Shown here: positions 1-62,450 of the stretch, one piece after another
How positions within the stretch are numbered: position 1 is the stretch's first letter
How the letters are laid out: every line of letters begins with the position of its first letter
Source of the DNA: a virus
DNA length: 62,450 nt
Direction: 5' to 3' (one strand)
IMG/VR virus record: IMGVR_UViG_3300014720_000036
Span: 1-62,450 of that record
Notes under the pieces: model-generated
Told to the model about the DNA's origin: nothing
Seen by the model: the letters and a program-made list of their open reading frames with translations, nothing else
Databases searched by the model: none
Position numbers and translations under genes: made by a program

Positions 1-1323
1 AGCAAGGGTCACATGACCTGTGCTACCGACTGAGAAGTAAGTCGAGTTGAACGAGGCGACACCCGTGAGGGTAGCCGAAGCGTTCCTTACTGTGATACAA
101 GAGTTGTCAGATCCCCTAACCGCACCACCACATCCTGTGAGAGATACCGATCCCGTCAGTCCGTTGAACCCTGTCACACCGATGTTGAAGATCGTCTTGT
201 TCGCCGAGATGGCGATGCCATGTCCTGCTTGGACGCTGTCACCCGTGGCTTGGTAGGCAGATGCAAGGCTCACCGCACCCGAGGAAACGCTGAAGTAGGA
301 AGGGAGGAACGAGGCGACACCGAGGGTCGATGTCGTTGCTGTGGTTCCTTGTACTGCGAATGTGTCCGTTTCCGTTTTGCGAACCGAGATGCCAGGCCCA
401 CCCGTAAGATTCAGGGTATTGCCTAGAGAAATCGTATCCGACCCCTGCACCGAGTCACGGAATGTGAATGAGGAATTTGCGAGTTGTGAGTTACCAATAC
501 CCCCACTCTTGACGGTCACATGTCCCGTTGCGCTGACATCGAAATCTCCCGAGTCAAATGATGCAACACCTGAGATGCCCGTGCTTGAGAACCGTGCGGC
601 GATAGCAACGCCATCTCCACGAAGGGAACCACCATCTCCCGTGACTACCGTTGCTGAAGCAAGAACAAAGTTGCCGTTCCCATCGGGGGATGTACTGTTG
701 ATAGTGATGACACCCTTACTACTCACATGACCCGTACTGCTTACGGTGAAGTGATCGGAAAGAAAGGATGCCACGCCCGAACGAGCAGTACTCGCCGTGA
801 TTCCCGTGAAGGAGAATGTGTTGGAGACGGCGTTGGACTTGTGTACCTCTACGCCGTTTCCTCCCGTGAGGGTGAAGGTGCTTTCCCATTTCGGGCTACT
901 GATGTTCCCGAACGCATCACGGAATACGACAGGAGTCGCACTTGATGTGGATATCGAAACCTCTCCCGTGGGGGAAACCGAGAAGTCGTTGCTGTAGAAA
1001 CTCGCCACTCCCGTCAGCGATGTCGATGCGATCCTGTTGCTGATCACGAAAGTGGTCGTTTCTTCTCCTGGTGCGGGAGCCCCACTAGGAACCACTTGCA
1101 TCGATGCGGAGTCGCCCGTGATGACTATGTTCTGCGACTGTCCATTCACCGAGAAGACGGTGGACAGTTCGTCTCTAAAGGTAATCCTGTCCGAGGTTCC
1201 GCCCGTTCCACCGACGAAGAACTTGCGGTCGGCGATGTTGACCGCAAGTTCTCCCGAAGTCAGGGAAGGAGTCGCACTCGCAGTCTCCGACCTGTGGATT
1301 CTGATGATTTCTTGTTTTGCCAT
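1..1323 (-). CDS. Tail-fibre-like repeat protein (3' part outside window)
   Basis: Open reading frame with no stop before the left window edge. It begins MAKQEIIRI at 1323; an in-frame ATG two codons upstream (1329) is an alternative. The protein is rich in Gly, Ser and Thr and carries a roughly 20-residue motif at least five times, for example TGVASFYSNDFSVSPTGEV and SGVASFDSGDFDVSATGHV, the last copy at the window edge. The N-terminus (SGELAVNIADRKFFVGG) resembles the start of phage fibre proteins that open with a short attachment domain. The neighbouring collagen-like gene ends in the same motif, so the two products probably belong to one adhesin apparatus. The role as a distal tail fibre is inferred from composition and context; no receptor-binding domain is visible in the part present. 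Confidence 0.75.
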   Translation of the reverse strand, partial: MAKQEIIRIHRSETASATPSLTSGELAVNIADRKFFVGGTGGTSDRITFRDELSTVFSVNGQSQNIVITGDSASMQVVPSGAPAPGEETTTFVISNRIASTSLTGVASFYSNDFSVSPTGEVSISTSSATPVVFRDAFGNISSPKWESTFTLTGGNGVEVHKSNAVSNTFSFTGITASTARSGVASFLSDHFTVSSTGHVSSKGVITINSTSPDGNGNFVLASATVVTGDGGSLRGDGVAIAARFSSTGISGVASFDSGDFDVSATGHVTVKSGGIGNSQLANSSFTFRDSVQGSDTISLGNTLNLTGGPGISVRKTETDTFAVQGTTATTSTLGVASFLPSYFSVSSGAVSLASAYQATGDSVQAGHGIAISANKTIFNIGVTGFNGLTGSVSLTGCGGAVRGSDNSCITVRNASATLTGVASFNSTYFSVGSTGHVTLA

Positions 1324-1331
1324 AATCATCT

Positions 1332-1345
1332 CTAGCGTTCGCTAG
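1332..1345. other. Perfect inverted repeat at a gene junction
   Basis: A 14-base palindrome with 6-bp arms and a 2-base loop spans the stop codon of the collagen-like gene and lies just before the start of the next gene. It has no T-tract, so it is not a good terminator; it could be an mRNA end or processing hairpin. Confidence 0.35.
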
Positions 1346-2844
1346 AATGTCCCCCCGAATACACTAGTTATGGACACATGACCCGTGACGGATACTAAAA
1401 AGTTCCTAGAGTCAAAGGAGGCGACCCCTGTCACACCCGTCGTGGCGATTGGAATCGGGCAGCAAGCCGCTGCCGTATCCTGAGTCGTGCCATCGGGAAA
1501 CTCCAAATACGACCCCGCCACGGTCGTGCCGAACTTGATCGATCCAGGTGCCTCAAACGAGGAGTCGGTCAAATAATTATACCTAAGTGAATTGTCTCCA
1601 CCGAGGTCCGAGCCGTCACCATCGAATGGAATGGTTTGATCCGTGAACGCAATTGCACCCGTGCTTGCCTTCGCCGTGGCGGGAGGCTTGACATATAGAC
1701 GGAATGTCTTGTTGTCTGCACCCGTCATCGTGAGGGTGATGTTGCCGCCGACCGTGAGACCTAGCGCACCCGTGATGCCGTTGATGCCCGAGACATAGTC
1801 AGAAGGAATCGCACCTGTTGCGCCCCGTTCGCCTGTTGCACCTGTTGCACCTGTTGCACCCGTCGAACCTGTGGCACCCGTGGCTCCATCTCCACTACCT
1901 CCACCGCCTGAACTGCTGATCGTGATGGAGTTGCTGTCGGGATCGGTGGTCAATGTGACATTCGACCCTGCTATGAAAGTCAGGGTTTCCTTGTCATACT
2001 GAACAGCAGTCAGCCCCGACTGACCCGACACGGAGATGAACTTGAACGCCTCGCCAAGACCACCGCCACCGTCATAGAGGATCGGTGTCGTTGGCTTGAT
2101 CTTGGACAGGTCGATGCTGAGATGCTTGCGGACGGAATCCAACTTGAGGGGATACTGCACCGATAGGAGACCCGAGTCTCCCGTGCTTCCTCGCTCACCC
2201 TGCTCTCCACGGGGACCTACAAGCCCAATCGGTCCTGCAACTCCTTGAATGCCTTGAGAGCCTCGCTCTCCCTGATCGCCTTGCTCTCCCTGATCGCCTT
2301 GCTCTCCACGGGGACCTTGAGGACCTTCGGCTCCTTGTTGACCTTGCGGTCCTTGGATCCCTTGCGGACCTTGTTCCCCTCGTTCGCCTCTCTCTCCTCG
2401 CTCTCCAACAGGTCCCTGCGGACCCTCGGGTCCCTGCGCCCCGAGATCTCCCCTCTCACCCGTCTCTCCCTTTTCCCCTGCAAGTCCTTGAACTCCTCTT
2501 TCGCCTTGGACTCCTTGGGGACCCGTGGCTCCCTCTTGACCTTGCGGACCTTGGGGACCTTGCTTTCCATTTTCACCTCGCTCACCTCGGAGTCCGTGGA
2601 GACCCTGTAGACCTCTTTCCCCACGGTCACCTCGTTCCCCTTTCTCACCTCGGGCACCTCGGTCTCCCCTGTCGCCCTTGTCGCCCTTCGGACCACGGGG
2701 ACCACGGATACCTGGAACGCCATCCTCTCCCTTGTCGGATGGGGACGGCGGTGACGGGACAACAGGCTCCTCGTTGATCGGGGCCTTCTTCTGAGGATCG
2801 TCATCCTCTCGGTAGTCTTTGATGTAGCGAAAGCGACCCGACAT
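1342..2844 (-). CDS. Collagen-like phage fibre protein
   Basis: 500 residues. After a short polar N-terminus (MSGRFRYIKDY), roughly residues 45-215 are an almost unbroken Gly-X-Y repeat (GPRGPKGDKGDRGDRG style). A second short GATGATG tract lies near the middle, then a beta-rich C-terminal region ends with TGVASFDSRNFLVSVTGHV, the same motif repeated in the next gene. Gly-X-Y tracts form triple-helical stalks, and phage collagen-like proteins are usually trimeric tail fibres or head decorations. A TAAATA box starts 9 nt upstream of the ATG and shares its TAA with the thyX stop. No chaperone or receptor-binding domain is recognised. Fibre function is inferred. Confidence 0.85.
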   Translation of the reverse strand: MSGRFRYIKDYREDDDPQKKAPINEEPVVPSPPSPSDKGEDGVPGIRGPRGPKGDKGDRGDRGARGEKGERGDRGERGLQGLHGLRGERGENGKQGPQGPQGQEGATGPQGVQGERGVQGLAGEKGETGERGDLGAQGPEGPQGPVGERGERGERGEQGPQGIQGPQGQQGAEGPQGPRGEQGDQGEQGDQGERGSQGIQGVAGPIGLVGPRGEQGERGSTGDSGLLSVQYPLKLDSVRKHLSIDLSKIKPTTPILYDGGGGLGEAFKFISVSGQSGLTAVQYDKETLTFIAGSNVTLTTDPDSNSITISSSGGGGSGDGATGATGSTGATGATGATGERGATGAIPSDYVSGINGITGALGLTVGGNITLTMTGADNKTFRLYVKPPATAKASTGAIAFTDQTIPFDGDGSDLGGDNSLRYNYLTDSSFEAPGSIKFGTTVAGSYLEFPDGTTQDTAAACCPIPIATTGVTGVASFDSRNFLVSVTGHVSITSVFGGTF

Positions 2845-2853
2845 CCGTTTGGA

Positions 2854-2859
2854 TATTTA
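2854..2859 (-). promoter_or_regulatory. TAAATA late-promoter-like box
   Basis: TAAATA on the minus strand ends 9 nt before the collagen-like gene's ATG. Its TAA is also the thyX stop codon. In T4 the late box is TATAAATA at about -10, which would put transcription start almost at the ATG. Confidence 0.55.
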
Positions 2860-3579
2860 GGGCAAGGTCAGGGCGTTCCATGAGACGGGGAACAAAGGAG
2901 AAACGATCCGATTGATCGCATCTGCGTACTGTTGAACCTCCCATTGGGCATGGGAATCAGACCGCTGCGAGTAGACCCGTGCGTAGGCTGATAGGGATCC
3001 CGTCCACCACCATTCGGTGTAGGTGCCTTGTGGTAGAACGAACCTCGCCTGTTCGGGGGCGATGCCGATGCTGAGAAGGGATTTGTATGTTTCCAACGCC
3101 TGTTTCGTGGCGGCTGCATAGCCTTCATCCGAAAGCGTCCGCTTCTCGTCATCCCCCGAAACGAAGTCAGACGATCCCTGCTTTGCTCCGTTCGTGGGAG
3201 CCGTCCGCCACATCGGGTCGTAGACCTCGGGATCGTCATCGACATACCGACGAGACACTTCGTTCTCCACGAAGCCCACCTTATGCTTGAAGAGTTGGGT
3301 GCGGATGGAGATCGGTGCCTTGATCCGAAGGGTGATCTGCGGATGGGCGAACGGTGTCCAATGCCTGTGCTTGGCGAGGTAGTGGATCAGTTTGCGGTCA
3401 CCCTCAAGAAGCGATTGCTCCAAGACAACGCCCCGCCAATCACGCTCGTAGTCCCACTCGCTCTCCTTGGCGAACGAAACTCGGGCTGCGTTCACGACAG
3501 TCAGGTCATCCCCCATGTGCATGACATACTCCACGAATCCCTTGTCGAGGACAGGGATTGTCTCGGGATGTTTGTCCAT
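2857..3579 (-). CDS. thyX: Flavin-dependent thymidylate synthase ThyX
   Basis: 240 residues, the usual length for phage ThyX. The family makes dTMP from dUMP with FAD, NADPH and methylene-tetrahydrofolate. The signature region is residues 98-112 (KHKVGFVENEVSRRY), corresponding to the ThyX motif RHRxxSxNExSxRY with the first and third Arg as Lys and one extra residue, a form also seen in T4-like cyanophages. HRHWTPFAH at 71-79 and the HAQWEVQQYA segment near the C-terminus are also typical. Together with the dUTPase at 34346 it would secure dTMP supply for replication. Confidence 0.93.
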   Translation of the reverse strand: MDKHPETIPVLDKGFVEYVMHMGDDLTVVNAARVSFAKESEWDYERDWRGVVLEQSLLEGDRKLIHYLAKHRHWTPFAHPQITLRIKAPISIRTQLFKHKVGFVENEVSRRYVDDDPEVYDPMWRTAPTNGAKQGSSDFVSGDDEKRTLSDEGYAAATKQALETYKSLLSIGIAPEQARFVLPQGTYTEWWWTGSLSAYARVYSQRSDSHAQWEVQQYADAINRIVSPLFPVSWNALTLP

Positions 3580-3585
3580 GTTGTA

Positions 3586-3948
3586 TCACTCCTCTTCGTT
3601 GGAGGTGGGGAGATCGTCCATGTCACCAATGTCGAGGTCGAGTTCCTCGTCGCCGTCCTCGCCAACGGTCGTGTCATCGACCTCGGAGGCGGCTAGCGGG
3701 ACATCGCCGCCGACAGCGTCGTTCCTCAACTCGGATCGAAGGGAGTCGATCCGTTCACCGACTTTGCCGTAGAGTGCGGCGTAGATGGCGTTCTTGGCAT
3801 CGCTTGCCTCGCCACCGAGAACATTGTCGATGATGTCGGCTGTGGGATTCGTGCCCGAATCCTCCCAGAACTCGGGGTAGTCCGTGGGATCGTCGCTCTG
3901 TGTCCACTCGGTCTCGTCGAAGTCTTCGGGGGTTTCATCGGGGCTCAT
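3586..3948 (-). CDS. Acidic conserved phage protein
   Basis: 120 residues, strongly acidic at both ends. The middle (residues about 35-70) is the only helical, mixed-charge part and contains DNVLGGEASDAKNAIYAALYG and GERIDSLRSEL. Similar xxAKDAIyxxLYxKVxERID segments occur in small proteins of marine T4-like phages, some near head-core genes, but I cannot name a family. A good ribosome-binding sequence (GGAGGACTGC) precedes the ATG. It lies between primase and thyX in the same orientation. Function unknown. Confidence 0.7.
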   Translation of the reverse strand: MSPDETPEDFDETEWTQSDDPTDYPEFWEDSGTNPTADIIDNVLGGEASDAKNAIYAALYGKVGERIDSLRSELRNDAVGGDVPLAASEVDDTTVGEDGDEELDLDIGDMDDLPTSNEEE

Positions 3949-3965
3949 GGTGCAGTCCTCCGCTG

Positions 3966-4994
3966 CTATCTATGCCACTTCTTGATCGCAACATGGGCTG
4001 CGATGCCACGGTGGGAATTTCTTGCGATCTCCGCCTCGACCATCGATCTCGTCAGCCCCGAGAGGATCATGTCGTTGATGTCCTTGAAGCCCGCCACCCT
4101 ATCGCTCCACACGCAGATGGCGTGTGGGCTCTCTGCGATCCTGTCCATGGCATCCACGACCTGACGGTTCCTCGGCTCGTTGTCGAGCGCATATCGGAGT
4201 TCCGAGTCCTTGAGTTTCTCGGGGATGTTGAGGGCGTTCGACAGACCGATCATGGCGACTGCGTTGTCGAGGAACAGGCTGTCGATGGGACCCTCCACGA
4301 CCGTCACGGACTTTCTCGGATCGACCCTGTCTAGCCCATACCACATCTTGTCGGAGTCCTTGTCAGCCTTGACGGTGATGTACCTGATGCCACCCTTGGC
4401 GAGGAGCCGACCCTGCGCACCGACCAATCTCCCATCCCCGTCGATGATGGGTATCACGACCCTCGCCTCGGAGGGGATCCTCACCTCGGAATCGATTCCC
4501 TTCGCCCATTCCGAGTAGTCATCGGTGTAGTACAGGCGGCACAGGGCATCGCTCGGGATGCGTCTCTTCCGAGCCCATGCCACCGCCTCATGGCTGTCGG
4601 ACATATCGCAGAGCCTAGGTATCTGCCTGAGGAGGCTGTCCTCGCCCGTGCGGGTGTGCGGGTGTGCGGGTCCGTGCGTGAGCGTGGGTGCGCCCGTGCG
4701 CCCGTGCGAGGGTCCCATCTCCTTCAAGACCTCAAAGGTGTACTGCCTGTGGAGGTTGCCATCGAAGCCCTTGAGGAACCAGCCGAGGCTCGCTCCGTAG
4801 TCGCAGTTGTGGCACTTGACCGAGAACGAGCCCTTCTTCTCGTAGAAGTAGAAGCGACAGATGTTGGCGTTCTTCTTACTGTCACCGCAGATCGGGCACC
4901 TGCACACGGCGAGGTGGTTTGCCTTCTTCCATGCGAAGCGGTCCAACTTGGGGGACAGCATGTTGATGTACTTGGTGTCGAGGAACAGGGGCAT
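3966..4994 (-). CDS. 61: DNA primase, T4 gp61-like
   Basis: 342 residues. The N-terminus carries a zinc-binding CHC2-type motif with Cys pairs at 33/36 and 61/64 (RCPICGDSK, KCHNCDYG). The middle has a Toprim-like core with VTVVEGPIDSLFLDN. Family members synthesise RNA primers for lagging-strand synthesis and work with the gp41 helicase, present at 13839. Between zinc and Toprim domains there is a low-complexity linker rich in HGRTGA/HTRTGE, encoded by a GC-rich repeat that recurs elsewhere in the window. No strong Shine-Dalgarno precedes the ATG, and the upstream 128 bp is unusually AT-rich. Confidence 0.9.
   Translation of the reverse strand: MPLFLDTKYINMLSPKLDRFAWKKANHLAVCRCPICGDSKKNANICRFYFYEKKGSFSVKCHNCDYGASLGWFLKGFDGNLHRQYTFEVLKEMGPSHGRTGAPTLTHGPAHPHTRTGEDSLLRQIPRLCDMSDSHEAVAWARKRRIPSDALCRLYYTDDYSEWAKGIDSEVRIPSEARVVIPIIDGDGRLVGAQGRLLAKGGIRYITVKADKDSDKMWYGLDRVDPRKSVTVVEGPIDSLFLDNAVAMIGLSNALNIPEKLKDSELRYALDNEPRNRQVVDAMDRIAESPHAICVWSDRVAGFKDINDMILSGLTRSMVEAEIARNSHRGIAAHVAIKKWHR
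4644..4710. repeat. Dispersed GTGCG/CCCGTGCG repeat, copy in primase
   Basis: A GC-rich tract built from units such as GTGCGCCCGTGCG and GTGTGCGGGTGTGCGGG. It is read in frame as a His/Arg/Thr/Gly/Ala linker in the primase. Related tracts occur at 13875, 26937, 45673, 52150 and 61036. Confidence 0.7.
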
Positions 4995-5122
4995 AGTTAT
5001 GAGACCAAACCATAAGTTTATGACAACTAAGCCTCACGGAGACTTGTTGAATACAATCTTATGAGATTCTACTTTCTATAACTTTTTGGGCTAAATGTCC
5101 GCATACATAGCGGTTTGACCCA
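4995..5122 (-). promoter_or_regulatory. AT-rich intergenic region before primase
   Basis: About 128 bp without a gene, clearly more AT-rich than its surroundings. On the minus strand it contains TTATAG and TTGTATT-like hexamers and no strong terminator. It probably holds the promoter for primase and the genes after it, but I cannot assign a definite -35/-10 pair. Confidence 0.4.
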
Positions 5123-5791
5123 TCAGACGGCAGGTGGATTCCGCCGCCGAAACTTGCGCTTGGACAACAGACCACGCCGACCTGGAGGCTCCTGCCCAGG
5201 TGACACACCTGCGATGTTGCCATGTCCGACCGCATTGACGGGAGCGTCCTCTTGGACATCGTGGATCGTGAAGACCATGCTCCCGACCTTGTAGATCGGG
5301 AATCCGAAAAACTCGTTCGTAGGCAGGAGTTGGCTGTCGAGGGAGACCCTTCGACCACGAATCAGGTATGACCCTGCTTCGATTGCCACGGGCTGCGTTT
5401 CCTCGTTCATCGTCCAATGCAGCAGACCTTTTCGGTCTAGTTGCTCGGAAACGATCCTTTCGATCAAATTGGAATCGGCTCCCTCACCCTCGCAGTACTC
5501 CTTGAGGAGGATCGTCCTCACGGCGAACTCGCTGCGATTGGCGAGGTTGATGCCCTTGCCGAGGAGGCAGGGCGAGTTCACCTCAATGAGCCTCTTGATG
5601 TTCCATGCAAGAGTATAGAACAGCGAGGGGTATGCTCTCTTTTCCTCCGCCGTCTTGAGGCTCGCCCGAGGCTTGAGGATCTTGCCGTCCGCATTGATGA
5701 TGCCCAACTTGTAGGCTTCCATCTGATTCCATGGGGTGGCGATGATCTGTGCGAACTTGTAAGAGATCAGCAGGTCTACGACGGATGCCAT
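5123..5791 (-). CDS. Conserved phage protein with NAVGxGNIAG motif
   Basis: 222 residues. The N-terminal two thirds is mostly helical (MASVVDLLISYKFAQIIATP start). Near residue 185-200 it has a segment DAPVNAVGHGNIAGVSPGQE followed by a basic tail. That APxNxxGxGxIAGxG pattern is widespread in virion-associated proteins of T4-like marine phages, but I know of no assigned function. The start codon overlaps the stop of the upstream gene (TAATG), so the two are translationally coupled. Confidence 0.75.
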   Translation of the reverse strand: MASVVDLLISYKFAQIIATPWNQMEAYKLGIINADGKILKPRASLKTAEEKRAYPSLFYTLAWNIKRLIEVNSPCLLGKGINLANRSEFAVRTILLKEYCEGEGADSNLIERIVSEQLDRKGLLHWTMNEETQPVAIEAGSYLIRGRRVSLDSQLLPTNEFFGFPIYKVGSMVFTIHDVQEDAPVNAVGHGNIAGVSPGQEPPGRRGLLSKRKFRRRNPPAV

Positions 5792-6177
5792 TAGATTCCC
5801 CTCAGCCTTTCGATGATTTCCGTGTCCATGACTATGGGTACGACATCGACCTCAAGCCTGAACTTGGGCTGTCCCTCGGGCAGATATCCGAGGAAGACGA
5901 GGAAGGTCTTGAGTATGTAGTGGAGGTCAGGATCCGTGCGATGGAACAGGAGACGGCATCCCGCCTCGACCCCGAACACATTGCAGAACACGATCATGTG
6001 GTTGAGGATCAATCGCTCCCGCAGGACACCCGACTTCCTGTAACGCCTGAACAGGCGTTTCAGATAGACGAGCCTCGCCATGTCATCCTCAAACTCCGCC
6101 ACCCCCGTGCAATGGGGATTGTCGTAGTGCTTCATGGCGAAACGGATGTAGTTGGCTTCCGTCAGCGGTTCATACAT
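5791..6177 (-). CDS. Conserved T4-like phage protein (DUF7207-like)
   Basis: 128 residues, mostly helical. It contains NYIRFAMKHYDNPHCTGVAE, MARLVYLKRLFRRYRKSG and LRERLILNHMIVFCNVFGVE, which I recognise as the pattern of a small protein conserved in cyanophages and other marine T4-like phages, often next to virion genes. Function is not established. Coupled to the gene after it by TAATG and followed upstream by the MKSF-type protein at 6196, so it probably belongs to a virion-assembly operon. Confidence 0.8.
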   Translation of the reverse strand: MYEPLTEANYIRFAMKHYDNPHCTGVAEFEDDMARLVYLKRLFRRYRKSGVLRERLILNHMIVFCNVFGVEAGCRLLFHRTDPDLHYILKTFLVFLGYLPEGQPKFRLEVDVVPIVMDTEIIERLRGI

Positions 6178-6195
6178 CCCATGCTCATGGGTTCA

Positions 6196-6687
6196 TCATT
6201 CCGATGGGACGATCATGGCTTGCACTTGGATGAGACCATTGGTGAGCCTTTGGGTCTCGACCTGCATCACCAATCCATGCCCGAGAACAGGAGTGATGCC
6301 GTCATCCATGGTGTAGCCGTAGGTGGATCCGTCCGACCTGAGGGTGCCGCCGAAGCGGGTCAGGGGGAAGGTGGCGTTGGTCTCGGATTCCTCGACCGTG
6401 GTGCAGAAGGTCTTGGGAATCTGAAAGTCGAGCCCAATCATCTGAAGGCGACCTTGCGCTTGCTTGAGAGCCTCCATCGGATTGATGTACGGCTTCGCAC
6501 CGAGCGCACCGAGATAGGTGTTGATCCGAGCGATGGACTGCCTCGACAGGTCAGAGAGGTTCTGACCGAAGTCGAGCGAGTTGTCGCTATCCTGAGGACC
6601 GACACGACCCCTCGTACCGATGGCATCGAACGCCGAGTTCCCGTGGCTTTCCGTGATGGTCTTGCGGAGTTGCTTGAACGACTTCAT
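6196..6687 (-). CDS. Probable virion protein with capsid-targeting-like N-terminus
   Basis: 163 residues, beginning MKSFKQLRKTITESHG. This looks like the T4 capsid-targeting sequence ending at a gp21-type cleavage site (ITE, then S). The rest is a soluble beta-rich region (LTRFGGTLRSDGSTYGYTMDD). A good ribosome-binding site (AGGAGAACC) precedes the ATG. Neighbours are conserved structural-type genes. Packaging is inferred from the N-terminal signature shared with several other proteins in the window. Confidence 0.7.
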   Translation of the reverse strand: MKSFKQLRKTITESHGNSAFDAIGTRGRVGPQDSDNSLDFGQNLSDLSRQSIARINTYLGALGAKPYINPMEALKQAQGRLQMIGLDFQIPKTFCTTVEESETNATFPLTRFGGTLRSDGSTYGYTMDDGITPVLGHGLVMQVETQRLTNGLIQVQAMIVPSE

Positions 6688-6697
6688 GGTTCTCCTA

Positions 6698-7468
6698 TCA
6701 GACGAACGACACCTTGAAGGTGGTGTCGGCGGTCAGACTGCCCGAGCCCGCATCGGTCACACGGAGGGTGACGGTGCGACCTGCGGCGGTAGCACCTGCT
6801 TTGTTGACCTTGAAGACAGCGACATTGTTGTTGAACGCCGAGGTGGGACCAAAGAAGGTCTCGTAGACCGTGGTCGGCACATTGTTGGCGACCAATAGGG
6901 CGGCACCTTGGACGATCTGTCCCTGCGCACCGAACGGATCGGTGATCTCGCTGAAGGTCAGGTTATGCGTGAAGTTCACATCGTTGGCGACGATCTTGAT
7001 GTACGCCGTGGCAGAGGCGGGGAAGTTGAGGGTCGAGACACCATAGCCGTTGACGGCATAGTTTCCTGCACCCGTAGTTCCCGAACCCGCCACCGAGGTA
7101 GCGAACGAGAGACCCGTGCCATCCCAACCACCCTCGGTCGGTCCATCGCCGCTGAAGGGGCAGGTGAAGTACGGTCGGTAGTTCGGGACATCCGTGCCGA
7201 AGGTGGCACCACCCGCCGTAATGTCACGGCTAGCGTAGTAGGTGTCCGTCACGCCCGTAGTCGAGGGGTCGAGCGGAAGGGCAACGAGGAGTTCCGTGAA
7301 CGGAACCGAAGCCGTGGTGCCCAACTTGCCGTGGAGTTGTCCGCCAAGCGAGGTTCCGTCGAGCGGAAGTTCCCATCCCTTGATGGTGCGGACACAGTTG
7401 ATCTTCTGTGCGGCGTTCAGCCAAGTGGGCTTGGATTCTTCCCTGTCGAACTCGTTCCAAAGTGCCAT
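6698..7468 (-). CDS. Virion structural protein, MALW-type
   Basis: 256 residues, Gly/Ala/Thr-rich and beta-rich. The N-terminus MALWNEFDREESKPTWLNAA and the following GWELPL match a family of T4-like marine phage structural proteins that start MALWxxxDxexSKPxxL. The C-terminal half (VTLRVTDAGSGSLTADTTF) looks like an Ig-like sandwich. The ATG is preceded by GGGAGAAAC and, 18 nt upstream, by a TAAATA box, so it is probably transcribed late and translated strongly. Exact location in the particle is unknown. Confidence 0.78.
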   Translation of the reverse strand: MALWNEFDREESKPTWLNAAQKINCVRTIKGWELPLDGTSLGGQLHGKLGTTASVPFTELLVALPLDPSTTGVTDTYYASRDITAGGATFGTDVPNYRPYFTCPFSGDGPTEGGWDGTGLSFATSVAGSGTTGAGNYAVNGYGVSTLNFPASATAYIKIVANDVNFTHNLTFSEITDPFGAQGQIVQGAALLVANNVPTTVYETFFGPTSAFNNNVAVFKVNKAGATAAGRTVTLRVTDAGSGSLTADTTFKVSFV

Positions 7469-7486
7469 CTGTTTCTCCCTTTGTCC

Positions 7487-7492
7487 TATTTA
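7487..7492 (-). promoter_or_regulatory. TAAATA late-promoter-like box (ATAAATA form)
   Basis: CATAAATA on the minus strand, 18 nt upstream of the MALW structural protein ATG with a Shine-Dalgarno between them. The best match to the T4 late box in the window. Confidence 0.65.
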
Positions 7493-7518
7493 TGTGATAC
7501 GGCTTCGGTGTTTTGAGA

Positions 7519-8685
7519 TCAGGGCTTGATCTTCGATCCGTGAGCCTTGCCGAAGGACAGCATGTCCTTGGCGGCTGCGAGGTTGTCCTCTGCATCTTCA
7601 CGGCTCAAGCCGCTGTCCTTCAGTTTCTTGGGATCCTTGGAGATCGACTCAAGCCACTTGACGGACGCACGAAGTTCCTTTTCGGTCGGCTGTGCAAAGC
7701 CTTCCTCGACCGCTTCGGTCTTCAACCCGATCACGAACCTCTTCGCTTCTGCCACCGTCTTGAACAACTTTGACCACTTACCCTGACCCGTTGCACCGCC
7801 ATCAGGCGGGTAGACCGTGTAGCCCGTGACCTTCTTGGGATTCTTGTAGTTCTCCCTCTCTTGCCAAATCTCAGCGATCTTCACGCCGTTTCGGTAGCAG
7901 CCGAGGATCTTTTCGTCGGGAAGCCCTTGATACGGAGGAGTCTTCTCCTTGAAGAACTCGACTCCACCCATGCTACTGTCACCGAAGTCCTCGGTCAGCG
8001 CATCGGCGGACTCGAAGGTCAACTTGTAGTTGCCCCGATTGTCCACGGGTGTCTTCCAATAGTCGATCAACGGATGCTTCAGCCTCGACACAAACTGCTT
8101 TGCCGCCTCGAAGCCCTTCGCATCGGAACCAAACACGGCGACAGGAAATCCTCCCATATCGTCGTAGTTCGTGTGCCAAACACCCCAACCTCTCTTGGTT
8201 GCCTCGGGATTCGTGGAGTTCGGGCGTAGGAGGGCGAACATCTTTCCGTTCTTTTGCACGACGAATTCCCCGCCGCCAACCTCCTTGGCGATCACGGCTT
8301 CGGTGAGCGCATCGGCGGACTCGACTTCTTCCTTCCTGTGATATCCCTTCTTGGCGGCAGCGTCCTTCTTCTTCTGGATGTTCTTCAGGAAGGCAGGGGG
8401 AAGATCCTTCTTGCCCTTACCCTCTTCAATGTGCATCTCGACAGCCTTGGTGAATGCGTTGGCTTCCTTAGTGGTGCCACGACATCCGCAGTCGGAGACA
8501 GCCTCGTTGAAGTGGTCTCGCAGGAGAGAGCGACGATCCTCAAGGATCATCTCATCTCCGATCTGTGCAGCAGTCTTCTCAGCCGCCTCGTTGAGGCAAG
8601 GATCGATGTCGATGTCGTTCCTATGTTCCGAGAGGAACTTGGTGATGTCGGCGACGATCTTGGAATCGAAAGGATTGCTGAACAT
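7519..8685 (-). CDS. Modular protein with internal LTE cleavage-like sites
   Basis: 388 residues from MFSNPFDSKI; the start at 8685 has GGAGAC upstream and a TAAATA box 22 nt away. It splits into three modules at ESADALTE (122-129, before A) and again ESADALTE (225-232, before D). These resemble the (L/I)xE sites cut by T4 gp21. Module 1 is helical with Cys pair DCGCRG. Module 2 (130-224) and module 3 (233-388) are small alpha/beta domains, the third ending in a basic, Lys-rich helix. No enzyme motif is seen. I infer a head-packaged polyprotein like the one at 47782; it could also be one multi-domain virion protein. Confidence 0.7.
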   Translation of the reverse strand: MFSNPFDSKIVADITKFLSEHRNDIDIDPCLNEAAEKTAAQIGDEMILEDRRSLLRDHFNEAVSDCGCRGTTKEANAFTKAVEMHIEEGKGKKDLPPAFLKNIQKKKDAAAKKGYHRKEEVESADALTEAVIAKEVGGGEFVVQKNGKMFALLRPNSTNPEATKRGWGVWHTNYDDMGGFPVAVFGSDAKGFEAAKQFVSRLKHPLIDYWKTPVDNRGNYKLTFESADALTEDFGDSSMGGVEFFKEKTPPYQGLPDEKILGCYRNGVKIAEIWQERENYKNPKKVTGYTVYPPDGGATGQGKWSKLFKTVAEAKRFVIGLKTEAVEEGFAQPTEKELRASVKWLESISKDPKKLKDSGLSREDAEDNLAAAKDMLSFGKAHGSKIKP

Positions 8686-8707
8686 GCTGTCTCCTAGTGA
8701 TACTCGG

Positions 8708-8713
8708 TATTTA
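8708..8713 (-). promoter_or_regulatory. TAAATA late-promoter-like box
   Basis: CTAAATAC on the minus strand, 22 nt upstream of the 8685 start, with AGGAGAC between. Typical spacing for a promoter with a short leader. Confidence 0.6.
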
Positions 8714-8717
8714 GCGA

Positions 8718-8978
8718 TCAGCCGCCCTTGGCTTTCTTCCACAGGTCGGCATCAGCCGTCTTTCGGGTCTTGCCGCCCACGATGAACGAGTTCACCCGTG
8801 CGAAAGCCCATTGGTGGGAGGTTGCACCTGGTCGGTGACCGCCCTTCCATGCCGCCATGCCCCTGTCATAGACCTTCTTGAGGATTCCATATGGAATGCC
8901 GCTTTTCTTCGCCTTCTTCTCCAAGGCGGTGATGCGAGCCTCCATGATGTTCTTCTTCAGTCCCCCAAAATCCTTCAT
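8718..8978 (-). CDS. Small basic protein, DUF5824-like
   Basis: 86 residues. It begins MKDFGGLKKNIMEA, another capsid-targeting-like N-terminus (IME then A). The rest, KKVYDRGMAAWKGGHRPGAT and QWAFARVNSFI, is the pattern of the small DUF5824 family found in phages and large viruses. Function unknown; the high lysine content suggests nucleic-acid contact. It sits 3 bp after the 1200-residue fusion gene in the same orientation. Confidence 0.75.
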   Translation of the reverse strand: MKDFGGLKKNIMEARITALEKKAKKSGIPYGILKKVYDRGMAAWKGGHRPGATSHQWAFARVNSFIVGGKTRKTADADLWKKAKGG

Positions 8979-8981
8979 CGG

Positions 8982-11900
8982 TCAGCCTTTCTTCTCGGGG
9001 TTGTGACCCCAAACTTTGAGTGCTAGCAACTTGCGGGTCGGGCGACCCTTCTCGTCCCTCATGCCGCCCTTGGCTCCCTTCATGCGGGAGATGAAGTTGA
9101 CCTGCTTACCCGCCCACTTCCAATCGTTGGCGGTCCACTTCCCCATGGGGGTGTCGAGCATTCGGATGATCGCTCGGGCGGAGTCACGACCGCTAGTGAT
9201 CTTCTTGCCACCTGTGCCCGCCTTCCCTGCCTCCTTGCGTGAGAGACCCGCCTCCTCGCCCCCCTCGGAGTCAAGGAAGGATTGGATCTCCTTGCCCGAC
9301 ATGTTTACGAGTTTTTGCCACTCTTTGTAGAGGCTGCGCTTCTCGTCATCGATCTCCTTGCCGTCCTCTTCTTTGAGCCGTTCACGCTCTCCAGGAGTAT
9401 CACGCTTGTAGGTCTTGACGATCTCGTCGCTGCCGATCTCAAGGGGACCACGCTTCGTGAGGGCGGTCCATTGCATCACGCTGTGGATCTTGTCGGCTTC
9501 CATGAGCCATTCGTCGGTCACGACGAGCGACTCGGACTTGCCGTGCATCTTCCATGCCGTGGCGTAGAAGACATCCTTCCACTTCTTACCGTACCGCTTC
9601 TTGAACTCCGCCTTGACCTTCTCCTTCTTGGAGAATCGTCGGGCGGGTCCGCTAGGAGGACTCACCTCCATGAGCAGGTAGTCGAAGTCCTCGTTGATGT
9701 CCGTGGGTTCGTCCGTGCCCATTTCGGCTGCACGGACATCCTTCAGGTGATCGATGTATGCCCTGACGAGTTCGGTCGCCTCGGACATCTCACGCTCACG
9801 ACAGCGATCCTCGTAGGCGATGGCGAGACGCAACTTGGATGCCGTCCCTTCCTGCGACTCATCGATTGACCACAGCCTTTCCAAAGCCTCGTCATGTTCG
9901 TACCCACTCTTGAGTGCCTTGACCTTGCCCTTCTTCTCCAACTTCTTGAAGAGGGCGGTGTACTTGGACGGCTTCGTCTTCATTTTCTTCTCCCTTGGGT
10001 TCACGAACTCCCATGTCTTGGGATCGTCATCGGACATCCTCTTGCGCTTGGCGAGTTCCCTGCTTCGGGTCTTCGCCTCGCCCTTGGAGAGCCCTGAGAC
10101 ATACTTCTTCGGGAGACCTGATGCCTTGTCCTCGGGAGACTTCTTCGTCTTTCCTGACTTGGTCTTGAACTTCTTGCCCTTGGTGGCATCCGCTTCCGTA
10201 ATAGGGGTGCCATCGGTCTCGTATTCCATGCCGAGGACGGGCATGAATGAGTAGAGGATTTTCCCCACGGGGGTCAGATCCACCTCTACTTGGGCGAGGA
10301 TCTTACCAAGCAACTTGACGAGAAACCTCCCCAACAGGGTCTTCTGCATGAAGGTGTTGAGGGTTGTGGTCGCACCCATGACCTTGTATGCGTGGACGAT
10401 GATCTCTGCCTTGGTGGACTCAAGTTCACGCTTGAACTGCTCGGGGGTGAGGACCTTCTTCTTGTTGGCGAGGGTGAGGATCTTGGTTGCCACCACGGGA
10501 CTCTTGATGATGTCCTTGGCGGCATCGGTGACCTCCTTGGCGGACATCTCCGTGATCTCCTCTTCCTCCTCTTCCTCCTCGCCGCTGCGCTTCTTGGAAG
10601 GGTCGGGCTGCGGGTAGATGCCCTCTGCGGGATCCACGATGCTGCCCGTCTGACCGAGGAACCGAAGACCGATGAGTACCTTGCTCGACATGTGGCTGCG
10701 GTCGCCGAGCGAGAACTTGATGTTTGGGTAGTGCTTGCCGTGGAAGTCGATGTCCATCAGGACCACAAGACGCTTCTTCTCGCCGACCCCCGACTTGACT
10801 CTGATGCGGCTAATGATCTTTTTTGTCACCTTCTTGCCGTTTGCCAAGGTGAAGGTGACAGTACTGTCACCATTGTTCTTGATGTCCGTGGCGTGGATCA
10901 TGTTGTAGCCGCTGTTACCCGTGTCGATCTTGGCTCGGTATTCGACACCATCGACCTTCACAGGCTCACGGACGGCGAGGTTGGAAAACAGTTTCCAATT
11001 CGCCTTGACGAGGATGTGGTTGAGGAAATCCTCGACCAACTCCTCGCCCTTGACATTGTCCTTGCCCTTGCCGTCCTCGTAGTAGCGGTAGTAGATGTTG
11101 CCGCTGCCAGGACTTGCGTTCATCTCAATGATGTACGGCTTGCCCTCGTTGATGACATGGTCGATGCCGACATAGTAGCACTTGCTCACCCGAGCGGCTT
11201 GCTCGACCAACTTCACCTCGTCATCGGAGAGTTGGTGCGACCCACCCTTCGATCCTCGGGCAATGTTCGTGCGGAAGTCCTTCGGTGCCTTGTCCCTCTT
11301 GGCGCATGCGAAGATCTTTCCGTTGAGGACGATGCTGCGGACATCGTTCTTGAAGTCGGGGAGGAACTCCTGAATGATGACCTCGGCACCGAACTTCCAT
11401 AGGGTCTGAAGCACCGACTTCAGGCTCTCCATGCTTTCGATCTTGGAGACACCGATCCCCTCTGCGCCCGTGAGGGTCTTGCAGATGACGGGGAACTTGC
11501 CGCCGATCTCCTTCACGGCTGCTTCGATGTTCGCCTCGCTCGACACATATGCGGTCTTCGGGTGCGGAAGTCCGTGCTTCTTGAGGGCGATGGCGGTCTC
11601 CAACTTGTTTGCGCAGAGTTCCATGCCCCCCTTCTCGTTGACCATGAACACGCCGTTGTTCTGAAGGATGGTCAGGATGGCGACACCGACCTCGCTGTTC
11701 ATCACGCCGCCACGGACAATTGCAATGGTGTCGCTCGGGATGATCGTTGCATCCTTGCCCTCACCATCGTAGTTCTTGATGACGATCTTCTTCGACACCA
11801 CGCTCGACAGGTCGATCTGCGCCTTCTTCGTCTTGACCGCATAGAAGGGGATCCTGCGCTTCTTGCAGATCGCCTCCATCTTCTCAATGGTGTCCGAGAG

Positions 11901-12584
11901 ATCCTTGTCCGAGGAAGTGAGGGCGAGGATCGTGACCTTGTCGCCGTTCTCCCGAGCCTCCTCGACATACTCCTCGTTGAGACCGAGTCCCTTGCGGACA
12001 TCGTTGTAGAGCCGCTCCTTGAGCATTCCGTCATCGGTGGGGATCAGAGCGGAGAACGCCGAGAAGTCGCCCCTGAAAGCAGCCTCACGGGCATCCGTAG
12101 ATTCGACGGTTGCGAGTCCCGTGCCATCCTTGGAGCGGTGTTCGCCCGCCACCTTGACTTGGAACGACTCAAATGCGTATGACCTGCCCTTGGGATCCTT
12201 GGGTGCTGCGGTGCCCTTGTAGTTGCCGATGCGCTCGTAGTCGGACTTCTGATCGTCGCCCGTGACGAGGACGAGGTTCTTGTAACCCTTCTCGCAGAGG
12301 TAGAGGACAGCATCGAACGGATTCGTCGCCTCGGTCGAGATGTTTGCCTCGGGGAAGAGAGCCTTCATGTACTCGACCTTCTTGTCGGTCGAGAGGGGGT
12401 TCTTCTTGGCATCCTGCGCACGGGAAACGAACACGAAGTGGTCGGCACCGAGTGCCTTCGCCTCCGTCATCACGGTGTCGATGACCAACCCGTGACCCGT
12501 TGTCGGAGGGTTCATCCTGCCGAAGGAGAACACGGCGGTGTCCTTGGGACCCTGTTCGTTGATGTGCATGGAGAAGCCCTTCAC
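8982..12584 (-). CDS. Adenylyltransferase - RimK ATP-grasp - RimB protease-like fusion with basic modules
   Basis: 1200 residues, GTG start with AGGAAGG upstream and 4-bp overlap with the next gene. Residues 1-10 are MKGFSMHINE. Residues 17-190 are a nucleotidyltransferase (GRMNPPTTGHG at 22-32). Residues about 205-530 are an ATP-grasp ligase of the RimK type (CKTLTGAEGIGVSK 368-381, IIEMNASPG 485-493). Residues 535-655 resemble the RimK-associated aspartyl protease RimB, with AKIDTGNSG at 551-559. After an acidic stretch come several small Lys/Arg-rich modules, separated by EITE(677-680), ITEA(796-799), LLMEV(970-974) and LMEA(1027-1030), possible prohead-protease sites. RimK glutamylates ribosomal protein S6 in bacteria; the substrate here is unknown. 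Confidence 0.8.
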   Translation of the reverse strand: MKGFSMHINEQGPKDTAVFSFGRMNPPTTGHGLVIDTVMTEAKALGADHFVFVSRAQDAKKNPLSTDKKVEYMKALFPEANISTEATNPFDAVLYLCEKGYKNLVLVTGDDQKSDYERIGNYKGTAAPKDPKGRSYAFESFQVKVAGEHRSKDGTGLATVESTDAREAAFRGDFSAFSALIPTDDGMLKERLYNDVRKGLGLNEEYVEEARENGDKVTILALTSSDKDLSDTIEKMEAICKKRRIPFYAVKTKKAQIDLSSVVSKKIVIKNYDGEGKDATIIPSDTIAIVRGGVMNSEVGVAILTILQNNGVFMVNEKGGMELCANKLETAIALKKHGLPHPKTAYVSSEANIEAAVKEIGGKFPVICKTLTGAEGIGVSKIESMESLKSVLQTLWKFGAEVIIQEFLPDFKNDVRSIVLNGKIFACAKRDKAPKDFRTNIARGSKGGSHQLSDDEVKLVEQAARVSKCYYVGIDHVINEGKPYIIEMNASPGSGNIYYRYYEDGKGKDNVKGEELVEDFLNHILVKANWKLFSNLAVREPVKVDGVEYRAKIDTGNSGYNMIHATDIKNNGDSTVTFTLANGKKVTKKIISRIRVKSGVGEKKRLVVLMDIDFHGKHYPNIKFSLGDRSHMSSKVLIGLRFLGQTGSIVDPAEGIYPQPDPSKKRSGEEEEEEEEITEMSAKEVTDAAKDIIKSPVVATKILTLANKKKVLTPEQFKRELESTKAEIIVHAYKVMGATTTLNTFMQKTLLGRFLVKLLGKILAQVEVDLTPVGKILYSFMPVLGMEYETDGTPITEADATKGKKFKTKSGKTKKSPEDKASGLPKKYVSGLSKGEAKTRSRELAKRKRMSDDDPKTWEFVNPREKKMKTKPSKYTALFKKLEKKGKVKALKSGYEHDEALERLWSIDESQEGTASKLRLAIAYEDRCREREMSEATELVRAYIDHLKDVRAAEMGTDEPTDINEDFDYLLMEVSPPSGPARRFSKKEKVKAEFKKRYGKKWKDVFYATAWKMHGKSESLVVTDEWLMEADKIHSVMQWTALTKRGPLEIGSDEIVKTYKRDTPGERERLKEEDGKEIDDEKRSLYKEWQKLVNMSGKEIQSFLDSEGGEEAGLSRKEAGKAGTGGKKITSGRDSARAIIRMLDTPMGKWTANDWKWAGKQVNFISRMKGAKGGMRDEKGRPTRKLLALKVWGHNPEKKG

Positions 12585-13738
12585 CCGTTTACCTTCCTGT
12601 TCTGCGCCGAGAAGCGTGACCGAGTCACGAACTTCACGGCTCTCTTGGACTCGCTCACAACGATCCCCTCGGGCTCGGTCGGACGCATGCCCTCGGCATC
12701 AACGAAGTGGTGACGGAACTCGGTGAGGGGCACCCTATGGAGGAGCGATTCCTTGACGAGAGCCATCTTCCTATGTAGGAGAAAGGCGGCATCGAACTGC
12801 TTGCCGTAGACCTCGGTGAAGTTGATCAGACGGTCGGCGAGTGCCCTCTTCTCCTGCCGACCCTTGTCAGTCTTCAACTTCAAGATCTCCTTGCCCACCT
12901 TCGATTCGATGTAGAGCCCGAGACCCCTAGCGGAGCATTCGGAGATGTTCGCCATGACCGTGGCGTTGATGTATGGGGAGATGAACGGGATGAGTTCCCT
13001 GTTCGCAAGCATGGTGACTAGGAACTGCCCGACCCTATCCGCATGCTCGTTGCAGTAGTCGATCCTCGCCTCGTTGGTTGCCGTCTCCAAGGGAGTGCTT
13101 TCCGTGAGGGTGTGGACGGAGATCGTCGGCATCCACACGAAGGGGTCGGAGGCGACCGAGGAGGGATCGAACCTGTAGGACGAGAGTGTGAGGGATGCCA
13201 TGGTGTCCCCCTCGTAGACGGTATGGAATGCGATACCCAACCTTGCGTTTTGGATTGCTTCGCCCGTGGGGCTGTTTCTCCCCACCGAGTACCTGATGGC
13301 GTTCGGTTGGAAGGCGACATCCTCCTCCGTGACCGTGACGGAGTCCGAGGTGAACAGGAGGTCGCCCTGTAGCACACCCCTGATCCCAAGGCTCGGCAGG
13401 TACCTGAGGCACTCCGTCAACTTGGAGGCGAGTTCGGGGTTGTCGATGCCCTTGGTGATCTCCTGCACCGTATGGAAGGCACGGACATCCTTGTTGAACG
13501 CCGCCTTGGTGCCGACGAAGAACTTGCCGTTCTCGGGATTGATCCCGCAGACCACGGCGGGTCTTCCGTCCCACTTCATGGAGATTGCGATCTCGTCGGA
13601 CTGACGCATGACCTCGCCGAGGATGCGAATGGACGAGCAGAGCCCCTCCCTACCTTCAAGGAACATCAGGTCCTCGACATGGGGGAGATGCTTGTTGCGG
13701 ACGATCTCGGTGGTGCCGATTTCCTTGAAAGAGAGCAT
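12581..13738 (-). CDS. Cryptic nucleic-acid-ligase-like protein (DUF6267-like)
   Basis: 385 residues from MLSFKEIG; an ATG at 13750 in frame overlaps the TAAATA box. Conserved in marine phages without known function. I see AISMKWDGRPAVVCGI (KxDG, as in motif I of ATP-dependent ligases), VLQGDLLF (possible motif III region), and near the C-terminus EGIVVSESKRAVKFV (motifs IV and V order: EGIVV then VKF). The spacing is plausible for a ligase-type adenylyltransferase core. No OB-fold is recognisable. It overlaps the 1200-residue fusion by 4 bp. Enzymatic activity is inference. Confidence 0.75.
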   Translation of the reverse strand: MLSFKEIGTTEIVRNKHLPHVEDLMFLEGREGLCSSIRILGEVMRQSDEIAISMKWDGRPAVVCGINPENGKFFVGTKAAFNKDVRAFHTVQEITKGIDNPELASKLTECLRYLPSLGIRGVLQGDLLFTSDSVTVTEEDVAFQPNAIRYSVGRNSPTGEAIQNARLGIAFHTVYEGDTMASLTLSSYRFDPSSVASDPFVWMPTISVHTLTESTPLETATNEARIDYCNEHADRVGQFLVTMLANRELIPFISPYINATVMANISECSARGLGLYIESKVGKEILKLKTDKGRQEKRALADRLINFTEVYGKQFDAAFLLHRKMALVKESLLHRVPLTEFRHHFVDAEGMRPTEPEGIVVSESKRAVKFVTRSRFSAQNRKVNG

Positions 13739-13749
13739 GGGATTGTTCA

Positions 13750-13755
13750 TATTTA
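13750..13755 (-). promoter_or_regulatory. TAAATA box fused to an ATG
   Basis: TAAATATG on the minus strand: the last A of the box is the A of an in-frame ATG. The likelier start (MLSFKEIG) is 11 nt further on. It lies in the short gap after the tRNA. Confidence 0.5.
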
Positions 13756-13759
13756 TGAG

Positions 13760-13833
13760 TAGGCGGGGTGGGGATCGAACCCACATGAGGGCCGTTATAA
13801 GCGACCACCTTTTTCCGATTCAGTCACTCGCCC
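13760..13833 (-). tRNA. tRNA-Ile (anticodon UAU)
   Basis: 74 nt. Acceptor GGGCGAG pairs with CCCGCCT (one GU, one A-C mismatch), discriminator A. Anticodon stem GGTCG/CGGCC holds the loop CTTATAA, so the anticodon is UAU, reading AUA. T-arm GTGGG/CCCAC with TTCGATC loop. CCA is not encoded. AUA should be rare in this GC-rich genome or its host, which would explain carrying it. Confidence 0.85.
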
Positions 13834-13838
13834 GAGGT

Positions 13839-15308
13839 TCATGTCCAACCGTCATCGTCATCCACAGGGGGCTTCCGTGCGCCCGTGCGCCCGTGCGCCC
13901 GTGTGGGTGCGCATGCGTTCACGCCCGTGCGTGGGTGCGCCCGTGGGCGGGAGGGTTTGTCATCGTCTTCCTCGTTGGCGGCTGCATTGACGAGGTTCGC
14001 CATGGGGTCGCTGACATCGAACAACTTCATCTTGGAGCGGTCGATCCCGACCACGAACTTTCGGTTGGTGACAACATCGTTGTAGCGGTTCTTCAGTTGC
14101 TTCACCATGACCTGACCGAGTTCGTCCAACTGCTCGGTGGCGATCAAAGCAAACATGAAGTCGGCGGTTGCGGGGAGACCGAACGACTCGGAGGTGTCGG
14201 TTAGATCGACATCGGTGTTGCCGAAGCCCGAGCGGTTGGTCTGGGTGGCGGTGAAGATCGGCACCGACATCTCGACGGCGAGACCTCGGAGTTCCTCCGC
14301 AATCGCCTTGATGTATGTGTACGAGTTGACATTCGCCCCAGGCTTGAACCGCACCGAAGCACAGATGTTGAGGTAGTCGATGAAGATGATGTCGGGCTTG
14401 AAGTCCTTCTTCAGCCGCAGTTCGTCAAGCAAGTGCCTGAAGTGCCCTGCGTTCGCAGATGCCGTGGGATACTCCTTGATGAGGAGTTTGCCCGTGATCC
14501 CCGCCGTCACCTTGGAGAGCCGCTTGGCGTAGATGTCCATCGGCAACTTCTTGAGGTCATCCAAGGTGATGTCCATGAGGTTGGCATCGATACGCTCGGC
14601 GATCCTCTCCTCAGCCATCTCACAGGTGATGTAGAGGACATTCTTGCTCTGAGAGAGGCAGTTGGCGGCGTGGTGGCACATGAACAGGGACTTGCCCACG
14701 CCCGTACCCGCAAGGATCACATTGAGGGTCTTGTCGGGTACGCCGCCGTTGGTGATCTTGTTGAACATGTCGAGGTCGAACGGGGTCTTCTTCTCGACAC
14801 GGTGGTAGAAGTCGTACCGCTTCTCAGCATCCTCAATGAAGTCGTGACCGATGTGTTCATCGAACGAGATGCTCAGGGCTTCCTTGAGGATCTCGGGGAT
14901 AGCAGCCTTGGACCTGCCCTTCGACCGCTTCTCGTCAAGGAGTTCCACGGACTCCATGAGTGCGTTGTAGACCGCCTTGTCCTTGCAGAACTTCTCGGTC
15001 TGGTCGATGAGCCATTGGAGGTCGGGATGCTCCTCGGGTTCGCCGAGGAGGGGCAGGAGTCGGACGCACTCGTCGTACTCACCCTGAGACATCCCGTCCT
15101 GCTGCCCGAGGATGATCCCGAGAGCCTCCTCGGTCGGAGGGGCGTTGTACTTGGAGGTGAACTCCGAGATCGTGAGGAACAGCCTCTTCTCGCAGGGGTC
15201 GTGGAAATACGCCTCCTTCAAAAAGGGAAGCACCCGTCGAGTGAACTCGGACAGGTGCAACAGGCTCCTGAGGATGGCGACTTCGATCTTGTCCGTGTTA
15301 GGTTGCAT
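13839..15308 (-). CDS. 41: Replicative DNA helicase, T4 gp41 / DnaB-like
   Basis: 489 residues. Walker A AGTGVGKS at 200-207, Walker B-like DIIFIDYLNI around 318-327, and a RecA-type core ending in KMKLFDVSD. The N-terminal 150 residues are helical as in gp41/DnaB. It would form the hexameric lagging-strand helicase, working with primase gp61. The last 40 residues are a tail of acidic and His/Arg/Thr/Gly segments (RAHPRTGVNACAPTRAHGRT), encoded by the dispersed GC-rich repeat, and end in DDDDGWT. No intein is present here, unlike uvsX. Confidence 0.93.
   Translation of the reverse strand: MQPNTDKIEVAILRSLLHLSEFTRRVLPFLKEAYFHDPCEKRLFLTISEFTSKYNAPPTEEALGIILGQQDGMSQGEYDECVRLLPLLGEPEEHPDLQWLIDQTEKFCKDKAVYNALMESVELLDEKRSKGRSKAAIPEILKEALSISFDEHIGHDFIEDAEKRYDFYHRVEKKTPFDLDMFNKITNGGVPDKTLNVILAGTGVGKSLFMCHHAANCLSQSKNVLYITCEMAEERIAERIDANLMDITLDDLKKLPMDIYAKRLSKVTAGITGKLLIKEYPTASANAGHFRHLLDELRLKKDFKPDIIFIDYLNICASVRFKPGANVNSYTYIKAIAEELRGLAVEMSVPIFTATQTNRSGFGNTDVDLTDTSESFGLPATADFMFALIATEQLDELGQVMVKQLKNRYNDVVTNRKFVVGIDRSKMKLFDVSDPMANLVNAAANEEDDDKPSRPRAHPRTGVNACAPTRAHGRTGARKPPVDDDDGWT
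13875..13950. repeat. Dispersed GTGCG/CCCGTGCG repeat, copy in helicase
   Basis: Tandem CCCGTGCGC units plus GTGCGTGGGTGCGCCCG, lying in frame within the C-terminal tail of the helicase. Same family as 4644, 26937, 45673, 52150 and 61036. Confidence 0.7.
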
Positions 15309-16203
15309 TCCGAATCCAATCCATCACATCGACCGTCGCCCTCCAACCGAACAGGGACTTCGCCTTGTCGCAGTCAGCCAAGGAGTGCCTAGCCTCCCCT
15401 TGACGCTTGGGCATGAAGCATATCGACCGCTCGTCCTCGGCTATTACACGGGCGATCTCCAATACCGAGGAAGACTTCCAACTGCCGATGTTGACCGCCT
15501 CGCCACGGAGGGGGTCGGCATGGTTCGCCGCCATGAGATTTGCCTTCACCACATCGGAGACATGGACATAGTCCCTCGACTGAAGCCCATCACCATGAAT
15601 TATCAAGGGCTTACCTTCCCTGCGCATGCGTAGGAAAGCGGCGATGACGGGGCTGTATGAACCGCTGTCCGCTTGCCTCTCCCCGAAGACATTGAAGTAC
15701 CTCAGGCAAACGGTGTCGAGACCATGGAGGAGGGAGAACTGCTTGCACAACTGCTCACCTACGAACTTGCTAGTCGCATAGTTGTTTGGGCATTCGATCT
15801 GATCCGTCTCTTTGACGGGCGGAGAGAATCCGCTTCCCCTCACGCCATAGACAGCCGAGGTGGACGAGAATATCACTCGACGGACTCCCGCTTTTTGAGA
15901 GGAGTCGAGGATGTTCCATGTCCCTATGACATTCGTCCGAAAGGCTTGGTTGCGGTTGTCAAGGCACTTAGGAATGCTGACCTCAGCCGCCATGTGAAAC
16001 ACCACATCCACCCCTTTGAAGTCGCTAGAGGACAGGTGGCAGATGTCGGTGAGGATGATGTCGGAGCGAGGGTTCCAATGGAACTTGGAGTGTGACTGCG
16101 AACTCTCGTTGTCCACGGCGATGACCGAGTGTCCGTGGTTCAAGAGAAGATCGACCATGTGGGAGCCGATGAAACCCGCTGCCCCTGTGACTAGTGTGTT
16201 CAT
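15298..16203 (-). CDS. NAD-dependent nucleotide-sugar epimerase/dehydratase
   Basis: 301 residues from MNTLVTGAAGFIGSHMV; the ATG at 16203 overlaps the stop of the next gene. Rossmann NAD site GxxGxxG (TGAAGFIGSH, 5-14), catalytic SSTSAVYG and YATSKFVGEQ (YxxxK), as in UDP-glucose 4-epimerase and related extended SDR enzymes. It should act on a UDP- or dTDP-sugar; the exact substrate cannot be read. It is the first gene of a twelve-gene glycan block and overlaps the helicase start by 11 bp. Confidence 0.88.
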   Translation of the reverse strand: MNTLVTGAAGFIGSHMVDLLLNHGHSVIAVDNESSQSHSKFHWNPRSDIILTDICHLSSSDFKGVDVVFHMAAEVSIPKCLDNRNQAFRTNVIGTWNILDSSQKAGVRRVIFSSTSAVYGVRGSGFSPPVKETDQIECPNNYATSKFVGEQLCKQFSLLHGLDTVCLRYFNVFGERQADSGSYSPVIAAFLRMRREGKPLIIHGDGLQSRDYVHVSDVVKANLMAANHADPLRGEAVNIGSWKSSSVLEIARVIAEDERSICFMPKRQGEARHSLADCDKAKSLFGWRATVDVMDWIRNAT

Positions 16204-16769
16204 GCGTTCTTTCTGTACACCCAACAACCCTCGGTGACTTCGATTGGAGAGACACTTTCGTCCACCGCTCTCTTCACGGCATCTTCATGGCTCCAAGGGT
16301 AGTCATGTCCTGCGAGGTATCCTCCTCGCTTCACCTTCGGAAGCCATGCTGCAATGTCTTCCTTCACGCATTCATAGGTGTGGCATGCGTCGATGAACAC
16401 GACATCCAAGGACTCATCGGCATACCTCTTTGCCCCCTCGACCGAAGCGACCTTCACGGGAAACACCACGGAGGAGACGGGGGCGATGTTCGACAGGAAC
16501 AACTGATAGAGTTTTCCCGTTCGGACATAGACATCTTGCTGATGCGGGGGTTCGTTTGCGGATCCTTCCCAAGTATCGATGGCATCGACACGGATGTCCT
16601 TTCCCGAGTTGATGATCTCAACTCCGAGGTAGGCGAGGCTCTTCCCCTTCCAACAGCCTACCTCGACCATCTTCGATCCACTAGGAAGTTCCCCGACGAA
16701 GCGAGAGTAGAGGTTGGGATAGGTAAACCAATTCTCACCAAACTGTGGCTGCGTATAGATGTGATCCAT
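16200..16769 (-). CDS. SAM-dependent methyltransferase, class I
   Basis: 189 residues. MVEVGCWKGKSLAYLG is the SAM-binding motif I (E/DxGxxxGxS), DAIDTWEG motif II, and LDVVFIDACHTYECVKED the acidic segment typical of Methyltransf_24 enzymes. These often methylate sugars in surface-glycan clusters. It sits inside the glycan block, with its stop overlapping the start of the epimerase by 4 bp. Substrate unknown. Confidence 0.8.
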   Translation of the reverse strand: MDHIYTQPQFGENWFTYPNLYSRFVGELPSGSKMVEVGCWKGKSLAYLGVEIINSGKDIRVDAIDTWEGSANEPPHQQDVYVRTGKLYQLFLSNIAPVSSVVFPVKVASVEGAKRYADESLDVVFIDACHTYECVKEDIAAWLPKVKRGGYLAGHDYPWSHEDAVKRAVDESVSPIEVTEGCWVYRKNA

Positions 16770-17942
16770 TCAGTTCTCCAAGGTGACGCTGTTGACGATG
16801 TTGGAGACCATACGGATCTCATCCTTGGTCATCGTCGGATTGTTTGGCAGGTAGATCCCATGGTCGTGGATGCGGTCAGAGAACGGGTAAGCCTTCTTCC
16901 CGTACCTCTCGTAAAAGAAGGGTTGCCTTGAGATGCTACCTGCGATCAGAGGTCGGCACTCCACATGCGCAGCCGTGAGCCGCTCGACCATGGTCGCCGA
17001 TAGCGGATGGATCACGGGATAGGCGAAGTTAGACACGAAGTCGAACTGCGAGATGTCGATCTTCCAATATGGGTTGTCGATCAGCCTGTCGTATTCGATC
17101 AGGTTCTCGTACCGCCTCTCGCAGAAGTGGTCGAGTTTCCTCAACTGATTGATCCCGATGAACGCCTGTAGGTCCGTCGAGCGGAGGTTGAATCCCGCAT
17201 GGTAGAAGGTGTACAGGTTCCTGAAGTCATCAACCCCGTACTTCAGTTGGAGGTTCCTGCGAGTGACTTCGTCAAGGTCTCTCGACCACCCGTGGGATCG
17301 GATGCTCTTGACGATGTTGTAGAACTCATAATCATCCGTACAGACGAACCCGCCTTCGATTGTCGAGAAGTGGTGACCGTAGTAGGTGGAGAACGAGGAG
17401 GCGAGACCGAGGGTGCCCGTCTTCTTCCCGCTCACGGGACAGAGGGTGCCGACGCTCTCGCATGAATCCTCTAGGAGCATGACATCGTGCTTGTCGCAGA
17501 CCCTCTTGATCCCCTCCATGTCGTTGGGGAACGCCAAAGCGTGGACAATCATCACGGCTGCGGGCTTCTCACGCTCACAGATCCGTTCAAACTCCGCCAC
17601 ATCGATGCCGAGGTTGCGCTCGTCGGTGTCGCAGAGGATCGGCTCAAGCCCCAACTGCATGGCAGGTGCCACGGTCGTGACCCAAGAAAGACAGGGAAAG
17701 ACCACCTTCTTGTTCCTGAGCCTACCCGACACGATGAGGGCGTAGAGGATCGCTAGGTTGGCGGAGGAGCCCGAGTTGACGAACACGGAGTACCTGCACC
17801 CGAGCCATCCGCTCCAAGCCTGTTCAAACTCGACGGTCTTGACTCCCTTGGTGAGTCGGGGATTGGTTTGGAGCCACCCGATAAGGGAGTCGATGTCATC
17901 CTGACCAATGGTGTCACGCACCAAGGTGATTGGCTGCGGCAT
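16770..17942 (-). CDS. DegT/DnrJ/EryC1-fold enzyme with Lys-to-His change (dehydrase-like)
   Basis: 390 residues, full family length. PLP-fold motifs are clear: VNSGSSANLAILYAL, ALAFPNDMEGI, LLEDSCESVGTL. In the position of the Schiff-base lysine the sequence reads SFSTYYGHHFSTIEGG, with His instead of Lys. This His is the hallmark of the PLP-dependent sugar 3-dehydrases ColD and E1/RfbH, which remove the 3-OH of a 4-keto-6-deoxy sugar. So a 3-dehydrase on the route to a dideoxy sugar is more likely than an aminotransferase. Overlap of one base with the next gene. Confidence 0.85.
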   Translation of the reverse strand: MPQPITLVRDTIGQDDIDSLIGWLQTNPRLTKGVKTVEFEQAWSGWLGCRYSVFVNSGSSANLAILYALIVSGRLRNKKVVFPCLSWVTTVAPAMQLGLEPILCDTDERNLGIDVAEFERICEREKPAAVMIVHALAFPNDMEGIKRVCDKHDVMLLEDSCESVGTLCPVSGKKTGTLGLASSFSTYYGHHFSTIEGGFVCTDDYEFYNIVKSIRSHGWSRDLDEVTRRNLQLKYGVDDFRNLYTFYHAGFNLRSTDLQAFIGINQLRKLDHFCERRYENLIEYDRLIDNPYWKIDISQFDFVSNFAYPVIHPLSATMVERLTAAHVECRPLIAGSISRQPFFYERYGKKAYPFSDRIHDHGIYLPNNPTMTKDEIRMVSNIVNSVTLEN

Positions 17943-18295
17943 CAGTTCCCCTTGTAGATCTTCACGGAATCCTCGGTGAGCCGCCTACCGTCGATGACGG
18001 CAGCGTCAACCATGCGGTTGATCGCTTGGATGTACTGTGGTCTCTTCTGCTTGAAGCAGATGTCGATCTTGCGCTTCAGGGAAGCCACCTCCTCGTCCGT
18101 CTTAGCGACACCGACCATGTCCTCAAGGAACCATGTGCGGATGTGGAGGATGCAGAGTTTCTCGACCACCTCGCCGAGGTTGTCGGTGGCGATCAGGTTG
18201 TCGGGGAGTTCGGGAGGGTTCGATGATGCGTCGAGTACTTCGTGGACCTTGCGCTTGATCGCATCTTCGATTGTGACGGCGATGTCTGTGTTCAT
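17942..18295 (-). CDS. Small helical protein, DUF4254-like
   Basis: 117 residues, all helical. LCILHIRTWFLEDMVG and EVASLKRKIDICFKQKRPQY fit a DUF4254-like pattern seen in proteins encoded inside surface-glycan clusters. No catalytic motif. Overlaps both neighbours by 1-4 bp, so it is co-translated with the glycan genes. Function unknown. Confidence 0.65.
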   Translation of the reverse strand: MNTDIAVTIEDAIKRKVHEVLDASSNPPELPDNLIATDNLGEVVEKLCILHIRTWFLEDMVGVAKTDEEVASLKRKIDICFKQKRPQYIQAINRMVDAAVIDGRRLTEDSVKIYKGN

Positions 18296-19128
18296 GTTGA
18301 AAACTCCTTGAGAGTAGATAGTTCGTACACAAGCAGGTTGGCGAGGACATCCTCGGAAAATCGAGGGTCGTGCCTGTGCGAGTGGAACAGAAACCTTCGG
18401 TATATCGACGGCGGGGACGGATTCCGTGGGTCCTGCAACGCCATTTTCTCCATCTCCATGCCGAACCGAAGGTAGAGCCTCCGAATGAAGTCACCCACAT
18501 GTACGAGCCTACCCGACCCGATGACGATGTCCGTGCCCACGGGATCCCGCTCGGCTGACTCCAATGTCGCCTCCACAACCATCGTCGGGTGCAGCATCTC
18601 CCTGTAGTAGTCCACATCCCCAATCGTGGTCGGGGAGCCGTTCAGTATCGACTTGAAGATCTTGCCGAACAGATACTCGCCCCTCCTATGGACGCTGTTG
18701 AAGTTGAATGGGTAGGCAATCGACACCTTCGGATACGAACTCTTGTTCCGAAGGACGAGGGATGCCTCGCTCTTCGACCCCGTATAGTGGTTGGCGTGAA
18801 ACGAGTACGGATCCGATGGACCAACGGGACCCGACGATGCGTTCCATAGTTCCGCCGTCGAGTAGTAGAAGATCTTGCGGCACACGGGGTGCAGGGCATC
18901 GATCAGTTCCAGCGTCTTCGTCACATTCGTGTCGTAGAACATCGACCTGACCGAGGGCGAGTCGCTGTTTGCAAGGTATGTCCTCTGCTCGGCGAAGCAG
19001 ATGTACGCCGCATCCCACTCATGCTCGGTCAGGGATCGAATGTAGATGTCCCTAGAGGGCACACGGACGAAGTCCTGAGGAAAGTACTGTGCGAGTTGGG
19101 AGGTGCTACCGACTACCAAACTTGGCAT
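18292..19128 (-). CDS. SDR-family sugar-nucleotide dehydratase/epimerase
   Basis: 278 residues. N-terminal LVVGSTSQLAQYFP is a degenerate Rossmann start lacking the classical GxxGxxG. The active-site region IFYYSTAELWNAS and YTGSKSEASLVL (Y-x-x-x-K) is as in GDP-mannose 4,6-dehydratase relatives, as are AYPFNFNSVHRRGEYL and YYREMLHPTMVVEA. Substrate unknown; because the nucleotide-binding motif is poor, the enzyme may use a different cofactor mode. Next to the ColD-like gene, it may supply a 4-keto sugar. Confidence 0.7.
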   Translation of the reverse strand: MPSLVVGSTSQLAQYFPQDFVRVPSRDIYIRSLTEHEWDAAYICFAEQRTYLANSDSPSVRSMFYDTNVTKTLELIDALHPVCRKIFYYSTAELWNASSGPVGPSDPYSFHANHYTGSKSEASLVLRNKSSYPKVSIAYPFNFNSVHRRGEYLFGKIFKSILNGSPTTIGDVDYYREMLHPTMVVEATLESAERDPVGTDIVIGSGRLVHVGDFIRRLYLRFGMEMEKMALQDPRNPSPPSIYRRFLFHSHRHDPRFSEDVLANLLVYELSTLKEFST

Positions 19129-20005
19129 TGATCTCTCCGTCGATCATGTCGAATGCGAGGGAGAAGTGGTCTCCCGTTCCGTACACATGGCATTCGCCCC
19201 ACAACTGCTTGGCATGTTCGGGAAGCCCGTAGTCGGACATCGTCGCCCAATGCCCCTCGGGGGCACCGTTGCCGAACACGATGAAGGTCTTGTTGGGATC
19301 CATCAGGTTCTCACGGACATGGGCGAAGCAGAATGGACCGCTGCCCCTGCCGACGATGATCGGGCAGGAGAGGGAGAGATGGGACAGTTCGATGAGGTTG
19401 GACTTGCCAAGGGGCGGGACAGCCTCCTTGTTCGCATCCAAGATGTTCCCCTTGGTGGTGGGAAACGGATCCGTGACGAGGAACTGACACGATGGGTGCT
19501 TCTCGGCGAGTGCCTCGACAACGGGACCCATGTCGAAGTTGTAAGCCTGTCCCGATGCGCAGGGTCCGTTCGATACGAGGACACGATTCATCATCGGAAG
19601 TGCGGTACCGAGCCCGAGCCTCTTGTAATCGATGGTCGGGATGCAGTCCACCTCGGAGGGTAGGGATACACCAATCGACCGACAGGTCTCGCTGAACATC
19701 CTGTAGTTGTTGTGCAGAGTGCATCCGTTCGGAGAGAACCACTTGAAGTTCTGATGTCCCACCCAAGTGTTCACAAAGAGGGTGCCGTCACCGTTGAGGT
19801 GGAAGGATTCCTGATGGAGGGGTCGGGTGTCAACCCTGACGAGCCGCATCGGAAGGTCAGCGAGTATTCGGTCGCATCTGAAGTGTGAGTATGCGCAGTC
19901 CACCCCCACCGAGGACGAGATGTGCCGCAAGAACTGTCGGCTGTAGTGGTTGTCGCCGTTGTTGCAGTTGTTGAAGAAGAGGATCCTGCTGTAGGACCGA
20001 TTCAT
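19106..20005 (-). CDS. Putative glycosyltransferase (unassigned family)
   Basis: 299 residues from MNRSYSRILFFNNCNNGDNH at 20005; the start overlaps the stop of the upstream gene. The alternation of VGHQNF, RVLVSNGPCASG and FIVFGNGAPEGH suggests a GT-B fold of two Rossmann halves, and the fields N-N-G-D and HxxL resemble heptosyltransferase-like (GT9) proteins. I cannot assign donor or acceptor. Overlaps the SDR gene by 23 bp. Confidence 0.55.
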   Translation of the reverse strand: MNRSYSRILFFNNCNNGDNHYSRQFLRHISSSVGVDCAYSHFRCDRILADLPMRLVRVDTRPLHQESFHLNGDGTLFVNTWVGHQNFKWFSPNGCTLHNNYRMFSETCRSIGVSLPSEVDCIPTIDYKRLGLGTALPMMNRVLVSNGPCASGQAYNFDMGPVVEALAEKHPSCQFLVTDPFPTTKGNILDANKEAVPPLGKSNLIELSHLSLSCPIIVGRGSGPFCFAHVRENLMDPNKTFIVFGNGAPEGHWATMSDYGLPEHAKQLWGECHVYGTGDHFSLAFDMIDGEINAKFGSR

Positions 20006-20739
20006 ACCTCGACCCACCGCTTCCTTCCCAACAACAAAGCGGGATTGGGTTGGTTGGCGAACCTCACCATCTTGTGGAGGAACAGGGGGCATGTGATGGA
20101 GGGGATGCTTTCAATCAGGCATCGGAATGAACTCTCCATGCAATGGATCTCGGTGGCATTCTCAAGGACACCGATCATGCTGAAGATGTCCTCGGTGGGA
20201 TCGTTCCTGATGATCTTGAGACCCCTGCTGTTCGGGGGATCGAATGAGAATCCCCTAGATGGATCGTCATGGACGAACATGTAGGGCTCTCTTGTGGGGT
20301 TCAACTTGGAGAGTACCCTCTGCTCTTCCGTGTGGTCTCTCCTGATGTAGAACTTCGTCCACCTATTGTCGAAGGGAACACCTGCGAAGATGTAGAACAC
20401 CTCATCGAAATTCAGTTGGGCTGCTTTGTTCATCTGGTCAAACCCTAGACGGAGCAGTTCTCCTCTGTGAGTTTGCATATGAGTGTTCACAAACTGAAGA
20501 TTGGATACATCCGTCACACACGCATCGGATGGGATGGGAATGAGTTGTATCCTCGGTTCATTGTCGAACATCCTAGCGACACGGGGGAGATTGCCATCCC
20601 TCACAAAGACAGATACGGTATCCGCCCTTACGCCAACAAGACTGCGAATCAATCCGTTGCAGATGATGTGGTCGCCTAGACCGAGATGGTGATGCACATG
20701 GAGGACGGGTTTCTTCACCTTGAGGATCCTTTGATCCAA
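20002..20739 (-). CDS. Putative GT9-like glycosyltransferase
   Basis: 245 residues. VLHVHHHLGLGDHIICNGLI is like the N-terminal GDxxxxxPxL element of ADP-heptose and related GT-B transferases. A second Rossmann half is suggested by YMFVHDDPSRGFSFDP and ITEIHCMESSFRCLIE-like strands, where nucleotide sugars bind in this family. Lies in the glycan block with short overlaps on both sides. Confidence 0.55.
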   Translation of the reverse strand: MDQRILKVKKPVLHVHHHLGLGDHIICNGLIRSLVGVRADTVSVFVRDGNLPRVARMFDNEPRIQLIPIPSDACVTDVSNLQFVNTHMQTHRGELLRLGFDQMNKAAQLNFDEVFYIFAGVPFDNRWTKFYIRRDHTEEQRVLSKLNPTREPYMFVHDDPSRGFSFDPPNSRGLKIIRNDPTEDIFSMIGVLENATEIHCMESSFRCLIESIPSITCPLFLHKMVRFANQPNPALLLGRKRWVEV

Positions 20740-21596
20740 GACAGGATCTCATGTGCCCTATGGTCGTAGGTATGCCTTGACAGGAAGAGCCGCCTTCCCT
20801 CCTCGGCAATAGCGGCGATCTTCTCTTGCGACAGGTTTGTTGCGGTTGTGGCATGACTCATCACAGAGCGAATATCCCCCGCATATTCACCTTTGTCGTA
20901 CATCAAACAGTTGACCCCATCCTCAAAACCGAGTTCCCTGTACTGCGGGTTCCTGTCCGTGAACAACACCGTGCTACAGGCAAGGGTCTCAAACGATCTG
21001 TAGTTGACATCGTTGGAGATGTTCATGTTGAAGTGGATCTGATACGAGTTGAGCATGCGCACCATGTCTTTACCGATGACGAAGATGTGCTGCTTGAGAC
21101 CGAAGATAGAGGTCAGAGTGTCCACCGCTCTCTTGCGCTCGGGCGTGACATGGTTGCCACAGAACCCGAAGCGGATGCTCTTGGGAACATCGGGCATCGG
21201 GAAGATCATCCTGTGGTCGGTGCAGTTCGGAAGCCACCGATGGTGAGGAAGCCTGACGAAGTCCTTCGTCGCATGTGCGAGGATGTGGTATCTGCCGTCC
21301 GAGAAGGTCTTCTCATAGGGAGCCGATCCACGGACATGGGCATCGATGCACCACACCATCTTGAAAGGCTTCTTCGTCCAAGAGAGGTCGGGCATCCACT
21401 CGTCCCCGTAATTCTCAAGGTTCACGATGAGGTCGAACGAGTCGAAGTCGGGAGAGTTCGGGAATCCTTCGTGACCCTTGCCCCAAATGAGACACTCATG
21501 TCCCATAGAGTCAAATGACCTCTTCAGGCAGCAAGACTCCCTGAAGTCACGGTTCGCATCGTGATGACCACGCTCTTGGATGATGAGGATATTCAT
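20715..21596 (-). CDS. Glycosyltransferase, CgeB/GT1-like
   Basis: 293 residues. The C-terminal half has CSTVLFTDRNPQYRELGFE and DGVNCLMYDKGEYAGDIRSV, the pattern of CgeB-type GT-B transferases (Glyco_trans_1_2), where the Asp/Glu pair binds the nucleotide sugar. N-terminal MNILIIQERGHHDANRDFRE is a first Rossmann strand. Likely adds a sugar to a surface or virion glycan. Confidence 0.7.
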   Translation of the reverse strand: MNILIIQERGHHDANRDFRESCCLKRSFDSMGHECLIWGKGHEGFPNSPDFDSFDLIVNLENYGDEWMPDLSWTKKPFKMVWCIDAHVRGSAPYEKTFSDGRYHILAHATKDFVRLPHHRWLPNCTDHRMIFPMPDVPKSIRFGFCGNHVTPERKRAVDTLTSIFGLKQHIFVIGKDMVRMLNSYQIHFNMNISNDVNYRSFETLACSTVLFTDRNPQYRELGFEDGVNCLMYDKGEYAGDIRSVMSHATTATNLSQEKIAAIAEEGRRLFLSRHTYDHRAHEILSWIKGSSR

Positions 21597-21598
21597 GT

Positions 21599-22243
21599 TC
21601 AGTACTGTGGATTGTCATTCTCGTCGTACACCTGTCCGACGAAATGTTTGGAATCCCGAGGAAGAGAAAACGGCTGCTTTGCAAAGAACTCATCGTGCTG
21701 AACGACATCGTCTTTTGCCAACGACCAAACGCTATGGGTGAGAAAGTCCTGATCGATGCCGAACAAGGCGGTCTTGGTCAGCCCTAGTGCGTAGTAGTTC
21801 GATATGAGTGAGCGGATGTTCCTGAGTTTCCCGCCACGGACACCCCACATACCCCCACATAAAGGCGTTCCGTGCTGCGGATGATCTCTCATCGCATGGA
21901 ATCCCTTTCCCGACCTGACCCACTCCCCGACAGCCAACGCCTCACGCTGCCCGATCCTAGAGTCCGTGTCACGGAAAACCACATGGTCAACAGACGGATC
22001 TTCGGCTGCGTAGAAACGCCAAAACATAGACCAATGCGGCTCGACGGAGGCACCCATCCTCACTACCTCGCAGTTGGGCATGGTCTCTAGGGTGTCGAGG
22101 ATATGCTGAGGCACGGTCTCCTCATCGCAATAGAAGCGGCACTTCCAACCGAGGTACCACTTGACGGCGAGTTCAGCGTTTCGGATCGCACCAACCGTGT
22201 ACTTGGGCTTGTCACCCCACAGACTGAAGGAAATGATTCCCAT
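21599..22243 (-). CDS. GT-A glycosyltransferase-like protein
   Basis: 214 residues. VDHVVFRDTDSRIGQREAL contains a DxD-like motif (RDTDSR) for metal and nucleotide-sugar binding, preceded by strands with WKCRFYCDEE. The GIDQDFLTH segment resembles the acceptor-side loop of GT-A galactosyl/capsule enzymes. Donor unknown. Confidence 0.65.
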   Translation of the reverse strand: MGIISFSLWGDKPKYTVGAIRNAELAVKWYLGWKCRFYCDEETVPQHILDTLETMPNCEVVRMGASVEPHWSMFWRFYAAEDPSVDHVVFRDTDSRIGQREALAVGEWVRSGKGFHAMRDHPQHGTPLCGGMWGVRGGKLRNIRSLISNYYALGLTKTALFGIDQDFLTHSVWSLAKDDVVQHDEFFAKQPFSLPRDSKHFVGQVYDENDNPQY

Positions 22244-22246
22244 TGA

Positions 22247-22918
22247 TCAAGATCCCGTCTTGCGCATAATGGCGATTCGGGAGTAGAAGTGGATCCACTC
22301 CACCCCGCTCGGATTTGCGCCCGTGTGTGGTGCCGTGTCGAAGTCACGGATGATCCCGTTGAACAGATTGTCGATCATCCGCCTATCGTTGTTCCACTCT
22401 ACTCCCGTGTTGTACTTCATTCCAGGCCATTGCCCACGCACGATGTGGTCGCCAAGGTTCTTGCCGAGATAAGAGCATCCAAGGTCTTCGATGATGTACA
22501 ACCCCCCCGCACGGAGGCAGGGAAACAGAAGATCGAAAGACTTGACCGTCAGTTCATTGACATGAGAACCATCGTCAAGGATGACATCGAACTGACCACC
22601 TGCGTCCTTGACGGCTGCATTCGTGATCTCGGGATCGGATTGGCTTCCGATGAAAACCTTGATCCTGTCGGACTGATACTGCTTGCACCTCGGATCGATG
22701 TCGATTCCATAGATCATGGCTTTGGGAAAGTACTCACGCCACATCCTGTGGGAGCATCCATCACGAACACCGATCTCAAGCAGTTTGATCGGTTGCTCAC
22801 GGAGACCGTTCAGATACTTGTCGTAGATGTCGAGGTAAGTAGAACCGCCAAACTTATGGTTGGCATCGTGCTTGTCGGTCTGATGCTTGCGACCGATCTC
22901 TTGTAGGGTCTCGTTCAT
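22247..22918 (-). CDS. SAM-dependent methyltransferase (CmcI-like)
   Basis: 223 residues. YLDIYDKYLNGL then IKLLEIGVRDGCSHRMWREY is SAM motif I, IYGIDIDPRC motif II and FDVILDDGSHVNE the acidic loop, as in the CmcI and Methyltransf_23 enzymes of glycan clusters. The segment DTAPHTGANPSGVE carries a small HTGA insertion encoded by a CCCGTGTG-type sequence like the dispersed repeat. Substrate unknown. Confidence 0.8.
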   Translation of the reverse strand: MNETLQEIGRKHQTDKHDANHKFGGSTYLDIYDKYLNGLREQPIKLLEIGVRDGCSHRMWREYFPKAMIYGIDIDPRCKQYQSDRIKVFIGSQSDPEITNAAVKDAGGQFDVILDDGSHVNELTVKSFDLLFPCLRAGGLYIIEDLGCSYLGKNLGDHIVRGQWPGMKYNTGVEWNNDRRMIDNLFNGIIRDFDTAPHTGANPSGVEWIHFYSRIAIMRKTGS

Positions 22919-23511
22919 CGTGTCACCTGATGATTGTGGGTCTCTTCAAAGGTCTTGCGGCACTTGTAGTTGTAGATCACGCCGTCGATCCACTCTTCGG
23001 TCTTGAGGTGATGTCGGAGCCCCATGCTGAAGGAGCGGTCCTCGCCGCTGTTCCACGGGGGAAATCCCACCCGCACGGCGATGCTGCGCCTCACGGCATT
23101 GAGGTGGTTCGGCGGTCGGTAGTAGACCTTGCCTTCGTGGTCATCGATCCATTGCGTGTAGCGCAGGGAATGGATGAACGGGCGGCTGTAGCCATCCGAG
23201 AAGACGATCTCGCCCGTGAGGGAGGTGCAGTCGGGGCTCTTGACGAGACCGTTCAGAACCTTCTCGACATAGTCGGGGCTCGGGAGGTCATCGTCATCGA
23301 TGAAGGCGACATACTCGCCCGAGGACTGCGTGAGCAGCATGTTCCTCTTCTGACCGATGCTCATCTGTCGATTGTCGGCGCAATCGATCACCTCGACATT
23401 GCGCTTCCCGATCTGACGGTCGAGTTCCTCACGGAGAGATTGGAGCGAGTCCTTCCGCTCTATCAGCGTGGGGATGAGGATCGACAACTTGTGGCGGGGC
23501 GACCAAGACAT
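22915..23511 (-). CDS. Glycosyltransferase family 2
   Basis: 198 residues. Classic GT2 start LSILIPTLIERKDSL, followed by QKRNMLLTQSSGEYVAFIDDDDL with the DxD metal site. About the size of the catalytic domain only. The gene overlaps the next by 83 bp in another frame, so start assignments here are less certain. Likely transfers a hexose to a glycan under assembly. Confidence 0.85.
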   Translation of the reverse strand: MSWSPRHKLSILIPTLIERKDSLQSLREELDRQIGKRNVEVIDCADNRQMSIGQKRNMLLTQSSGEYVAFIDDDDLPSPDYVEKVLNGLVKSPDCTSLTGEIVFSDGYSRPFIHSLRYTQWIDDHEGKVYYRPPNHLNAVRRSIAVRVGFPPWNSGEDRSFSMGLRHHLKTEEWIDGVIYNYKCRKTFEETHNHQVTR

Positions 23512-24220
23512 TCACTATCTCCTCGGGCTTCAGGTTGAAGTTGTTGGCGAGGCGGTCAAGGTAGATCGCCTTGTCATGCTCATACATCTCGACGGACTCG
23601 TTGCGGCGGTGCAGGGGATCGTTCGGATTGACCGCACCCACCCATTGGTGTTGGATGATGACATGGTCGATGTACACGATCTTGCCGAGCATCCTCGCAA
23701 CATCCGTGAACTCGTTGTCACAGAAGACGGACTTGTAGCCTGGGTAGTACAGGTAGCCGAAGCGGTCGAAATACTTCCGACCGAGGATCGACAGCGTGAT
23801 GAGCCTGTCCTGACCCGAGAAGCCGTCGTTGAAGTGCAGGACCCCGTCCGTGTCGGGGAAGAACTTCGCCATCGCCTTGGCGATCACCTCGTCGTAGCCT
23901 CCGAGGACGGGGATCATGTCATCCGATGCGAGGAGGATCACATCGGGTCGGAACGAGACCACCCTGTCGAGGTCGGCGTTGATCGCCGAGATCTTGCCCG
24001 TGGACTTGCCGCAGACGGGCACGATCTTCCCCTCCAACTGTGCGTTCAGTCGGTTGAACAGCGACCACATGTTGTCGTTGTTCATGGTCGGATCGTCGTG
24101 GTCGAAGGATACCACGAACTTGACTTCGTGCATCCCCGAGAGGAAGTTGATGTACCTGTTCAGCACCGAGACGAACTTCTCGGGGCGACCCCTAGTGGGG
24201 AACTTGATGACCATCCTCAT
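23429..24220 (-). CDS. GT-A glycosyltransferase-like protein
   Basis: 263 residues. VIKFPTRGRPEKFVSVLNRY and VVSFDHDDPTMNND are GT-A strand/turn elements; VILLASDDMIPVLGGYD has the DD metal-binding pair and YKSVFCDNEFTDVAR the acceptor region. The C-terminal tail overlapping the GT2 gene is low-complexity (DPHPHADRAE), which may be dispensable. The last gene of the glycan block; coupled by ATGA to 24217. Confidence 0.7.
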   Translation of the reverse strand: MRMVIKFPTRGRPEKFVSVLNRYINFLSGMHEVKFVVSFDHDDPTMNNDNMWSLFNRLNAQLEGKIVPVCGKSTGKISAINADLDRVVSFRPDVILLASDDMIPVLGGYDEVIAKAMAKFFPDTDGVLHFNDGFSGQDRLITLSILGRKYFDRFGYLYYPGYKSVFCDNEFTDVARMLGKIVYIDHVIIQHQWVGAVNPNDPLHRRNESVEMYEHDKAIYLDRLANNFNLKPEEIVNVLVAPPQVVDPHPHADRAEGLAPISP

Positions 24221-24753
24221 GGCTTCTTCTTGTCCTCCTCGTCATCTTCCTCAATGTCAACGAACTCGACCACGGAGTTGCCCGAGTAGTCCTTGGCGTA
24301 GTCCTTGGCGAGGGAGTAGACCTTGGGGTTCGTCTCCTTCACATAGCGGATGAAGTTCAAGCAGAAGTCGTTGATCGCCTGACGGTAGAGCGTCCGCTCC
24401 CTGTCCGTCATGTCATCCTCGTCGGGATAGGCGTTCGGGTCCTCGTCCCCGTAGTCACGCTCTGCGACGGATGAATCCATGTCCTCCCCGCACTCCATCA
24501 CGAACTCACGAAGGGAGCATGGGAAAATCATGCAGGGCGTTCCCTCGCCGAGGTGCGCCCCGAGGATATTGAACTCAATGTACTCGGCGGCATCGTCCTC
24601 ATCGGCACATCCGCCATCCATGACGATCTCCATCACCTTGTCGTAGTCGTAGACGGCGATAGGGATGGTCTGACCGTACTTGCGGAGTCCACCGAGGAAC
24701 GCCTTGTCGAATCCGTCGAGGAGGAGGGTCTTTGGTTCCTTGTCACTCGGCAT
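24217..24753 (-). CDS. Acidic hypothetical protein
   Basis: 178 residues from MPSDKEPKTLLLDGF; an upstream in-frame ATG exists but lies inside the uvsX 3' part. It has a globular first half (CMIFPCSLREFVMECGED) and an acidic C-terminus ending DIEEDDEEDKKKP. No known domain. It overlaps the uvsX C-terminal part by 11 bp, so it may be co-expressed with the recombination genes. Confidence 0.65.
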   Translation of the reverse strand: MPSDKEPKTLLLDGFDKAFLGGLRKYGQTIPIAVYDYDKVMEIVMDGGCADEDDAAEYIEFNILGAHLGEGTPCMIFPCSLREFVMECGEDMDSSVAERDYGDEDPNAYPDEDDMTDRERTLYRQAINDFCLNFIRYVKETNPKVYSLAKDYAKDYSGNSVVEFVDIEEDDEEDKKKP

Positions 24754-25276
24754 CTTCCCCCGCTTCCTGTTGACCGTACTTGAACTCTTTGGCTGCGGCT
24801 GCATCCAACGCCTTGAGGACATCCGCCGTGAACCACTTCTCGGGATCCTTGTTGACCCTCGACTCAAAGTCAGACCTGCCATCGGGGAACTGGATCTTGT
24901 TCGACACCTTCTTGAGGATGCCGTGACCGATCCCGAGGTCGATCAGACCGTAGTAGCGGTCGAGACCGCTGTCGTAGTTGAGCAGGACATCGATGGAGCG
25001 GTTCTCCTTCGTCAGTCGGCTCTTCTGGGTCTTGCAATGGATGATGTTGCCCACGACCTCGTCATCGACCTTGTGCTTCTTCTTGCTGAGGTAGACGATG
25101 GTGGTGGCGGCGTACTTGAGACCGCTGCCGCCGCCCATCTCTTTGGTCGGGACATATGAGTTGTGGGAGATCAAGCCGTTCCCGAGGATGTAGTGGTGGT
25201 CACCCTCGACCGTGAAGTCGTAGACCTCCACAGGGGTTGCGGTCGGGGTCTTGCGGACGATTTTCAGGGTCTTCAT
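24743..25276 (-). CDS. uvsX: UvsX C-terminal half with split-intein C-part
   Basis: 177 residues from the ATG at 25276 (a TTG two codons earlier is possible). Residues 1-39 are the C-terminal part of a split intein: VEVYDFTVEGDHHYILGNGL ends with SHN, followed by Ser as the +1 residue. The remaining 138 residues continue UvsX (SYVPTKEMGGGSGLKY onwards). After protein splicing with the product of 25909-26796 a complete UvsX of about 344 residues would form. The junction lies in the NHTYD/GGGSG region of the recombinase core. UvsX is the T4 RecA-like strand-exchange protein. Confidence 0.93.
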   Translation of the reverse strand: MKTLKIVRKTPTATPVEVYDFTVEGDHHYILGNGLISHNSYVPTKEMGGGSGLKYAATTIVYLSKKKHKVDDEVVGNIIHCKTQKSRLTKENRSIDVLLNYDSGLDRYYGLIDLGIGHGILKKVSNKIQFPDGRSDFESRVNKDPEKWFTADVLKALDAAAAKEFKYGQQEAGEDAE

Positions 25277-25308
25277 GCTCAATACTCCATAACCATATAT
25301 ATGGACTG

Positions 25309-25941
25309 ATGGGAAGGGTCACTCACAAACATCACATCGTGCCAAGACATGCAGGGGGATCGGACTCCGAGGACAACATCATCGAACTTACCGTGGAGGA
25401 ACATGCCGAAGCCCACAGACTTCTGTACGAAAAGAACGGTGATCCACGAGACTTCGTTGCTTGGAAGATGTTGAGCGGCAAGACCGAGGAAGCGGAGATC
25501 GCAAGGATGGAATTGTCGAAGCAAGGCTTCGTGAAGTTCCTTGCCTCGGATCGAAAGGGCGAGTGGCAGCGCAAAATATCTCGCAGCCTCACGGGCAGGA
25601 GTCCATCCCAAGAAAGCAATGACAAGAGATCGGAATCCTTGCGAAAGGCGTATGCCGAGGGAAGGATGTCTTGTTGGTTCAGCACGGCAGACAAGGAATT
25701 CTTCAGGGGAAACTACGACCCAATTAGGTTAGCGGAGGGCAGACGGGTATCTTCCCGATGGAGAGACTCGGTCACTTCGGACGAATACCGAATGAAACGG
25801 TGCATCAAGAATGCCAAGTCACGGAAAGTGATCGTCAATGACATCGAATATCCGAGCATCCGCAATGCCGCAAAATCGCTAGGCATCCCATACAGTCGAT
25901 TGAGATCGCTACTCGACGGCAAGGATTTCCTCACCCTCTGA
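25309..25941 (+). CDS. HNH homing endonuclease between the halves of uvsX
   Basis: 210 residues, the only clear plus-strand gene in the window. N-terminal HNH motif: THKHHIVPRHAGGSDSED then NIIELTVEEHAEAHRL. C-terminal region SRKVIVNDIEYPSIRNAAKS is a NUMOD1-like DNA-binding helix-turn-helix typical of homing endonucleases. The start at 25309 (MGRVTHKH) is chosen because upstream sequence belongs to the minus-strand gene. Its 3' end overlaps the intein N-part by 33 bp, convergent. It presumably cuts intein-less uvsX alleles so the element can spread. Confidence 0.9.
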   Translation: MGRVTHKHHIVPRHAGGSDSEDNIIELTVEEHAEAHRLLYEKNGDPRDFVAWKMLSGKTEEAEIARMELSKQGFVKFLASDRKGEWQRKISRSLTGRSPSQESNDKRSESLRKAYAEGRMSCWFSTADKEFFRGNYDPIRLAEGRRVSSRWRDSVTSDEYRMKRCIKNAKSRKVIVNDIEYPSIRNAAKSLGIPYSRLRSLLDGKDFLTL

Positions 25942-26796
25942 GATTTCCGAGATCGGCTTCCACTCCCCGTCACGACACATGAACTTGTGGTTCGGTGTGG
26001 CATGAAACACCGATCCGTCACTCAACTCGACTTCCACGGTGGAATCTGATTCGTAACGGAAGAGTTCCGTGACCTTGGACGATCCTGCCATCGTCCTAAC
26101 CTCATCACCGACAACGATATCGGTGATGGGGACCACGGAACCGTTAGCGAGAGTAACGGACGCATGAGAAGATAGACAACCCACGACATCGTAAGTGTGG
26201 TTGGTCACGATCAGGGGCATGTTGTACTTGCCCAACTTCAGGGTGACCGTGCGGAAGACGGACTTGATGACCTGACTGCGGGTCATGTCCCTGACCTCCT
26301 TGCCCTCGGCGGAGTCGTTCATCTCCTTGGAGGTCGAGAGCATCCCGAGGCTGTCGAGGACGATCATGGTCGCCCTTTGCTCGGACTTCTCCAACTTGCC
26401 GTAGTTGTCGATGATCTGAATGACCTGATGACGGAACTGCTCGACCGTGGCGATGGGGAACACCGCAACACGGTTCTTGTCGAGCCCACGGCTGACGATC
26501 ATCTCGCTCGTCACCGCCTGTTCGCTGTCGAAGTACAGGATCACCCCCTCGGGGTTGTCCTTGAGGAACTGCGCTGCGATTCCGAGGGCGAAGTATGTCT
26601 TGCCCGTGGCGGACTCACCTGCGATGCCGAGGATCTTGTTGTTCGGGATGCCGCCGTTGAGGGAGCCCGAGACGAGTGCATTGAAGGCGTAGGAGCCCGT
26701 GTCGATGAAGCCCGAGACATCGGCTTCAAGACCGTCGTTGGCGATGGCTGCGTACTCGTTGCCGCTGCTCTTGACGAGAGACTTCAGGAAGTTCAT
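25909..26796 (-). CDS. uvsX: UvsX N-terminal half with split-intein N-part
   Basis: 295 residues. Residues 1-206 are the UvsX N-terminus with Walker A GESATGKTYF (60-69) and MIVLDSLGML, ending NHTYDVVG. Residues 207-295 are an intein N-part: first residue Cys, then LSSHASVTLANGSVVPITD (block A) and SVFHATPNHKFMC with the TxxH motif (block B), and a stop right after the block-B region. The C-part is at 24743. Between the halves lies an opposite-strand endonuclease gene. The 5' region has CTAAATC but no TAAATA. Confidence 0.93.
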   Translation of the reverse strand: MNFLKSLVKSSGNEYAAIANDGLEADVSGFIDTGSYAFNALVSGSLNGGIPNNKILGIAGESATGKTYFALGIAAQFLKDNPEGVILYFDSEQAVTSEMIVSRGLDKNRVAVFPIATVEQFRHQVIQIIDNYGKLEKSEQRATMIVLDSLGMLSTSKEMNDSAEGKEVRDMTRSQVIKSVFRTVTLKLGKYNMPLIVTNHTYDVVGCLSSHASVTLANGSVVPITDIVVGDEVRTMAGSSKVTELFRYESDSTVEVELSDGSVFHATPNHKFMCRDGEWKPISEISEGEEILAVE

Positions 26797-26826
26797 AGGG
26801 TGGATCTCGCAGAATGATTTAGGTGT

Positions 26827-27576
26827 TCAATCGTCCGTATCGGGTGGAGCCTCGCAGAAACCGTCGAAGGTCTCGTATGAGTAGCCCGAGTCCGTGATCG
26901 CTCCAAGCACGGTGTCCAACTCATCGGGGGTCACATGCGCCCGTGCGTGGGTACCCGTGTGCGCAGGTGCGCCCACGGGTCGTATATCGTGGAAGATGAT
27001 GACGGGGCTCACCCCCTCTTCGACCCCTGCCCTGATCTTTTCAACCACCCTGAGGAGATCTCCCCCACGAATCTTGGATTCGGTCGGAACTCCCTGTGTG
27101 TCCATCGTGGATTGCAGGGGAATCGTCCTTCCGCCCGAAAGCATCGTTCCTGAGTTGGCCGAGCGGACGAAGCAGAACAGACGCTCCACCTCGGAGAACA
27201 GGGCATCATCGAACTTGGTGTGTGGGAATGCGAAATGGGTCGGATCGAATCCCGCCTCGACCATCTCCTCCATGGCGGGGATCACCTCGTCATCGATGTA
27301 CTTGTCGATCCCGTATCTCTTGCTGTATGCAAGGGCATCACGGTGCTTCTTTCCATGGCAACCTATGACATGACCATCCGAGCGGAGGTCGTGGAGCATG
27401 TCGATCTCTTCGTCGCCGAGGAGGAAAAACGAGTCCACATAGAACACAGCCTTCGCTCTGTGATTCTTCAGGATCGCCCTCGCACCGTGCCAATGGGAGA
27501 CCGAGTGGTCATCGAAGCACAGATGGACATGCGGATGGCGCACATCCTTGTCGAGGAACCTGCCGATGGGCTGCAT
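26827..27576 (-). CDS. Polysaccharide deacetylase (NodB family)
   Basis: 249 residues. The NodB motifs are visible: VHLCFDDH (catalytic Asp pair), GCHGKKHRDA (metal His), FAFPHTKFDD and VIIFHDIRP (last catalytic His). These enzymes remove N- or O-acetyl groups from peptidoglycan or capsule. No signal peptide. A linker near the C-terminus (GAPAHTGTHARAHVTPDE) is encoded by the dispersed GC-rich repeat. A TAAATA box starts 5 nt before the ATG. Role could be host-wall or glycan modification. Confidence 0.85.
   Translation of the reverse strand: MQPIGRFLDKDVRHPHVHLCFDDHSVSHWHGARAILKNHRAKAVFYVDSFFLLGDEEIDMLHDLRSDGHVIGCHGKKHRDALAYSKRYGIDKYIDDEVIPAMEEMVEAGFDPTHFAFPHTKFDDALFSEVERLFCFVRSANSGTMLSGGRTIPLQSTMDTQGVPTESKIRGGDLLRVVEKIRAGVEEGVSPVIIFHDIRPVGAPAHTGTHARAHVTPDELDTVLGAITDSGYSYETFDGFCEAPPDTDD
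26937..26980. repeat. Dispersed GTGCG/CCCGTGCG repeat, copy in deacetylase
   Basis: Palindrome-rich GC tract (CCCGTGCGTGGGTACCCG, GTGCGCAGGTGCGCCCAC) read in frame as a His/Thr/Ala linker. Same family as 4644, 13875, 45673, 52150 and 61036. Confidence 0.65.
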
Positions 27577-27581
27577 GGACC

Positions 27582-27587
27582 TATTTA
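27582..27587 (-). promoter_or_regulatory. TAAATA box 5 nt before deacetylase ATG
   Basis: CCCTAAATAGG on the minus strand between the polymerase stop and the deacetylase ATG. Only 5 nt separate box and ATG, so a transcript from it would be leaderless. Confidence 0.55.
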
Positions 27588-27594
27588 GGGTCGA

Positions 27595-30129
27595 TCAGGC
27601 GAACAGGGTGTCGAGGCTAGCCTCGTCCTCGACCTTCCAGCCGACGATGTCGAGCAGTTTCTTGAGGGGCTCAAGGAAAGCCTTGTCGAACTGCATCTCC
27701 CTGTCGATGTAGCGATCCAAGCCGAACTCTTCGGGAAGCACGGTCACGAACGAGATGACATGCTCACGGATCGGGTTCGGCTCCTTGAGATAGCAGAACT
27801 TGATCTTGTCCCCCTCCCTGATGAGGGGGTACGACTTCGTGAGTTTCTTCGTCTTGACGAGATGGTTGTATATGAGTCCACCCTTGACGGCGATGGGTGT
27901 GGACTTCTTGTAGATCGACGCTGCGTCTGCATACTCGTCAAGGTTGTTGCACCCACGGGGGAACGAGATCTGCTGCACCGAGAGCCCCATGAACTCGTCG
28001 TGGAATCCATCCACGAATGACCGAAGGGCACCCTCGTCAGATGTGAGGATCAGACTGATCGCCTGATGGAGGCTGCTGCGAACGACCTGCGGAGTCGATG
28101 ACCGCACGACCTCAAGACCCGTCACCTTGATGTCGGGTTCGTCCATGTAGACATCGTCCTCGCCCATGTGTACGGCGAGGCAGTACCTCTTCTTCGCAGC
28201 CCACAGTCCACGCATTGCGATGTTCTCACGCTTCATGCTCATGCGGTTCGCATATGCGTTCATGCCGACCGAGAGTTCTTCGTACCACCTTGAAATCCTT
28301 GGGAGGATGATCTCGTTGCAAGACCTATTGAGGAACTGCACCGTCTCCTTGGTGGGTTTCTCACCGAGGACCTTGGAGACCAATGGACCGAGGTGCAGGT
28401 ACACCGAGTCCGTGTCGGAGGCGATGACATAGTCGTGACCTTCCGTGGCGCAGGTCTTGTTGAGGAAGCGGTTCAACTTCTGTTCGATCCACTTGATCGA
28501 CAACTTGCCCGACCATGTGATCGCCTCGGCGATGCGGAGGTCGTAGTATCGGAAGTACTGGTTGCCCATGGCACCGAATGCCGAGTTCAACTGCACCTTG
28601 CGGACGAGTTGGAAGTTGTGGTACTTCGATACCTCCTTCTTTTTCGCCCCTACCTCCTCGGGGGAAGCCTTGTCCGAGTTCTTTTTCAGCCAACCCTTGG
28701 CTTCGACCGAGAGCCTCTTGTATTCCTTACGCTGCTTGTACATCGTGTCCATGAGTTCGGGGAGGAACCCATGGATGTCCCTGCGGTACATGGTGCCGTT
28801 ACCCGCCACGGAGAGATTGCGCTCCCGTGCGGAGGCAAGGGCGGGGGCAAACTTCTCGGGATCGGCGAGAAGGGTGTCCGCAGTCATGTCGGGGATCCTC
28901 TCGTCGGCGATGGTCTCGGGTGAGAGGTTGTACTGCATGATGAGGTGCGGGTACAGACTGTCGAGGTCGAACGAGGCGACCCACTCATAGGGGCTCGGCT
29001 TCGGCTCCTTCACATAGGCACCCGCAAACTGCTCACGCTTCTCGACCGATGGCTTCGGAGGAATGGCGATCCTCTTGGTCCGCAGGTAGTGGTAGATGAT
29101 GCTGTCCCACATGCGCACCTGCGAGAAGACATCGTCAAGGTTCGTCCGTGCGCTGTAGGCGAGTGCCTGAGCGAGTTCGATCAGCCGCAACTTGTCCTCA
29201 AGTTGGAGGACGAGGCGGGTGTCCTTGATGTTGTACTCCATGAACCGTTGGAAGTCCTGCTTGTACAGGTTGGAGAGGGTACCGATATCGGAGTAGTCGA
29301 TCTTGCCCTCGCCGAGTTCGATCATGGCGATGTGCTGCAACTTGTACGATTCACGGGTGACGAAGGTGAACTTCTTGTACAGGTCGTAGTAGTCAAGTAC
29401 CGAGATCCCCGCAAGGTCGTAGACCTGATTGTCTCTGTCCATCACGACAACCTTGCGGCTGCGGATCTCGCCCCATGGGGATAGCCTCTTGACCGCCTTG
29501 GGACCGAGGATTCGGCTGATCCTGCCGTGGAGATAGGGGATGTCGTACAGTTGGGCGTTCCACCCCGTGACGATGTCACAGTCGAGTTCCTCCCAAATGT
29601 CGAGGAACCTGTGCAGGAGACTCGCCTCGTCTGTGAACGAGTGGCACACGGCACCCTCGACGGAAAACTCCCCGAGCCCGAGGGCGTGTACCTCGTTTCC
29701 TTGGATCATCGTGATGGCATTGACACGCTCTCGGGGGTCATCGACCAAAGCGAACCCATCCTCGCTCTCGACCTCAATGTCGATGGAAAGGACACGGATG
29801 AAGGCGGGATCATACGGGATCTCGCCGTCGCTTCCGTACCTGTCAGCGATGAACTGATACTCGGGGTCGATGTCGCCATAGACACCGAAGCCGCCTACCC
29901 CATCGTACTGACCGACGAACTGCCTCGCCTCGTACATGGTGTCGAAGTCGATGGGATCGACCATCCTGCCGTCGATGGTTCGCCACGATGTCCCCTTCGG
30001 CTTGCTCGTCGTGACGAACAGGGTCGGTCGGTAGGTGAGGGATTCGTGGAGTCGGCGACCCTTCTCGTCGTAGCCCCTGTGGAGGATGCGACTGCCCTTG
30101 GTGCTGACGGCGGTGTAAAAGGGCTTCAT
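27595..30129 (-). CDS. 43: DNA polymerase, family B, T4 gp43-like
   Basis: 844 residues from MKPFYTAVSTKG at 30129; a longer in-frame upstream extension overlaps the methyltransferase gene and is not used. Exonuclease motifs: SIDIEVESEDG (Exo I), TGWNAQLYDIPYL (Exo II), EYNIKDTRLV (Exo III). Polymerase motifs: FDLDSLYPHLIMQYN (A), LNSAFGAMGN (B), ASDTDSVYL (C). Motif A has SLYPH where SLYPS is usual. A complete replicative polymerase with proofreading, expected to run with the clamp genes at 35380-38147. Starts with a 4-bp overlap of the upstream gene. Confidence 0.95.
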   Translation of the reverse strand: MKPFYTAVSTKGSRILHRGYDEKGRRLHESLTYRPTLFVTTSKPKGTSWRTIDGRMVDPIDFDTMYEARQFVGQYDGVGGFGVYGDIDPEYQFIADRYGSDGEIPYDPAFIRVLSIDIEVESEDGFALVDDPRERVNAITMIQGNEVHALGLGEFSVEGAVCHSFTDEASLLHRFLDIWEELDCDIVTGWNAQLYDIPYLHGRISRILGPKAVKRLSPWGEIRSRKVVVMDRDNQVYDLAGISVLDYYDLYKKFTFVTRESYKLQHIAMIELGEGKIDYSDIGTLSNLYKQDFQRFMEYNIKDTRLVLQLEDKLRLIELAQALAYSARTNLDDVFSQVRMWDSIIYHYLRTKRIAIPPKPSVEKREQFAGAYVKEPKPSPYEWVASFDLDSLYPHLIMQYNLSPETIADERIPDMTADTLLADPEKFAPALASARERNLSVAGNGTMYRRDIHGFLPELMDTMYKQRKEYKRLSVEAKGWLKKNSDKASPEEVGAKKKEVSKYHNFQLVRKVQLNSAFGAMGNQYFRYYDLRIAEAITWSGKLSIKWIEQKLNRFLNKTCATEGHDYVIASDTDSVYLHLGPLVSKVLGEKPTKETVQFLNRSCNEIILPRISRWYEELSVGMNAYANRMSMKRENIAMRGLWAAKKRYCLAVHMGEDDVYMDEPDIKVTGLEVVRSSTPQVVRSSLHQAISLILTSDEGALRSFVDGFHDEFMGLSVQQISFPRGCNNLDEYADAASIYKKSTPIAVKGGLIYNHLVKTKKLTKSYPLIREGDKIKFCYLKEPNPIREHVISFVTVLPEEFGLDRYIDREMQFDKAFLEPLKKLLDIVGWKVEDEASLDTLFA

Positions 30130-31304
30130 GCGAATAGATCGGTGAGTGGGATCGGGCACTCCTTCGTGATCCTGTCGGTTGCGATCTTGATGTATTCGGG
30201 GTTCAGTTCGGTTCCGACGAAGTTCCTGCCGTGCTTGAGGGACACGACACAGGTGGTTCCCGATCCCGTGAAGGGGTCGAGGACGATGCCACCTTCGGGA
30301 CATCCCGCTAGGACGCAAGGTTCGATGAGATCGGGAGGGAAGGTGGCGAAGTGCGCTCCCTTGAACGGCTTCGTGGTCACCGTCCACACCGAACGCTTGT
30401 TGCGAGTGCCATCGCTTTCATTCATAAGACCACGCAGCCCCCTGTTGTCACCAGCAATGTTATCTGCGTTCTTGTTGTTCTCTGCTCGTCCGCTTCCTTT
30501 CGTGTGGTATCTGTTGTGGTGATCCGAATATGTCGCCTTCTCCTTGATCGCTTCATTGTCGTAGTAGTACCTCGGGTTCTTCGTCAGGAGGAAGATGTAT
30601 TCGTGTGCCTTGGTGCAGCGGTCTTCCACGCTTTCGGGCATGGGATTGGGCTTGTGCCAGATGATGTCCTGACGGAGATACCAACCATCAGCCTGTAGTG
30701 CAAAGGCGACACGCCACGGGATGCCGATCAAGTCCTTCGTCTTCAATCCCACCTGATCCCTGCGGTTGGCGGGGACGAAGTCGGTCGGCATGCTGCGATA
30801 GTTTCCGTTCGCCACGGTCTGCGGCGGAGGGGCGCAGTTCTTCGCCGACATGTACGAGTCGCCGAGGTTCAGCCACACCGTGCCATCGTCACGGAGTACC
30901 CTGCGGACGGAACGGAAGACCTCGACCATCTTGGAGACATACCCCTCTACCGTGTCTTCCTGACCGATCTGCGAGTCCGTGCGCTTGGCTCCGCACTTTT
31001 TGCACAGGTGTCGGTGCTGTATGCCCTTGCCGATCTGCTCGTCATGTACCCGTGTGCGTGTGCTGCCGTCCATACGCTCACCCACGGCTATCATGGACTT
31101 CTTCTGCCTCATGCGTTCTTCCATAGCAGTCTCATCAATGTGATCGCAGTTGGAGTCACCTCCCTCCCATGTTCCCGTTCCGTAGTCACGGAGTCCGAAA
31201 TACGGAGGAGATGTGATGCAAGTGTGGACGCAGCCATCGGGCAGAGTCCTCATTCCTTCGATACAGTCGCCTAAGATGATGTTGTAGCGGTGGTCTTTGG
31301 TCAT
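30126..31304 (-). CDS. DNA methyltransferase (TSPPY type)
   Basis: 392 residues from MTKDHRYNIILGDCIEGM. Catalytic TSPPYFGLRDYG (motif IV) and VLDPFTGSGTTCVVS (motif I), order as in beta-class DNA methyltransferases; TSPPY is commoner among N4-cytosine than N6-adenine enzymes. Between them lies a variable target-recognition region. First of three methyltransferase genes in a row, each overlapping its neighbour by 4 bp. No restriction endonuclease partner in the window, so self-protection or evasion is more likely than restriction. Confidence 0.85.
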   Translation of the reverse strand: MTKDHRYNIILGDCIEGMRTLPDGCVHTCITSPPYFGLRDYGTGTWEGGDSNCDHIDETAMEERMRQKKSMIAVGERMDGSTRTRVHDEQIGKGIQHRHLCKKCGAKRTDSQIGQEDTVEGYVSKMVEVFRSVRRVLRDDGTVWLNLGDSYMSAKNCAPPPQTVANGNYRSMPTDFVPANRRDQVGLKTKDLIGIPWRVAFALQADGWYLRQDIIWHKPNPMPESVEDRCTKAHEYIFLLTKNPRYYYDNEAIKEKATYSDHHNRYHTKGSGRAENNKNADNIAGDNRGLRGLMNESDGTRNKRSVWTVTTKPFKGAHFATFPPDLIEPCVLAGCPEGGIVLDPFTGSGTTCVVSLKHGRNFVGTELNPEYIKIATDRITKECPIPLTDLFA

Positions 31305-32047
31305 TGCATGAGTCCGTGCAGACCCATGCACCTCTCCGCACGATCCTTGGCGATGAGGACGGCATTCGGATTGCTGTCCACGCCGACCACATTCCTGCCG
31401 AGGCGCAACGCCGCCTCAACGGTCGTGCCCGAGCCACACATGGGGTCTAGGACTAGATCGCCCCTATCCGTGTACGCTTTCATCAACCTCTCAAGGAGTT
31501 CAAGAGGTTTCTGTGTTGGGTAGCCGTTCCTCTCCTTCGCCGTGGTCGAGAGGATGCCGATCTGCCACCAATCATTCATAATGCGACCATCGGGATGGAA
31601 CCCCTCCCTGCCGCCGTAGTCCCTCGGGTACGGCTCACGGATCAGGTTGAAGCGGCAGAGGTCGGCATCCTTGGCATACACGAAAAGGTTGTCGTGCTTC
31701 CGTGAGAAGTGACGCTTCGATGCCCCGCCCGAGGCGTAGCACCAAATGATCTCGTTGCGGAAGTTCCTCGGGAGGAAGATGTTCTCAAGGGACATCCTCA
31801 CACGGTGGGAGGCATGCCAATCGACATGGACGCACAGGTTCCCGTGGGGCTTGAGGATTCGCCGTGCCTGTACGAAGGTCGAGATCAGCATCCCCATGTA
31901 GTGGTCGATGCTGTTCCACTTGTCGCTGAACTCCCCGAAGTCCCTGTCGCAGTAGTACGGGGGGTCGAGGTAGATGAAGTCGTACTTGTCGGAAGGCTCA
32001 CCGACCATGAAGTCGATGGCATCGGAGTTGAAGACCTCGTAGTTCAC
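31301..32047 (-). CDS. DNA methyltransferase (DPPY, type III Mod-like)
   Basis: 248 residues. FIYLDPPYYCDRDFGEFSDK (motif IV, DPPY) and GDLVLDPMCGSGTTVEAALR (motif I). The order and YPTQKPLELLERLMKAYT segment match beta-class N6-adenine methyltransferases. Overlaps both neighbours by 4 bp. Target sequence not deducible. Confidence 0.88.
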   Translation of the reverse strand: MNYEVFNSDAIDFMVGEPSDKYDFIYLDPPYYCDRDFGEFSDKWNSIDHYMGMLISTFVQARRILKPHGNLCVHVDWHASHRVRMSLENIFLPRNFRNEIIWCYASGGASKRHFSRKHDNLFVYAKDADLCRFNLIREPYPRDYGGREGFHPDGRIMNDWWQIGILSTTAKERNGYPTQKPLELLERLMKAYTDRGDLVLDPMCGSGTTVEAALRLGRNVVGVDSNPNAVLIAKDRAERCMGLHGLMQ

Positions 32048-33525
32048 TCAAAGAGTCCCTTCAGGTCGTTGTTCACCATGCTCGACGCAGCGTGGTCGAT
32101 GCGGTGTTTGGCGATCTCCGCATACTCGGGGTTCATTTCGATCCCCACGAATCGGAAGCCTTCAAGCATCGCCGCCTTCCCTGTCGATCCGCTGCCCATG
32201 AACGGGTCGAGGACGATCCCGTTTGGTTGAGTCACTAGACGGCAGAGATAGCGCATAAGGGCGGTGGGCTTGACGGTTGGGTGGTAGTTACGGGGCGAAA
32301 TAACGCGGTTCAGCCCGATGTCTTGTCCCTTGTCGTATCCCTCTCCGTTCAACTGTGCGCCGTTTGACATCCCAGACTTGCGCTCCTCCAACCCCTCGCA
32401 CCCCTCGTCCCGATCCGCCTTGCTCGCCTTGGCGCAGTAGAAGAAGCGGGCGGCGGAGCCTCTGTCGCCGTAGCCTATGTCGCCCTGTGGACTCCCCGCT
32501 GTGCCGAAATGAGAGACTGTTTGGTTGCCACGAACAGCCACGCCAGCCTTGACGCTTGGAAACAGCCCCACCACCTCGTCGCTTCCGTCGTGGATGAGGT
32601 TGGCGGGGAAGCGACCGACCTCGCTGTGTTGGTTCGCTTTGGTCGAATCGTAGTTGTCACCCAAACCTGTTTGGGAAGGTCTGCCGTTCGCACCGCATTT
32701 ATAGTCCCCGTTCAACTCCACCCTGCAACCATCCACATTGATCGCCCCCGTCCCATGCCGCAATACATTCTTCGCAACCGTGCCACACAGCGGCTTGCGG
32801 GCGACGATGATCGGTTCCCATGCGGGCTTCAGGGCTGTTCCCCAACCTTGCCATTGCTTTGCCGCTTCGGTGGCAGGAGCGGTGATGTCCACGACTCTGC
32901 TTGACGAAACGGAGTTGGGGCGTTTTGCAAAGTCATCGCCGCCGCTACGAGCGTGCTTCACATGACCAAGTTTTTCCCCGATGGCTTCATACATATCCTC
33001 CGCCCAATCAGGAACCTTGCCAAATTTCTCACAGAGCATGACGAACTTATCTTCTGGCAGGGTTTGCGGACACGGCGTATTTTCACCGAGGTAGTGGTCG
33101 ATTTGGCGTGTCGTGACACCACACGCAGAAGCAAGAGCCTCCCTAGTGCCAAGCGATTTCAGCCACGGGCGGATCACTTCGTTGCTGGCTCGTCGCTTGT
33201 CAATCGCCTTGCTCACATCATGGCTCTTGGGGAACCCCGATCCGTAGACCCACATGATGCAGTCCCGAATCTCCCATCCTGCATCCTCAATGGCACAGGC
33301 AAGGCGGTGGTAAGTGCGGGTTCCTCCGAAAGCGAGAAGATGCGCACCTGGCTTGGCGACACGGATGGCTTCGATCCAAAAGTCCTTCGCAGGGATTCCA
33401 TGATCCCATTCCTTCCCCATGAACTCAAGTCCATAGGGAGGATCGGTCACGATGGAGTCGATGGAGTCGGGGTCGAGTTCCCGCATCTTGTCGAGGCAGT
33501 TTCCGATGAGGATTTCGTAGTTCAC
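32044..33525 (-). CDS. DNA methyltransferase with inserted domain
   Basis: 493 residues, about 200 longer than its neighbour. TDPPYGLEFMGKEWDHG (motif IV) and VLDPFMGSGSTGKAAML (motif I). Residues about 105-200 hold an insertion between the catalytic motifs that includes LASACGVTTRQIDHYL, which reads like a helix-turn-helix and may be the target-recognition region. A C-terminal RDYHP-like segment (PRNYHPTVKPTALMRYLCRL) is typical. Third of the tandem set. Confidence 0.85.
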   Translation of the reverse strand: MNYEILIGNCLDKMRELDPDSIDSIVTDPPYGLEFMGKEWDHGIPAKDFWIEAIRVAKPGAHLLAFGGTRTYHRLACAIEDAGWEIRDCIMWVYGSGFPKSHDVSKAIDKRRASNEVIRPWLKSLGTREALASACGVTTRQIDHYLGENTPCPQTLPEDKFVMLCEKFGKVPDWAEDMYEAIGEKLGHVKHARSGGDDFAKRPNSVSSSRVVDITAPATEAAKQWQGWGTALKPAWEPIIVARKPLCGTVAKNVLRHGTGAINVDGCRVELNGDYKCGANGRPSQTGLGDNYDSTKANQHSEVGRFPANLIHDGSDEVVGLFPSVKAGVAVRGNQTVSHFGTAGSPQGDIGYGDRGSAARFFYCAKASKADRDEGCEGLEERKSGMSNGAQLNGEGYDKGQDIGLNRVISPRNYHPTVKPTALMRYLCRLVTQPNGIVLDPFMGSGSTGKAAMLEGFRFVGIEMNPEYAEIAKHRIDHAASSMVNNDLKGLFE

Positions 33526-34022
33526 TCAAAGAGTTCCTTCTTGATCTTGTTCCAATAAGCGGTGGTGTTCGCCCACGCCTTCTTGTCCTTCTCCTTGGTC
33601 GAGTGCTGCTTTTTGAGGATCCCGCCGCCGCCGTTGTGAATTCGGGCGAGTTGCTCAAGGGTGGCACCCTTGGGTGCGTACCGTGCGAGGTATGCACGGA
33701 CGATCCGCTCGGCGTAGACGGGGTCGAAGCAGTCCCGATACGACCCGCCGATGGACTTGTCGTGGTCGGTTGCGTCCTTCCAATATCCCCAATGGATCTG
33801 ATAGATCCCGATTGCCTTTCCCTTGTCGCCAACGGCGTTGGGGTTGTTGCTCGACTCGACGGTCGCCAAGGCGGGGAGAATCAGATCGACATTCGTGTCA
33901 ATCTGCGCCGAGGCTGCGGTCTGAATCGGAGACCCCGATGCAGAGGGTCCGTGGAGCCCTGCCGTTCCGATGATGATCGTGGAGATGAACACCGTTGCGA
34001 TGAGTGTCGATGGGATTCTCAT
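33522..34022 (-). CDS. Secreted lytic transglycosylase/lysozyme-like protein (endolysin candidate)
   Basis: 166 residues. N-terminal signal peptide (MRIPSTLIATVFISTIIIG). Then a goose-lysozyme-like core: ATVESSNNPNAVGDKGKAIG with catalytic Glu and GIYQIHWGYW, YAERIVRAYLARYAP, and LARIHNGGGG. This layout fits exported endolysins that need no holin or only a pinholin. A small two-helix membrane protein at 55509 could be a holin. It overlaps the next gene by 125 bp. Confidence 0.82.
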   Translation of the reverse strand: MRIPSTLIATVFISTIIIGTAGLHGPSASGSPIQTAASAQIDTNVDLILPALATVESSNNPNAVGDKGKAIGIYQIHWGYWKDATDHDKSIGGSYRDCFDPVYAERIVRAYLARYAPKGATLEQLARIHNGGGGILKKQHSTKEKDKKAWANTTAYWNKIKKELFE

Positions 34023-34344
34023 GGTTCTGCTCCTTCTTCTCTTGGAGGTAGGATTGAAACAACACGGCGTAGTTGATGATGTCGAGGATGGTGTCCTCGA
34101 CGGACTCGTCCTTCACTTGTAGTGTGCCCGCTTCGATGAACGAGGACAGTCGGCTCATCTTGTCCGTGAGTCGGACGAGGAATCCCTGCTCGGTCGAGCA
34201 GATGCCCATCGCCTCGCAGCGGGTGAAGTTGGCGAAGGGGCTCTCGCCACCACGACCTGCGTAGTCGTGGTTTTTCCTCTTCATCAGGTTGATCGCCAAC
34301 CCGCAGAGTCGCTCATGGTTCTTGAGGAGTTCTTCCCTGTTCAT
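33898..34344 (-). CDS. Nucleotide-modification-associated domain protein (DUF1599-like)
   Basis: 148 residues. NLMKRKNHDYAGRGGESPFA and ESVEDTILDIINYAVLFQSY are the conserved blocks of the nucleotide modification associated domain 1 (DUF1599), found near phage base-modification and nucleotide-pool genes. The C-terminal 40 residues, encoded inside the endolysin signal-peptide region in another frame, look unstructured. It precedes dUTPase, so a role in nucleotide metabolism fits. Confidence 0.8.
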   Translation of the reverse strand: MNREELLKNHERLCGLAINLMKRKNHDYAGRGGESPFANFTRCEAMGICSTEQGFLVRLTDKMSRLSSFIEAGTLQVKDESVEDTILDIINYAVLFQSYLQEKKEQNHENPIDTHRNGVHLHDHHRNGRAPRTLCIGVSDSDRSLGAD

Positions 34345-34345
34345 C

Positions 34346-34885
34346 TCATGCCTTTCCTGTCGAGCCGAAGCCCCCGTTGCGGGTTGTCCCTCTGTCCATC
34401 ACATCGTCCACTTGGAGAAAGATCGATGAGATCTTCTCCACGATTTCGCCTTGGCAGATGCGATCCCCGTGGCGAAGCGCAAGAACTGCGCTGCTTGTGT
34501 TCGTTACGGGAACCATCAGTTGTTCGATGTAGTCGGAGTCGATCACACCCTCGCAGTTGGCGAGCATGAGACCGCTCTTGACGGCGAGTCCCGAGCGCAT
34601 GTGGAGGCGCACGGAGTAGCCCCTCGGGATGTCGAGGATCAGTTGGGTAGGCAGGAGGGCTCGTTCGCCCTGCCTGAGTTCCAACACGACATCCTTGCTA
34701 CCGCTCATGTGGTCGGGAAAAGCCATCCCATGCGAATATGTGTTGTTCGCCGTCCACACATCGACCTTCCTGTGTCCCACGGGGAGACACAGTTTGATGT
34801 CGAAGCATGCGGAGTCCTCCGTCGCATAGGCGGGAGGGAAGGCTTCGGGGTGAAGACGCTTGTAGCCGAGGATCACGGAGTTCAT
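34346..34885 (-). CDS. dut: dUTP diphosphatase
   Basis: 179 residues with the trimeric dUTPase motifs: ATEDSACFDIKL (motif 1), HMRSGLAVKSG (2), ANCEGVIDSDYIEQLMV (3), ALRHGDRICQGEIV (4) and RNGGFGSTGKA (5). Converts dUTP to dUMP, the ThyX substrate. A 30-residue insertion after motif 1 (VWTANNTYSHGMAFPDHM) is longer than in bacterial enzymes. Ends 1 bp from the next gene. Confidence 0.93.
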   Translation of the reverse strand: MNSVILGYKRLHPEAFPPAYATEDSACFDIKLCLPVGHRKVDVWTANNTYSHGMAFPDHMSGSKDVVLELRQGERALLPTQLILDIPRGYSVRLHMRSGLAVKSGLMLANCEGVIDSDYIEQLMVPVTNTSSAVLALRHGDRICQGEIVEKISSIFLQVDDVMDRGTTRNGGFGSTGKA

Positions 34886-34903
34886 GGTGAAGAGTTGGTT
34901 GGC

Positions 34904-35329
34904 TCACTCGGACGGAGGCTCGGGGGGTTTCGACCCCTCGGGTTCCTCGGGTCGCCGCTTGCGGAGACCTATCCTGTACTTCGGTATGAGTTCCCACTCG
35001 GCTTTCTGCGAGTGGGGAAGGATCTTGAAGTGCCCGATGGAGCAGGTCGGCTCCTTGATTCGGGTCGGATCCACGACCTTGACGAGCCCCCATTCTTCTA
35101 GGAGACCCGTGATCGTGTTGCGACGAGCCTTGTCCGACTCGGAGAAGTCGGTGGGTAGCCCGTCCAACAAGAAGAGTTCCTTGAAGTGGACGATGTAGTA
35201 TCGACCCCTCTTATGCAAAATATGGCAGGACTGCCACAGTTTCTTCTCGGCCTTCGCCGAGATTCCGATCCTCGTCAGGGTCTCTTTGACCTTGAGGAAG
35301 GCATCGGGAGAGGGAAGAGTAACCTCCAC
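34904..35329 (-). CDS. regA: RegA translational repressor
   Basis: 141 residues from a GTG at 35329 (MEVTLPSPDAFLKV), chosen by alignment with T4 RegA; an upstream GTG at 35353 is an alternative. KVKETLTRIGISAKAEKKLW, SCHILHKRGRYYIVHFKELF and RRNTITGLLEEWGLVKVV match RegA closely. RegA binds start regions of early mRNAs and blocks translation, including replication genes such as gp44 and gp45, which lie just after it. The C-terminal tail RKRRPEEPEGSKPPEPPSE is longer than in T4. Confidence 0.9.
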   Translation of the reverse strand: MEVTLPSPDAFLKVKETLTRIGISAKAEKKLWQSCHILHKRGRYYIVHFKELFLLDGLPTDFSESDKARRNTITGLLEEWGLVKVVDPTRIKEPTCSIGHFKILPHSQKAEWELIPKYRIGLRKRRPEEPEGSKPPEPPSE

Positions 35330-35376
35330 TAGGTTGTCCACGATCTCGTTCACGACTTCGTAACTCGGTTTGGAGT

Positions 35377-35382
35377 TATTTA
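35377..35382 (-). promoter_or_regulatory. TAAATA box overlapping gp62 stop
   Basis: CCCTAAATAAC on the minus strand. Its TAA is the stop of the gp62 gene. It lies 23 nt before the GTG at 35353 and 47 nt before the preferred regA start. Confidence 0.5.
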
Positions 35383-35772
35383 GGGTGACCCGCCCTTCGC
35401 CTTGAGGATCCTGTCCCGAGCCTCGACATCCATGAGGGAGATGTACTCGTCGGCTCGTTTCCTCCCGATCCCATACCGCTGCATGACAGCCTGTACGAGT
35501 TCCTCGTTGCCCTCCTCGGGCTTGATCCACTTGTCGAACCTCTTCCTCCGCCTGACCGAGGCGTAGAGATAGTCGTACTGCATCCGCCTCTCCGTGAACG
35601 GGAGGCAGTTCATCTCGTTGGCATAGAGGATCGTGTCGGGGCTGAAAGACAGCCCACGGTTGACCACGAAGGGGGTGTAGTCCTTCTCGGTGTCGGGGGA
35701 GACCTCCATGAGGTTGCCCGTCTTCTCGTTGATGCTCTTGATGAAGTCGAAGGGGGAGAGTCTTTGGCTCAT
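35380..35772 (-). CDS. 62: Clamp-loader small subunit, gp62-like
   Basis: 130 residues from MSQRLSPFDFIKS. DYTPFVVNRGLSFSPDT, YANEMNCLPFTE and QYDYLYASVRRRKRFDKW are the conserved blocks of gp62. It forms the loader with gp44, which uses ATP to place gp45 on DNA. 4-bp overlap with the next gene. Confidence 0.88.
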   Translation of the reverse strand: MSQRLSPFDFIKSINEKTGNLMEVSPDTEKDYTPFVVNRGLSFSPDTILYANEMNCLPFTERRMQYDYLYASVRRRKRFDKWIKPEEGNEELVQAVMQRYGIGRKRADEYISLMDVEARDRILKAKGGSP

Positions 35773-36500
35773 GGGATGTTCACACCGTCGAGGTCGATGT
35801 CCTCGGATTTCAGGCTCACGATCAGCCTCATCGGGACATAGACCCACTTGTTCTTCTTGATGTCGTAGACGCTGTGCAGTAGGAATTGGTCGTAGGCGTT
35901 CGACCCATGGTAGCGGTCGATCAGGGGTGCCTCGACATACTCACGCCCGACCACGCATACTCGGTGGGCGATTTTCGTCTTTACCTTCTTGCCGCCCATG
36001 TCCTCGTATTCGATGTCGATGTGGTTTGGGTAGACGGCAGAGAGTGCAGCGTCCAACCATTCGGCAAGCATGACATCGGTCATGCCCGTGACATCGAAGT
36101 ACGAGCCGAGACCGCCGTTGCCGCTGTCATCGGAATGCTTCTTGGCTACCTTCATTGCGAAGTAGTTGTTCCGCTCCCGCAGGAAGGTCTGTCGGGCGTT
36201 GCTGCACTCTTTGATGAAGTCGGTGTAGGAGTACTTCCTGTCGAGCCGTTGGTTGATCTTGGAGACCTTCTCCAACTGATCGTCGTTGATCATGCTCGAC
36301 AGCAGCATGATCTTCTCCAATGGATTGACCACCTCCCCGACCGATACGGTCCTGACCGTGGAGTCAAAGTCATCCCAAAACCTGTCGCTGACCTCTTCGC
36401 CGAGCGACTGTCGGAACTCTTCGATGTAGGATTGGATCTGATACCGCTGACCGATCTCATGGATCGATATGGACAGATCGTTGAGGCTTTTCACGACCAT
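35769..36500 (-). CDS. Hypothetical protein between clamp-loader genes
   Basis: 243 residues from MVVKSLNDLSISIHEIG; GAAGGGGGG upstream of the ATG supports this start over the in-frame ATG at 36566. Helical, with EKIMLLSSMINDDQLEKVSK and EWLDAALSAVYPNHIDIEYE. No domain recognised. Its position inside the gp44-gp62 unit, where cyanophages also carry an unnamed gene, suggests a replication-linked role, but this is inference from context only. Confidence 0.7.
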   Translation of the reverse strand: MVVKSLNDLSISIHEIGQRYQIQSYIEEFRQSLGEEVSDRFWDDFDSTVRTVSVGEVVNPLEKIMLLSSMINDDQLEKVSKINQRLDRKYSYTDFIKECSNARQTFLRERNNYFAMKVAKKHSDDSGNGGLGSYFDVTGMTDVMLAEWLDAALSAVYPNHIDIEYEDMGGKKVKTKIAHRVCVVGREYVEAPLIDRYHGSNAYDQFLLHSVYDIKKNKWVYVPMRLIVSLKSEDIDLDGVNIP

Positions 36501-36523
36501 CGGATGCCCCCCTTCGTCGCCCG

Positions 36524-36529
36524 TATTTA
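36524..36529 (-). promoter_or_regulatory. TAAATA box at gp44 stop
   Basis: CCTAAATACG on the minus strand; its TAA is the gp44 stop. 23 nt before the 36500 start with GAAGGGGGG between. Confidence 0.6.
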
Positions 36530-37459
36530 GGCTTTGAAGGTGCATTCCGATGCGAGGACCACGCAACAGGCGGCGAGGTTGAGTTCCTGATCGGCGGCGA
36601 AGGCAGACTTATACTGATAGTCCGACAGGGTGATGACCGCCTGAGGAACCGAAGAGGGCTGCAACGAGTCGAGCAGGGTCTCGTAGATCCTGCGGAACAC
36701 ATGAGCGGTGTCCTTGTCGGCGTTCTCCACGACCCACTTGCGTATGTCACCGAAAGACTTCGCCTTGAGTGCTTTGATGAGAGAGTCCATGGCGATGTCG
36801 GAGGTGACGAGGATTCCCGCATCGATTGAGCCCGACACCGAGTACCGCTGCACCTCGTTGAGGACACGGCGGAAGTCGGGGAAGTGCTTGATGATCAGTT
36901 CGGCGAGGACACGATCCTCATGCACGACACCCTCGGCATCAAGGATTCCCTTGAGTCTGCCGTGGAAGTCTTTCGCCATCCTCGCCTTCTCCTTGGCGGG
37001 GATCTTGAAGTCGATCACCGTGCAGCGGGAGTGGAGGGGATCGATGACCCTGTTCTTGAAGTTGCAGGTGAGGATGAACCGACAGTTCGACCCGAACTCC
37101 TCCATGAAGCCACGGAGAGCGGGCTGTGTCGATTGGGGGTTCAGGTAGTCCGCCTCGTCAAGGATGACCACCTTGGTGCCACCACCAAGTGAGACGGCGG
37201 AGGCGAACTGCCTGATGCGGGTGCGCAGGGTGTCGATGCCGCCGTCCTCGGATGCGTTGATGAACAGCACATCACGACCGAGTTCGTCGCACACCGCTCG
37301 GGCGACCGTGGTCTTGCCGCAACCTGCGCCCCCGCAGAGGATCATGTTCGGGATGTCGCCCGACTTGACGATGTCCGAGAAGGTCTCGGACAGTCCCTTG
37401 GGTAGGACGCAGTCCGAGACCTTCTTTGGACGGTACTTCTCTACGAGTAGGTCGTTCAT
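36527..37459 (-). CDS. 44: Clamp-loader large subunit, gp44-like
   Basis: 310 residues from MNDLLVEKYRPKKVSDCV. Walker A CGGAGCGKTT, Walker B VVILDEADYL, sensor LTCNFKNRVIDPLHSRC (SRC box) as in RFC-type AAA+ loaders. Forms the ATPase of the loader with gp62 and opens the gp45 ring. The gene before it is gp45, 1 bp away. Confidence 0.93.
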   Translation of the reverse strand: MNDLLVEKYRPKKVSDCVLPKGLSETFSDIVKSGDIPNMILCGGAGCGKTTVARAVCDELGRDVLFINASEDGGIDTLRTRIRQFASAVSLGGGTKVVILDEADYLNPQSTQPALRGFMEEFGSNCRFILTCNFKNRVIDPLHSRCTVIDFKIPAKEKARMAKDFHGRLKGILDAEGVVHEDRVLAELIIKHFPDFRRVLNEVQRYSVSGSIDAGILVTSDIAMDSLIKALKAKSFGDIRKWVVENADKDTAHVFRRIYETLLDSLQPSSVPQAVITLSDYQYKSAFAADQELNLAACCVVLASECTFKA

Positions 37460-37460
37460 A

Positions 37461-38147
37461 TCAAGCCTTGTTGGTGCTGTCCGATTCCATGGCGACCCAA
37501 TACGAGACCGATGCGCCCGTGAACCGAGCGACACGCTTCTCACCGATGTCCACCGTGTAGTCGGCGGGGATCATCTTGAGGTTCTCGATTTTGAACCAAT
37601 AGCGGAACGAGCGGCTGTATTCCTGCGTGTCGATGGAGACCGACCAACTGTGGGCGGTCGGATCCTTCTTGTCGCAGACACGGATGCAGATGCCCTCACC
37701 GCAAGCCTCGACGCACATGTCGGGAGCCTGAAGGACGGACGCAGCCTTGAGAAGGGAGCCGAGGCTGTCCTTCGTCAGTTGGAACGAGACCGAGATGTTC
37801 GGCATCACGATCTTCCTGTCCTCCTTGGTGAGGAGAGTCGGATCACTAAAGAAGTACTTGACCGAGGTCTTTCCTCCCCCCGCCTCGCCGATGAGGACAT
37901 GGGTTGAATCAAACTCAAACTCGGGTTCCTTGAAAAGGCTCACCACCGAGAGGAACTTGCCCATGTCCCAAATGCCGAACTCCGTGTCGAATGTCTCCTT
38001 GACCTGCGCCTCGGCGAGGACGGTCTTGGACGGCGACACGGTGTTGATCGTGCTTCCCGCCCTGACATGGAGGTTGCTGTTGATGGTGGCGAAGTTCTTG
38101 AGGATGTTCAGCGTATCGGGGCTGATCTTGGTAATCGTCTTGGTCAT
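37461..38147 (-). CDS. 45: Sliding clamp, gp45-like
   Basis: 228 residues from MTKTITKISPDTLNILKNFA. SPSKTVLAEAQVKETFDTEF, FGIWDMGKFLSVVSLF and the C-terminal GASVSYWVAMESDST are as in T4-like clamps. Ring-shaped processivity factor of gp43 and, in T4, a mobile activator of late transcription through gp33/gp55, which fits the TAAATA boxes in this genome. Confidence 0.92.
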   Translation of the reverse strand: MTKTITKISPDTLNILKNFATINSNLHVRAGSTINTVSPSKTVLAEAQVKETFDTEFGIWDMGKFLSVVSLFKEPEFEFDSTHVLIGEAGGGKTSVKYFFSDPTLLTKEDRKIVMPNISVSFQLTKDSLGSLLKAASVLQAPDMCVEACGEGICIRVCDKKDPTAHSWSVSIDTQEYSRSFRYWFKIENLKMIPADYTVDIGEKRVARFTGASVSYWVAMESDSTNKA

Positions 38148-38395
38148 GGCTTGCGCTCCTTCGTTGTGTTCTTTCGCCCCGAGAGGGACTTCTTTTGTCT
38201 CATCCGTGCGATATCGGATATATCCGTGTGTGCGAGTATCTCCGCCTCCAAGTCCCACGGGTAGTGCTTCAATAGCCGCCGTGCCTCCTTGCGGATTCCG
38301 CTAGGAACCCTCGGAGTAAGGGATGGAGTGAGGAGCGAAACTAAGAACCGCCTAGTGTTGCAGACGGCGTTGAATCTCTCGTATGGCAAGGTCAT
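38144..38395 (-). CDS. Small protein, BPSL0761-like
   Basis: 83 residues from MTLPYERFNAVCNTRRFLVS. The pattern tlPyeRxxAvxxtRxFLxxLxxPxxxPrvPxxIRxxAxxLLxHyP matches the small BPSL0761 family of proteobacterial and phage proteins. Function unknown. The stop overlaps the clamp start by 4 bp, so the two are co-translated, and a terminator-like hairpin precedes it. Confidence 0.7.
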   Translation of the reverse strand: MTLPYERFNAVCNTRRFLVSLLTPSLTPRVPSGIRKEARRLLKHYPWDLEAEILAHTDISDIARMRQKKSLSGRKNTTKERKP

Positions 38396-38404
38396 GTCAT
38401 TCTC

Positions 38405-38444
38405 CAAATGAAAGGGCGGAAGAGGCTTGCGCCCCCTCCGCCCT
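38405..38444 (-). terminator. Rho-independent terminator-like hairpin
   Basis: Stem AGGGCGGA/TCCGCCCT with an inner GGC/GCC, followed on the minus strand by TTTCATTT. Lies between the coiled-coil membrane protein and the clamp operon and would separate the two transcription units. Confidence 0.65.
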
Positions 38445-38465
38445 ACACGCAGCGGCTCTCGCCGA

Positions 38466-38945
38466 TTACCTCTTGCGCTCGGGCAAGCGCACCTCGACAT
38501 CATCGAACTTGCGCCACACCGACTCGTAGTTGCGATCTATGTGTTCCGTGAGGTCACGCCGAAGGTCGTTGAACCTGCGGTCCACGGACTCCTCAAGACC
38601 GTCGAACCTGTCGCTGATCTCGTCGTTCTCTTCACGGGCACGGTCTTCGATCCTGTTCATTTTGTCCATGTAGTCCGCATCCTTGGCATCCTCATCGTCC
38701 TTGGCGACCTTCGCAGAGACAGCCTTGGCGAGATTGTTGATGAGGTACGAGCAGAGGAGGAGTAGGAGACCGACACCACCGATGGCAACGGGCTTGCCCA
38801 ACTCGTCGGTCGTAAGCATCATCCACAGGGAGTAGCCTACGGCGGTGAACGAGACTAGGGCGAAGTACAGGCTCACGATGGAGCAGGACTTCACGGTGCC
38901 GATGGTGTTGCTGCGGACGGACTTGTCGGTGAAGGTGATGTTCAT
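38466..38945 (-). CDS. Membrane protein with coiled coil
   Basis: 159 residues. Two hydrophobic segments at about 22-42 (SCSIVSLYFALVSFTAVGYS) and 52-70 (VAIGGVGLLLLLCSYLI), then a long charged helix with heptad-like repeats (ISDRFDGLEESVDRRFNDLR, HIDRNYESVWRKFDD). Topology suggests a hairpin in the inner membrane with a cytoplasmic coiled coil. This layout resembles some spanin or lysis-inhibition proteins, but no family is recognised. Confidence 0.65.
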   Translation of the reverse strand: MNITFTDKSVRSNTIGTVKSCSIVSLYFALVSFTAVGYSLWMMLTTDELGKPVAIGGVGLLLLLCSYLINNLAKAVSAKVAKDDEDAKDADYMDKMNRIEDRAREENDEISDRFDGLEESVDRRFNDLRRDLTEHIDRNYESVWRKFDDVEVRLPERKR

Positions 38946-38955
38946 GTCGGGGACC

Positions 38956-39372
38956 TCAGATGATGGTGAGAGAGCAGTACGCCTTGCCCGTCATCCCCTT
39001 CTCTCGGTACCGACCGAAGATCAGGAGATGCCGTTTGTTCAGTTTCCCACCTCGGACGATGATCCCGTACTTGATGATCCGCCGTCCGAGGGTGATCTGC
39101 CACCCGTTCGACACAGCGAACGAGGTGATCGCACTTTTCATGCTTGTGCTGATATCGCCCCTGAACAGGTAGCCCTTTAGTCCCGCACCCCACACATTGG
39201 ATTCTTTCATCAGCCCGACCAACTGCATGATCTCGGCGTATCCCTTGCTATTTGACTTGCCCCTTGCACCCAACTTGGACGATAGGAGTGCCTTCGCCTC
39301 GGACGAGGGTGCGCAGGTGCGTGTGCGGCAGCGGAACTGCCTTGCCGTGTTGACGATCTGCCGCTTCGCCAT
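38956..39372 (-). CDS. Basic hypothetical protein
   Basis: 138 residues, basic, with strand-rich segments (YLFRGDISTSMKSAITSFAV, YGIIVRGGKLNKRHLLIFGR). No known domain. Residues 12-25 (FRCRTRTCAPSSEA) are encoded by a short GTGCGCAGGTGCG tract like the dispersed repeat. A TAAATA box precedes the ATG by 7 nt. Confidence 0.6.
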   Translation of the reverse strand: MAKRQIVNTARQFRCRTRTCAPSSEAKALLSSKLGARGKSNSKGYAEIMQLVGLMKESNVWGAGLKGYLFRGDISTSMKSAITSFAVSNGWQITLGRRIIKYGIIVRGGKLNKRHLLIFGRYREKGMTGKAYCSLTII

Positions 39373-39378
39373 ATCGGA

Positions 39379-39906
39379 TTATTTATCCGACGAGTCAGAC
39401 TGCAACGGCTCGTACTTGTGCAGGAGGGCACACTCGCCGCAGAGGGTCTTCAGCCACCGTCCCGATGTATGGGAATGACCCACGCTTCCACAGATCTCGC
39501 ACACGCCCGAGGAGAGTTGCTCGGTCACGGCGATGGCTCCGAGGATCCTCTCGTTTCCACCGTGGCAGTAGATGCGGAGTTGTGCGAACTTCTCCTTCAT
39601 CTGCACGATTGCGAAGGGGGTGTCCCCTTCGGCGAGGGAGGGCTGTCGGTCGATCTCCCGTTCGATCATCTGTATGAGATTCTCTACGAGTTCGTCCCAT
39701 CCATAACCAAACTCCCAACAAACAGTTCCGACAGATCCGTTGGGATCGTCGGACTTGGTGCCTCGCCCGAAGACTCGGGGGTGGGCGGCTTCGATCTCCT
39801 CACGCCGCCTCTCCTTGCCTCGGACGATGTCTTGATGGAGTTGTACGACTCGGTCTCGGAGGTCGGACTCTGAAGCGATGTCCTGTACCCCGCCTCCTCC
39901 TTCCAC
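39379..39906 (-). CDS. Zinc-ribbon-like conserved protein (start uncertain)
   Basis: About 175 residues if it starts at the GTG at 39906, which is a guess; no good ATG lies upstream of the conserved part. CWEFGYGWDELVENLIQMIE, QMKEKFAQLRIYCHGGNERI and VCEICGSVG...LCGECA form a recurring protein of phages and bacteria with a C-terminal four-cysteine zinc site and the QVKEKFxxLRFY motif. Function not known. It overlaps 39684-40088 in another frame, so one start or one gene may be wrong. Confidence 0.55.
   Translation of the reverse strand: MEGGGGVQDIASESDLRDRVVQLHQDIVRGKERRREEIEAAHPRVFGRGTKSDDPNGSVGTVCWEFGYGWDELVENLIQMIEREIDRQPSLAEGDTPFAIVQMKEKFAQLRIYCHGGNERILGAIAVTEQLSSGVCEICGSVGHSHTSGRWLKTLCGECALLHKYEPLQSDSSDK
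39380..39385 (-). promoter_or_regulatory. TAAATA box 7 nt before ATG
   Basis: GATAAATAATC on the minus strand, overlapping the stop codon of the zinc-ribbon gene and lying 7 nt before the 39372 ATG. Predicted leaderless transcript. Confidence 0.55.
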
Positions 39907-40088
39907 CGTGTCGGGCTGTACTCCGTCCCCGATCCGATCCTCCGATGGAAGTCGTTCAGCCACTTCGCCTCCTTGACGGCATCCTTCTCGCTTGCATACA
40001 CCGCCACAACACCGTGGCTCACCACTAGGTAGCCCCTGTCCGTGGAGTTGCTCTTGACTGTGATCACCCATAGTTTTCCTTTTGCCAT
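39684..40088 (-). CDS. Small hypothetical protein
   Basis: 134 residues. The first half is a plausible small domain (MAKGKLWVITVKSNSTDRGY, EKDAVKEAKWLNDFHRRIGS). The second half is Ser/Pro/Arg-rich and overlaps the zinc-ribbon gene in another frame, so only the N-terminal half may be functionally important. Overlaps the upstream gene by 25 bp. Confidence 0.6.
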   Translation of the reverse strand: MAKGKLWVITVKSNSTDRGYLVVSHGVVAVYASEKDAVKEAKWLNDFHRRIGSGTEYSPTRWKEEAGYRTSLQSPTSETESYNSIKTSSEARRGGVRRSKPPTPESSGEAPSPTIPTDLSELFVGSLVMDGTNS

Positions 40089-40381
40089 TGCTTGATCGCT
40101 TTCTTGCCCTTCGCAGAGAGTTTCACCGTGACCAATGCTGTGGGTTCGTGAAAGTCATGCTGCTCTTCTTGGCACGGGACCGTGACCGAGGTGACCTTTC
40201 CGAGACCGTGGAAGTCGGTGTCCACCGCATAGAAAGGTCCTCCCTCAAAGTCGATCATGTTGTCGCCACCACGGCAGAACTCCGAGGGACCCGAGACCTT
40301 GAACAGCATCCGCTCCTCGTCAAGGAGGGTGATCGTCCTCAGTTGCCCGTAGCGACTGCGTATGGTGAATGAGTAGTTCAT
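40064..40381 (-). CDS. Small hypothetical protein next to the RNA cluster
   Basis: 105 residues from MNYSFTIRSRYGQLRTI at 40381; the upstream in-frame ATG lies inside tRNA genes and is rejected. Beta-rich (YAVDTDFHGLGKVTSVTVP) with a basic C-terminal helix (KLSAKGKKAIKQWQKENYG). No domain recognised. It starts 5 bp after tRNA-Tyr. Confidence 0.65.
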   Translation of the reverse strand: MNYSFTIRSRYGQLRTITLLDEERMLFKVSGPSEFCRGGDNMIDFEGGPFYAVDTDFHGLGKVTSVTVPCQEEQHDFHEPTALVTVKLSAKGKKAIKQWQKENYG

Positions 40382-40386
40382 CTGAA

Positions 40387-40468
40387 TGGGTGGTGAAGGA
40401 CTTGCACCTACGGAGTCGTATGACGGCAGATTTACAGTCTGCTCCCTTTGCTGCTCGGGCAACCACCC
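40387..40468 (-). tRNA. tRNA-Tyr (anticodon GUA)
   Basis: 82 nt with a long variable arm. Acceptor GGGTGGT/ACCACCC, discriminator A. Anticodon stem GCAGA/TCTGC with loop CTGTAAA gives GUA. The T-loop is TGCAAGT, an unusual G in place of T55. Confidence 0.9.
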
Positions 40469-40470
40469 AA

Positions 40471-40541
40471 CTCGCCCGCTTGGGATCGAACCAAGACTAG
40501 AAGAATCAAAGTCTTCTGTGCTACCTTTACACAACAGGCGA
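40471..40541 (-). tRNA. tRNA-Gln (anticodon UUG)
   Basis: 71 nt. Acceptor TCGCCTG/CGGGCGA with a GU pair, discriminator G. Anticodon stem GAAGA/TCTTC, loop CTTTGAT, anticodon UUG. Standard T-arm CTTGG/CCAAG with TTCGATC. Confidence 0.9.
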
Positions 40542-40547
40542 AATCGC

Positions 40548-40640
40548 AGCGAGGGCCTTGCACCCTTTCTCAATCTCGGGCACTAGTAGCCCTGATCCAT
40601 ATGAGCCTGACGGTTTATCTTCCGTTGCTCGACTGCACAT
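40548..40640 (-). ncRNA. tRNA-like structured RNA, unassigned
   Basis: Between tRNA-Gln and the tmRNA is about 106 nt that fold well. Ends GCAG-t-CGAG and CTCGCTGC pair over 8 bp with one bulge, inside is GGGC-TACTAGT-GCCC, and a T-arm-like GGG-TGCAAGG-CCC that shares the TGCAAGG loop with tRNA-Tyr. I find no valid seven-base anticodon loop with T at position 33. It may be a degenerate tRNA or a stable phage RNA. Confidence 0.4.
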
Positions 40641-40647
40641 CACTAAA

Positions 40648-41005
40648 TGGAGTCGGGGGGAATCGAACCCCCGTGATCTCACGCTCACCGTGGTGCCTAC
40701 TACGCCAATAGCCCTTGCTTGTCCTGACCCGCCGCCGAGGGCAACTGAGCGGGTTCAGTTTCGGGATCTTTGCTCTCGGTCGCAGTCGGCTTCCCGACTC
40801 CCTGCGACCCATCTCTTGGTTTGATCGTCCGCCTCAAGAGAATCGGGAGGACGATTCGTCGGGATCAGGCCGCAAGGGCGAGACGCTGACGGGGCTGCAC
40901 ATTGAACTTGGCAGTTATGGTTTCCATACACTTTTACGGGACTAGCATGGTTTCCCGTGGCGCATCACTCATCGGTCTTCGTGGATTCGATACCTGATCG
41001 ACCCC
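40648..41005 (-). ncRNA. ssrA: tmRNA (ssrA) with tag peptide AKFNVQPRQRLALAA
   Basis: 358 nt. 5' GGGGTCG pairs with 3' CGACTCC (one GU), discriminator A, and the 3' end has a T-arm GGGGG/CCCCC with TTCGATT. Downstream of the 5' end is CCCGTAAAAGTG and TATGGAAACCATAACTGCC, the arrangement seen just before the resume codon in bacterial tmRNAs. From 40912 the sequence reads GCC AAG TTC ... GCC TGA (stop at 40865-40867), giving AKFNVQPRQRLALAA and then stop, the classical tag ending in ALAA. tmRNA rescues stalled ribosomes with SmpB. Phage-encoded copies are rare. CCA is not encoded. Confidence 0.92.
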
Positions 41006-41011
41006 GATGTT

Positions 41012-41377
41012 TCACTTCAGACGGAGAAGGTACTTCGTCTTGTTGATCGCCCCGATCATCTCGTCCCTGATGTTGAGGAGATCCGTGTCCTCGGGTTTGA
41101 GAAGGGCGGGGACTTCGTTTGTCATGTACAAGATCGCTTGGTCGAGAGCCTCGACCACGGCGGCGTTGTCCTTGTAGTTGACGAGGGTCAGCCTGTACGA
41201 GTCCTTGGCTGCGGGAACACCGTAGCGTCCCGAGAAGGTCTCCACGAACTCATCGATCTGTCCGTCGAGAGCCTCGTAGAGACCTCCGAGTGCCTGATGT
41301 TCGGCATACGACTTGGTTTGCCAATGGAAAACCCGAAGTTGCGATTGCAGGGTGAGGAGACTGGTGATGAGAGTCAT
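41012..41377 (-). CDS. Ferritin-like small protein (DUF5856-like)
   Basis: 121 residues from MTLITSLLTLQSQLRVFHWQ. SQLRVFHWQTKSYAEHQALG and QIDEFVETFSGRYG are the conserved blocks of DUF5856, a helical ferritin-like family of phages and algal viruses; the His and Glu residues recall a metal site, but binding is not shown. It begins 7 bp after the tmRNA. Function unknown. Confidence 0.75.
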   Translation of the reverse strand: MTLITSLLTLQSQLRVFHWQTKSYAEHQALGGLYEALDGQIDEFVETFSGRYGVPAAKDSYRLTLVNYKDNAAVVEALDQAILYMTNEVPALLKPEDTDLLNIRDEMIGAINKTKYLLRLK

Positions 41378-41385
41378 GGTGATAT

Positions 41386-41610
41386 CTATTCGATGAGGTA
41401 GCGACCCATGCTGCCGTGGATCTCGTTGACGCTGCTTCGGGCATCCCGTAGGACCTTCGTGTGCGCCTCGGCATAACCCGTGGCGTACTCCTCCCAATAC
41501 ACCTTCTTGTCGGAGGTGGCGGAGGTCATTCCGAGCGGACACCTGCTCGGCTGACCTGACATTCGGTCGTTGTACCCGTCCTTGTAGCCTTGACCTGCGA
41601 TGTATTCCAT
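41386..41610 (-). CDS. Small hypothetical protein
   Basis: 74 residues from MEYIAGQGYKDGYNDRM at 41610; the longer in-frame ORF runs through the tRNA-Leu gene and is rejected. Acidic and aromatic-rich (DKKVYWEEYATGYAEAHTKV). No family recognised. Confidence 0.6.
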   Translation of the reverse strand: MEYIAGQGYKDGYNDRMSGQPSRCPLGMTSATSDKKVYWEEYATGYAEAHTKVLRDARSSVNEIHGSMGRYLIE

Positions 41611-41624
41611 GATTTCACTCCTAG

Positions 41625-41697
41625 TAGCGGAGGTGGGAGTCGAACCCACACTAAGCGGATTTTGAGACCGCCGCCTCTGCCATTGGGCTACTCCGCC
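41625..41697 (-). tRNA. tRNA-Leu-like (anticodon CAA, short variable arm)
   Basis: 73 nt. Acceptor GGCGGAG/CTCCGCT (one GU), discriminator A; T-arm GTGGG/CCCAC with TTCGACT. Anticodon loop CTCAAAA gives CAA. The stem has a T-T mismatch next to the loop. Bacterial tRNA-Leu normally has a long variable arm, but here only TTAGT is present. Confidence 0.8.
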
Positions 41698-42320
41698 GAT
41701 GGCTCTCTTCCCGCCATCAGATGACGCAGCCATGCGCTTTGAAATGTGTCGGCTTCCTGATAGGACTCAAACACGAAGGGCTTCCCCTTCATCTTGGAGT
41801 AGAACTGAGAAACCTTCATGGGCTTGAACTCGCCCACAGAGAACTCCTTACCGAGACCTGGAAACTCGACGGCGTTGCCATCCTCATCCTTGCCTTGGGT
41901 GCCGATCAGGACCGCCTTGCCGTCGAACGACTTGTACAGGACGGAGTCTTGGTTGTATCTCGCCCCTGCCTTGCGGAGGAATCCCTTGAGGCGACCCTTA
42001 TCGTCTCCCTTGTCGCCGATGACAAGGAACGCCTGTTCCCTGACATCCTTGGAGACCTCGGAGCCGTATCCTTCGATGTAGTGACCATCGACACGGTAGA
42101 AGCCGAATCCCGCAGCACGGATCTCCGCCTGTAGTTTAGCGTTCCGTGCCTTGTTCTCGGCGACAGGGTATCGACCACGGAAAGCCGTGATGATGCCGAT
42201 GTTCCGCTCAAGGGTGTGTTGATAGAGTCGTGACAGAGATGCCTCGTCAAGCACACGCATCGTGCTGACTTCGTTGGCGGTCTCCGTGAGGTTCTTGAGA
42301 GTCTCAGTCTCGTTGTTCAT
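41688..42320 (-). CDS. Conserved hypothetical protein (DUF3293-like)
   Basis: 210 residues from MNNETETLKNLTETANEV at 42320; its 3' end overlaps tRNA-Leu by 10 bp. ERNIGIITAFRGRYPVAENK and GFGFYRVDGHYIEGYG match a protein common in marine phages and bacteria, close to DUF3293. C-terminal part is soluble alpha/beta (FLVIGDKGDDKGRLKGFLRK). Function not known. 4-bp overlap with the next gene. Confidence 0.7.
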   Translation of the reverse strand: MNNETETLKNLTETANEVSTMRVLDEASLSRLYQHTLERNIGIITAFRGRYPVAENKARNAKLQAEIRAAGFGFYRVDGHYIEGYGSEVSKDVREQAFLVIGDKGDDKGRLKGFLRKAGARYNQDSVLYKSFDGKAVLIGTQGKDEDGNAVEFPGLGKEFSVGEFKPMKVSQFYSKMKGKPFVFESYQEADTFQSAWLRHLMAGREPSAE

Positions 42321-42877
42321 GCCGTCACCATTGCCTTTCTCCCCGTGAATCCAAACCTTTTGAGCGTTGCGATTGTGGTCGCAGCGTTCTTGTGATGAAT
42401 ACCTACGCCACCCGCAGCATTCCACTCATCGATGTTCTGCTTGAGATCATCGATGAGGATGTTCTTCGTGCCATCCTTTTGCACAGCATACTCACGCTTC
42501 TCCGAGCGAAGACCGATGTGGATCCTGACGGGAAGCGGACGCATCTCCCGCTTGATCCATGTCATCTTGTCTTCCTTGCTCGTCGGTTGCCATGATGTAG
42601 TGTGAGCCGAGAGGATGTGTGCCCCGTACTGCGAGATGTAGTTCCACAGGATCTTGCCGTCAGCCATCCATGGGAAGTTGAGGAATAGCCTCGGATGATC
42701 TCTGTCGAATCGCTTCCTGCGGGTTCGGATGTACGCATCAAATTCCCTCTCCGAGCAAGAAGCGTTTCCGTCGAGGGCACAGATGCCGCCGACGAAGTCA
42801 ACGAGGACACCGTCCATGTCGCAGTAGATCTGCGCCTTGGGATTCTCGCTGAGTATGGATTCAATGAGGGTGAGCAT
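42317..42877 (-). CDS. HAD-like 5'-nucleotidase
   Basis: 186 residues from MLTLIESILSENPKAQIYCD. QIYCDMDGVLVDFVGGI is HAD motif I (DxDxV), IHIGLRSEKREYA supplies the motif III region, and KNILIDDLKQNIDEWNAAGG is motif IV (DD). NT5C-type enzymes act on nucleoside 5'-monophosphates. Fits nucleotide salvage or exclusion with dUTPase and ThyX. A TAAATA box lies 5 nt before the ATG. Confidence 0.82.
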   Translation of the reverse strand: MLTLIESILSENPKAQIYCDMDGVLVDFVGGICALDGNASCSEREFDAYIRTRRKRFDRDHPRLFLNFPWMADGKILWNYISQYGAHILSAHTTSWQPTSKEDKMTWIKREMRPLPVRIHIGLRSEKREYAVQKDGTKNILIDDLKQNIDEWNAAGGVGIHHKNAATTIATLKRFGFTGRKAMVTA

Positions 42878-42882
42878 GAGAT

Positions 42883-42888
42883 TATTTA
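42883..42888 (-). promoter_or_regulatory. TAAATA box 5 nt before nucleotidase ATG
   Basis: CTCTAAATAATC on the minus strand; TAA is the stop of the next gene. 5 nt to the ATG, predicted leaderless. Confidence 0.55.
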
Positions 42889-43887
42889 GAGAGACCCGAC
42901 CTTGTGGGGTTTGATCCATAGGGTCTTACGCTCCGACCTGCCAACTCCACACACCTGACGGCGGAAGTGACCTCGTCGCCAATGGAGCCTTACGCCCGTG
43001 CCCCCCACACCCGACTCTCCTTCGGTTTGAATCCGTTCCACAAGGTCGAGCATGGTCGGGTTCCACAGGGCAGGACGATTTTTTCCCTTCTTGACCCGAG
43101 CCTCACGGGCGATGCCTCCGCCGACTTTCACGATGTCATTCGTGGCGTTCATGGCGCAGAGAATCTTCCAAGCGAGACGAACCACCTCGCCGTTCTGCCA
43201 CTTGTCCCGCTCAAGTTGGTTGGGCGTGAACTCCACGCCAAACTCTTCAAAGAACGACTTGGCGGGATCATCCCGATTGAAGTATTGACCATGCTCCGCC
43301 AACTGTTCGCCGTAGGTACCCCGACACGGGTAGTGTGCATGGGATGTCACGCTCTCGGAGTCGAGGAAGGTCACGATGTACGACTTCCCATACTGCACAT
43401 GATCGACTCGGACGATGCTGAACATCGTGATGTACGAGGTGGTGCCGAACACGCCCGAGATCTCGGCGAACTTCCGTGCGGTCGGCAGGACGAACAGGAT
43501 ACCCTCATGCGGCCATTGGAGGTCCTCCATCGGCATGCTGTTCTCGACATCGGTGCGGTCGAGCGCATCGATGAGATCGTCGGACACGAAGAATGTCGGA
43601 CCATCTGCCTTACGGAGGACCGTGCCCGAGTACTTGAACATCTCGGCATCCCTCTGCCGCTCGGGGGTCTCGTATTCCTGCCCCATCAGAATGGGGTATG
43701 CGATCTTGAGGCCGTAGTGCCCCCACCAATGCTTGGGACTTAGGTACCCGCTCGGGGGTGCGATCCTTCGGGGCATGGTGGCATCCTCCCATCCGTCACC
43801 GAGGATCTCGCCGAACATCATGTCGTTCATGCGCACGGGGGAAAGGTTCTTCATCATTTCGATGATTTCTTTTCTTTGCATTGCCAT
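42886..43887 (-). CDS. Conserved hypothetical protein with RRGHxRRQ tail
   Basis: 333 residues. Mostly uncharacterised, with DTPERQRDAEMF-like and TFFVSDDLIDALDRTD segments. The C-terminus VRLHWRRGHFRRQVCGVGRS followed by KTLWIKPHKVG is a short motif found at the end of many phage and bacterial proteins of unknown function. MAMQRKEIIEMMKNL could be a short capsid-targeting variant but lacks the LxE site. Confidence 0.65.
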   Translation of the reverse strand: MAMQRKEIIEMMKNLSPVRMNDMMFGEILGDGWEDATMPRRIAPPSGYLSPKHWWGHYGLKIAYPILMGQEYETPERQRDAEMFKYSGTVLRKADGPTFFVSDDLIDALDRTDVENSMPMEDLQWPHEGILFVLPTARKFAEISGVFGTTSYITMFSIVRVDHVQYGKSYIVTFLDSESVTSHAHYPCRGTYGEQLAEHGQYFNRDDPAKSFFEEFGVEFTPNQLERDKWQNGEVVRLAWKILCAMNATNDIVKVGGGIAREARVKKGKNRPALWNPTMLDLVERIQTEGESGVGGTGVRLHWRRGHFRRQVCGVGRSERKTLWIKPHKVGSL

Positions 43888-43889
43888 AA

Positions 43890-43963
43890 CGCCCCCCGCA
43901 GGACTTGAACCTGCGACCTGCGGTTTAGGAAACCGCTGTTCTATCCAACTGAACTAGGAGGGC
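43890..43963 (-). tRNA. tRNA-Arg (anticodon CCU)
   Basis: 74 nt. Acceptor GCCCTCC/GGGGGGC (one GU), discriminator G. Anticodon stem GCGGT/ACCGC, loop TTCCTAA gives CCU, reading AGG. T-arm GCAGG/CCTGC with TTCAAGT. Confidence 0.92.
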
Positions 43964-43970
43964 TTTTATA

Positions 43971-44267
43971 TCAGTTCTCGGACTGCCACGCCGTCACGCT
44001 GCCGAGATTGAAGGATCGCCATTCGCCCTTCTCAACATCCCACACCACGATGTTCGTGGCGGGACGCTTCGGTTTCGACGGCAGCGGTGTGGTCGGGTCG
44101 GGCTCGGGCTTGGGAGGCAGGTGCGCCTCGTTGAGGGAGCAGCGCATCGTGCGCTGTGTCCCATCGACCTTGGTGAACATGACAGTCACGATACCCGCCT
44201 TGAGGGCATCGATGATCTGCTTGCGGATGACCTGCTGTTCCTCGGTGAGAGTCTTGGTATCGCTCAT
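43971..44267 (-). CDS. Sm-like/WYL_2 (DUF2693) phage protein
   Basis: 98 residues. ALKAGIVTVMFTKVDGTQRT and MRCSLNEAHLPPKP then VWDVEKGEWRSFNLGSVTAW are the standard pattern of the small SH3/Sm-like WYL_2 family widespread in T4-like phages. It may bind nucleic acid; role unproven. Starts 8 bp after tRNA-Arg. Confidence 0.85.
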   Translation of the reverse strand: MSDTKTLTEEQQVIRKQIIDALKAGIVTVMFTKVDGTQRTMRCSLNEAHLPPKPEPDPTTPLPSKPKRPATNIVVWDVEKGEWRSFNLGSVTAWQSEN

Positions 44268-44289
44268 ATACGATACGATACTCTACGAT

Positions 44290-44835
44290 TCACTTCTCGT
44301 CAAGGGGATCGTCGGGATTTTCTTCGTCCTGATAATCCTGCCACTCACCCTCAAGGTCGCCCCCGAAGTTCTTCCCCCAATTGATCGACTTGAAAAAGTA
44401 CACGGCACCGTCGTAGGTGGACGGAGGCGGCGGTGGATCCTGCTTCTTTGGCGGCTCGTTGATTGGCGGCTCGTTGAACATGTCGTTCAACATCTTTTCC
44501 AACATCTTGTCGTATTTTACGGGATCGATGTGGGTGTGGTACGAGTTGATCTTCTCGTCTTGCTGAACCGCCTTGGTGAGGTCGCCGAGGGTGGGTGGGT
44601 TCTTGAGCCCCGTCTGTGCGATACGGCGATCCTCGTTGGCATGGACGATGGACCGCAACTGCCTACGGACCTCAGCCAACCGCTGCAACTCGACCGTGCC
44701 CGTGGACTTGCCATGGGCTTCAATCGCCTTGAGGGTCTGCTCCAACGAGGTCAGGTAGTCCACCATCGCCGAGTTCTCTCGGCAGAGCGACAGGTTTGCT
44801 TCAAGGAGATGTCGGGATAGGGGTTGTCTTTTCAT
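44290..44835 (-). CDS. Hypothetical protein with Pro-rich C-terminus
   Basis: 181 residues from MKRQPLSRHLLEANLSL at 44835, where GAGGTGACC precedes the ATG; ATGs further upstream lie in or near the truncated P-loop gene. N-terminal half is helical (AMVDYLTSLEQTLKAIEAHG), then KYDKMLEKMLNDMFN, a poly-Pro stretch and an acidic tail. No domain recognised. Confidence 0.6.
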   Translation of the reverse strand: MKRQPLSRHLLEANLSLCRENSAMVDYLTSLEQTLKAIEAHGKSTGTVELQRLAEVRRQLRSIVHANEDRRIAQTGLKNPPTLGDLTKAVQQDEKINSYHTHIDPVKYDKMLEKMLNDMFNEPPINEPPKKQDPPPPPSTYDGAVYFFKSINWGKNFGGDLEGEWQDYQDEENPDDPLDEK

Positions 44836-44884
44836 GGTCACCTCATCGGGATAATCGCCCGACAGCATGAAATTTTCATGCTTT

Positions 44885-45115
44885 CTATCGTGGGTCATCG
44901 ACATTGAATACCTTGTACTTCCCGAGCATGAAGTTGTTGACGGCGAACGATTTGCCCGATCCTGCGCCACCCGCAAGGATGACAGCCTGACCCTCGGTCC
45001 TACCCTTGCCGATGACCACAGCCCTCTCCTCAAGGGTGCGCAGAATGTCCGTGTGATCTAATGTTTCTCCTCGGAGAATCATCTCTTCCTGTAGAGAGAA
45101 GTAAGTCTTCGTCAT
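44885..45115 (-). CDS. Truncated P-loop (zeta-toxin-like) protein
   Basis: 76 residues from MTKTYFSLQEEMILRG. It contains a full Walker A (AVILAGGAGSGKSFAVNNFM) and then KYKVFNVDDPR, after which it stops. In phages this P-loop/zeta-like domain continues for another 200 or more residues, so most of the catalytic fold is missing. No frameshifted remainder is recognisable in the next 60 bp. Probably a decayed or minimal gene. Confidence 0.65.
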   Translation of the reverse strand: MTKTYFSLQEEMILRGETLDHTDILRTLEERAVVIGKGRTEGQAVILAGGAGSGKSFAVNNFMLGKYKVFNVDDPR

Positions 45116-45294
45116 AGTCTGTTCCTCGTCGTGATCTTTGTGCATGAGTGGGGTGCTAGCCTAGTGTCATTGACAACACCGCTCGTCTTGGGATCACCCC
45201 TCTTCTTCCTCGGGATCGGCTTGACCATGTAGTCAGCCATCCCCTTTGTGAAGGCGAACCAATCCTTACCACGGTTGATGATTCGGTCTTCCAT
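45112..45294 (-). CDS. Small basic hypothetical protein
   Basis: 60 residues, basic. MEDRIINRGKDWFAFTKGMA and IPRKKRGDPKTSGVV. The stop overlaps the start of the P-loop gene. No family. Confidence 0.5.
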   Translation of the reverse strand: MEDRIINRGKDWFAFTKGMADYMVKPIPRKKRGDPKTSGVVNDTRLAPHSCTKITTRNRL

Positions 45295-45295
45295 G

Positions 45296-46279
45296 TCAGA
45301 CGGGGAGTTTGGGCTCGGAAGCCATGAAGTTGCGCTTCTTCATCGCCGTGAGTGCGACGATGCTCATCTCCTTGTCCTGTGGGCTCCAGTTCAGGACGAA
45401 GGGCATGTTGAGGTGATCCTTGCCGATGTCGAGAATGATCGCCTTCCAGTTGACCGACTTGCCCTTGATTTGTTGGGCGTACTTCGTGAAGGTCTTTCGG
45501 AAAGCGTCCTGCAACTCAGGGATGCTCACGGTTCCGCCGTATCCACGGCTACCGTTGATCCGCTCCCAGAAGTGCTTGGTGAATGCGATGTCGAGACCCG
45601 CCTGAGCGAACAGAGCGTCGAGCATCGACTCAAGCCGCTTGAGATCGTTCCATGTCACGAAGTTGTGTTCTTGCGCCTGTGCGGGCGCAAGCGAGCGCAC
45701 ACCCCCGCCCGTGCGTACACCTGCGCCCGTGGTCGGGCGACCCGTGATGATCGCCTCGCTGATGCCTCCCTTGAGACGGGCGAGGATTGCCTGAGGGATG
45801 CGGACCTTCTTGCGACCGATCTGTCGGCTGTCGCTGATGGAGTTCTCCTCAAGGGTCTCGTCAAGATCCCAAGGACCGTAGTGACCCGCCGAGAGCATCT
45901 TCTTCCGCATCTGCTCAAAGGTGTAGCGGAAGTAAGTGCCCACCTCGTTCGTTTTGATATTGCCGATGGCGTAGTAGACAGACTTCGGGATCTCAATTCG
46001 CTTGCCGTTGCTGTGGTCGTAGACGGTCTCTGCGTCCTCGACCCACGCATGGGCGAACCGCTGTCCCTTGACGGGTCCCTGACCGTAGACCAAGGCATGG
46101 ACCATGACGATCTTCCCCGCCTTGGCATCCTTGCTCTCTAGGTTCGTCCCCGTAGCCGCCTTGCCGAACTGCGCCGTCATCATCAGGAGGTTCGCCGCTG
46201 CGACCATGCAGTCGCCCGTACCCTTCTTGTAGTTCTTGCGCTTCGTAGCCTCGGCTATGTGTTCGTTGAACGACTTCAT
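45296..46279 (-). CDS. MKSF-type protein with peptidase-like and C-terminal virion-type domains
   Basis: 327 residues from MKSFNEHIAEATKRK (HIAE, capsid-targeting-like). Residues about 15-150 have GTGDCMVAAANLL, QRFAHAWVEDAETVYDHSNG and GHYGPWDL: a Cys, a His and an Asp in the order of a papain/transglutaminase-like fold, but activity is unproven. After GGISEAIITGRP (possible ISE cleavage) and a Thr/Gly-rich linker from the dispersed repeat comes a second domain (HFWERINGSRGYGG, MPFVLNWSPQDKEMSIVALT) common in T4-like phages. Confidence 0.7.
   Translation of the reverse strand: MKSFNEHIAEATKRKNYKKGTGDCMVAAANLLMMTAQFGKAATGTNLESKDAKAGKIVMVHALVYGQGPVKGQRFAHAWVEDAETVYDHSNGKRIEIPKSVYYAIGNIKTNEVGTYFRYTFEQMRKKMLSAGHYGPWDLDETLEENSISDSRQIGRKKVRIPQAILARLKGGISEAIITGRPTTGAGVRTGGGVRSLAPAQAQEHNFVTWNDLKRLESMLDALFAQAGLDIAFTKHFWERINGSRGYGGTVSIPELQDAFRKTFTKYAQQIKGKSVNWKAIILDIGKDHLNMPFVLNWSPQDKEMSIVALTAMKKRNFMASEPKLPV
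45673..45732. repeat. Dispersed GTGCG/CCCGTGCG repeat, copy in 45296 gene
   Basis: GCCTGTGCGGGCGCAAGCG and CCCGTGCGTACACCTGCG segments, read in frame as TGAGVRTGGGVRSLAPAQAQ between two domains. Same family as 4644 and others. Confidence 0.65.
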
Positions 46280-46569
46280 CGGGTCCTTGACTGCCACTCG
46301 GGCGTAAGGGGCAGACTCCTGTCGGTGACCGCCTTGGTTTGGTTTGCTCCCGCCGCCTTGAGCCACCTGAGGATGTGATCCCTGCGACTATTCGCTTCCT
46401 CGGCGTTCCGTATCTCCCACGGCTTCATCCGCTTCTTCTCTTCTTGGGATGGCTCATAGTCCTCGACATCGAACTCTCCCCTCACTTCATCCACGGCGAA
46501 GTCCCTCGTTGAATAGACCATGTTCGCCGTGCTGTTCGTTTCCATGATGTGTTGGAGGAAGGTTTTCAC
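46276..46569 (-). CDS. Small MKTF-type protein (packaged candidate)
   Basis: 97 residues from a GTG at 46569, MKTFLQHIMETNSTANMV: capsid-targeting-like with IME before T. Charged, mostly helical rest (RMKPWEIRNAEEANSRRDHI). TAAATA is 6 nt upstream. Overlaps the MKSF gene by 4 bp. Function unknown. Confidence 0.65.
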   Translation of the reverse strand: MKTFLQHIMETNSTANMVYSTRDFAVDEVRGEFDVEDYEPSQEEKKRMKPWEIRNAEEANSRRDHILRWLKAAGANQTKAVTDRSLPLTPEWQSRTR

Positions 46570-46575
46570 ATGCCG

Positions 46576-46581
46576 TATTTA
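46576..46581 (-). promoter_or_regulatory. TAAATA box 6 nt before GTG
   Basis: CCCTAAATACGG on the minus strand, just after the terminator hairpin at 46589 and 6 nt before the 46569 GTG. Confidence 0.6.
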
Positions 46582-46588
46582 GGGTTTC

Positions 46589-46625
46589 CAAAAGATAAGG
46601 GAGGGAACCCCGAGGGCTCCCTCCC
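46589..46625 (-). terminator. Rho-independent terminator
   Basis: Stem GGGAGGGA/TCCCTCCC, then TTATCTTTT on the minus strand. Ends the small membrane protein transcript and is directly followed by a TAAATA box for the next unit. Confidence 0.8.
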
Positions 46626-46647
46626 TGTTTCCTTGCCAAGGCGGCGG

Positions 46648-46806
46648 TCACTTCGTCATCGTGGTGATGGCGGTGTGGAGGGCGGTCCACACGGTGTTCA
46701 GCCCGTTGAGGGCGAACGGAATGACGGCGAGGAAGAGAACCACATGGATCGGGTTCCTCCAACAGAAGCCGCCCTTGGTCGGGCAGCATTCGGTGCTGTT
46801 CTTCAT
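46648..46806 (-). CDS. Small membrane protein
   Basis: 52 residues from MKNSTECCPTKGGFCWRNP, chosen because AAGGAG lies just before this ATG. Four Cys in the first 15 residues and one hydrophobic segment (HVVLFLAVIPFALNGLN). No family recognised. Confidence 0.6.
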   Translation of the reverse strand: MKNSTECCPTKGGFCWRNPIHVVLFLAVIPFALNGLNTVWTALHTAITTMTK

Positions 46807-46851
46807 TTCTGACTCCTTCTTCTTGAGATTGTTGGTGTTGATGTACATGAT

Positions 46852-47622
46852 TTAGAACTTGATGCCGACACCAAGGCCGACGATCAGGTCAGTCTCGGGG
46901 ACGGAGATGCTCTGCGTGATGGGGAAGTCCACCTTCGCTTCGATGGACACGGTGCTGCTTGGGGTCCAACTCACGACAGGACCGAGGAAGATCTGATCTT
47001 CGCTGACATCGATGTAGTAGATCTGAGTCAGTTCGGCTGCGAGACCGAGGTCGCCCCACTTGTAGCCGAGGTTGCTGCCGAGGGTGAGGATGTCCGAGTC
47101 GGTCTTCGCACCGAGCCACGGGGTGTAGGCACCGCCTCCAACGAAACGGAACTCTGCGGTCTGCGTGAAGTCGAACACCCAAACCTTACAGCCGAGGTCG
47201 CCCGTGAAGAACGGATCGACATTGGACGAATCGAATGCCTCCGAACCAACAGGAAGGTACACACCGCCACCAAGAGCCAGATTCCACTCACCGAGGAATT
47301 CATTGGTTCCTTCTGCGGCGACGAACTGACCACCGACAGCGAGGTTTGCGATGCTTGTCTCATCGCCCTGATTGTACACGGGCACAGAGACGAAGACCTC
47401 GGTTCCCTCGTTGAGCGAGAGGGTGAAGGTCGTGTCGAAGGCGAGAAGATCCTCGCCACCGTCGAAGGTGTGGTAGCCGAAGTCCTCATGGATCGACCAC
47501 TTGATGTCCGAGACAGCCGCCTTGATCGACGGCTCGTCCTGCGGATTGCTGCCCTGTGCGAGGGCAGTCGTTGCGAGGAGGGCTGCGATGCCCATCCCCA
47601 CCATGTTCTGCTTGCTGATCAT
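46852..47622 (-). CDS. Predicted outer-membrane beta-barrel protein
   Basis: 256 residues. Signal peptide with Ala-x-Ala site (MVGMGIAALLATTALAQG), then alternating strands of aromatic and small residues (LDFTTTFTLSLNEG-like turns) and a C-terminal IVGLGVGIKF ending in Phe, as OMPs do. Such proteins are rare in phages; it could mask a receptor or block superinfection. Gram-negative-type host implied. Ribosome-binding AAAGGAGTATG is strong. Confidence 0.8.
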   Translation of the reverse strand: MISKQNMVGMGIAALLATTALAQGSNPQDEPSIKAAVSDIKWSIHEDFGYHTFDGGEDLLAFDTTFTLSLNEGTEVFVSVPVYNQGDETSIANLAVGGQFVAAEGTNEFLGEWNLALGGGVYLPVGSEAFDSSNVDPFFTGDLGCKVWVFDFTQTAEFRFVGGGAYTPWLGAKTDSDILTLGSNLGYKWGDLGLAAELTQIYYIDVSEDQIFLGPVVSWTPSSTVSIEAKVDFPITQSISVPETDLIVGLGVGIKF

Positions 47623-47724
47623 TCATACTCCTTTGTTGCCCCCCCTTGACGAGGGGGTGCGGTTACTTATGCGTGAAGTCGCTCTTGGGAATGCGATCTT
47701 TACGCTCGTAAAAGATTGGAAACG

Positions 47725-47758
47725 AAAACCCCCCGCTATTGCGTAGCAAGGGGTTTTC
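47725..47758 (-). terminator. Rho-independent terminator
   Basis: Stem AAAACCCC/GGGGTTTT with a 15-base loop, then CGTTTCC. About 25 bp after the stop of the 1185-residue gene. Confidence 0.75.
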
Positions 47759-47781
47759 AATCTTATTGAACTTTGGCTCTG

Positions 47782-50700
47782 TTACGAAGCGTAGGGCATT
47801 CCCATTTCATCGCCCTTGGCGGAGAGGAACTCTCGCCACATCTTTTCCGCCTCAGGTCCCGAGTAGATCTTCTTCCCGTTCGGGTAGTACAGGACTTCCT
47901 CGCCCTTCTTGAAAGCCCTGCCCTTGGCATCGACTCCCGCATACTTCGCCGTGATCCATCGGGGGTCGCCCGAGTATGAGGACGAACGGAAACCCGAACG
48001 GCGGTAGTACTCGTTGACCTCGACCGATTCCTTCTTCACCCCGCCACGCTTCCACTTGGAGGGCGGGTTGATCGCCTTCCTGAACGCCGCACCCGCATCG
48101 AACGGCTGCGACAGGTCGAGTACCTGCACCCTGAACGAGTGGAAACCCTTCGCCGCCGCCAATTTCTTCACCCGCTCGACATCCTGCGGGGACTTGCCCT
48201 GCGTGTAGATCGGCTGCGAGTGCAGTTCGTCGGTTTCGCCGCTCGGGATCGCCCAAAGGATGTATTCCTTCGCCTCGGTCAGCGCATCCGCTTCCTCTCC
48301 GATCCGACCGATGCCGATGCCGTGGTTGAGGAACCAATCGTATTCGGAAGTCTTCTGCGCTTGCCCGAATCCGCCCGACTCGGCTCGGATGATCGTTATG
48401 GCACCCACATTGAGACGGAAGCCGCCGTTCGGAGCCATGCTCAAGTAGCCCTTGATGATGCTTCGGGCGTTGCGGGGATGCGGGAACTCGACATCGTATG
48501 ACACCCCGTAGTGCGAGTAGTCGCCGCTGCGGTAGAGTTCCCCACCCGACTTGACCGTTACGAGGATGTCTGCCAACTTGTACTTCTTGCCCTTGTTCAA
48601 CTTCATCGGGGCAACTTCGCCCTTGAAGAAGGTGGCATACTTGTCCGACTCGGTCAGCGGATCGGTATCCTCCTCGACGCTCTCGGTCGTGACCCGCAAT
48701 CCCATCATTCCGAACACGCCCTTGATGTGATCCCTGACCGTGGGGTTTCCCTTGCGTGACGAGTTGATGTACGCATCGCTCCCATCAAACTCAATCGTGA
48801 ACTGATGGTCTAGTGGTCTGTCATGCTCAAACGACCATTGCTTCATCCCACCCGAAGACTTGGGTGCGCCGAAGATCGACCTGAGTTCGTTCTCCTTCAC
48901 ACCATGAAGCACGAACTCGGTGTTGTCGCCCGAGACAGTCTTGCTCGACTTCTTGTATTGGAAATTTCCGAAACGCCTCTTAGCCGTTTGGACATCAATG
49001 CTCTCCGTGACCTCGACCTTCTCCGTGACCTCGACACTCTCGGTCGTGTGCTTCTTGACGGTCACTTTCGATCCACCGAGCGTCTTCTTGTAGATGGCGA
49101 CGATGGCTTGCATGTCCGATTCGTTCTTGCACTCAAACCCATGGTCACGCATCTTGCTGCCCATGTTGAATCCCGAACCCGACATCATATTCGCAAGACG
49201 CTTGGGGAGTGCTTGGTATGCAGCCTCCATGCCGTCATAGTCCTTCGACATGATGCTGAACTCGACTGTCTTCGCCTCGGTCAGCGGATCGAAGGACTCG
49301 ACCTTCTCCGTGGAGTCCTCAAGGAGGTACTGATACGGCTTGAGCCACGCTCCCCATCGGAACTCGTCCTTATGGGTTCGGCTCTCCGTGACAGGCTCGG
49401 CAACGACCTCGACGCTCTCTGCCTTCACCCCAAGTGAGCGGAGTTGCTGCTTGAGCCTCTTGATCTCGTCTTCAGCCCGCTTCATCCGTACTGCGCCTCC
49501 CGCCATCGAAGGTCGGTTGCCGATCCCGACGATCTCGTTTTCGAGTTCTTGGATGCGCTTCCGAACCTGCGGGGCGGTCACATACTTGGCGACCTCTTTC
49601 TGATGGTCACGCTTCGCCTTGTCCAACGCCGCTTTCGCCTTCTGCTCGGTGTCATACCGACCGCCGAATGTCGTGCCGTTCACGGTGTCGTAGAAGACGA
49701 AGTAGGCGATCTCCTCCCATTCGGACTTCTCCGCAGGGGTGCGCCACGGCACGGCACCACCGCTTGAAACGGAACGACCCGTTTCCTTGTGCCTCCATGA
49801 GGAGGTGCGTATGACCTTGGTGTGATCCGTCCAATGGGAGTAGCCACCCATGCGAACGCCTTCGGAGACCTCGACGCTCTCTGCCTTCACCCGCTTCCTC
49901 GGGACATCGTATGCGGCAATGCTGTTCACGACCTTGCCGTCCTTGTCGAGGATGTTGACCCTGTGCCACCCGAAGACGGTGTTCTTGCCCTTCATGTCCT
50001 TGAATATGCCATCCATGTGTGCGGGAAGGGCTTGGATTGAGTTGATCTCCTTCGGGTGCTTGTATAGAACCTCTCCCTTGTAATTTACAAACTGAATCGT
50101 GAAGGGGGATGCCGCATCCCGCAGACCCTTGATGATCATGGGGTAGGGGATCACCGTGTATGGGCCTTCGGTGAGTTCTGCTTCGGCAACCTCGACCTCT
50201 TCCTTCACAGGACCGATGTAGCGGACATGTACGGACTTCTTATTTGAAGCCTTGAGAGCCTCTACGCCCTTGGTTTCTGCTTCCTTCGTGCTGCTTGCCT
50301 GAACCGTGATCTGTTGACCTGTCTTTGCGTGGAATGCAAGGTAGTTACTCAACTGCTCGTTGACCTCAAACGACTCTCCGTGGAATGTGTTGAAATAAGC
50401 GTTTATCACATCGGCAGCGTATGATCCGAGCAACTTCATCTGATTGATCGCAACACCGTGCTTCGTGAGGGTCTTGTTTATCATGGCGAATCGCTTCTGA
50501 AGACTTTTGATCTTCATCACCGTCTTGAGTTCGGTGATCGCTTCCTTCGGCAAAGAATACATGAAGTCTTCAATCGCAGTCTTCACGCCACCCTCGGTCA
50601 GCGGATCGGCGGACTCGACCACGGCATCCTTCTTGAACTTGTGCTTCACGAAGTCCTTGATGGCGTAATCGTGATCCACCATCTTCCTCTCGCTCCAAAG

Positions 50701-51339
50701 GGACTCGTAACTCTTGGGCTTCCCCGACGAGTCCTCCCTGAAGATCGCCGTCTCACCCCCCATAGAGGAGGACGAGACGATGTAGTACTCGGAGCCGTAC
50801 CGATAGAGGGTCTGACTTCCCATCTCCTTGACCAGTTTGATGCTGTCAACTGCCTCTTCGATCTGCTCTCCTTCGCCGACAAACCACTCGTAGAGGTCGG
50901 TGCCGTCGAGGTCGAGCGACTCGCCACGGACCATCGTGAGGTCGAGGCTGACGATGGCGTTGGTTCCCGTTGGGGACTTGATCTTGTTGAACTGCGTGGC
51001 GACCGATGCGACCGATCCCATGCTCTTGCGACGGGCGAGACCGTTGAAGGCGATGGTGAAGTCCCTTGCCTTCGCAGCATTGGCGAAGTACAACTTCATC
51101 TCCTGACCCTCGGTCTTCATGTGGATGATGCCACGCTCAAAGCCCATCCTCGTCAGGAGTTCACGGAACTTCGCCTCAAACTGATGCTTGCCCCAACCGA
51201 AGAGGGTCGGTGCAGCCTCGCCACCCGTGAGGACGGGTTCCTCGCCGATCATCCTTGTGATCTGATCGATCTTGGAGATGTTGGTTCCGCCATACTTTGC
51301 GGCTTCGGCAAGGATCTTGCGCTGATAGTGGTTCATCAT
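47782..51339 (-). CDS. 1185-residue modular protein with repeated LTE/VxE sites (packaged polyprotein candidate)
   Basis: From MMNHYQRKILAEAAKYGG at 51339 (AGGAGTTCGACC before it). The start resembles the T4 capsid-targeting sequence. At least nine linkers rich in E-S-V/A-E follow: ESADPLTE(242-249), ESFEVNE(322-328), EAELTE(386-391), ESVEVSE(487-493), EPVTE(648-652), ESFDPLTE(681-688), ESVEVTE and VEVTE(767-779), DTDPLTE(891-897), EEADALTE(1015-1022), ESVEVNE(1104-1110). Between them sit modules of about 70-150 residues, each a different small fold; the last (GDPRWITAKYAGVDAKGRAF) is a domain seen alone in other phages. No enzyme motifs recognised. Cleavage is inferred. Confidence 0.8.
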   Translation of the reverse strand: MMNHYQRKILAEAAKYGGTNISKIDQITRMIGEEPVLTGGEAAPTLFGWGKHQFEAKFRELLTRMGFERGIIHMKTEGQEMKLYFANAAKARDFTIAFNGLARRKSMGSVASVATQFNKIKSPTGTNAIVSLDLTMVRGESLDLDGTDLYEWFVGEGEQIEEAVDSIKLVKEMGSQTLYRYGSEYYIVSSSSMGGETAIFREDSSGKPKSYESLWSERKMVDHDYAIKDFVKHKFKKDAVVESADPLTEGGVKTAIEDFMYSLPKEAITELKTVMKIKSLQKRFAMINKTLTKHGVAINQMKLLGSYAADVINAYFNTFHGESFEVNEQLSNYLAFHAKTGQQITVQASSTKEAETKGVEALKASNKKSVHVRYIGPVKEEVEVAEAELTEGPYTVIPYPMIIKGLRDAASPFTIQFVNYKGEVLYKHPKEINSIQALPAHMDGIFKDMKGKNTVFGWHRVNILDKDGKVVNSIAAYDVPRKRVKAESVEVSEGVRMGGYSHWTDHTKVIRTSSWRHKETGRSVSSGGAVPWRTPAEKSEWEEIAYFVFYDTVNGTTFGGRYDTEQKAKAALDKAKRDHQKEVAKYVTAPQVRKRIQELENEIVGIGNRPSMAGGAVRMKRAEDEIKRLKQQLRSLGVKAESVEVVAEPVTESRTHKDEFRWGAWLKPYQYLLEDSTEKVESFDPLTEAKTVEFSIMSKDYDGMEAAYQALPKRLANMMSGSGFNMGSKMRDHGFECKNESDMQAIVAIYKKTLGGSKVTVKKHTTESVEVTEKVEVTESIDVQTAKRRFGNFQYKKSSKTVSGDNTEFVLHGVKENELRSIFGAPKSSGGMKQWSFEHDRPLDHQFTIEFDGSDAYINSSRKGNPTVRDHIKGVFGMMGLRVTTESVEEDTDPLTESDKYATFFKGEVAPMKLNKGKKYKLADILVTVKSGGELYRSGDYSHYGVSYDVEFPHPRNARSIIKGYLSMAPNGGFRLNVGAITIIRAESGGFGQAQKTSEYDWFLNHGIGIGRIGEEADALTEAKEYILWAIPSGETDELHSQPIYTQGKSPQDVERVKKLAAAKGFHSFRVQVLDLSQPFDAGAAFRKAINPPSKWKRGGVKKESVEVNEYYRRSGFRSSSYSGDPRWITAKYAGVDAKGRAFKKGEEVLYYPNGKKIYSGPEAEKMWREFLSAKGDEMGMPYAS

Positions 51340-51368
51340 GGTCGGTCGAACTCCTGATTGGATAGGAG

Positions 51369-51374
51369 TATTTA
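51369..51374 (-). promoter_or_regulatory. TAAATA late-promoter-like box
   Basis: GCTAAATACTCC on the minus strand, 29 nt before the 51339 ATG with AGGAG between. Directly follows a terminator hairpin. Confidence 0.65.
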
Positions 51375-51379
51375 GCGAT

Positions 51380-51409
51380 GAAGAAACCCCCCTCGGTACC
51401 GAGGGGGGT
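51380..51409 (-). terminator. Rho-independent terminator
   Basis: Perfect 12-bp palindrome (ACCCCCCTCGG/CCGAGGGGGGT) and TTTCTTC on the minus strand. Ends transcription from the 51591-53267 side. Confidence 0.75.
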
Positions 51410-51590
51410 CGGACGGGAGATGCTATCTCCCGTGGGGGCTTCAGCGAAAGAGTGGGGAACCGCTTCCAACCACCCACGGCACCATATTGACTTCCTCGTC
51501 GCCACGATGCCTTGCCCGTGAACATAGCCCCGCTAGCGAGGCATCACGGTGGTTTGCTATATCTATCGACCTCGGGATCTCTCCCGTTAG
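51410..51590 (-). other. Structured untranslated stretch
   Basis: About 180 bp without a gene. It has a perfect 9-bp hairpin (51413-51433, CGGGAGAT/ATCTCCCG) close to the terminator and a GC-rich 51440-51480 part. On the minus strand it is the 3' region of the 51591 transcript; it could be a small RNA or just a long 3' UTR. I see no tRNA in it. Confidence 0.4.
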
Positions 51591-51950
51591 TCAGAGCAGA
51601 ACCTCGATCTCGATTTTCGATGGCTTGAACGCCCGCCTCAGGTCGGCGATGACGGTCTCGGGCTTTGCATCGTTGGGGAGGTGGGTCATAGACCGACCCT
51701 TGATCTCTCCAGCGACATATGCGTAGTGTTCGGGACTGACGAGGGACTTCTTGTTCTTGGAGAAGTACACCTGTAGGAGTCCCCCTGCCGTGAGGAGGGC
51801 GACCATCCACATCCCCGCCACCTTGTTCGGCATGCCGAACATCTCGTTGACCTCGGAGGTCTTCCCAAGCGACTCGGTGAGGAGGTCGAGCGACTTGTTA
51901 CGGTAGCCGTACTTTGATGCCTCTCTCATGCGGTTCCAGTATGCGTCCAT
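51591..51950 (-). CDS. Membrane-associated hypothetical protein
   Basis: 119 residues from MDAYWNRMREASKYGYRNKS; GGGAGAAGAC precedes the ATG. N-terminus is a variant of the MNHYQRxxxxEAxKYG start and has LLTE at 22-25, a possible cleavage site. One hydrophobic segment (VAGMWMVALLTAGGLLQVYF). Rest soluble. Virion or membrane role unclear. Confidence 0.65.
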   Translation of the reverse strand: MDAYWNRMREASKYGYRNKSLDLLTESLGKTSEVNEMFGMPNKVAGMWMVALLTAGGLLQVYFSKNKKSLVSPEHYAYVAGEIKGRSMTHLPNDAKPETVIADLRRAFKPSKIEIEVLL

Positions 51951-51960
51951 GTCTTCTCCC

Positions 51961-52314
51961 TTACTTGACCGTGATCTTTGCGATGCGAAGCGTGTCCTCA
52001 AGTCGGCTCTCGACAAGGGCATGACTCTCCCCCTGCTCCATGCGCTGCCTGATCTCAAGGATCTGAGCATGGAGTGCGGCGAACCTTGCGAGTTCTGCCA
52101 CGACCTTGCGCTCGACGCTCGTCATGCGGTCACGCACCTGCGCAGGGTTGCGCCCGTGCGTGGGCGTAGGCGTGGGCGTAGGCGTGGGCGTGGGTGCGCC
52201 CGTGCGCACGGGAGACTGCTCGGTCAGCGGATGCTGTTGGGTCGGCTGCACCTGTGTCGCCGAGTTCTTCCTACCGCCGAGGATTCCCATCGCATCCGAG
52301 ATGATGTCAGACAT
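51961..52314 (-). CDS. Hypothetical protein with Thr-Pro repeat
   Basis: 117 residues from MSDIISDAMGILGGRKN (AGAGGAGCAAGC upstream). A (PT)n tract, TGAPTPTPTPTPTPTHGRN, encoded by the dispersed repeat at 52150, splits an N-terminal Gln-rich part from a C-terminal helix (VERKVVAELARFAALHAQIL). Possibly HPLTEQ is a cleavage site. No known domain. Confidence 0.6.
   Translation of the reverse strand: MSDIISDAMGILGGRKNSATQVQPTQQHPLTEQSPVRTGAPTPTPTPTPTPTHGRNPAQVRDRMTSVERKVVAELARFAALHAQILEIRQRMEQGESHALVESRLEDTLRIAKITVK
52150..52212. repeat. Dispersed GTGCG/GTGGGCGTAG repeat, copy in 51961 gene
   Basis: Tandem GTGGGCGTAGGC hexamer-pairs flanked by GCGCCCGTGCGTGGG and GCGCCCGTGCGCACGG. Read in frame as a Thr-Pro tract. 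Family of 4644, 13875, 26937, 45673 and 61036. Confidence 0.75.
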
Positions 52315-52432
52315 GCTTGCTCCTCTCGCAACTCTCATGGTTGCGCTTGCGGTTGATCGTCTTGGTGCGGAGGTCAGCCTTGCGCTGACGCATCGACCTC
52401 CGCTTGAATCCACTCTTTCCACTCCGTGCCAT
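52307..52432 (-). CDS. Very basic 41-residue peptide
   Basis: MARSGKSGFKRRSMRQRKA onwards, ending CERSKHV. About one third Lys/Arg. GTGAGG precedes the ATG. It overlaps the 51961 gene by 8 bp and lies 7 bp from the ParB-like gene. Too short for family assignment; charge suggests nucleic-acid binding. May be a chance ORF. Confidence 0.45.
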   Translation of the reverse strand: MARSGKSGFKRRSMRQRKADLRTKTINRKRNHESCERSKHV

Positions 52433-52439
52433 CACGACC

Positions 52440-53267
52440 TCACTTTCCGTAGGGTTTCATCACATCAATCTTTCCCGTGCCGATGGCGGTAGCCGCCTTG
52501 ATATGTTGGTTCTTCTCGGCATCGATGACAGGCATATTGATCCTGTTCGGGGCTCCGCTCGGTGGGCGAGTCGCCTTGAGTGCGGCGAACCTCTTGACAA
52601 GGAACGCCTCGCCCCCGATGCTCTTCAGCCAAGTCTCCGCCTTGTCCTTGTTGTAGAACCTTGGATCTATACCCTTGCCATTCACGACGGCATCGATCAC
52701 ATCTTTGTCGCTTGCGTCGTAGATGCTGATGTCCCCGCTCGGGGCTCCACGCCGTTGATTTCCATAGGCATCGCCTACGGAACGGAGTACGGGTATGAGA
52801 TCTCCGATGGGGAGACCGATCCTGATGCCCGTCACGCTAGCCGATGGATCGGAGAACATCGTCGCAGCCCACCTGTGGTGACCGTCGAGGATGTGGTTGT
52901 CGAGGCTGATGATGGCGGCGAGGTTGCCACCCTTCACGCCGCCGATTGCCATCCCGAGAGCCTTGCTCAAATAGATGTCCGTCTGTGAGGGCTTGAGATC
53001 CTTCGCAGGGATCGTATCGTTCTTCGCCTTGACTCGGTCATCGTTGGGCTGACCGTCACGCAGACCCTTGGTGAGGAACTCAAACCCCTTCTCTCTCGGC
53101 AGGGGATTCGGGAACTGCTTGGGGTCCACAAACCTCGTCGCCAAGTCCTCCACCAACTGCCCCTCCCACCCGTCCGAGATTGGATCGAACTTGGTGGTGG
53201 TGGACTTCGCAATTTCGTCGGCGATGCGCTTCGCCTCGGCGATTCGTACTCGTTGGTAGTGGTACAT
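52440..53267 (-). CDS. ParB/Srx-like protein with capsid-targeting-like N-terminus
   Basis: 275 residues from MYHYQRVRIAEAKRIADEIA; an in-frame ATG at 53276 overlaps the TAAATA box. IAEA at 9-12 fits the prohead-protease-like site. AAIISLDNHILDGHHRWAAT is the ParB/sulfiredoxin-like catalytic loop (DGHHRW), with FLTKGLRDGQPN and a Ser/Gly-rich middle. ParB-like nucleotide hydrolases of phages act on DNA; packaging with DNA is inferred. Confidence 0.75.
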   Translation of the reverse strand: MYHYQRVRIAEAKRIADEIAKSTTTKFDPISDGWEGQLVEDLATRFVDPKQFPNPLPREKGFEFLTKGLRDGQPNDDRVKAKNDTIPAKDLKPSQTDIYLSKALGMAIGGVKGGNLAAIISLDNHILDGHHRWAATMFSDPSASVTGIRIGLPIGDLIPVLRSVGDAYGNQRRGAPSGDISIYDASDKDVIDAVVNGKGIDPRFYNKDKAETWLKSIGGEAFLVKRFAALKATRPPSGAPNRINMPVIDAEKNQHIKAATAIGTGKIDVMKPYGK

Positions 53268-53275
53268 GATCCACA

Positions 53276-53281
53276 TATTTA
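53276..53281 (-). promoter_or_regulatory. TAAATA box 8 nt before ATG
   Basis: GGCTAAATATG on the minus strand; box A is shared with an in-frame ATG, and the preferred ATG is 8 nt on. Directly after the terminator at 53287. Confidence 0.6.
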
Positions 53282-53286
53282 GCCAA

Positions 53287-53322
53287 AGAGAAACCCCCTG
53301 TGAACCGAGGCTCACGGAGGGT
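53287..53322 (-). terminator. Rho-independent terminator
   Basis: Stem ACCCTCCGTGA/TTCACAGGGGGT with one bulge, then TTTCTCTTT on the minus strand, just after the 53356 gene. Confidence 0.7.
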
Positions 53323-53355
53323 CGGGGAAAGGATCTCGTTGTTGTCAGTCGTTCG

Positions 53356-54195
53356 TCACGCTCGGGCGGCACCGAAGATCGCAGCGAGGTGTCCCTCGGT
53401 GTAGATCTTCTTCGCCTCGGCGAGGGCAGCAGCGGTCACCTCGGCATCGTCGTAGACCGCATTCACATTCGTGAGGGCAGTCCACACGACCTCGTCCGTG
53501 TTCGGATCGGGCTTGAGACCGACTCGCCAACCGTATGCTCCCTTACCCTTCCAGATCACCTTACCCGTAGTCCCGAGCGGAACCTTGCGCCCTGCCACGA
53601 CCTTCACCGTGCTGTTTTTTTCGACATTTCGCACGGCTTTCTCTCGGGCGGCGTTCGTGGTGTCAGCGACGAGTCGGTTGATCACCGTCGTGCGGATCTC
53701 CTCAAGGCGATTGGGATTCGTCACGACCCGAGCCTTCGCAGCGTTGACGATGGTCTCCAACTTGAGGCGCAGGTTCGGCTGCGAGGCGAGAACCAAGTCG
53801 ATAGTCGCCTTGGTCTCGTCGTGCAGTTGACGGTAGCGGACTTCGCCGACCCGCCCGACCCCTCGCACATCAAGGAGTCCGTGGAACCGAATCTCAACCG
53901 ATTCGGTAGTCGGGTTGTAGGTGTAGATCCGCAACCCGTAGGTCGCCTCGGTGCTATCAGGCACATCCATATCCGTGTGCGCCCTTGCGTAGTGCGAGAC
54001 CTTGTCGGTCTCGACTCGGAGAACCTCGGAGGCGACGGTCTGCGTGATCGCATTCTCGACCTCAGCGAGATCCGTTCGGAGGTAGAAGTGGATCTCGGGG
54101 TAGGTCAGGTTGGACACCGTGACCTTCACGGGAGAGGTCGGGTCGAGGGCGAGGTCGGCGGGGGTCGGGAGGGTAGTGGTCGGGAGGGTGGTCAT
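53356..54195 (-). CDS. Hypothetical protein with SH3/KOW-like end
   Basis: 279 residues from MTTLPTTTLPTPADLALD. N-terminal Thr/Pro tail then YPEIHFYLRTDLAEVENAIT-like beta/alpha part. Residues 195-245 (GRKVPLGTTGKVIWKG, YGWRVGLKPDPNTDEVVWT) match a small phage domain. C-terminal helix AALAEAKKIYTEGHLAAIFG. No enzyme motif; function unknown. Confidence 0.65.
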   Translation of the reverse strand: MTTLPTTTLPTPADLALDPTSPVKVTVSNLTYPEIHFYLRTDLAEVENAITQTVASEVLRVETDKVSHYARAHTDMDVPDSTEATYGLRIYTYNPTTESVEIRFHGLLDVRGVGRVGEVRYRQLHDETKATIDLVLASQPNLRLKLETIVNAAKARVVTNPNRLEEIRTTVINRLVADTTNAAREKAVRNVEKNSTVKVVAGRKVPLGTTGKVIWKGKGAYGWRVGLKPDPNTDEVVWTALTNVNAVYDDAEVTAAALAEAKKIYTEGHLAAIFGAARA

Positions 54196-54269
54196 GGTGT
54201 GTGCCTTTCCTTCACCCAAAAGATAGCAAACCCCTTGGACTTGTCAACCCATGCCGAGGAAAATGTTGC

Positions 54270-54302
54270 AAAAAGAACAGACCCCCCGAGTGGAGGGTCT
54301 GT
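54270..54302 (-). terminator. Rho-independent terminator
   Basis: Stem ACAGACCC/GGGTCTGT, then TCTTTTT on the minus strand, shortly after the 54327 gene. Its sequence closely resembles the plus-strand terminator at 57418. Confidence 0.8.
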
Positions 54303-54326
54303 CTGCCGAGATCCTTGGTGGGAGGG

Positions 54327-54707
54327 TCAGCGGCGGGTGGTGCGCTTGCTCTTCGGCTTGCGCTTGGGGGTCGGGGTCGGCGAGGCGGCGACAGCACGGA
54401 CCTTGCAGACGGTCAGGTAGTTCCGATAACCGTTGCGACGGAGCGAGTTGCGGCGATAGCGATTACGCTCGGGAGTCTCGGCGATGCTGACACGCTCGTT
54501 CCACTCGTACCGCTGCTTGGTGCCGTTATCGAACGACACCGTGACGGTGCCACCACCGTAGATGTACTCGTCACGCACGATGCGGGTGACACGCACCGAG
54601 GGCTCGCCTCGGCGGAGGCACTCGTCGCCTTCCATGAGGTTCTGTGCAGCGATGCGGCTGCGGTTCTTGATCCTGACATTCCGTCCGTTGGTTGCCATGG
54701 TTGCCAT
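54327..54707 (-). CDS. Basic hypothetical protein
   Basis: 126 residues from MATMATNGRNVRIKNRSRIA (AGAGAGGAAGCCC before it); an in-frame ATG 30 bp upstream overlaps the previous gene. Central GGTVTVSFDNGTKQRYEWNE reads as a small beta domain; C-terminus is KRKPKSKRTTRR, very basic. Could bind DNA. No family. Confidence 0.6.
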   Translation of the reverse strand: MATMATNGRNVRIKNRSRIAAQNLMEGDECLRRGEPSVRVTRIVRDEYIYGGGTVTVSFDNGTKQRYEWNERVSIAETPERNRYRRNSLRRNGYRNYLTVCKVRAVAASPTPTPKRKPKSKRTTRR

Positions 54708-54733
54708 GGGCTTCCTCTCTGAGCGTTCCTTGC

Positions 54734-55111
54734 TCATGGGGTATGAGTCTCCTCCACGGGAGTACTCGCTTGATTACCCGATTGCTCGGGGTCGTGGACA
54801 ACAGATTCCTCGCCGCATGAGGCAGGAGAGTCTGCACTCGGAGTCGCAACATTTCGTTGGCTCCTCCATGCGTTGTACTCTGCCCATGCCGCCGTCATAC
54901 GGAACTGACCCCTGCGAAGGGACTTGTATGGACGGTCGGTGCCTTGGTTGTAGGTCAGCCAAGCGGGCCATCGGAGGGTTTGTCCGAATGGTCCACTCGT
55001 CCCCTTATGCTTATCGCAGAACTCCAAGAGAGTCTGACGAGAGACATAGTCTGGTTGACCATGAACCGCCTCAAATGCGGCGAGGAAATTGAACTGTCGG
55101 GTGCGGAGCAT
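54734..55111 (-). CDS. Hypothetical protein
   Basis: 125 residues. MLRTRQFNFLAAFEAVHGQP and EFCDKHKGTSGPFGQTLRWP suggest a small helical domain, then a polar Ser/Pro tail. No recognised family. 4-bp overlap with the upstream-start form of the 54327 gene. Confidence 0.55.
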   Translation of the reverse strand: MLRTRQFNFLAAFEAVHGQPDYVSRQTLLEFCDKHKGTSGPFGQTLRWPAWLTYNQGTDRPYKSLRRGQFRMTAAWAEYNAWRSQRNVATPSADSPASCGEESVVHDPEQSGNQASTPVEETHTP

Positions 55112-55126
55112 CAGGTAAACATCACG

Positions 55127-55429
55127 CTAGAAGTATGCACTCGACAGGTGCGGGGATTGCGGGGGATGGTTGATCGGGGTGTACCCGATCCATGATTTTT
55201 GCTTTGCCTTGAGCCATGCGGGAGCGGAGTCGCTCCGCTTGATCCCCCCTCCACGACCGTAGATGAACGATACGGAATCTCCGTAGTGTTCCTCCAACAG
55301 TCGCTTGATGACGGGAGAGCAGGTTCCATGGGCTCGGGCAAGGTCCTTCAACTTCAGCGTCTCACCTCGGTCTAGTGCCTCGGTGATCGTGGCGAAGTCG
55401 AGTATGACCTTCTTACGGGGTCGTGGCAT
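55127..55429 (-). CDS. Small DNA-binding-like protein
   Basis: 100 residues from MPRPRKKVILDFATITEALD. LKLKDLARAHGTCSPVIKRL reads as a helix-turn-helix (LxxLAxxxGxSxxxIxRxL), with basic flanks. Possibly a repressor or regulator of transcription. An in-frame ATG 100 bp upstream is less convincing. Confidence 0.6.
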   Translation of the reverse strand: MPRPRKKVILDFATITEALDRGETLKLKDLARAHGTCSPVIKRLLEEHYGDSVSFIYGRGGGIKRSDSAPAWLKAKQKSWIGYTPINHPPQSPHLSSAYF

Positions 55430-55508
55430 TGTGCGATCTTCCAAGCGGCTGATCGTGATGTTCTTATCGACCTCAGTCACCGCATTTGAAGCCGATATAC
55501 GAAAAAAT

Positions 55509-55718
55509 TCAGAACCCGAACAGATGACCAATCAGCCCCACTATGAGGATGAGCGGCGAGAGGGCGATGGTGACGATGATCGTCATCAGGATGGACACGA
55601 TGATCCATCCGAAGAACCCCCCACATGAGAAGATGCTGCCGCTCAACACGAAGTAGAGACCACAGCAGATGAATGATCCGAAGAGGATCAACTGTAAAAG
55701 GAATGCGGCTGCTTTCAT
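55509..55718 (-). CDS. Small two-helix membrane protein (holin candidate)
   Basis: 69 residues. MKAAAFLLQLILFGSFICCG and WIIVSILMTIIVTIALSPLI are two strong hydrophobic segments with a short charged-free end, a usual class II holin or S21-type topology. No other phage lysis gene lies near; the signal-peptide endolysin is at 33522. Holin role is a guess. Confidence 0.5.
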   Translation of the reverse strand: MKAAAFLLQLILFGSFICCGLYFVLSGSIFSCGGFFGWIIVSILMTIIVTIALSPLILIVGLIGHLFGF

Positions 55719-55784
55719 TTCGGAAAGGATACGATACCAAACCCCACAGTCAAGGGGGTTCGCAATCTTTCCGCCGAAACTCCT

Positions 55785-56846
55785 TCAGGAGCGTGGCTTG
55801 CTGTTGTTCTCGTCAGGCGGGGGGAAGGTCGGGAGAGTCGGAGTCTGCGTGTTGCTCGGGATCGTGTACGAGCCCCACGCACTCATCAGGATGCTGATGT
55901 CGATGCCGTCCACCTTGCCGTCACCGTCCATGTCCGAGAACGGATCCTTCGTCTGTCCCCAGTTGGCGAGGACACGGGCGAGGTCCGCTGCATCGACGCT
56001 GCCGTCCTGATTGATGTCCTCGGGCTTCGCCGAGAGTTTGATATGCTCCAACGGATAGTTGAATGCTGCGATGATGTCACGCATGCGGGCGAAGGTCTGC
56101 CTGTTGACGCATTGACCTCCATACTGAAGTCCTACAAGTACGGTTTCCCCATACGAGTCACGCACCAGTACTGGTGATCCAGAGTCTCCCACGAAGATGG
56201 CGAGTTGACCATTCGTATACGCACCGTCGTTCACGCCGTCGAGGCTCGGGCGGAAGTTGTACCCCGTGGTATCCGTGCCGTTGTAGTGGGCGTTCGTGTA
56301 GACCGTCTTGTAGACCTTGCCGTTGCTGTCCTTTGTCCACAGGTTCGTACCTGCGGGGATGTACTGCGGGTCTGCGATCCTGTTGTAGATCTTGAGGTCG
56401 GCATCGGGGAACGGCTGTAAAAACTCAAGGAGTGTGAGGTCGGGTCCGACATTCAGGTAGACCCTCGTCACGGTGTTCTCGTACCATGCACCACCTTTGC
56501 CGAGGAACCTGATTCCTCCCGTGTTGATCGTCGGATCGCTGTGCGCACCACGGAAGTGCTGACACACCAAGGCATGCCTCGGGCTGACAAGCACGGCGGG
56601 ATATGTGCATTGGTTCCAGAAGTTGATGCTCGTCGGGTCGTGCGGAATCGTGAGGAACATGCTCGGGGAAAGCATCCTACAGAAGTACCTCTGTAGCGCA
56701 CGGGTACCCGACCAATCGACCACCCCGTAGGTCTGACAGTCTGCGCTGTAGCCATCGGGTGCGATCCCACCGCTAGTCTGCGTGGCGGGGGTCGGGTAGT
56801 GGTAGATGTCGTGGACGAGGGGGTTGTAGTGTTTGAGGACTGCCAT
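55785..56846 (-). CDS. Trypsin-like serine protease with C-terminal dockerin
   Basis: 353 residues from MAVLKHYNPLVHD. Chymotrypsin-fold catalytic triad: VSPRHALVC (His), VGPDLTLLEF (Asp), FVGDSGSPVLV (Ser, GDSGSP). C-terminal 60 residues are dockerin I: EDINQDGSVDAADLARVLAN and SDMDGDGKVDGIDISILMSA, two EF-hand-like calcium loops, as in many planctomycete proteins. No signal peptide. It may be a virion or injected protease; the dockerin suggests a host-derived gene. Confidence 0.85.
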   Translation of the reverse strand: MAVLKHYNPLVHDIYHYPTPATQTSGGIAPDGYSADCQTYGVVDWSGTRALQRYFCRMLSPSMFLTIPHDPTSINFWNQCTYPAVLVSPRHALVCQHFRGAHSDPTINTGGIRFLGKGGAWYENTVTRVYLNVGPDLTLLEFLQPFPDADLKIYNRIADPQYIPAGTNLWTKDSNGKVYKTVYTNAHYNGTDTTGYNFRPSLDGVNDGAYTNGQLAIFVGDSGSPVLVRDSYGETVLVGLQYGGQCVNRQTFARMRDIIAAFNYPLEHIKLSAKPEDINQDGSVDAADLARVLANWGQTKDPFSDMDGDGKVDGIDISILMSAWGSYTIPSNTQTPTLPTFPPPDENNSKPRS

Positions 56847-56854
56847 GCAGGTAT

Positions 56855-57277
56855 CTAGCGACCCTGCGGTACTTCCTCGACCACTCCCGTGAGCCTCACA
56901 GGGCTCGGCATCGGCCTCCACTTGGAGTGAAGGTTGCTGTCCTTTGGCTTCGCCCCCGCAGCAGCGTTGACCGCCACGGTGATGTGTGCATGGGCATTGG
57001 CTGATGCGTACCCACCGACCCTGACCGCCACGGTGCGCTCGTCAACCGCCCATCCGATGACAGTCAGGGTGATCTGCTTGCCGACATCTGCGGATCGCTT
57101 CGCAGGACCCATGTTGATCGTCATGTGATGTCCTATGACACGCCAACCATCGGGTATGTGTTTGCGCATGGCGGCGAGGAGTGCATCACGGCTCCGCCCG
57201 TCGAGTACCACGCCCGTGTACGAGATCGACTCGCCGATGGTGTACCTGACGAGAGTGTAATCCTTGAAGTTCCTCAT
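56855..57277 (-). CDS. 2H phosphoesterase-like protein
   Basis: 140 residues from MRNFKDYTLVRYTIGESISY (57277; MYVPIDK at 57301 is an alternative). Two HxT motifs: GHHMTINMG (51-53) and AHAHITVAVN (98-100), 47 residues apart, plus SYTGVVLDGRSRDALLAAMR. This is the layout of 2H phosphoesterases, which cleave 2',3'-cyclic phosphate bonds. T4 Acb1, a CBASS inhibitor, and RNA-repair enzymes share the motif. Which one it is cannot be read. Confidence 0.72.
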   Translation of the reverse strand: MRNFKDYTLVRYTIGESISYTGVVLDGRSRDALLAAMRKHIPDGWRVIGHHMTINMGPAKRSADVGKQITLTVIGWAVDERTVAVRVGGYASANAHAHITVAVNAAAGAKPKDSNLHSKWRPMPSPVRLTGVVEEVPQGR

Positions 57278-57289
57278 CGCCTTATCTAT

Positions 57290-57451
57290 GGGGACATACA
57301 TAGAGGTAAGGGAACAGACCCACCCGCTCGTCGGGTGTGGAGACCTCCACCTAGACGGAGGTCCGTGAGGCGAAAGCCCCACACAACAAGCCTCGGCTCC
57401 GAGGTCGAGGCAATCGGAACAGACTCCTTCTAGAGGGGGTCTGTTCTTTTA
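57290..57451 (+). ncRNA. Candidate plus-strand structured RNA
   Basis: A stretch between two minus-strand genes with four stacked hairpins on the plus strand: CACCCG/CGGGTG (57312 on), GACCTCC/GGAGGTC, GTG.GGC-GAAA-GCC.CAC with a GAAA tetraloop, and GCCTCG/CGAGGC. It is followed by the terminator at 57418. Possible promoter TTGAAG-17-TATGGG around 57264-57292. No ORF. It could be a phage small RNA. Confidence 0.5.
57418..57451 (+). terminator. Plus-strand rho-independent terminator
   Basis: Stem AACAGAC/GTCTGTT, then CTTTT on the plus strand. On the minus strand no T-tract follows. The stem closely matches the minus-strand terminator at 54270. Confidence 0.6.
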
Positions 57452-57760
57452 TGGAAGGTCGAGCGGCTTGCGGGTGACCGCTTGGATCTTTGCGATCTGC
57501 GCCGTGATTGCGGGAGTCCTGTTCTCCCACTTGATGTACGGCTTGTCGGGGTTCTTCATCAGGTTGTTGAGGAGCGGCAGGATCAGTTTCTCGACCTGCG
57601 CCATCGTCTCCCCGTGCAGCCTGACCGCAGCCTCACGCTGCGTCTCCATGCGCCCCTCGACCGTGCGCACGATCTCCTCGGGATTGTCCACCGCCTCAAA
57701 GGCGAAGTTTTCGGCGAACGGGTCGTTCACATCGAAGGTGTCCTTCGGGCTCGGAGTCAT
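57449..57760 (-). CDS. Conserved small phage protein
   Basis: 103 residues. VEKLILPLLNNLMKNPDKPY and IKWENRTPAITAQIAKIQAV are a conserved C-terminal pattern in T4-like phages, function unknown. N-terminus acidic (MTPSPKDTFDVNDPFAENFA). 4-bp overlap with the PAP2 gene. Confidence 0.7.
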   Translation of the reverse strand: MTPSPKDTFDVNDPFAENFAFEAVDNPEEIVRTVEGRMETQREAAVRLHGETMAQVEKLILPLLNNLMKNPDKPYIKWENRTPAITAQIAKIQAVTRKPLDLP

Positions 57761-58455
57761 TGCTTTCCCCCGATGATCCTTTGTGCGAACAGGGCAGCGT
57801 TGCGACCCGCCGTGATGTCGCTCGGATAGTGGACTCCGCCGATGACCCTCGTCACCCCCACCTGCTCGGCGAGGTCGATGAGATCCGCTTGGTGTTCGGG
57901 ATGCTCGTCACCGAGGATGAAGGCGAAGAGATACGCCTCAAACGAGTGCCCCGATGGATACGAGGGTGTCCTCGGATCCGACAGGAGCATGTGGATGTTC
58001 TTCCCGAGGACAGGTCCGAGTTGATATGGTCTAGCCCTGTCGAAATGCCCCTTCAGGTGCATGAGGAATCCCTCGGCATTCACAGCGATCATGCCGAACT
58101 TCTCAGGGGAGTGAAACCTTCCCGTGATCGACTTGACCTCCCTGCTCCACCATGCGTAGTGATTCTTTGGTTTGTCGATGGACAGCCCGAAGGCGATGTC
58201 CTCCTTGTCGGCGAGGTGTTGCGCCTCCACGATGTAGTTGAGTTCGATCACCGTCTCCGCACTTGCGTTCGGATGTGGTGGCGGAAGCAAGGGCTTCCGA
58301 TCCCAACGACCGAGAACCGTGGTCGGATCCGACTCCTGTCGGTCCACGATGACCTGATGCTTCGGCAGCAGACCTCCGTAGCACAGGGTGTTGAGGTGGA
58401 GGTTCTCGGAGAGGCTCCGCATGAGGATCTTGTTCATGGGTCGTGAAGGTATCAT
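57757..58455 (-). CDS. PAP2-family acid phosphatase
   Basis: 232 residues. KGHFDRARPYQL (motif 1, KxxxxxxRP), SYPSGHSFEAY (motif 2, PSGH), GVTRVIGGVHYPSDITAG (motif 3, RxxxxxHxxxD). No transmembrane segment or signal peptide, so it may be a soluble class A acid phosphatase or pyrophosphatase. ATGA overlap with the metallopeptidase gene. Phage role unknown. Confidence 0.85.
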   Translation of the reverse strand: MIPSRPMNKILMRSLSENLHLNTLCYGGLLPKHQVIVDRQESDPTTVLGRWDRKPLLPPPHPNASAETVIELNYIVEAQHLADKEDIAFGLSIDKPKNHYAWWSREVKSITGRFHSPEKFGMIAVNAEGFLMHLKGHFDRARPYQLGPVLGKNIHMLLSDPRTPSYPSGHSFEAYLFAFILGDEHPEHQADLIDLAEQVGVTRVIGGVHYPSDITAGRNAALFAQRIIGGKQ

Positions 58456-59915
58456 GTTTGACCTATAAGTGGAGAGGCATCCGCCAACAAGTATTGCTTC
58501 TTGGGTGAGTACGCATCCGTGGCGAACATGAATGCGCCGTCATACATGATGTGGTACTCGTTCGTGCGAACCCGTGTGAACGCAGATGTCCACTCTCCCT
58601 TCGTCGGGACATTACCCGCCTTTAGCCCTGAGATGTAGTCTGCCGTCAACTTCTCCAAATCCTGTGCCGCCGAGTAGAGGCGGGTGGCGAACTTCCGTCG
58701 CATCTTCGGGTCGTTGAACCATGAACCCATGGGTCGGGATCCCGTCTGGTTACTGAAGACATGGAACATGAGCGGCGACCACCTCGACTTGCCGAACAAA
58801 TGACCGCCCTCGACCTTGGTGTAGTCGCCCATCTCCTTGGCGACTCGGGTCAACTTTGCGCTCAGGTAACTTGACAGGGCGTTGGCTGCGAATCCGTTCT
58901 TGAGTTGGGGGTTGCCGTTGAACGCCTTCTCCACGACAGAGTTCTCGGCGTTCGGCACCTGCTTGCCGAGGTCGAGCAGGGCACGGTGCGCCAATCCATT
59001 GCTCGTCATCGCTACGAGATATGTCCTCACGATGTCACGGACGAGACCGACAGACATCTGAAAGTATGCGTTCCATTCGATGTCCGACTTGAAGTAGAGG
59101 TTTATGTCGGCGGGCTTGTCTCCGACCGAGTCCCAATACGCCCGTGTGCCTCGGGTGATGTTGATCGCCTCGTAGTTGCCCCTGTACCTCACATCGTCAA
59201 GGAGATGGATGTACTCATGGATGTAGACGGTGCGGTTCCTGTTGAGGTCGAACTCGACATGGTTGAGAAACTTCTTGATCTCGGCATGTGCCTTGTTCCG
59301 TCCCGTGGTCGGCATCAGCAGGAACCTCGACAGACCGACGAACTTGTCGATGGACATCGAACGCTTCATGTTGCCGATGGTGATCCGTGGCTGTTCGTGC
59401 GATGGTTCTTTCCGCAGGTAGCGATATGACGAGGGGGACATGTCCTTCTCTCCACGGAGAGGCACCCTTTGCAACACCTTGGATGTCCCGTATGTCCCAC
59501 CTGCGCCCTTGATCTCCCCCGCAAGGGTAACCTTGAGACTGTTCGTGTGGGTGATCCGCTTGAACATCTCCCTCGTCACCTGCGGCGGGAGGATGAGGAA
59601 CGATGGACTCGTATCCGCCGAGAGGACGGAGAACGAGGGCATGTCGTTCACGAAGTAGATGTCATCGAAGCCCTTGAGCAGGTTGCGGAACTCGATGACG
59701 AGGAGCCGTGCGTTCGTCTCGGGGTCGGAGGATGCCGTGTAGGAGTTGCGGATCGCAGAGCCGACCTTGATGTTGTCGTAAAGCCTCTTCCATGCCTCGG
59801 AGATGTTGCCGAGGACATGGTCCTTGAAGATCTCGTATGACTTCGTGGCGGCATCGACCATGTCCGCATCCATGGTTCGCTCGTAGATGAGCAGATGTTG
59901 CCTGAACGACTTCAT
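58452..59915 (-). CDS. Capsid-targeting-like N-terminus with HExxH metallopeptidase site
   Basis: 487 residues from MKSFRQHLLIYERTMDADMV (59915). Around residue 240 TVYIHEYIHLLDDVRYRGNY contains HEYIH, the HExxH zinc motif with a following Asp pair. The rest is uncharacterised alpha/beta with FVGLSRFLLMPTTGRNKAHA. It overlaps the next gene by 4 bp and the PAP2 gene by 4 bp. A zincin-like peptidase packaged in the head is inferred. Confidence 0.7.
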   Translation of the reverse strand: MKSFRQHLLIYERTMDADMVDAATKSYEIFKDHVLGNISEAWKRLYDNIKVGSAIRNSYTASSDPETNARLLVIEFRNLLKGFDDIYFVNDMPSFSVLSADTSPSFLILPPQVTREMFKRITHTNSLKVTLAGEIKGAGGTYGTSKVLQRVPLRGEKDMSPSSYRYLRKEPSHEQPRITIGNMKRSMSIDKFVGLSRFLLMPTTGRNKAHAEIKKFLNHVEFDLNRNRTVYIHEYIHLLDDVRYRGNYEAINITRGTRAYWDSVGDKPADINLYFKSDIEWNAYFQMSVGLVRDIVRTYLVAMTSNGLAHRALLDLGKQVPNAENSVVEKAFNGNPQLKNGFAANALSSYLSAKLTRVAKEMGDYTKVEGGHLFGKSRWSPLMFHVFSNQTGSRPMGSWFNDPKMRRKFATRLYSAAQDLEKLTADYISGLKAGNVPTKGEWTSAFTRVRTNEYHIMYDGAFMFATDAYSPKKQYLLADASPLIGQT

Positions 59916-60832
59916 GGAGATCGAATCCATTCTCGCAGTCTGTCGAGTTCTTGCGGCTTGGATCTTATGTACCCCTCACGGTCACGCCATCCAAAAATGA
60001 ACTCTACCCATGGACTCTGTCCTCCACGAAGAGATCTATTGTGTTGACGCTCCGCAGTCAACGGCACCTCATGGTCGGAGATCCTGACTCTGATATCTCC
60101 CTTGGAGTAGTACCTAGACTGACTCCCTCCCTGCGCTTTACGGTCGGACTTGAATCCCGCCGATCTAAGGAGTGCCTGTGCGGTCGAAATGAGACGGGCT
60201 ACCGTGGCTTTCGCAACCACTTCTTGCGCCTCTGACTGTGCCTGTGATGCAGAAGCGTCACGGTCTCTATCTCGTTCAAACTGCGAGTGTAGAGTCCTAC
60301 CCTCTGCTTTCTTCCATCGGTCTATCTCTGCCTTGGCTTTCTTGTTTGCCTGAGTGTTCGATAGTCCCTCTGCCTTGGCGGCGGCAACAATCATCTTTGT
60401 GATGCGGTCTCGCTCCAACTCATATGGATGCCAGCCGACACTCTCAAACCGCATGTCGTACCTGCCCTGTAGTTCCGATGACAGCCTCGCTGCGATTTCG
60501 GCACCGCTCTGACCGAGTTCATCGAACTTCCTCTTCACCGCTGCGGCGGTGCTGCCGAGGGAGAGGAGCCTCTTGGCGACGGAGACCGTCTTGGGATCCG
60601 TGCCCTTCGGCACGGTGTTCACGATGCGGGTGATGTGTGCGATGAGTTGCCCGAGGACGGCGGCGATGTGGACATCCTGCATCCGTGCGAAGTCGCCGCT
60701 CCTCGACTGTGCGTCCTTGAGGATCCGCTCTGCCGTCTTGAGGTAGGCGGAGAGACCACGCTCGGTGTACACCTTCGTGTCGGCGGTGGGTGCCCCCATC
60801 ACCTCGGTCAGGTAGTTAGCGAATGTCCTCAT
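59912..60832 (-). CDS. Capsid-targeting-like hypothetical protein
   Basis: 306 residues beginning MRTFANYLTEVMGAPTADTK (YLTE then V). Long helical middle (RSGDFARMQDVHIAAVLGQL, RLLSLGSTAAAVKRKFDELG), then SQSRYYSKGDIRVRISDHEV, a small C-terminal domain. No enzyme motifs. 4-bp overlaps on both sides. Confidence 0.65.
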   Translation of the reverse strand: MRTFANYLTEVMGAPTADTKVYTERGLSAYLKTAERILKDAQSRSGDFARMQDVHIAAVLGQLIAHITRIVNTVPKGTDPKTVSVAKRLLSLGSTAAAVKRKFDELGQSGAEIAARLSSELQGRYDMRFESVGWHPYELERDRITKMIVAAAKAEGLSNTQANKKAKAEIDRWKKAEGRTLHSQFERDRDRDASASQAQSEAQEVVAKATVARLISTAQALLRSAGFKSDRKAQGGSQSRYYSKGDIRVRISDHEVPLTAERQHNRSLRGGQSPWVEFIFGWRDREGYIRSKPQELDRLREWIRSP

Positions 60833-61206
60833 CGGAACCCTCCGCCCACGACCCTCGCCATCAGGGGACCGATATCACGCAGGGCTGCGGACTTCGCCAC
60901 CGACTTGCCGTCTGCGTCGATGCCGACTGTGCCGTTCGGATTGAAGATGATGACGAGTCGCCTCGGTCCCGACCTCGGTCTGAACTCGACCGAGTCGAGG
61001 CTCATCCGAGAGAACGGCGGTCCAAGATCATTCTGCACACCCGTGCGCCCCTGTGCGTGTACACGGGATAGTGCCGCCATCAACTCATCTGTCCTGCGGT
61101 TCAGTTCGTTCGCCTTCGTCTGTACGAAGGGCATGACCGAAGAGCCAAGGTAGTTGGCGAAGGTGCCGTAGGCGGACTCGGCTACGAAAGACAGGAACGA
61201 CCTCAC
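60829..61206 (-). CDS. Small capsid-targeting-like protein
   Basis: 125 residues, MRSFLSFVAESAYGTFANYL start (FVAE then S). A short HGQ/GRTG segment from the dispersed repeat at 61036, then a beta-rich C-terminus (LVIIFNPNGTVGIDADGKSV). Function unknown. Confidence 0.65.
   Translation of the reverse strand: MRSFLSFVAESAYGTFANYLGSSVMPFVQTKANELNRRTDELMAALSRVHAQGRTGVQNDLGPPFSRMSLDSVEFRPRSGPRRLVIIFNPNGTVGIDADGKSVAKSAALRDIGPLMARVVGGGFR
61036..61067. repeat. Dispersed GTGCG/CCCGTGCG repeat, copy in 60829 gene
   Basis: ACCCGTGCGCCCCTGTGCG and GTGTACACGGG, in frame as VHAQGRTGVQND. Same family as other copies. Confidence 0.6.
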
Positions 61207-61214
61207 GGCTCACC

Positions 61215-61616
61215 TCACTTCTTGAGTTCCAACCTCGGTTCGGGGACGAGGGGTCCGCCGTAGTGTTGGATGAGACCCGACACCATGACGAGTTCTCTCT
61301 CAACATAGAGTCCCATGCTGTTCGTCCATTGGTTGCCCCGCCTTGCGAGGTATTCGTCCTCGCCGAGGATCTTGAGCATCGCCTCGGCGGAGCGGATCCT
61401 CTTCATCAGTTCGGCGGTGGGGGCGTTCGCATGGCTGCGCTGCATCTGTCCACCCATGATCGCCTTCTTTAGTTCTTCGATGAACTTGGCGTTCCGCTTG
61501 AGGACGGCGAGTCGGTACCCCCGCTCCTTCGACACGGTCGCCTCGCTGATTCCGTTCGCCGACTCAACAAGATTGCGGAAGGTGCCGCTGCCGATGTGTT
61601 CGTTTCCATGTTCCAT
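61215..61616 (-). CDS. Capsid-targeting-like hypothetical protein
   Basis: 133 residues. MEHGNEHIGSGTFRNLVESA then NGISEATVSKERGY: a shifted TFRNLVESA..ISE site. Helical rest (LKRNAKFIEELKKAIMGGQM). No domain known. Its position in the MKSF cluster supports packaging. Confidence 0.6.
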   Translation of the reverse strand: MEHGNEHIGSGTFRNLVESANGISEATVSKERGYRLAVLKRNAKFIEELKKAIMGGQMQRSHANAPTAELMKRIRSAEAMLKILGEDEYLARRGNQWTNSMGLYVERELVMVSGLIQHYGGPLVPEPRLELKK

Positions 61617-61765
61617 ATCTCTATCTATGGATTACGGCGACAGGACTCCCCTGACGGTGACTCCGTTCTGTGCGCCCAGCACACTCGACCCCGAGATGGT
61701 GCTGCCGAGCGGCATGGAATCATCGGACACCCACAGCCCGATGAATGTGGCTGTGGTTGGGAGAA
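61617..61765 (-). other. Gap with weak ORF fragment
   Basis: About 150 bp with no clear gene. A minus-strand frame ends at 61632 with MPLGSTISGSSVLGAQNGVT-like sequence that might be a small virion peptide, but no start or ribosome-binding site supports it. Confidence 0.3.
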
Positions 61766-62104
61766 TCAGCGGTTGTGCAGCGGTTCGCTGCGGTAATTGT
61801 CGTACTCCACCGACCCGTAGTCGATGGTGTAGTCCCCGCCGATCCCCGAGTAGCGAACCTTCAGCCCCCGCCGTGCAGCAGCCCTGACGAGAGTATCCCA
61901 CGCAACCTCGTTTTTCTTGATCGCCTCACGCTCGGCTCGGCTCACATTCCATGAGTCGGTCGCCGCTGCGGAGACGCTTTGCAAGTCGATCCGCTGCAAC
62001 GCCCGCACGATCCCCTCGTCCTTGGAGATGTCGTACTGCCAATAGACACGCTCCCCATACACACGGACGGTCATCTCGGTCGGGTTCTCTTCGGATTTGT
62101 TCAT
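61766..62104 (-). CDS. Hypothetical protein
   Basis: 112 residues from MNKSEENPTEMTVRVYGERV at 62104; MENTMNK at 62116 is an alternative. YWQYDISKDEGIVRALQRID and TDSWNVSRAEREAIKKNEVA suggest a small alpha/beta fold. C-terminus GGDYTIDYGSVEYDNYRSE. No family recognised. Confidence 0.6.
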   Translation of the reverse strand: MNKSEENPTEMTVRVYGERVYWQYDISKDEGIVRALQRIDLQSVSAAATDSWNVSRAEREAIKKNEVAWDTLVRAAARRGLKVRYSGIGGDYTIDYGSVEYDNYRSEPLHNR

Positions 62105-62173
62105 GGTGTTCTCCATGCCCAAATCATACCTTATCTTTCTCCGCAAAGCAACCCCATCGGGAGGATTTTCCGA

Positions 62174-62419
62174 CTACCCCTTGGCGGCGAACCGTTCCTT
62201 CTCTTGTGCCAGTTTCTCCAATCGCTTGGTCAGGTTGCTCTCGGCATGACGCTTGACGGCATCGAAGGTGTCTCCTCGGAAACTGCCCATGCCGCTCTGC
62301 CACCTGCCCCAATAGCCCTTGGAGATGTAGGTGTCCTCCACAACATGGTGGAGATACATGCCATCGGTCGTGACGAGGTAAACCTCGCTTGCCCTGCACC
62401 GCCTGTCGTAACTACTCAT
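62174..62419 (-). CDS. Small hypothetical protein
   Basis: 81 residues from MSSYDRRCRASEVYLVTTDG. A beta strand half (YLHHVVEDTYISKGYWGRWQ) and a Lys/Glu-rich C-terminal helix (SNLTKRLEKLAQEKERFAAK). No known family. Right end of the window. Confidence 0.6.
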   Translation of the reverse strand: MSSYDRRCRASEVYLVTTDGMYLHHVVEDTYISKGYWGRWQSGMGSFRGDTFDAVKRHAESNLTKRLEKLAQEKERFAAKG

Positions 62420-62450
62420 TTTACACATCGGCTTGCTGCCGACGAAGTAC

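What the first reader, a model, noticed from the sequence alone, without database searches (positions are those of the whole stretch)
24743..26796. uvsX broken into two genes by a split intein, with an HNH endonuclease on the opposite strand between the halves
Seen: N-part 25909-26796 ends with an 89-residue intein N-region starting at Cys after NHTYDVVG; C-part 24743-25276 begins with a 39-residue intein C-region ending SHN before Ser. Between them, on the plus strand, is an HNH/NUMOD endonuclease (25309-25941) whose 3' end overlaps the intein N-part by 33 bp. Known: such 'fractured gene' arrangements were described for a few phage genes (helicase, IMPDH, NrdA/J); uvsX copies seem rare. Inferred: the two products trans-splice into one UvsX of about 344 residues, and the endonuclease supports homing.
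Basis: partly seen in the sequence, partly recalled or inferred. Interest (0 to 1): 0.95.

Follow-up and report, generated by a model that had tools for sequence, protein, structure and literature searches.

The report
Phage recombinase gene split by intein
A phage's DNA-recombination gene (uvsX) is broken into two genes whose proteins are very probably joined again by a split intein, while a selfish DNA-cutting gene sits in the gap on the other strand; close relatives of that cutter also occur outside any intein beside unbroken uvsX genes, which offers a way to test how such selfish genes move into inteins.

Summary
Confirmed, and it is not an isolated case. uvsX is split at residue 206/207 into an N-part (25909-26796, -) and a C-part (24743-25276, -). 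They carry an 89-aa IntN and a 39-aa IntC with all splicing residues intact, and a 210-aa HNH endonuclease lies between them on the other strand (25309-25941, +), overlapping IntN by 33 bp. Intein-free homologues (81% identical) join the halves exactly there. 24 further IMG/VR contigs carry the same element at the same site. 18 compared copies all keep Cys1, TxxH, His-Asn and Ser+1. Element and uvsX histories conflict strongly, so the element moves. New observation: every full-length close relative of this HNH found is tied to uvsX. Four contigs (two lineages) carry it free-standing beside an intact uvsX whose insertion site is altered, suggesting that the HNH cuts uvsX at the intein site (collaborative homing). 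The 'fractured gene' kind is known (Dassa 2009), and fractured uvsX at another site 11 codons away already sits unremarked in isolate genomes (Yersinia TG1, Vibrio EniLVp02, Proteus PM2). So: a new member of a known kind, with an unusually informative comparative set. Splicing and cleavage are inferred, not measured.

The parts
25909..26796 (-). uvsX N-part: UvsX residues 1-206 (26179-26796) + IntN 89 aa (25912-26178) + stop
   Evidence: Cys1 and block B TPNH present
25912..26178 (-). IntN (CLSSHASVTLANG...TPNHKFM...ILAVE)
   Evidence: Pfam Intein_splicing and Vint hits; 60-67% identical to the nearest site-a IntN sequences
25309..25941 (+). HNH homing endonuclease, 210 aa, antisense to uvsX; 3' end overlaps IntN by 33 bp
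   Evidence: HHI..P.H.GG....N...H...H invariant in 13 aligned relatives
24743..25276 (-). uvsX C-part: IntC 39 aa (25160-25276) + UvsX residues 207-344 (24746-25159) + stop
   Evidence: ends HHYILGNGLISHN|S
25160..25276 (-). IntC (MKTLKIVRKTPTATPVEVYDFTVEGDHHYILGNGLISHN)
   Evidence: Pfam Intein_splicing 124-155 of 155; 79% identical to IntC of L093
25277..25308 (.). 32-bp divergent intergenic region: GGAG Shine-Dalgarno for the C-part (25285-25288, -) and a 12-bp palindrome CCATATATATGG (25293-25304)
   Evidence: relatives L098/L101/L102 have TATAAATATTTATA (a T4-type late motif on both strands) at this place

Best explanation
This is a mobile 'fractured gene' element. Steps: (1) uvsX is made as two polypeptides, UvsX(1-206)-IntN and IntC-UvsX(207-344), the second from its own ribosome-binding site [sequence shown; expression inferred]. 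(2) IntN and IntC associate and splice in trans through Cys1, block-B His, terminal Asn and Ser+1, giving a 344-aa UvsX with a scarless joint at the edge of the L2 DNA-binding loop [inferred from complete conservation of the chemistry]. (3) The antisense HNH endonuclease cuts intein-free uvsX at or near this joint, and recombination repair copies IntN-HNH-IntC in [target inferred]. (4) The HNH belongs to a uvsX-dedicated clade that also lives free-standing beside intact uvsX with an altered site. The fractured locus therefore probably arose by collaborative homing of a uvsX-targeting HNH and an endonuclease-free uvsX intein, or the free form is an escapee from it [direction undecided].
For: Exact empty sites in close homologues. 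24 further contigs with the same element, all with the HNH antisense; 3' ends overlapped in 12 of 13 measured loci. Cys1, TxxH, HHY...HN and Ser+1 in 18 of 18; HNH residues invariant in 13 of 13. dN/dS of HNH and intein about 0.1-0.25 in unsaturated pairs. Mobility: the UvsX tree needs 12 changes for site-a presence (at least 6 on starred branches), with the window nested among intein-free L002-L004 (100/96). L101/L102: extein dS 2.3 but IntN almost identical. L095/L103: C-extein dS 0.11 but IntN and HNH dS above 3. HNH clade wholly uvsX-associated: 24 contigs in the split intein, 4 free-standing. In a sample drawn with peptides away from the site, only the two HNH-linked uvsX lineages read NHVY[AS]SMG-MFPTTELSGGNALKY (one codon fewer, no +1 nucleophile); the 74 others that could be read keep NHTY and EMGGG.GLKYA.
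Against: No splicing or cleavage assay exists here. The altered site may count as one evolutionary event (two sister lineages), and part of the motif (NHVYQTMGMFPT) also occurs in L131, which has a site-b intein and was not tied to this HNH; L278 is also one codon short without the HNH. Amino-acid divergence at the site is the deepest trough in that UvsX, but neighbouring blocks also vary. The free-standing HNHs are nested among site-a HNHs (sister to six, 99/96), which fits escape as well as ancestry. Patchy presence could partly be repeated loss.
Confidence: 0.82

Rival explanations
1. The two halves do not splice but assemble non-covalently into active UvsX, as for the endonuclease-split NrdA of phage Aeh1.
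For: The precedent of a gene in pieces that works without splicing (Friedrich 2007, cited in PMC3653736). The insertion lies in a loop.
Against: Full Hint halves with every catalytic residue kept in 18 copies under purifying selection; the element is inserted exactly before a Ser, while the nearest intein-free relatives have Ala there.
Confidence: 0.05
2. The split intein splices, but the HNH is a passenger or targets another place (for example the neighbouring polymerase gene or an intergenic site), so the element is not mobilised by it.
For: Free-standing phage homing endonucleases often cut at a distance from their own gene (PMC2988022). The target site was not tested.
Against: The HNH clade is found only with uvsX, at this one site, and the uvsX site is altered where the HNH is free-standing. 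Element and extein histories are decoupled.
Confidence: 0.13
3. Old vertical inheritance with many losses; little recent mobility.
For: Counts of change on a tree cannot tell gain from loss. Two intein subtypes (CLS and CAL) broadly follow the phage groups.
Against: L101/L102 share almost identical IntN in exteins with saturated dS; L095/L103 have near-identical C-exteins but highly diverged elements.
Confidence: 0.05
4. Assembly artefact or decaying pseudogene.
For: The window is an uncultured IMG/VR record.
Against: The same architecture in 24 other contigs from many samples; open frames; dN/dS well below 1.
Confidence: 0.01

Closest known systems
'Fractured genes' with split inteins and a free-standing endonuclease gene between the halves (Dassa et al. 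2009; paper not held, known from citations and memory; gp41-1, NrdJ-1, IMPDH-1 split inteins)
   Same: An essential replication or repair enzyme broken at the canonical Hint split point (IntN about 90, IntC about 39 aa), with an endonuclease gene in the gap.
   Different: Host gene uvsX at the L2-loop site a; HNH on the opposite strand with a 3' overlap; a close free-standing twin of the HNH beside intact uvsX. I could not check whether uvsX was among the eight gene types of that paper.
Fractured uvsX of Yersinia phage TG1, Vibrio phage EniLVp02, Proteus phage PM2 and Prevotella Lak-B megaphages (found here, not flagged as inteins in the records)
   Same: uvsX split by a split intein with endonuclease-like ORFs in between.
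   Different: Inserted at or near site b, 11 codons downstream (in T4-type phages GGG^TG); the endonucleases are of other families (annotated GIY-YIG or homing endonuclease, same strand); Thr+1 in the T4-type cases.
Split PolB intein with HNH gene in Pseudomonas jumbo phage MIJ3 (PMC6892783)
   Same: Split intein with an HNH gene (orf154) between two gene halves.
   Different: DNA polymerase B; a different intein (block A as printed: SVDGSTILNTSL) and a different HNH.
SegA of phage T4 (PMC2988022)
   Same: Free-standing homing endonuclease next to uvsX that cuts inside uvsX.
   Different: GIY-YIG family, no intein.
Collaborative homing (F-CphI/psbA intron; T3 and T7-like phages; cited in PMC10448857 and PMC2814812)
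   Same: A free-standing endonuclease whose target is the insertion site of a splicing element.
   Different: Described for group I introns; here the same HNH clade occurs both free-standing and inside a split intein.

Membership tests
Fractured gene (split intein + endonuclease in the gap) | Enzyme gene broken in two ORFs, each carrying one intein half | tested here: met
Fractured gene (split intein + endonuclease in the gap) | Separate endonuclease gene between the halves | tested here: met
   HNH 25309-25941(+)
Fractured gene (split intein + endonuclease in the gap) | Halves ligate by trans-splicing | not testable with these tools
   Only residue conservation shown
Split intein (Hint domain) | Block A nucleophile, block B TxxH, C-terminal His-Asn, C/S/T at +1 | tested here: met
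   C1, TPNH, SHN, S; 18/18 copies
UvsX recombinase | Both halves align to one UvsX, contiguous in homologues | tested here: met
   phrog_97 positions 21-227 and 228-332; intein-free homologues; intein-free relative L002 matches solved UvsX 9gbg, E 2e-124
HNH homing endonuclease | HNH catalytic residues | tested here: met
   HNH residues invariant in 13 relatives; phrog_655 homing endonuclease E 3e-19; fold search gave only weak HNH matches
HNH homing endonuclease | C-terminal NUMOD-type DNA-binding part | tested here: inconclusive
   I-HmuI NUMOD-like E 0.019 and NUMOD1 E 0.072, both below Pfam's cut-off
HNH homing endonuclease | Cleaves the empty allele near the insertion site | not testable with these tools
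   Indirect: altered site beside the free-standing HNH
Mobile (homing) element | Distribution and divergence decoupled from the host gene | tested here: met
Collaborative homing | Same endonuclease type occurs free-standing beside the gene whose splicing-element site it targets | tested here: inconclusive
   Association shown; target and direction not shown

The most novel reading that the evidence does not exclude
One HNH lineage dedicated to uvsX exists in two states, free-standing next to a uvsX with a changed L2-loop site, and captured antisense inside a split uvsX intein at that same site. This would make it a natural case, for inteins, of a site-specific endonuclease and an endonuclease-less intein joining (or parting) by collaborative homing, and would explain how fractured genes arise.
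Probability: 0.5. Interest if true: 0.75.

Novelty: new member of a known kind. Interest (0 to 1): 0.62.

Why it matters
How endonuclease genes come to sit inside inteins, and why some inteins are split, is an open question; [quoted passage not shown] Here one endonuclease clade is seen in both states around one gene, with the expected change at the presumed target, so the question becomes a simple cleavage assay. UvsX is itself a recombinase that homing uses in T4 (PMC2988022), so the element sits in a gene that drives its own copying. The element also gives a further family of naturally split inteins for protein ligation.

Tried and rejected
Apparent hits of IntN in cyanophage isolates (query 1-258) were alignment run-on into uninterrupted UvsX. 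Single-sequence scans with the window HNH or IntN found almost nothing, because exact peptides were needed; alignment and junction-pattern scans solved this. 29 junction-pattern hits in bacterial genomes read as an unrelated Bacteroidales protein, probably amylase-type, matching by chance. Klebsiella CPRSB 'recA_1-5' fragments look like sequencing frameshifts, not inteins. The first UvsX sample was biased toward the intact site motif, so it was redrawn with peptides away from the site. No sigma-70 promoter in the locus and no TATAAATA in the window. Foldseek on the HNH model gave no hit below E 0.001. Literature on uvsX inteins: no held paper has 'uvsX' with 'split intein'; Dassa 2009 is not held.

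Full report
Observation. The minus-strand gene 25909-26796 encodes UvsX residues 1-206 followed by an 89-residue IntN. The minus-strand gene 24743-25276 encodes a 39-residue IntC followed by UvsX residues 207-344. The plus-strand gene 25309-25941 encodes a 210-aa HNH protein. PHROG 97 (UvsX-like) matches the N-part over profile positions 21-227 and the C-part over 228-332, so the two halves abut. Intein, RecA and HNH profiles match as expected. The window is an IMG/VR virus record of 62,450 bases carrying a T4-type replication set: PolB near uvsX, a DnaB-like helicase, primase, sliding clamp, clamp loader and thymidylate synthase.

Junction. Intein-free UvsX relatives in IMG/VR (L002 81% identical overall, L003 76%, L004 75%, L006 68%) and in cyanophage isolates run straight from residue 206 to the first C-extein residue. 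The insertion lies in TYDVVG^SYVPTKEMGGG. By sequence the intein-free L002 UvsX is a close relative of a solved phage UvsX (9gbg) and related to RecA. By my own knowledge of RecA the insertion is in the L2 DNA-binding loop region, close to but not the same as a mycobacterial RecA intein site in that loop. The nearest intein-free relatives have Ala at +1; the window has Ser, as splicing requires.

A family, not a single case. A degenerate DNA pattern for the inteinated junction found 14 contigs, and HNH-alignment scans raised the total to 24 contigs besides the window, one of them cut at the contig end. In every one the HNH is antisense to uvsX. Its 3' end overlaps IntN by 33-105 nt in 12 of 13 measured loci; L096 is the exception. 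Cys1, TxxH, HHY...HN and Ser+1 are present in all 18 copies I compared. In most related loci an AGGA/GGAG-type ribosome-binding site precedes the C-part start. In L098, L101 and L102 the divergent region is a perfect TATAAATATTTATA palindrome, which puts a T4-type late motif on both strands; the window has CCATATATATGG there and no TATAAATA anywhere.

Selection and mobility. Pairwise dN is far below dS in unsaturated comparisons (HNH for example dN 0.066, dS 0.42; IntN 0.069, 0.62), so both parts are maintained. The UvsX tree, built without the site columns, needs 12 changes for presence of the element, at least 6 forced by well-supported branches. The window sits inside an intein-free group (100/96). 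L101 and L102 have UvsX N-exteins with dS 2.3 but almost identical IntN. L095 and L103 have C-exteins with dS 0.11 but IntN and HNH with dS above 3. The element therefore moves between uvsX genes.

The endonuclease. All full-length HNH relatives of at least about 46% identity in the scanned collection are uvsX-associated, as are the few more distant ones down to about 39% that lie in site-a inteins. In the tree they group apart from other free-standing HNH genes, though the branch that separates them is only moderately supported (97/52). Four contigs (two lineages: L147; L148/L161/L338) carry it outside any intein, head-to-head upstream of an uninterrupted uvsX. There the insertion site reads NHVY[AS]SMG-MFPTTELSGGNALKY, one codon shorter and without a +1 nucleophile. 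In a UvsX sample drawn with peptides away from the site, the 74 other loci that could be read keep the usual motif. The site is the deepest local drop in identity between these UvsX proteins and their nearest relatives (50% in the 20-residue block at the site, where those relatives are 79% identical to more distant UvsX; the script then stopped on an error after printing this table). The simplest reading is that this HNH cuts uvsX at the intein site and that the free-standing form is compatible only with a resistant allele. Limits: the two lineages are sisters; a similar partial motif occurs in L131, which carries a site-b intein; L278 is also one codon short without the HNH; and the free-standing HNHs are nested next to six intein-borne ones, so the direction of change is open.

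Comparison with the known. The arrangement belongs to the 'fractured genes' kind of Dassa et al. 2009, which I could not open; its existence is taken from citing papers and memory. A second uvsX site (b), 11 codons downstream, is also fractured in about 30 IMG/VR contigs, most with a same-strand HNH, and in the isolates Yersinia TG1, Vibrio EniLVp02 and Proteus PM2, and the Lak-B megaphages. The annotated records call the halves 'DNA repair protein' and 'recombinase' without noting an intein. No isolate in the phage collection was found to carry site a. L005 carries the site-a split intein and a contiguous site-b mini-intein in the same gene.

Verdict. Observation confirmed; trans-splicing very likely; homing likely; target at the intein site plausible and directly testable. 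New member of a known kind, with a comparative set that bears on how endonucleases enter inteins.

Noticed in passing
L153:2431-5952 (IMGVR_UViG_3300032320_002701): uvsX in three pieces: besides site a, a second intein in the Walker A motif (GESSTGK^TFF) split atypically, with a 27-aa IntN-like tail and a long IntC half, and small ORFs between. Two trans-splicing events would be needed.
   Followed up: partly
L005:4001-6440: One uvsX with a split intein at site a and a contiguous mini-intein 11 codons later (site b) in the C-half.
   Followed up: yes
L026:3986-7844 (IMGVR_UViG_3300021375_000017): uvsX split at site b with a same-strand HNH; the adjacent gp41-type helicase also ends in an intein-like tail (GCVHPETKVKIRFKKIS) with an HNH on the opposite strand.
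   Followed up: no
L106-L142: About 30 contigs have uvsX fractured at site b (KEMGGG^C), most with an HNH of the 'MF..NKYT..YF...HHIIPKS.GG' type on the same strand; none contiguous in this sample apart from L005 and its near-copy.
   Followed up: partly
L303, L304, L306, L307: Phages TG1, EniLVp02, PM2 and the Lak-B genomes carry fractured uvsX; the annotated records do not recognise it as an intein.
   Followed up: partly
L305:1403-3373: Salicola phage SCTP-2 gene 204, 'hypothetical protein', is a UvsX/RecA-like protein with two contiguous mini-inteins (P-loop and site b).
   Followed up: no
window 26827-27576: A polysaccharide-deacetylase gene (Pfam E 1e-11) sits between PolB and uvsX, an unusual neighbour in this replication cluster.
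   Followed up: no
window 30126-33525: Three adjacent ORFs in a row; one (32044-33525) matches DNA methyltransferase (phrog_67, E 8e-71), and the other two begin with similar methyltransferase-like motifs.
   Followed up: no
window 8982-12584: A 1200-aa protein with an N-terminal cytidyltransferase match and a weak S6-glutaminyl-transferase-like match further in.
   Followed up: no
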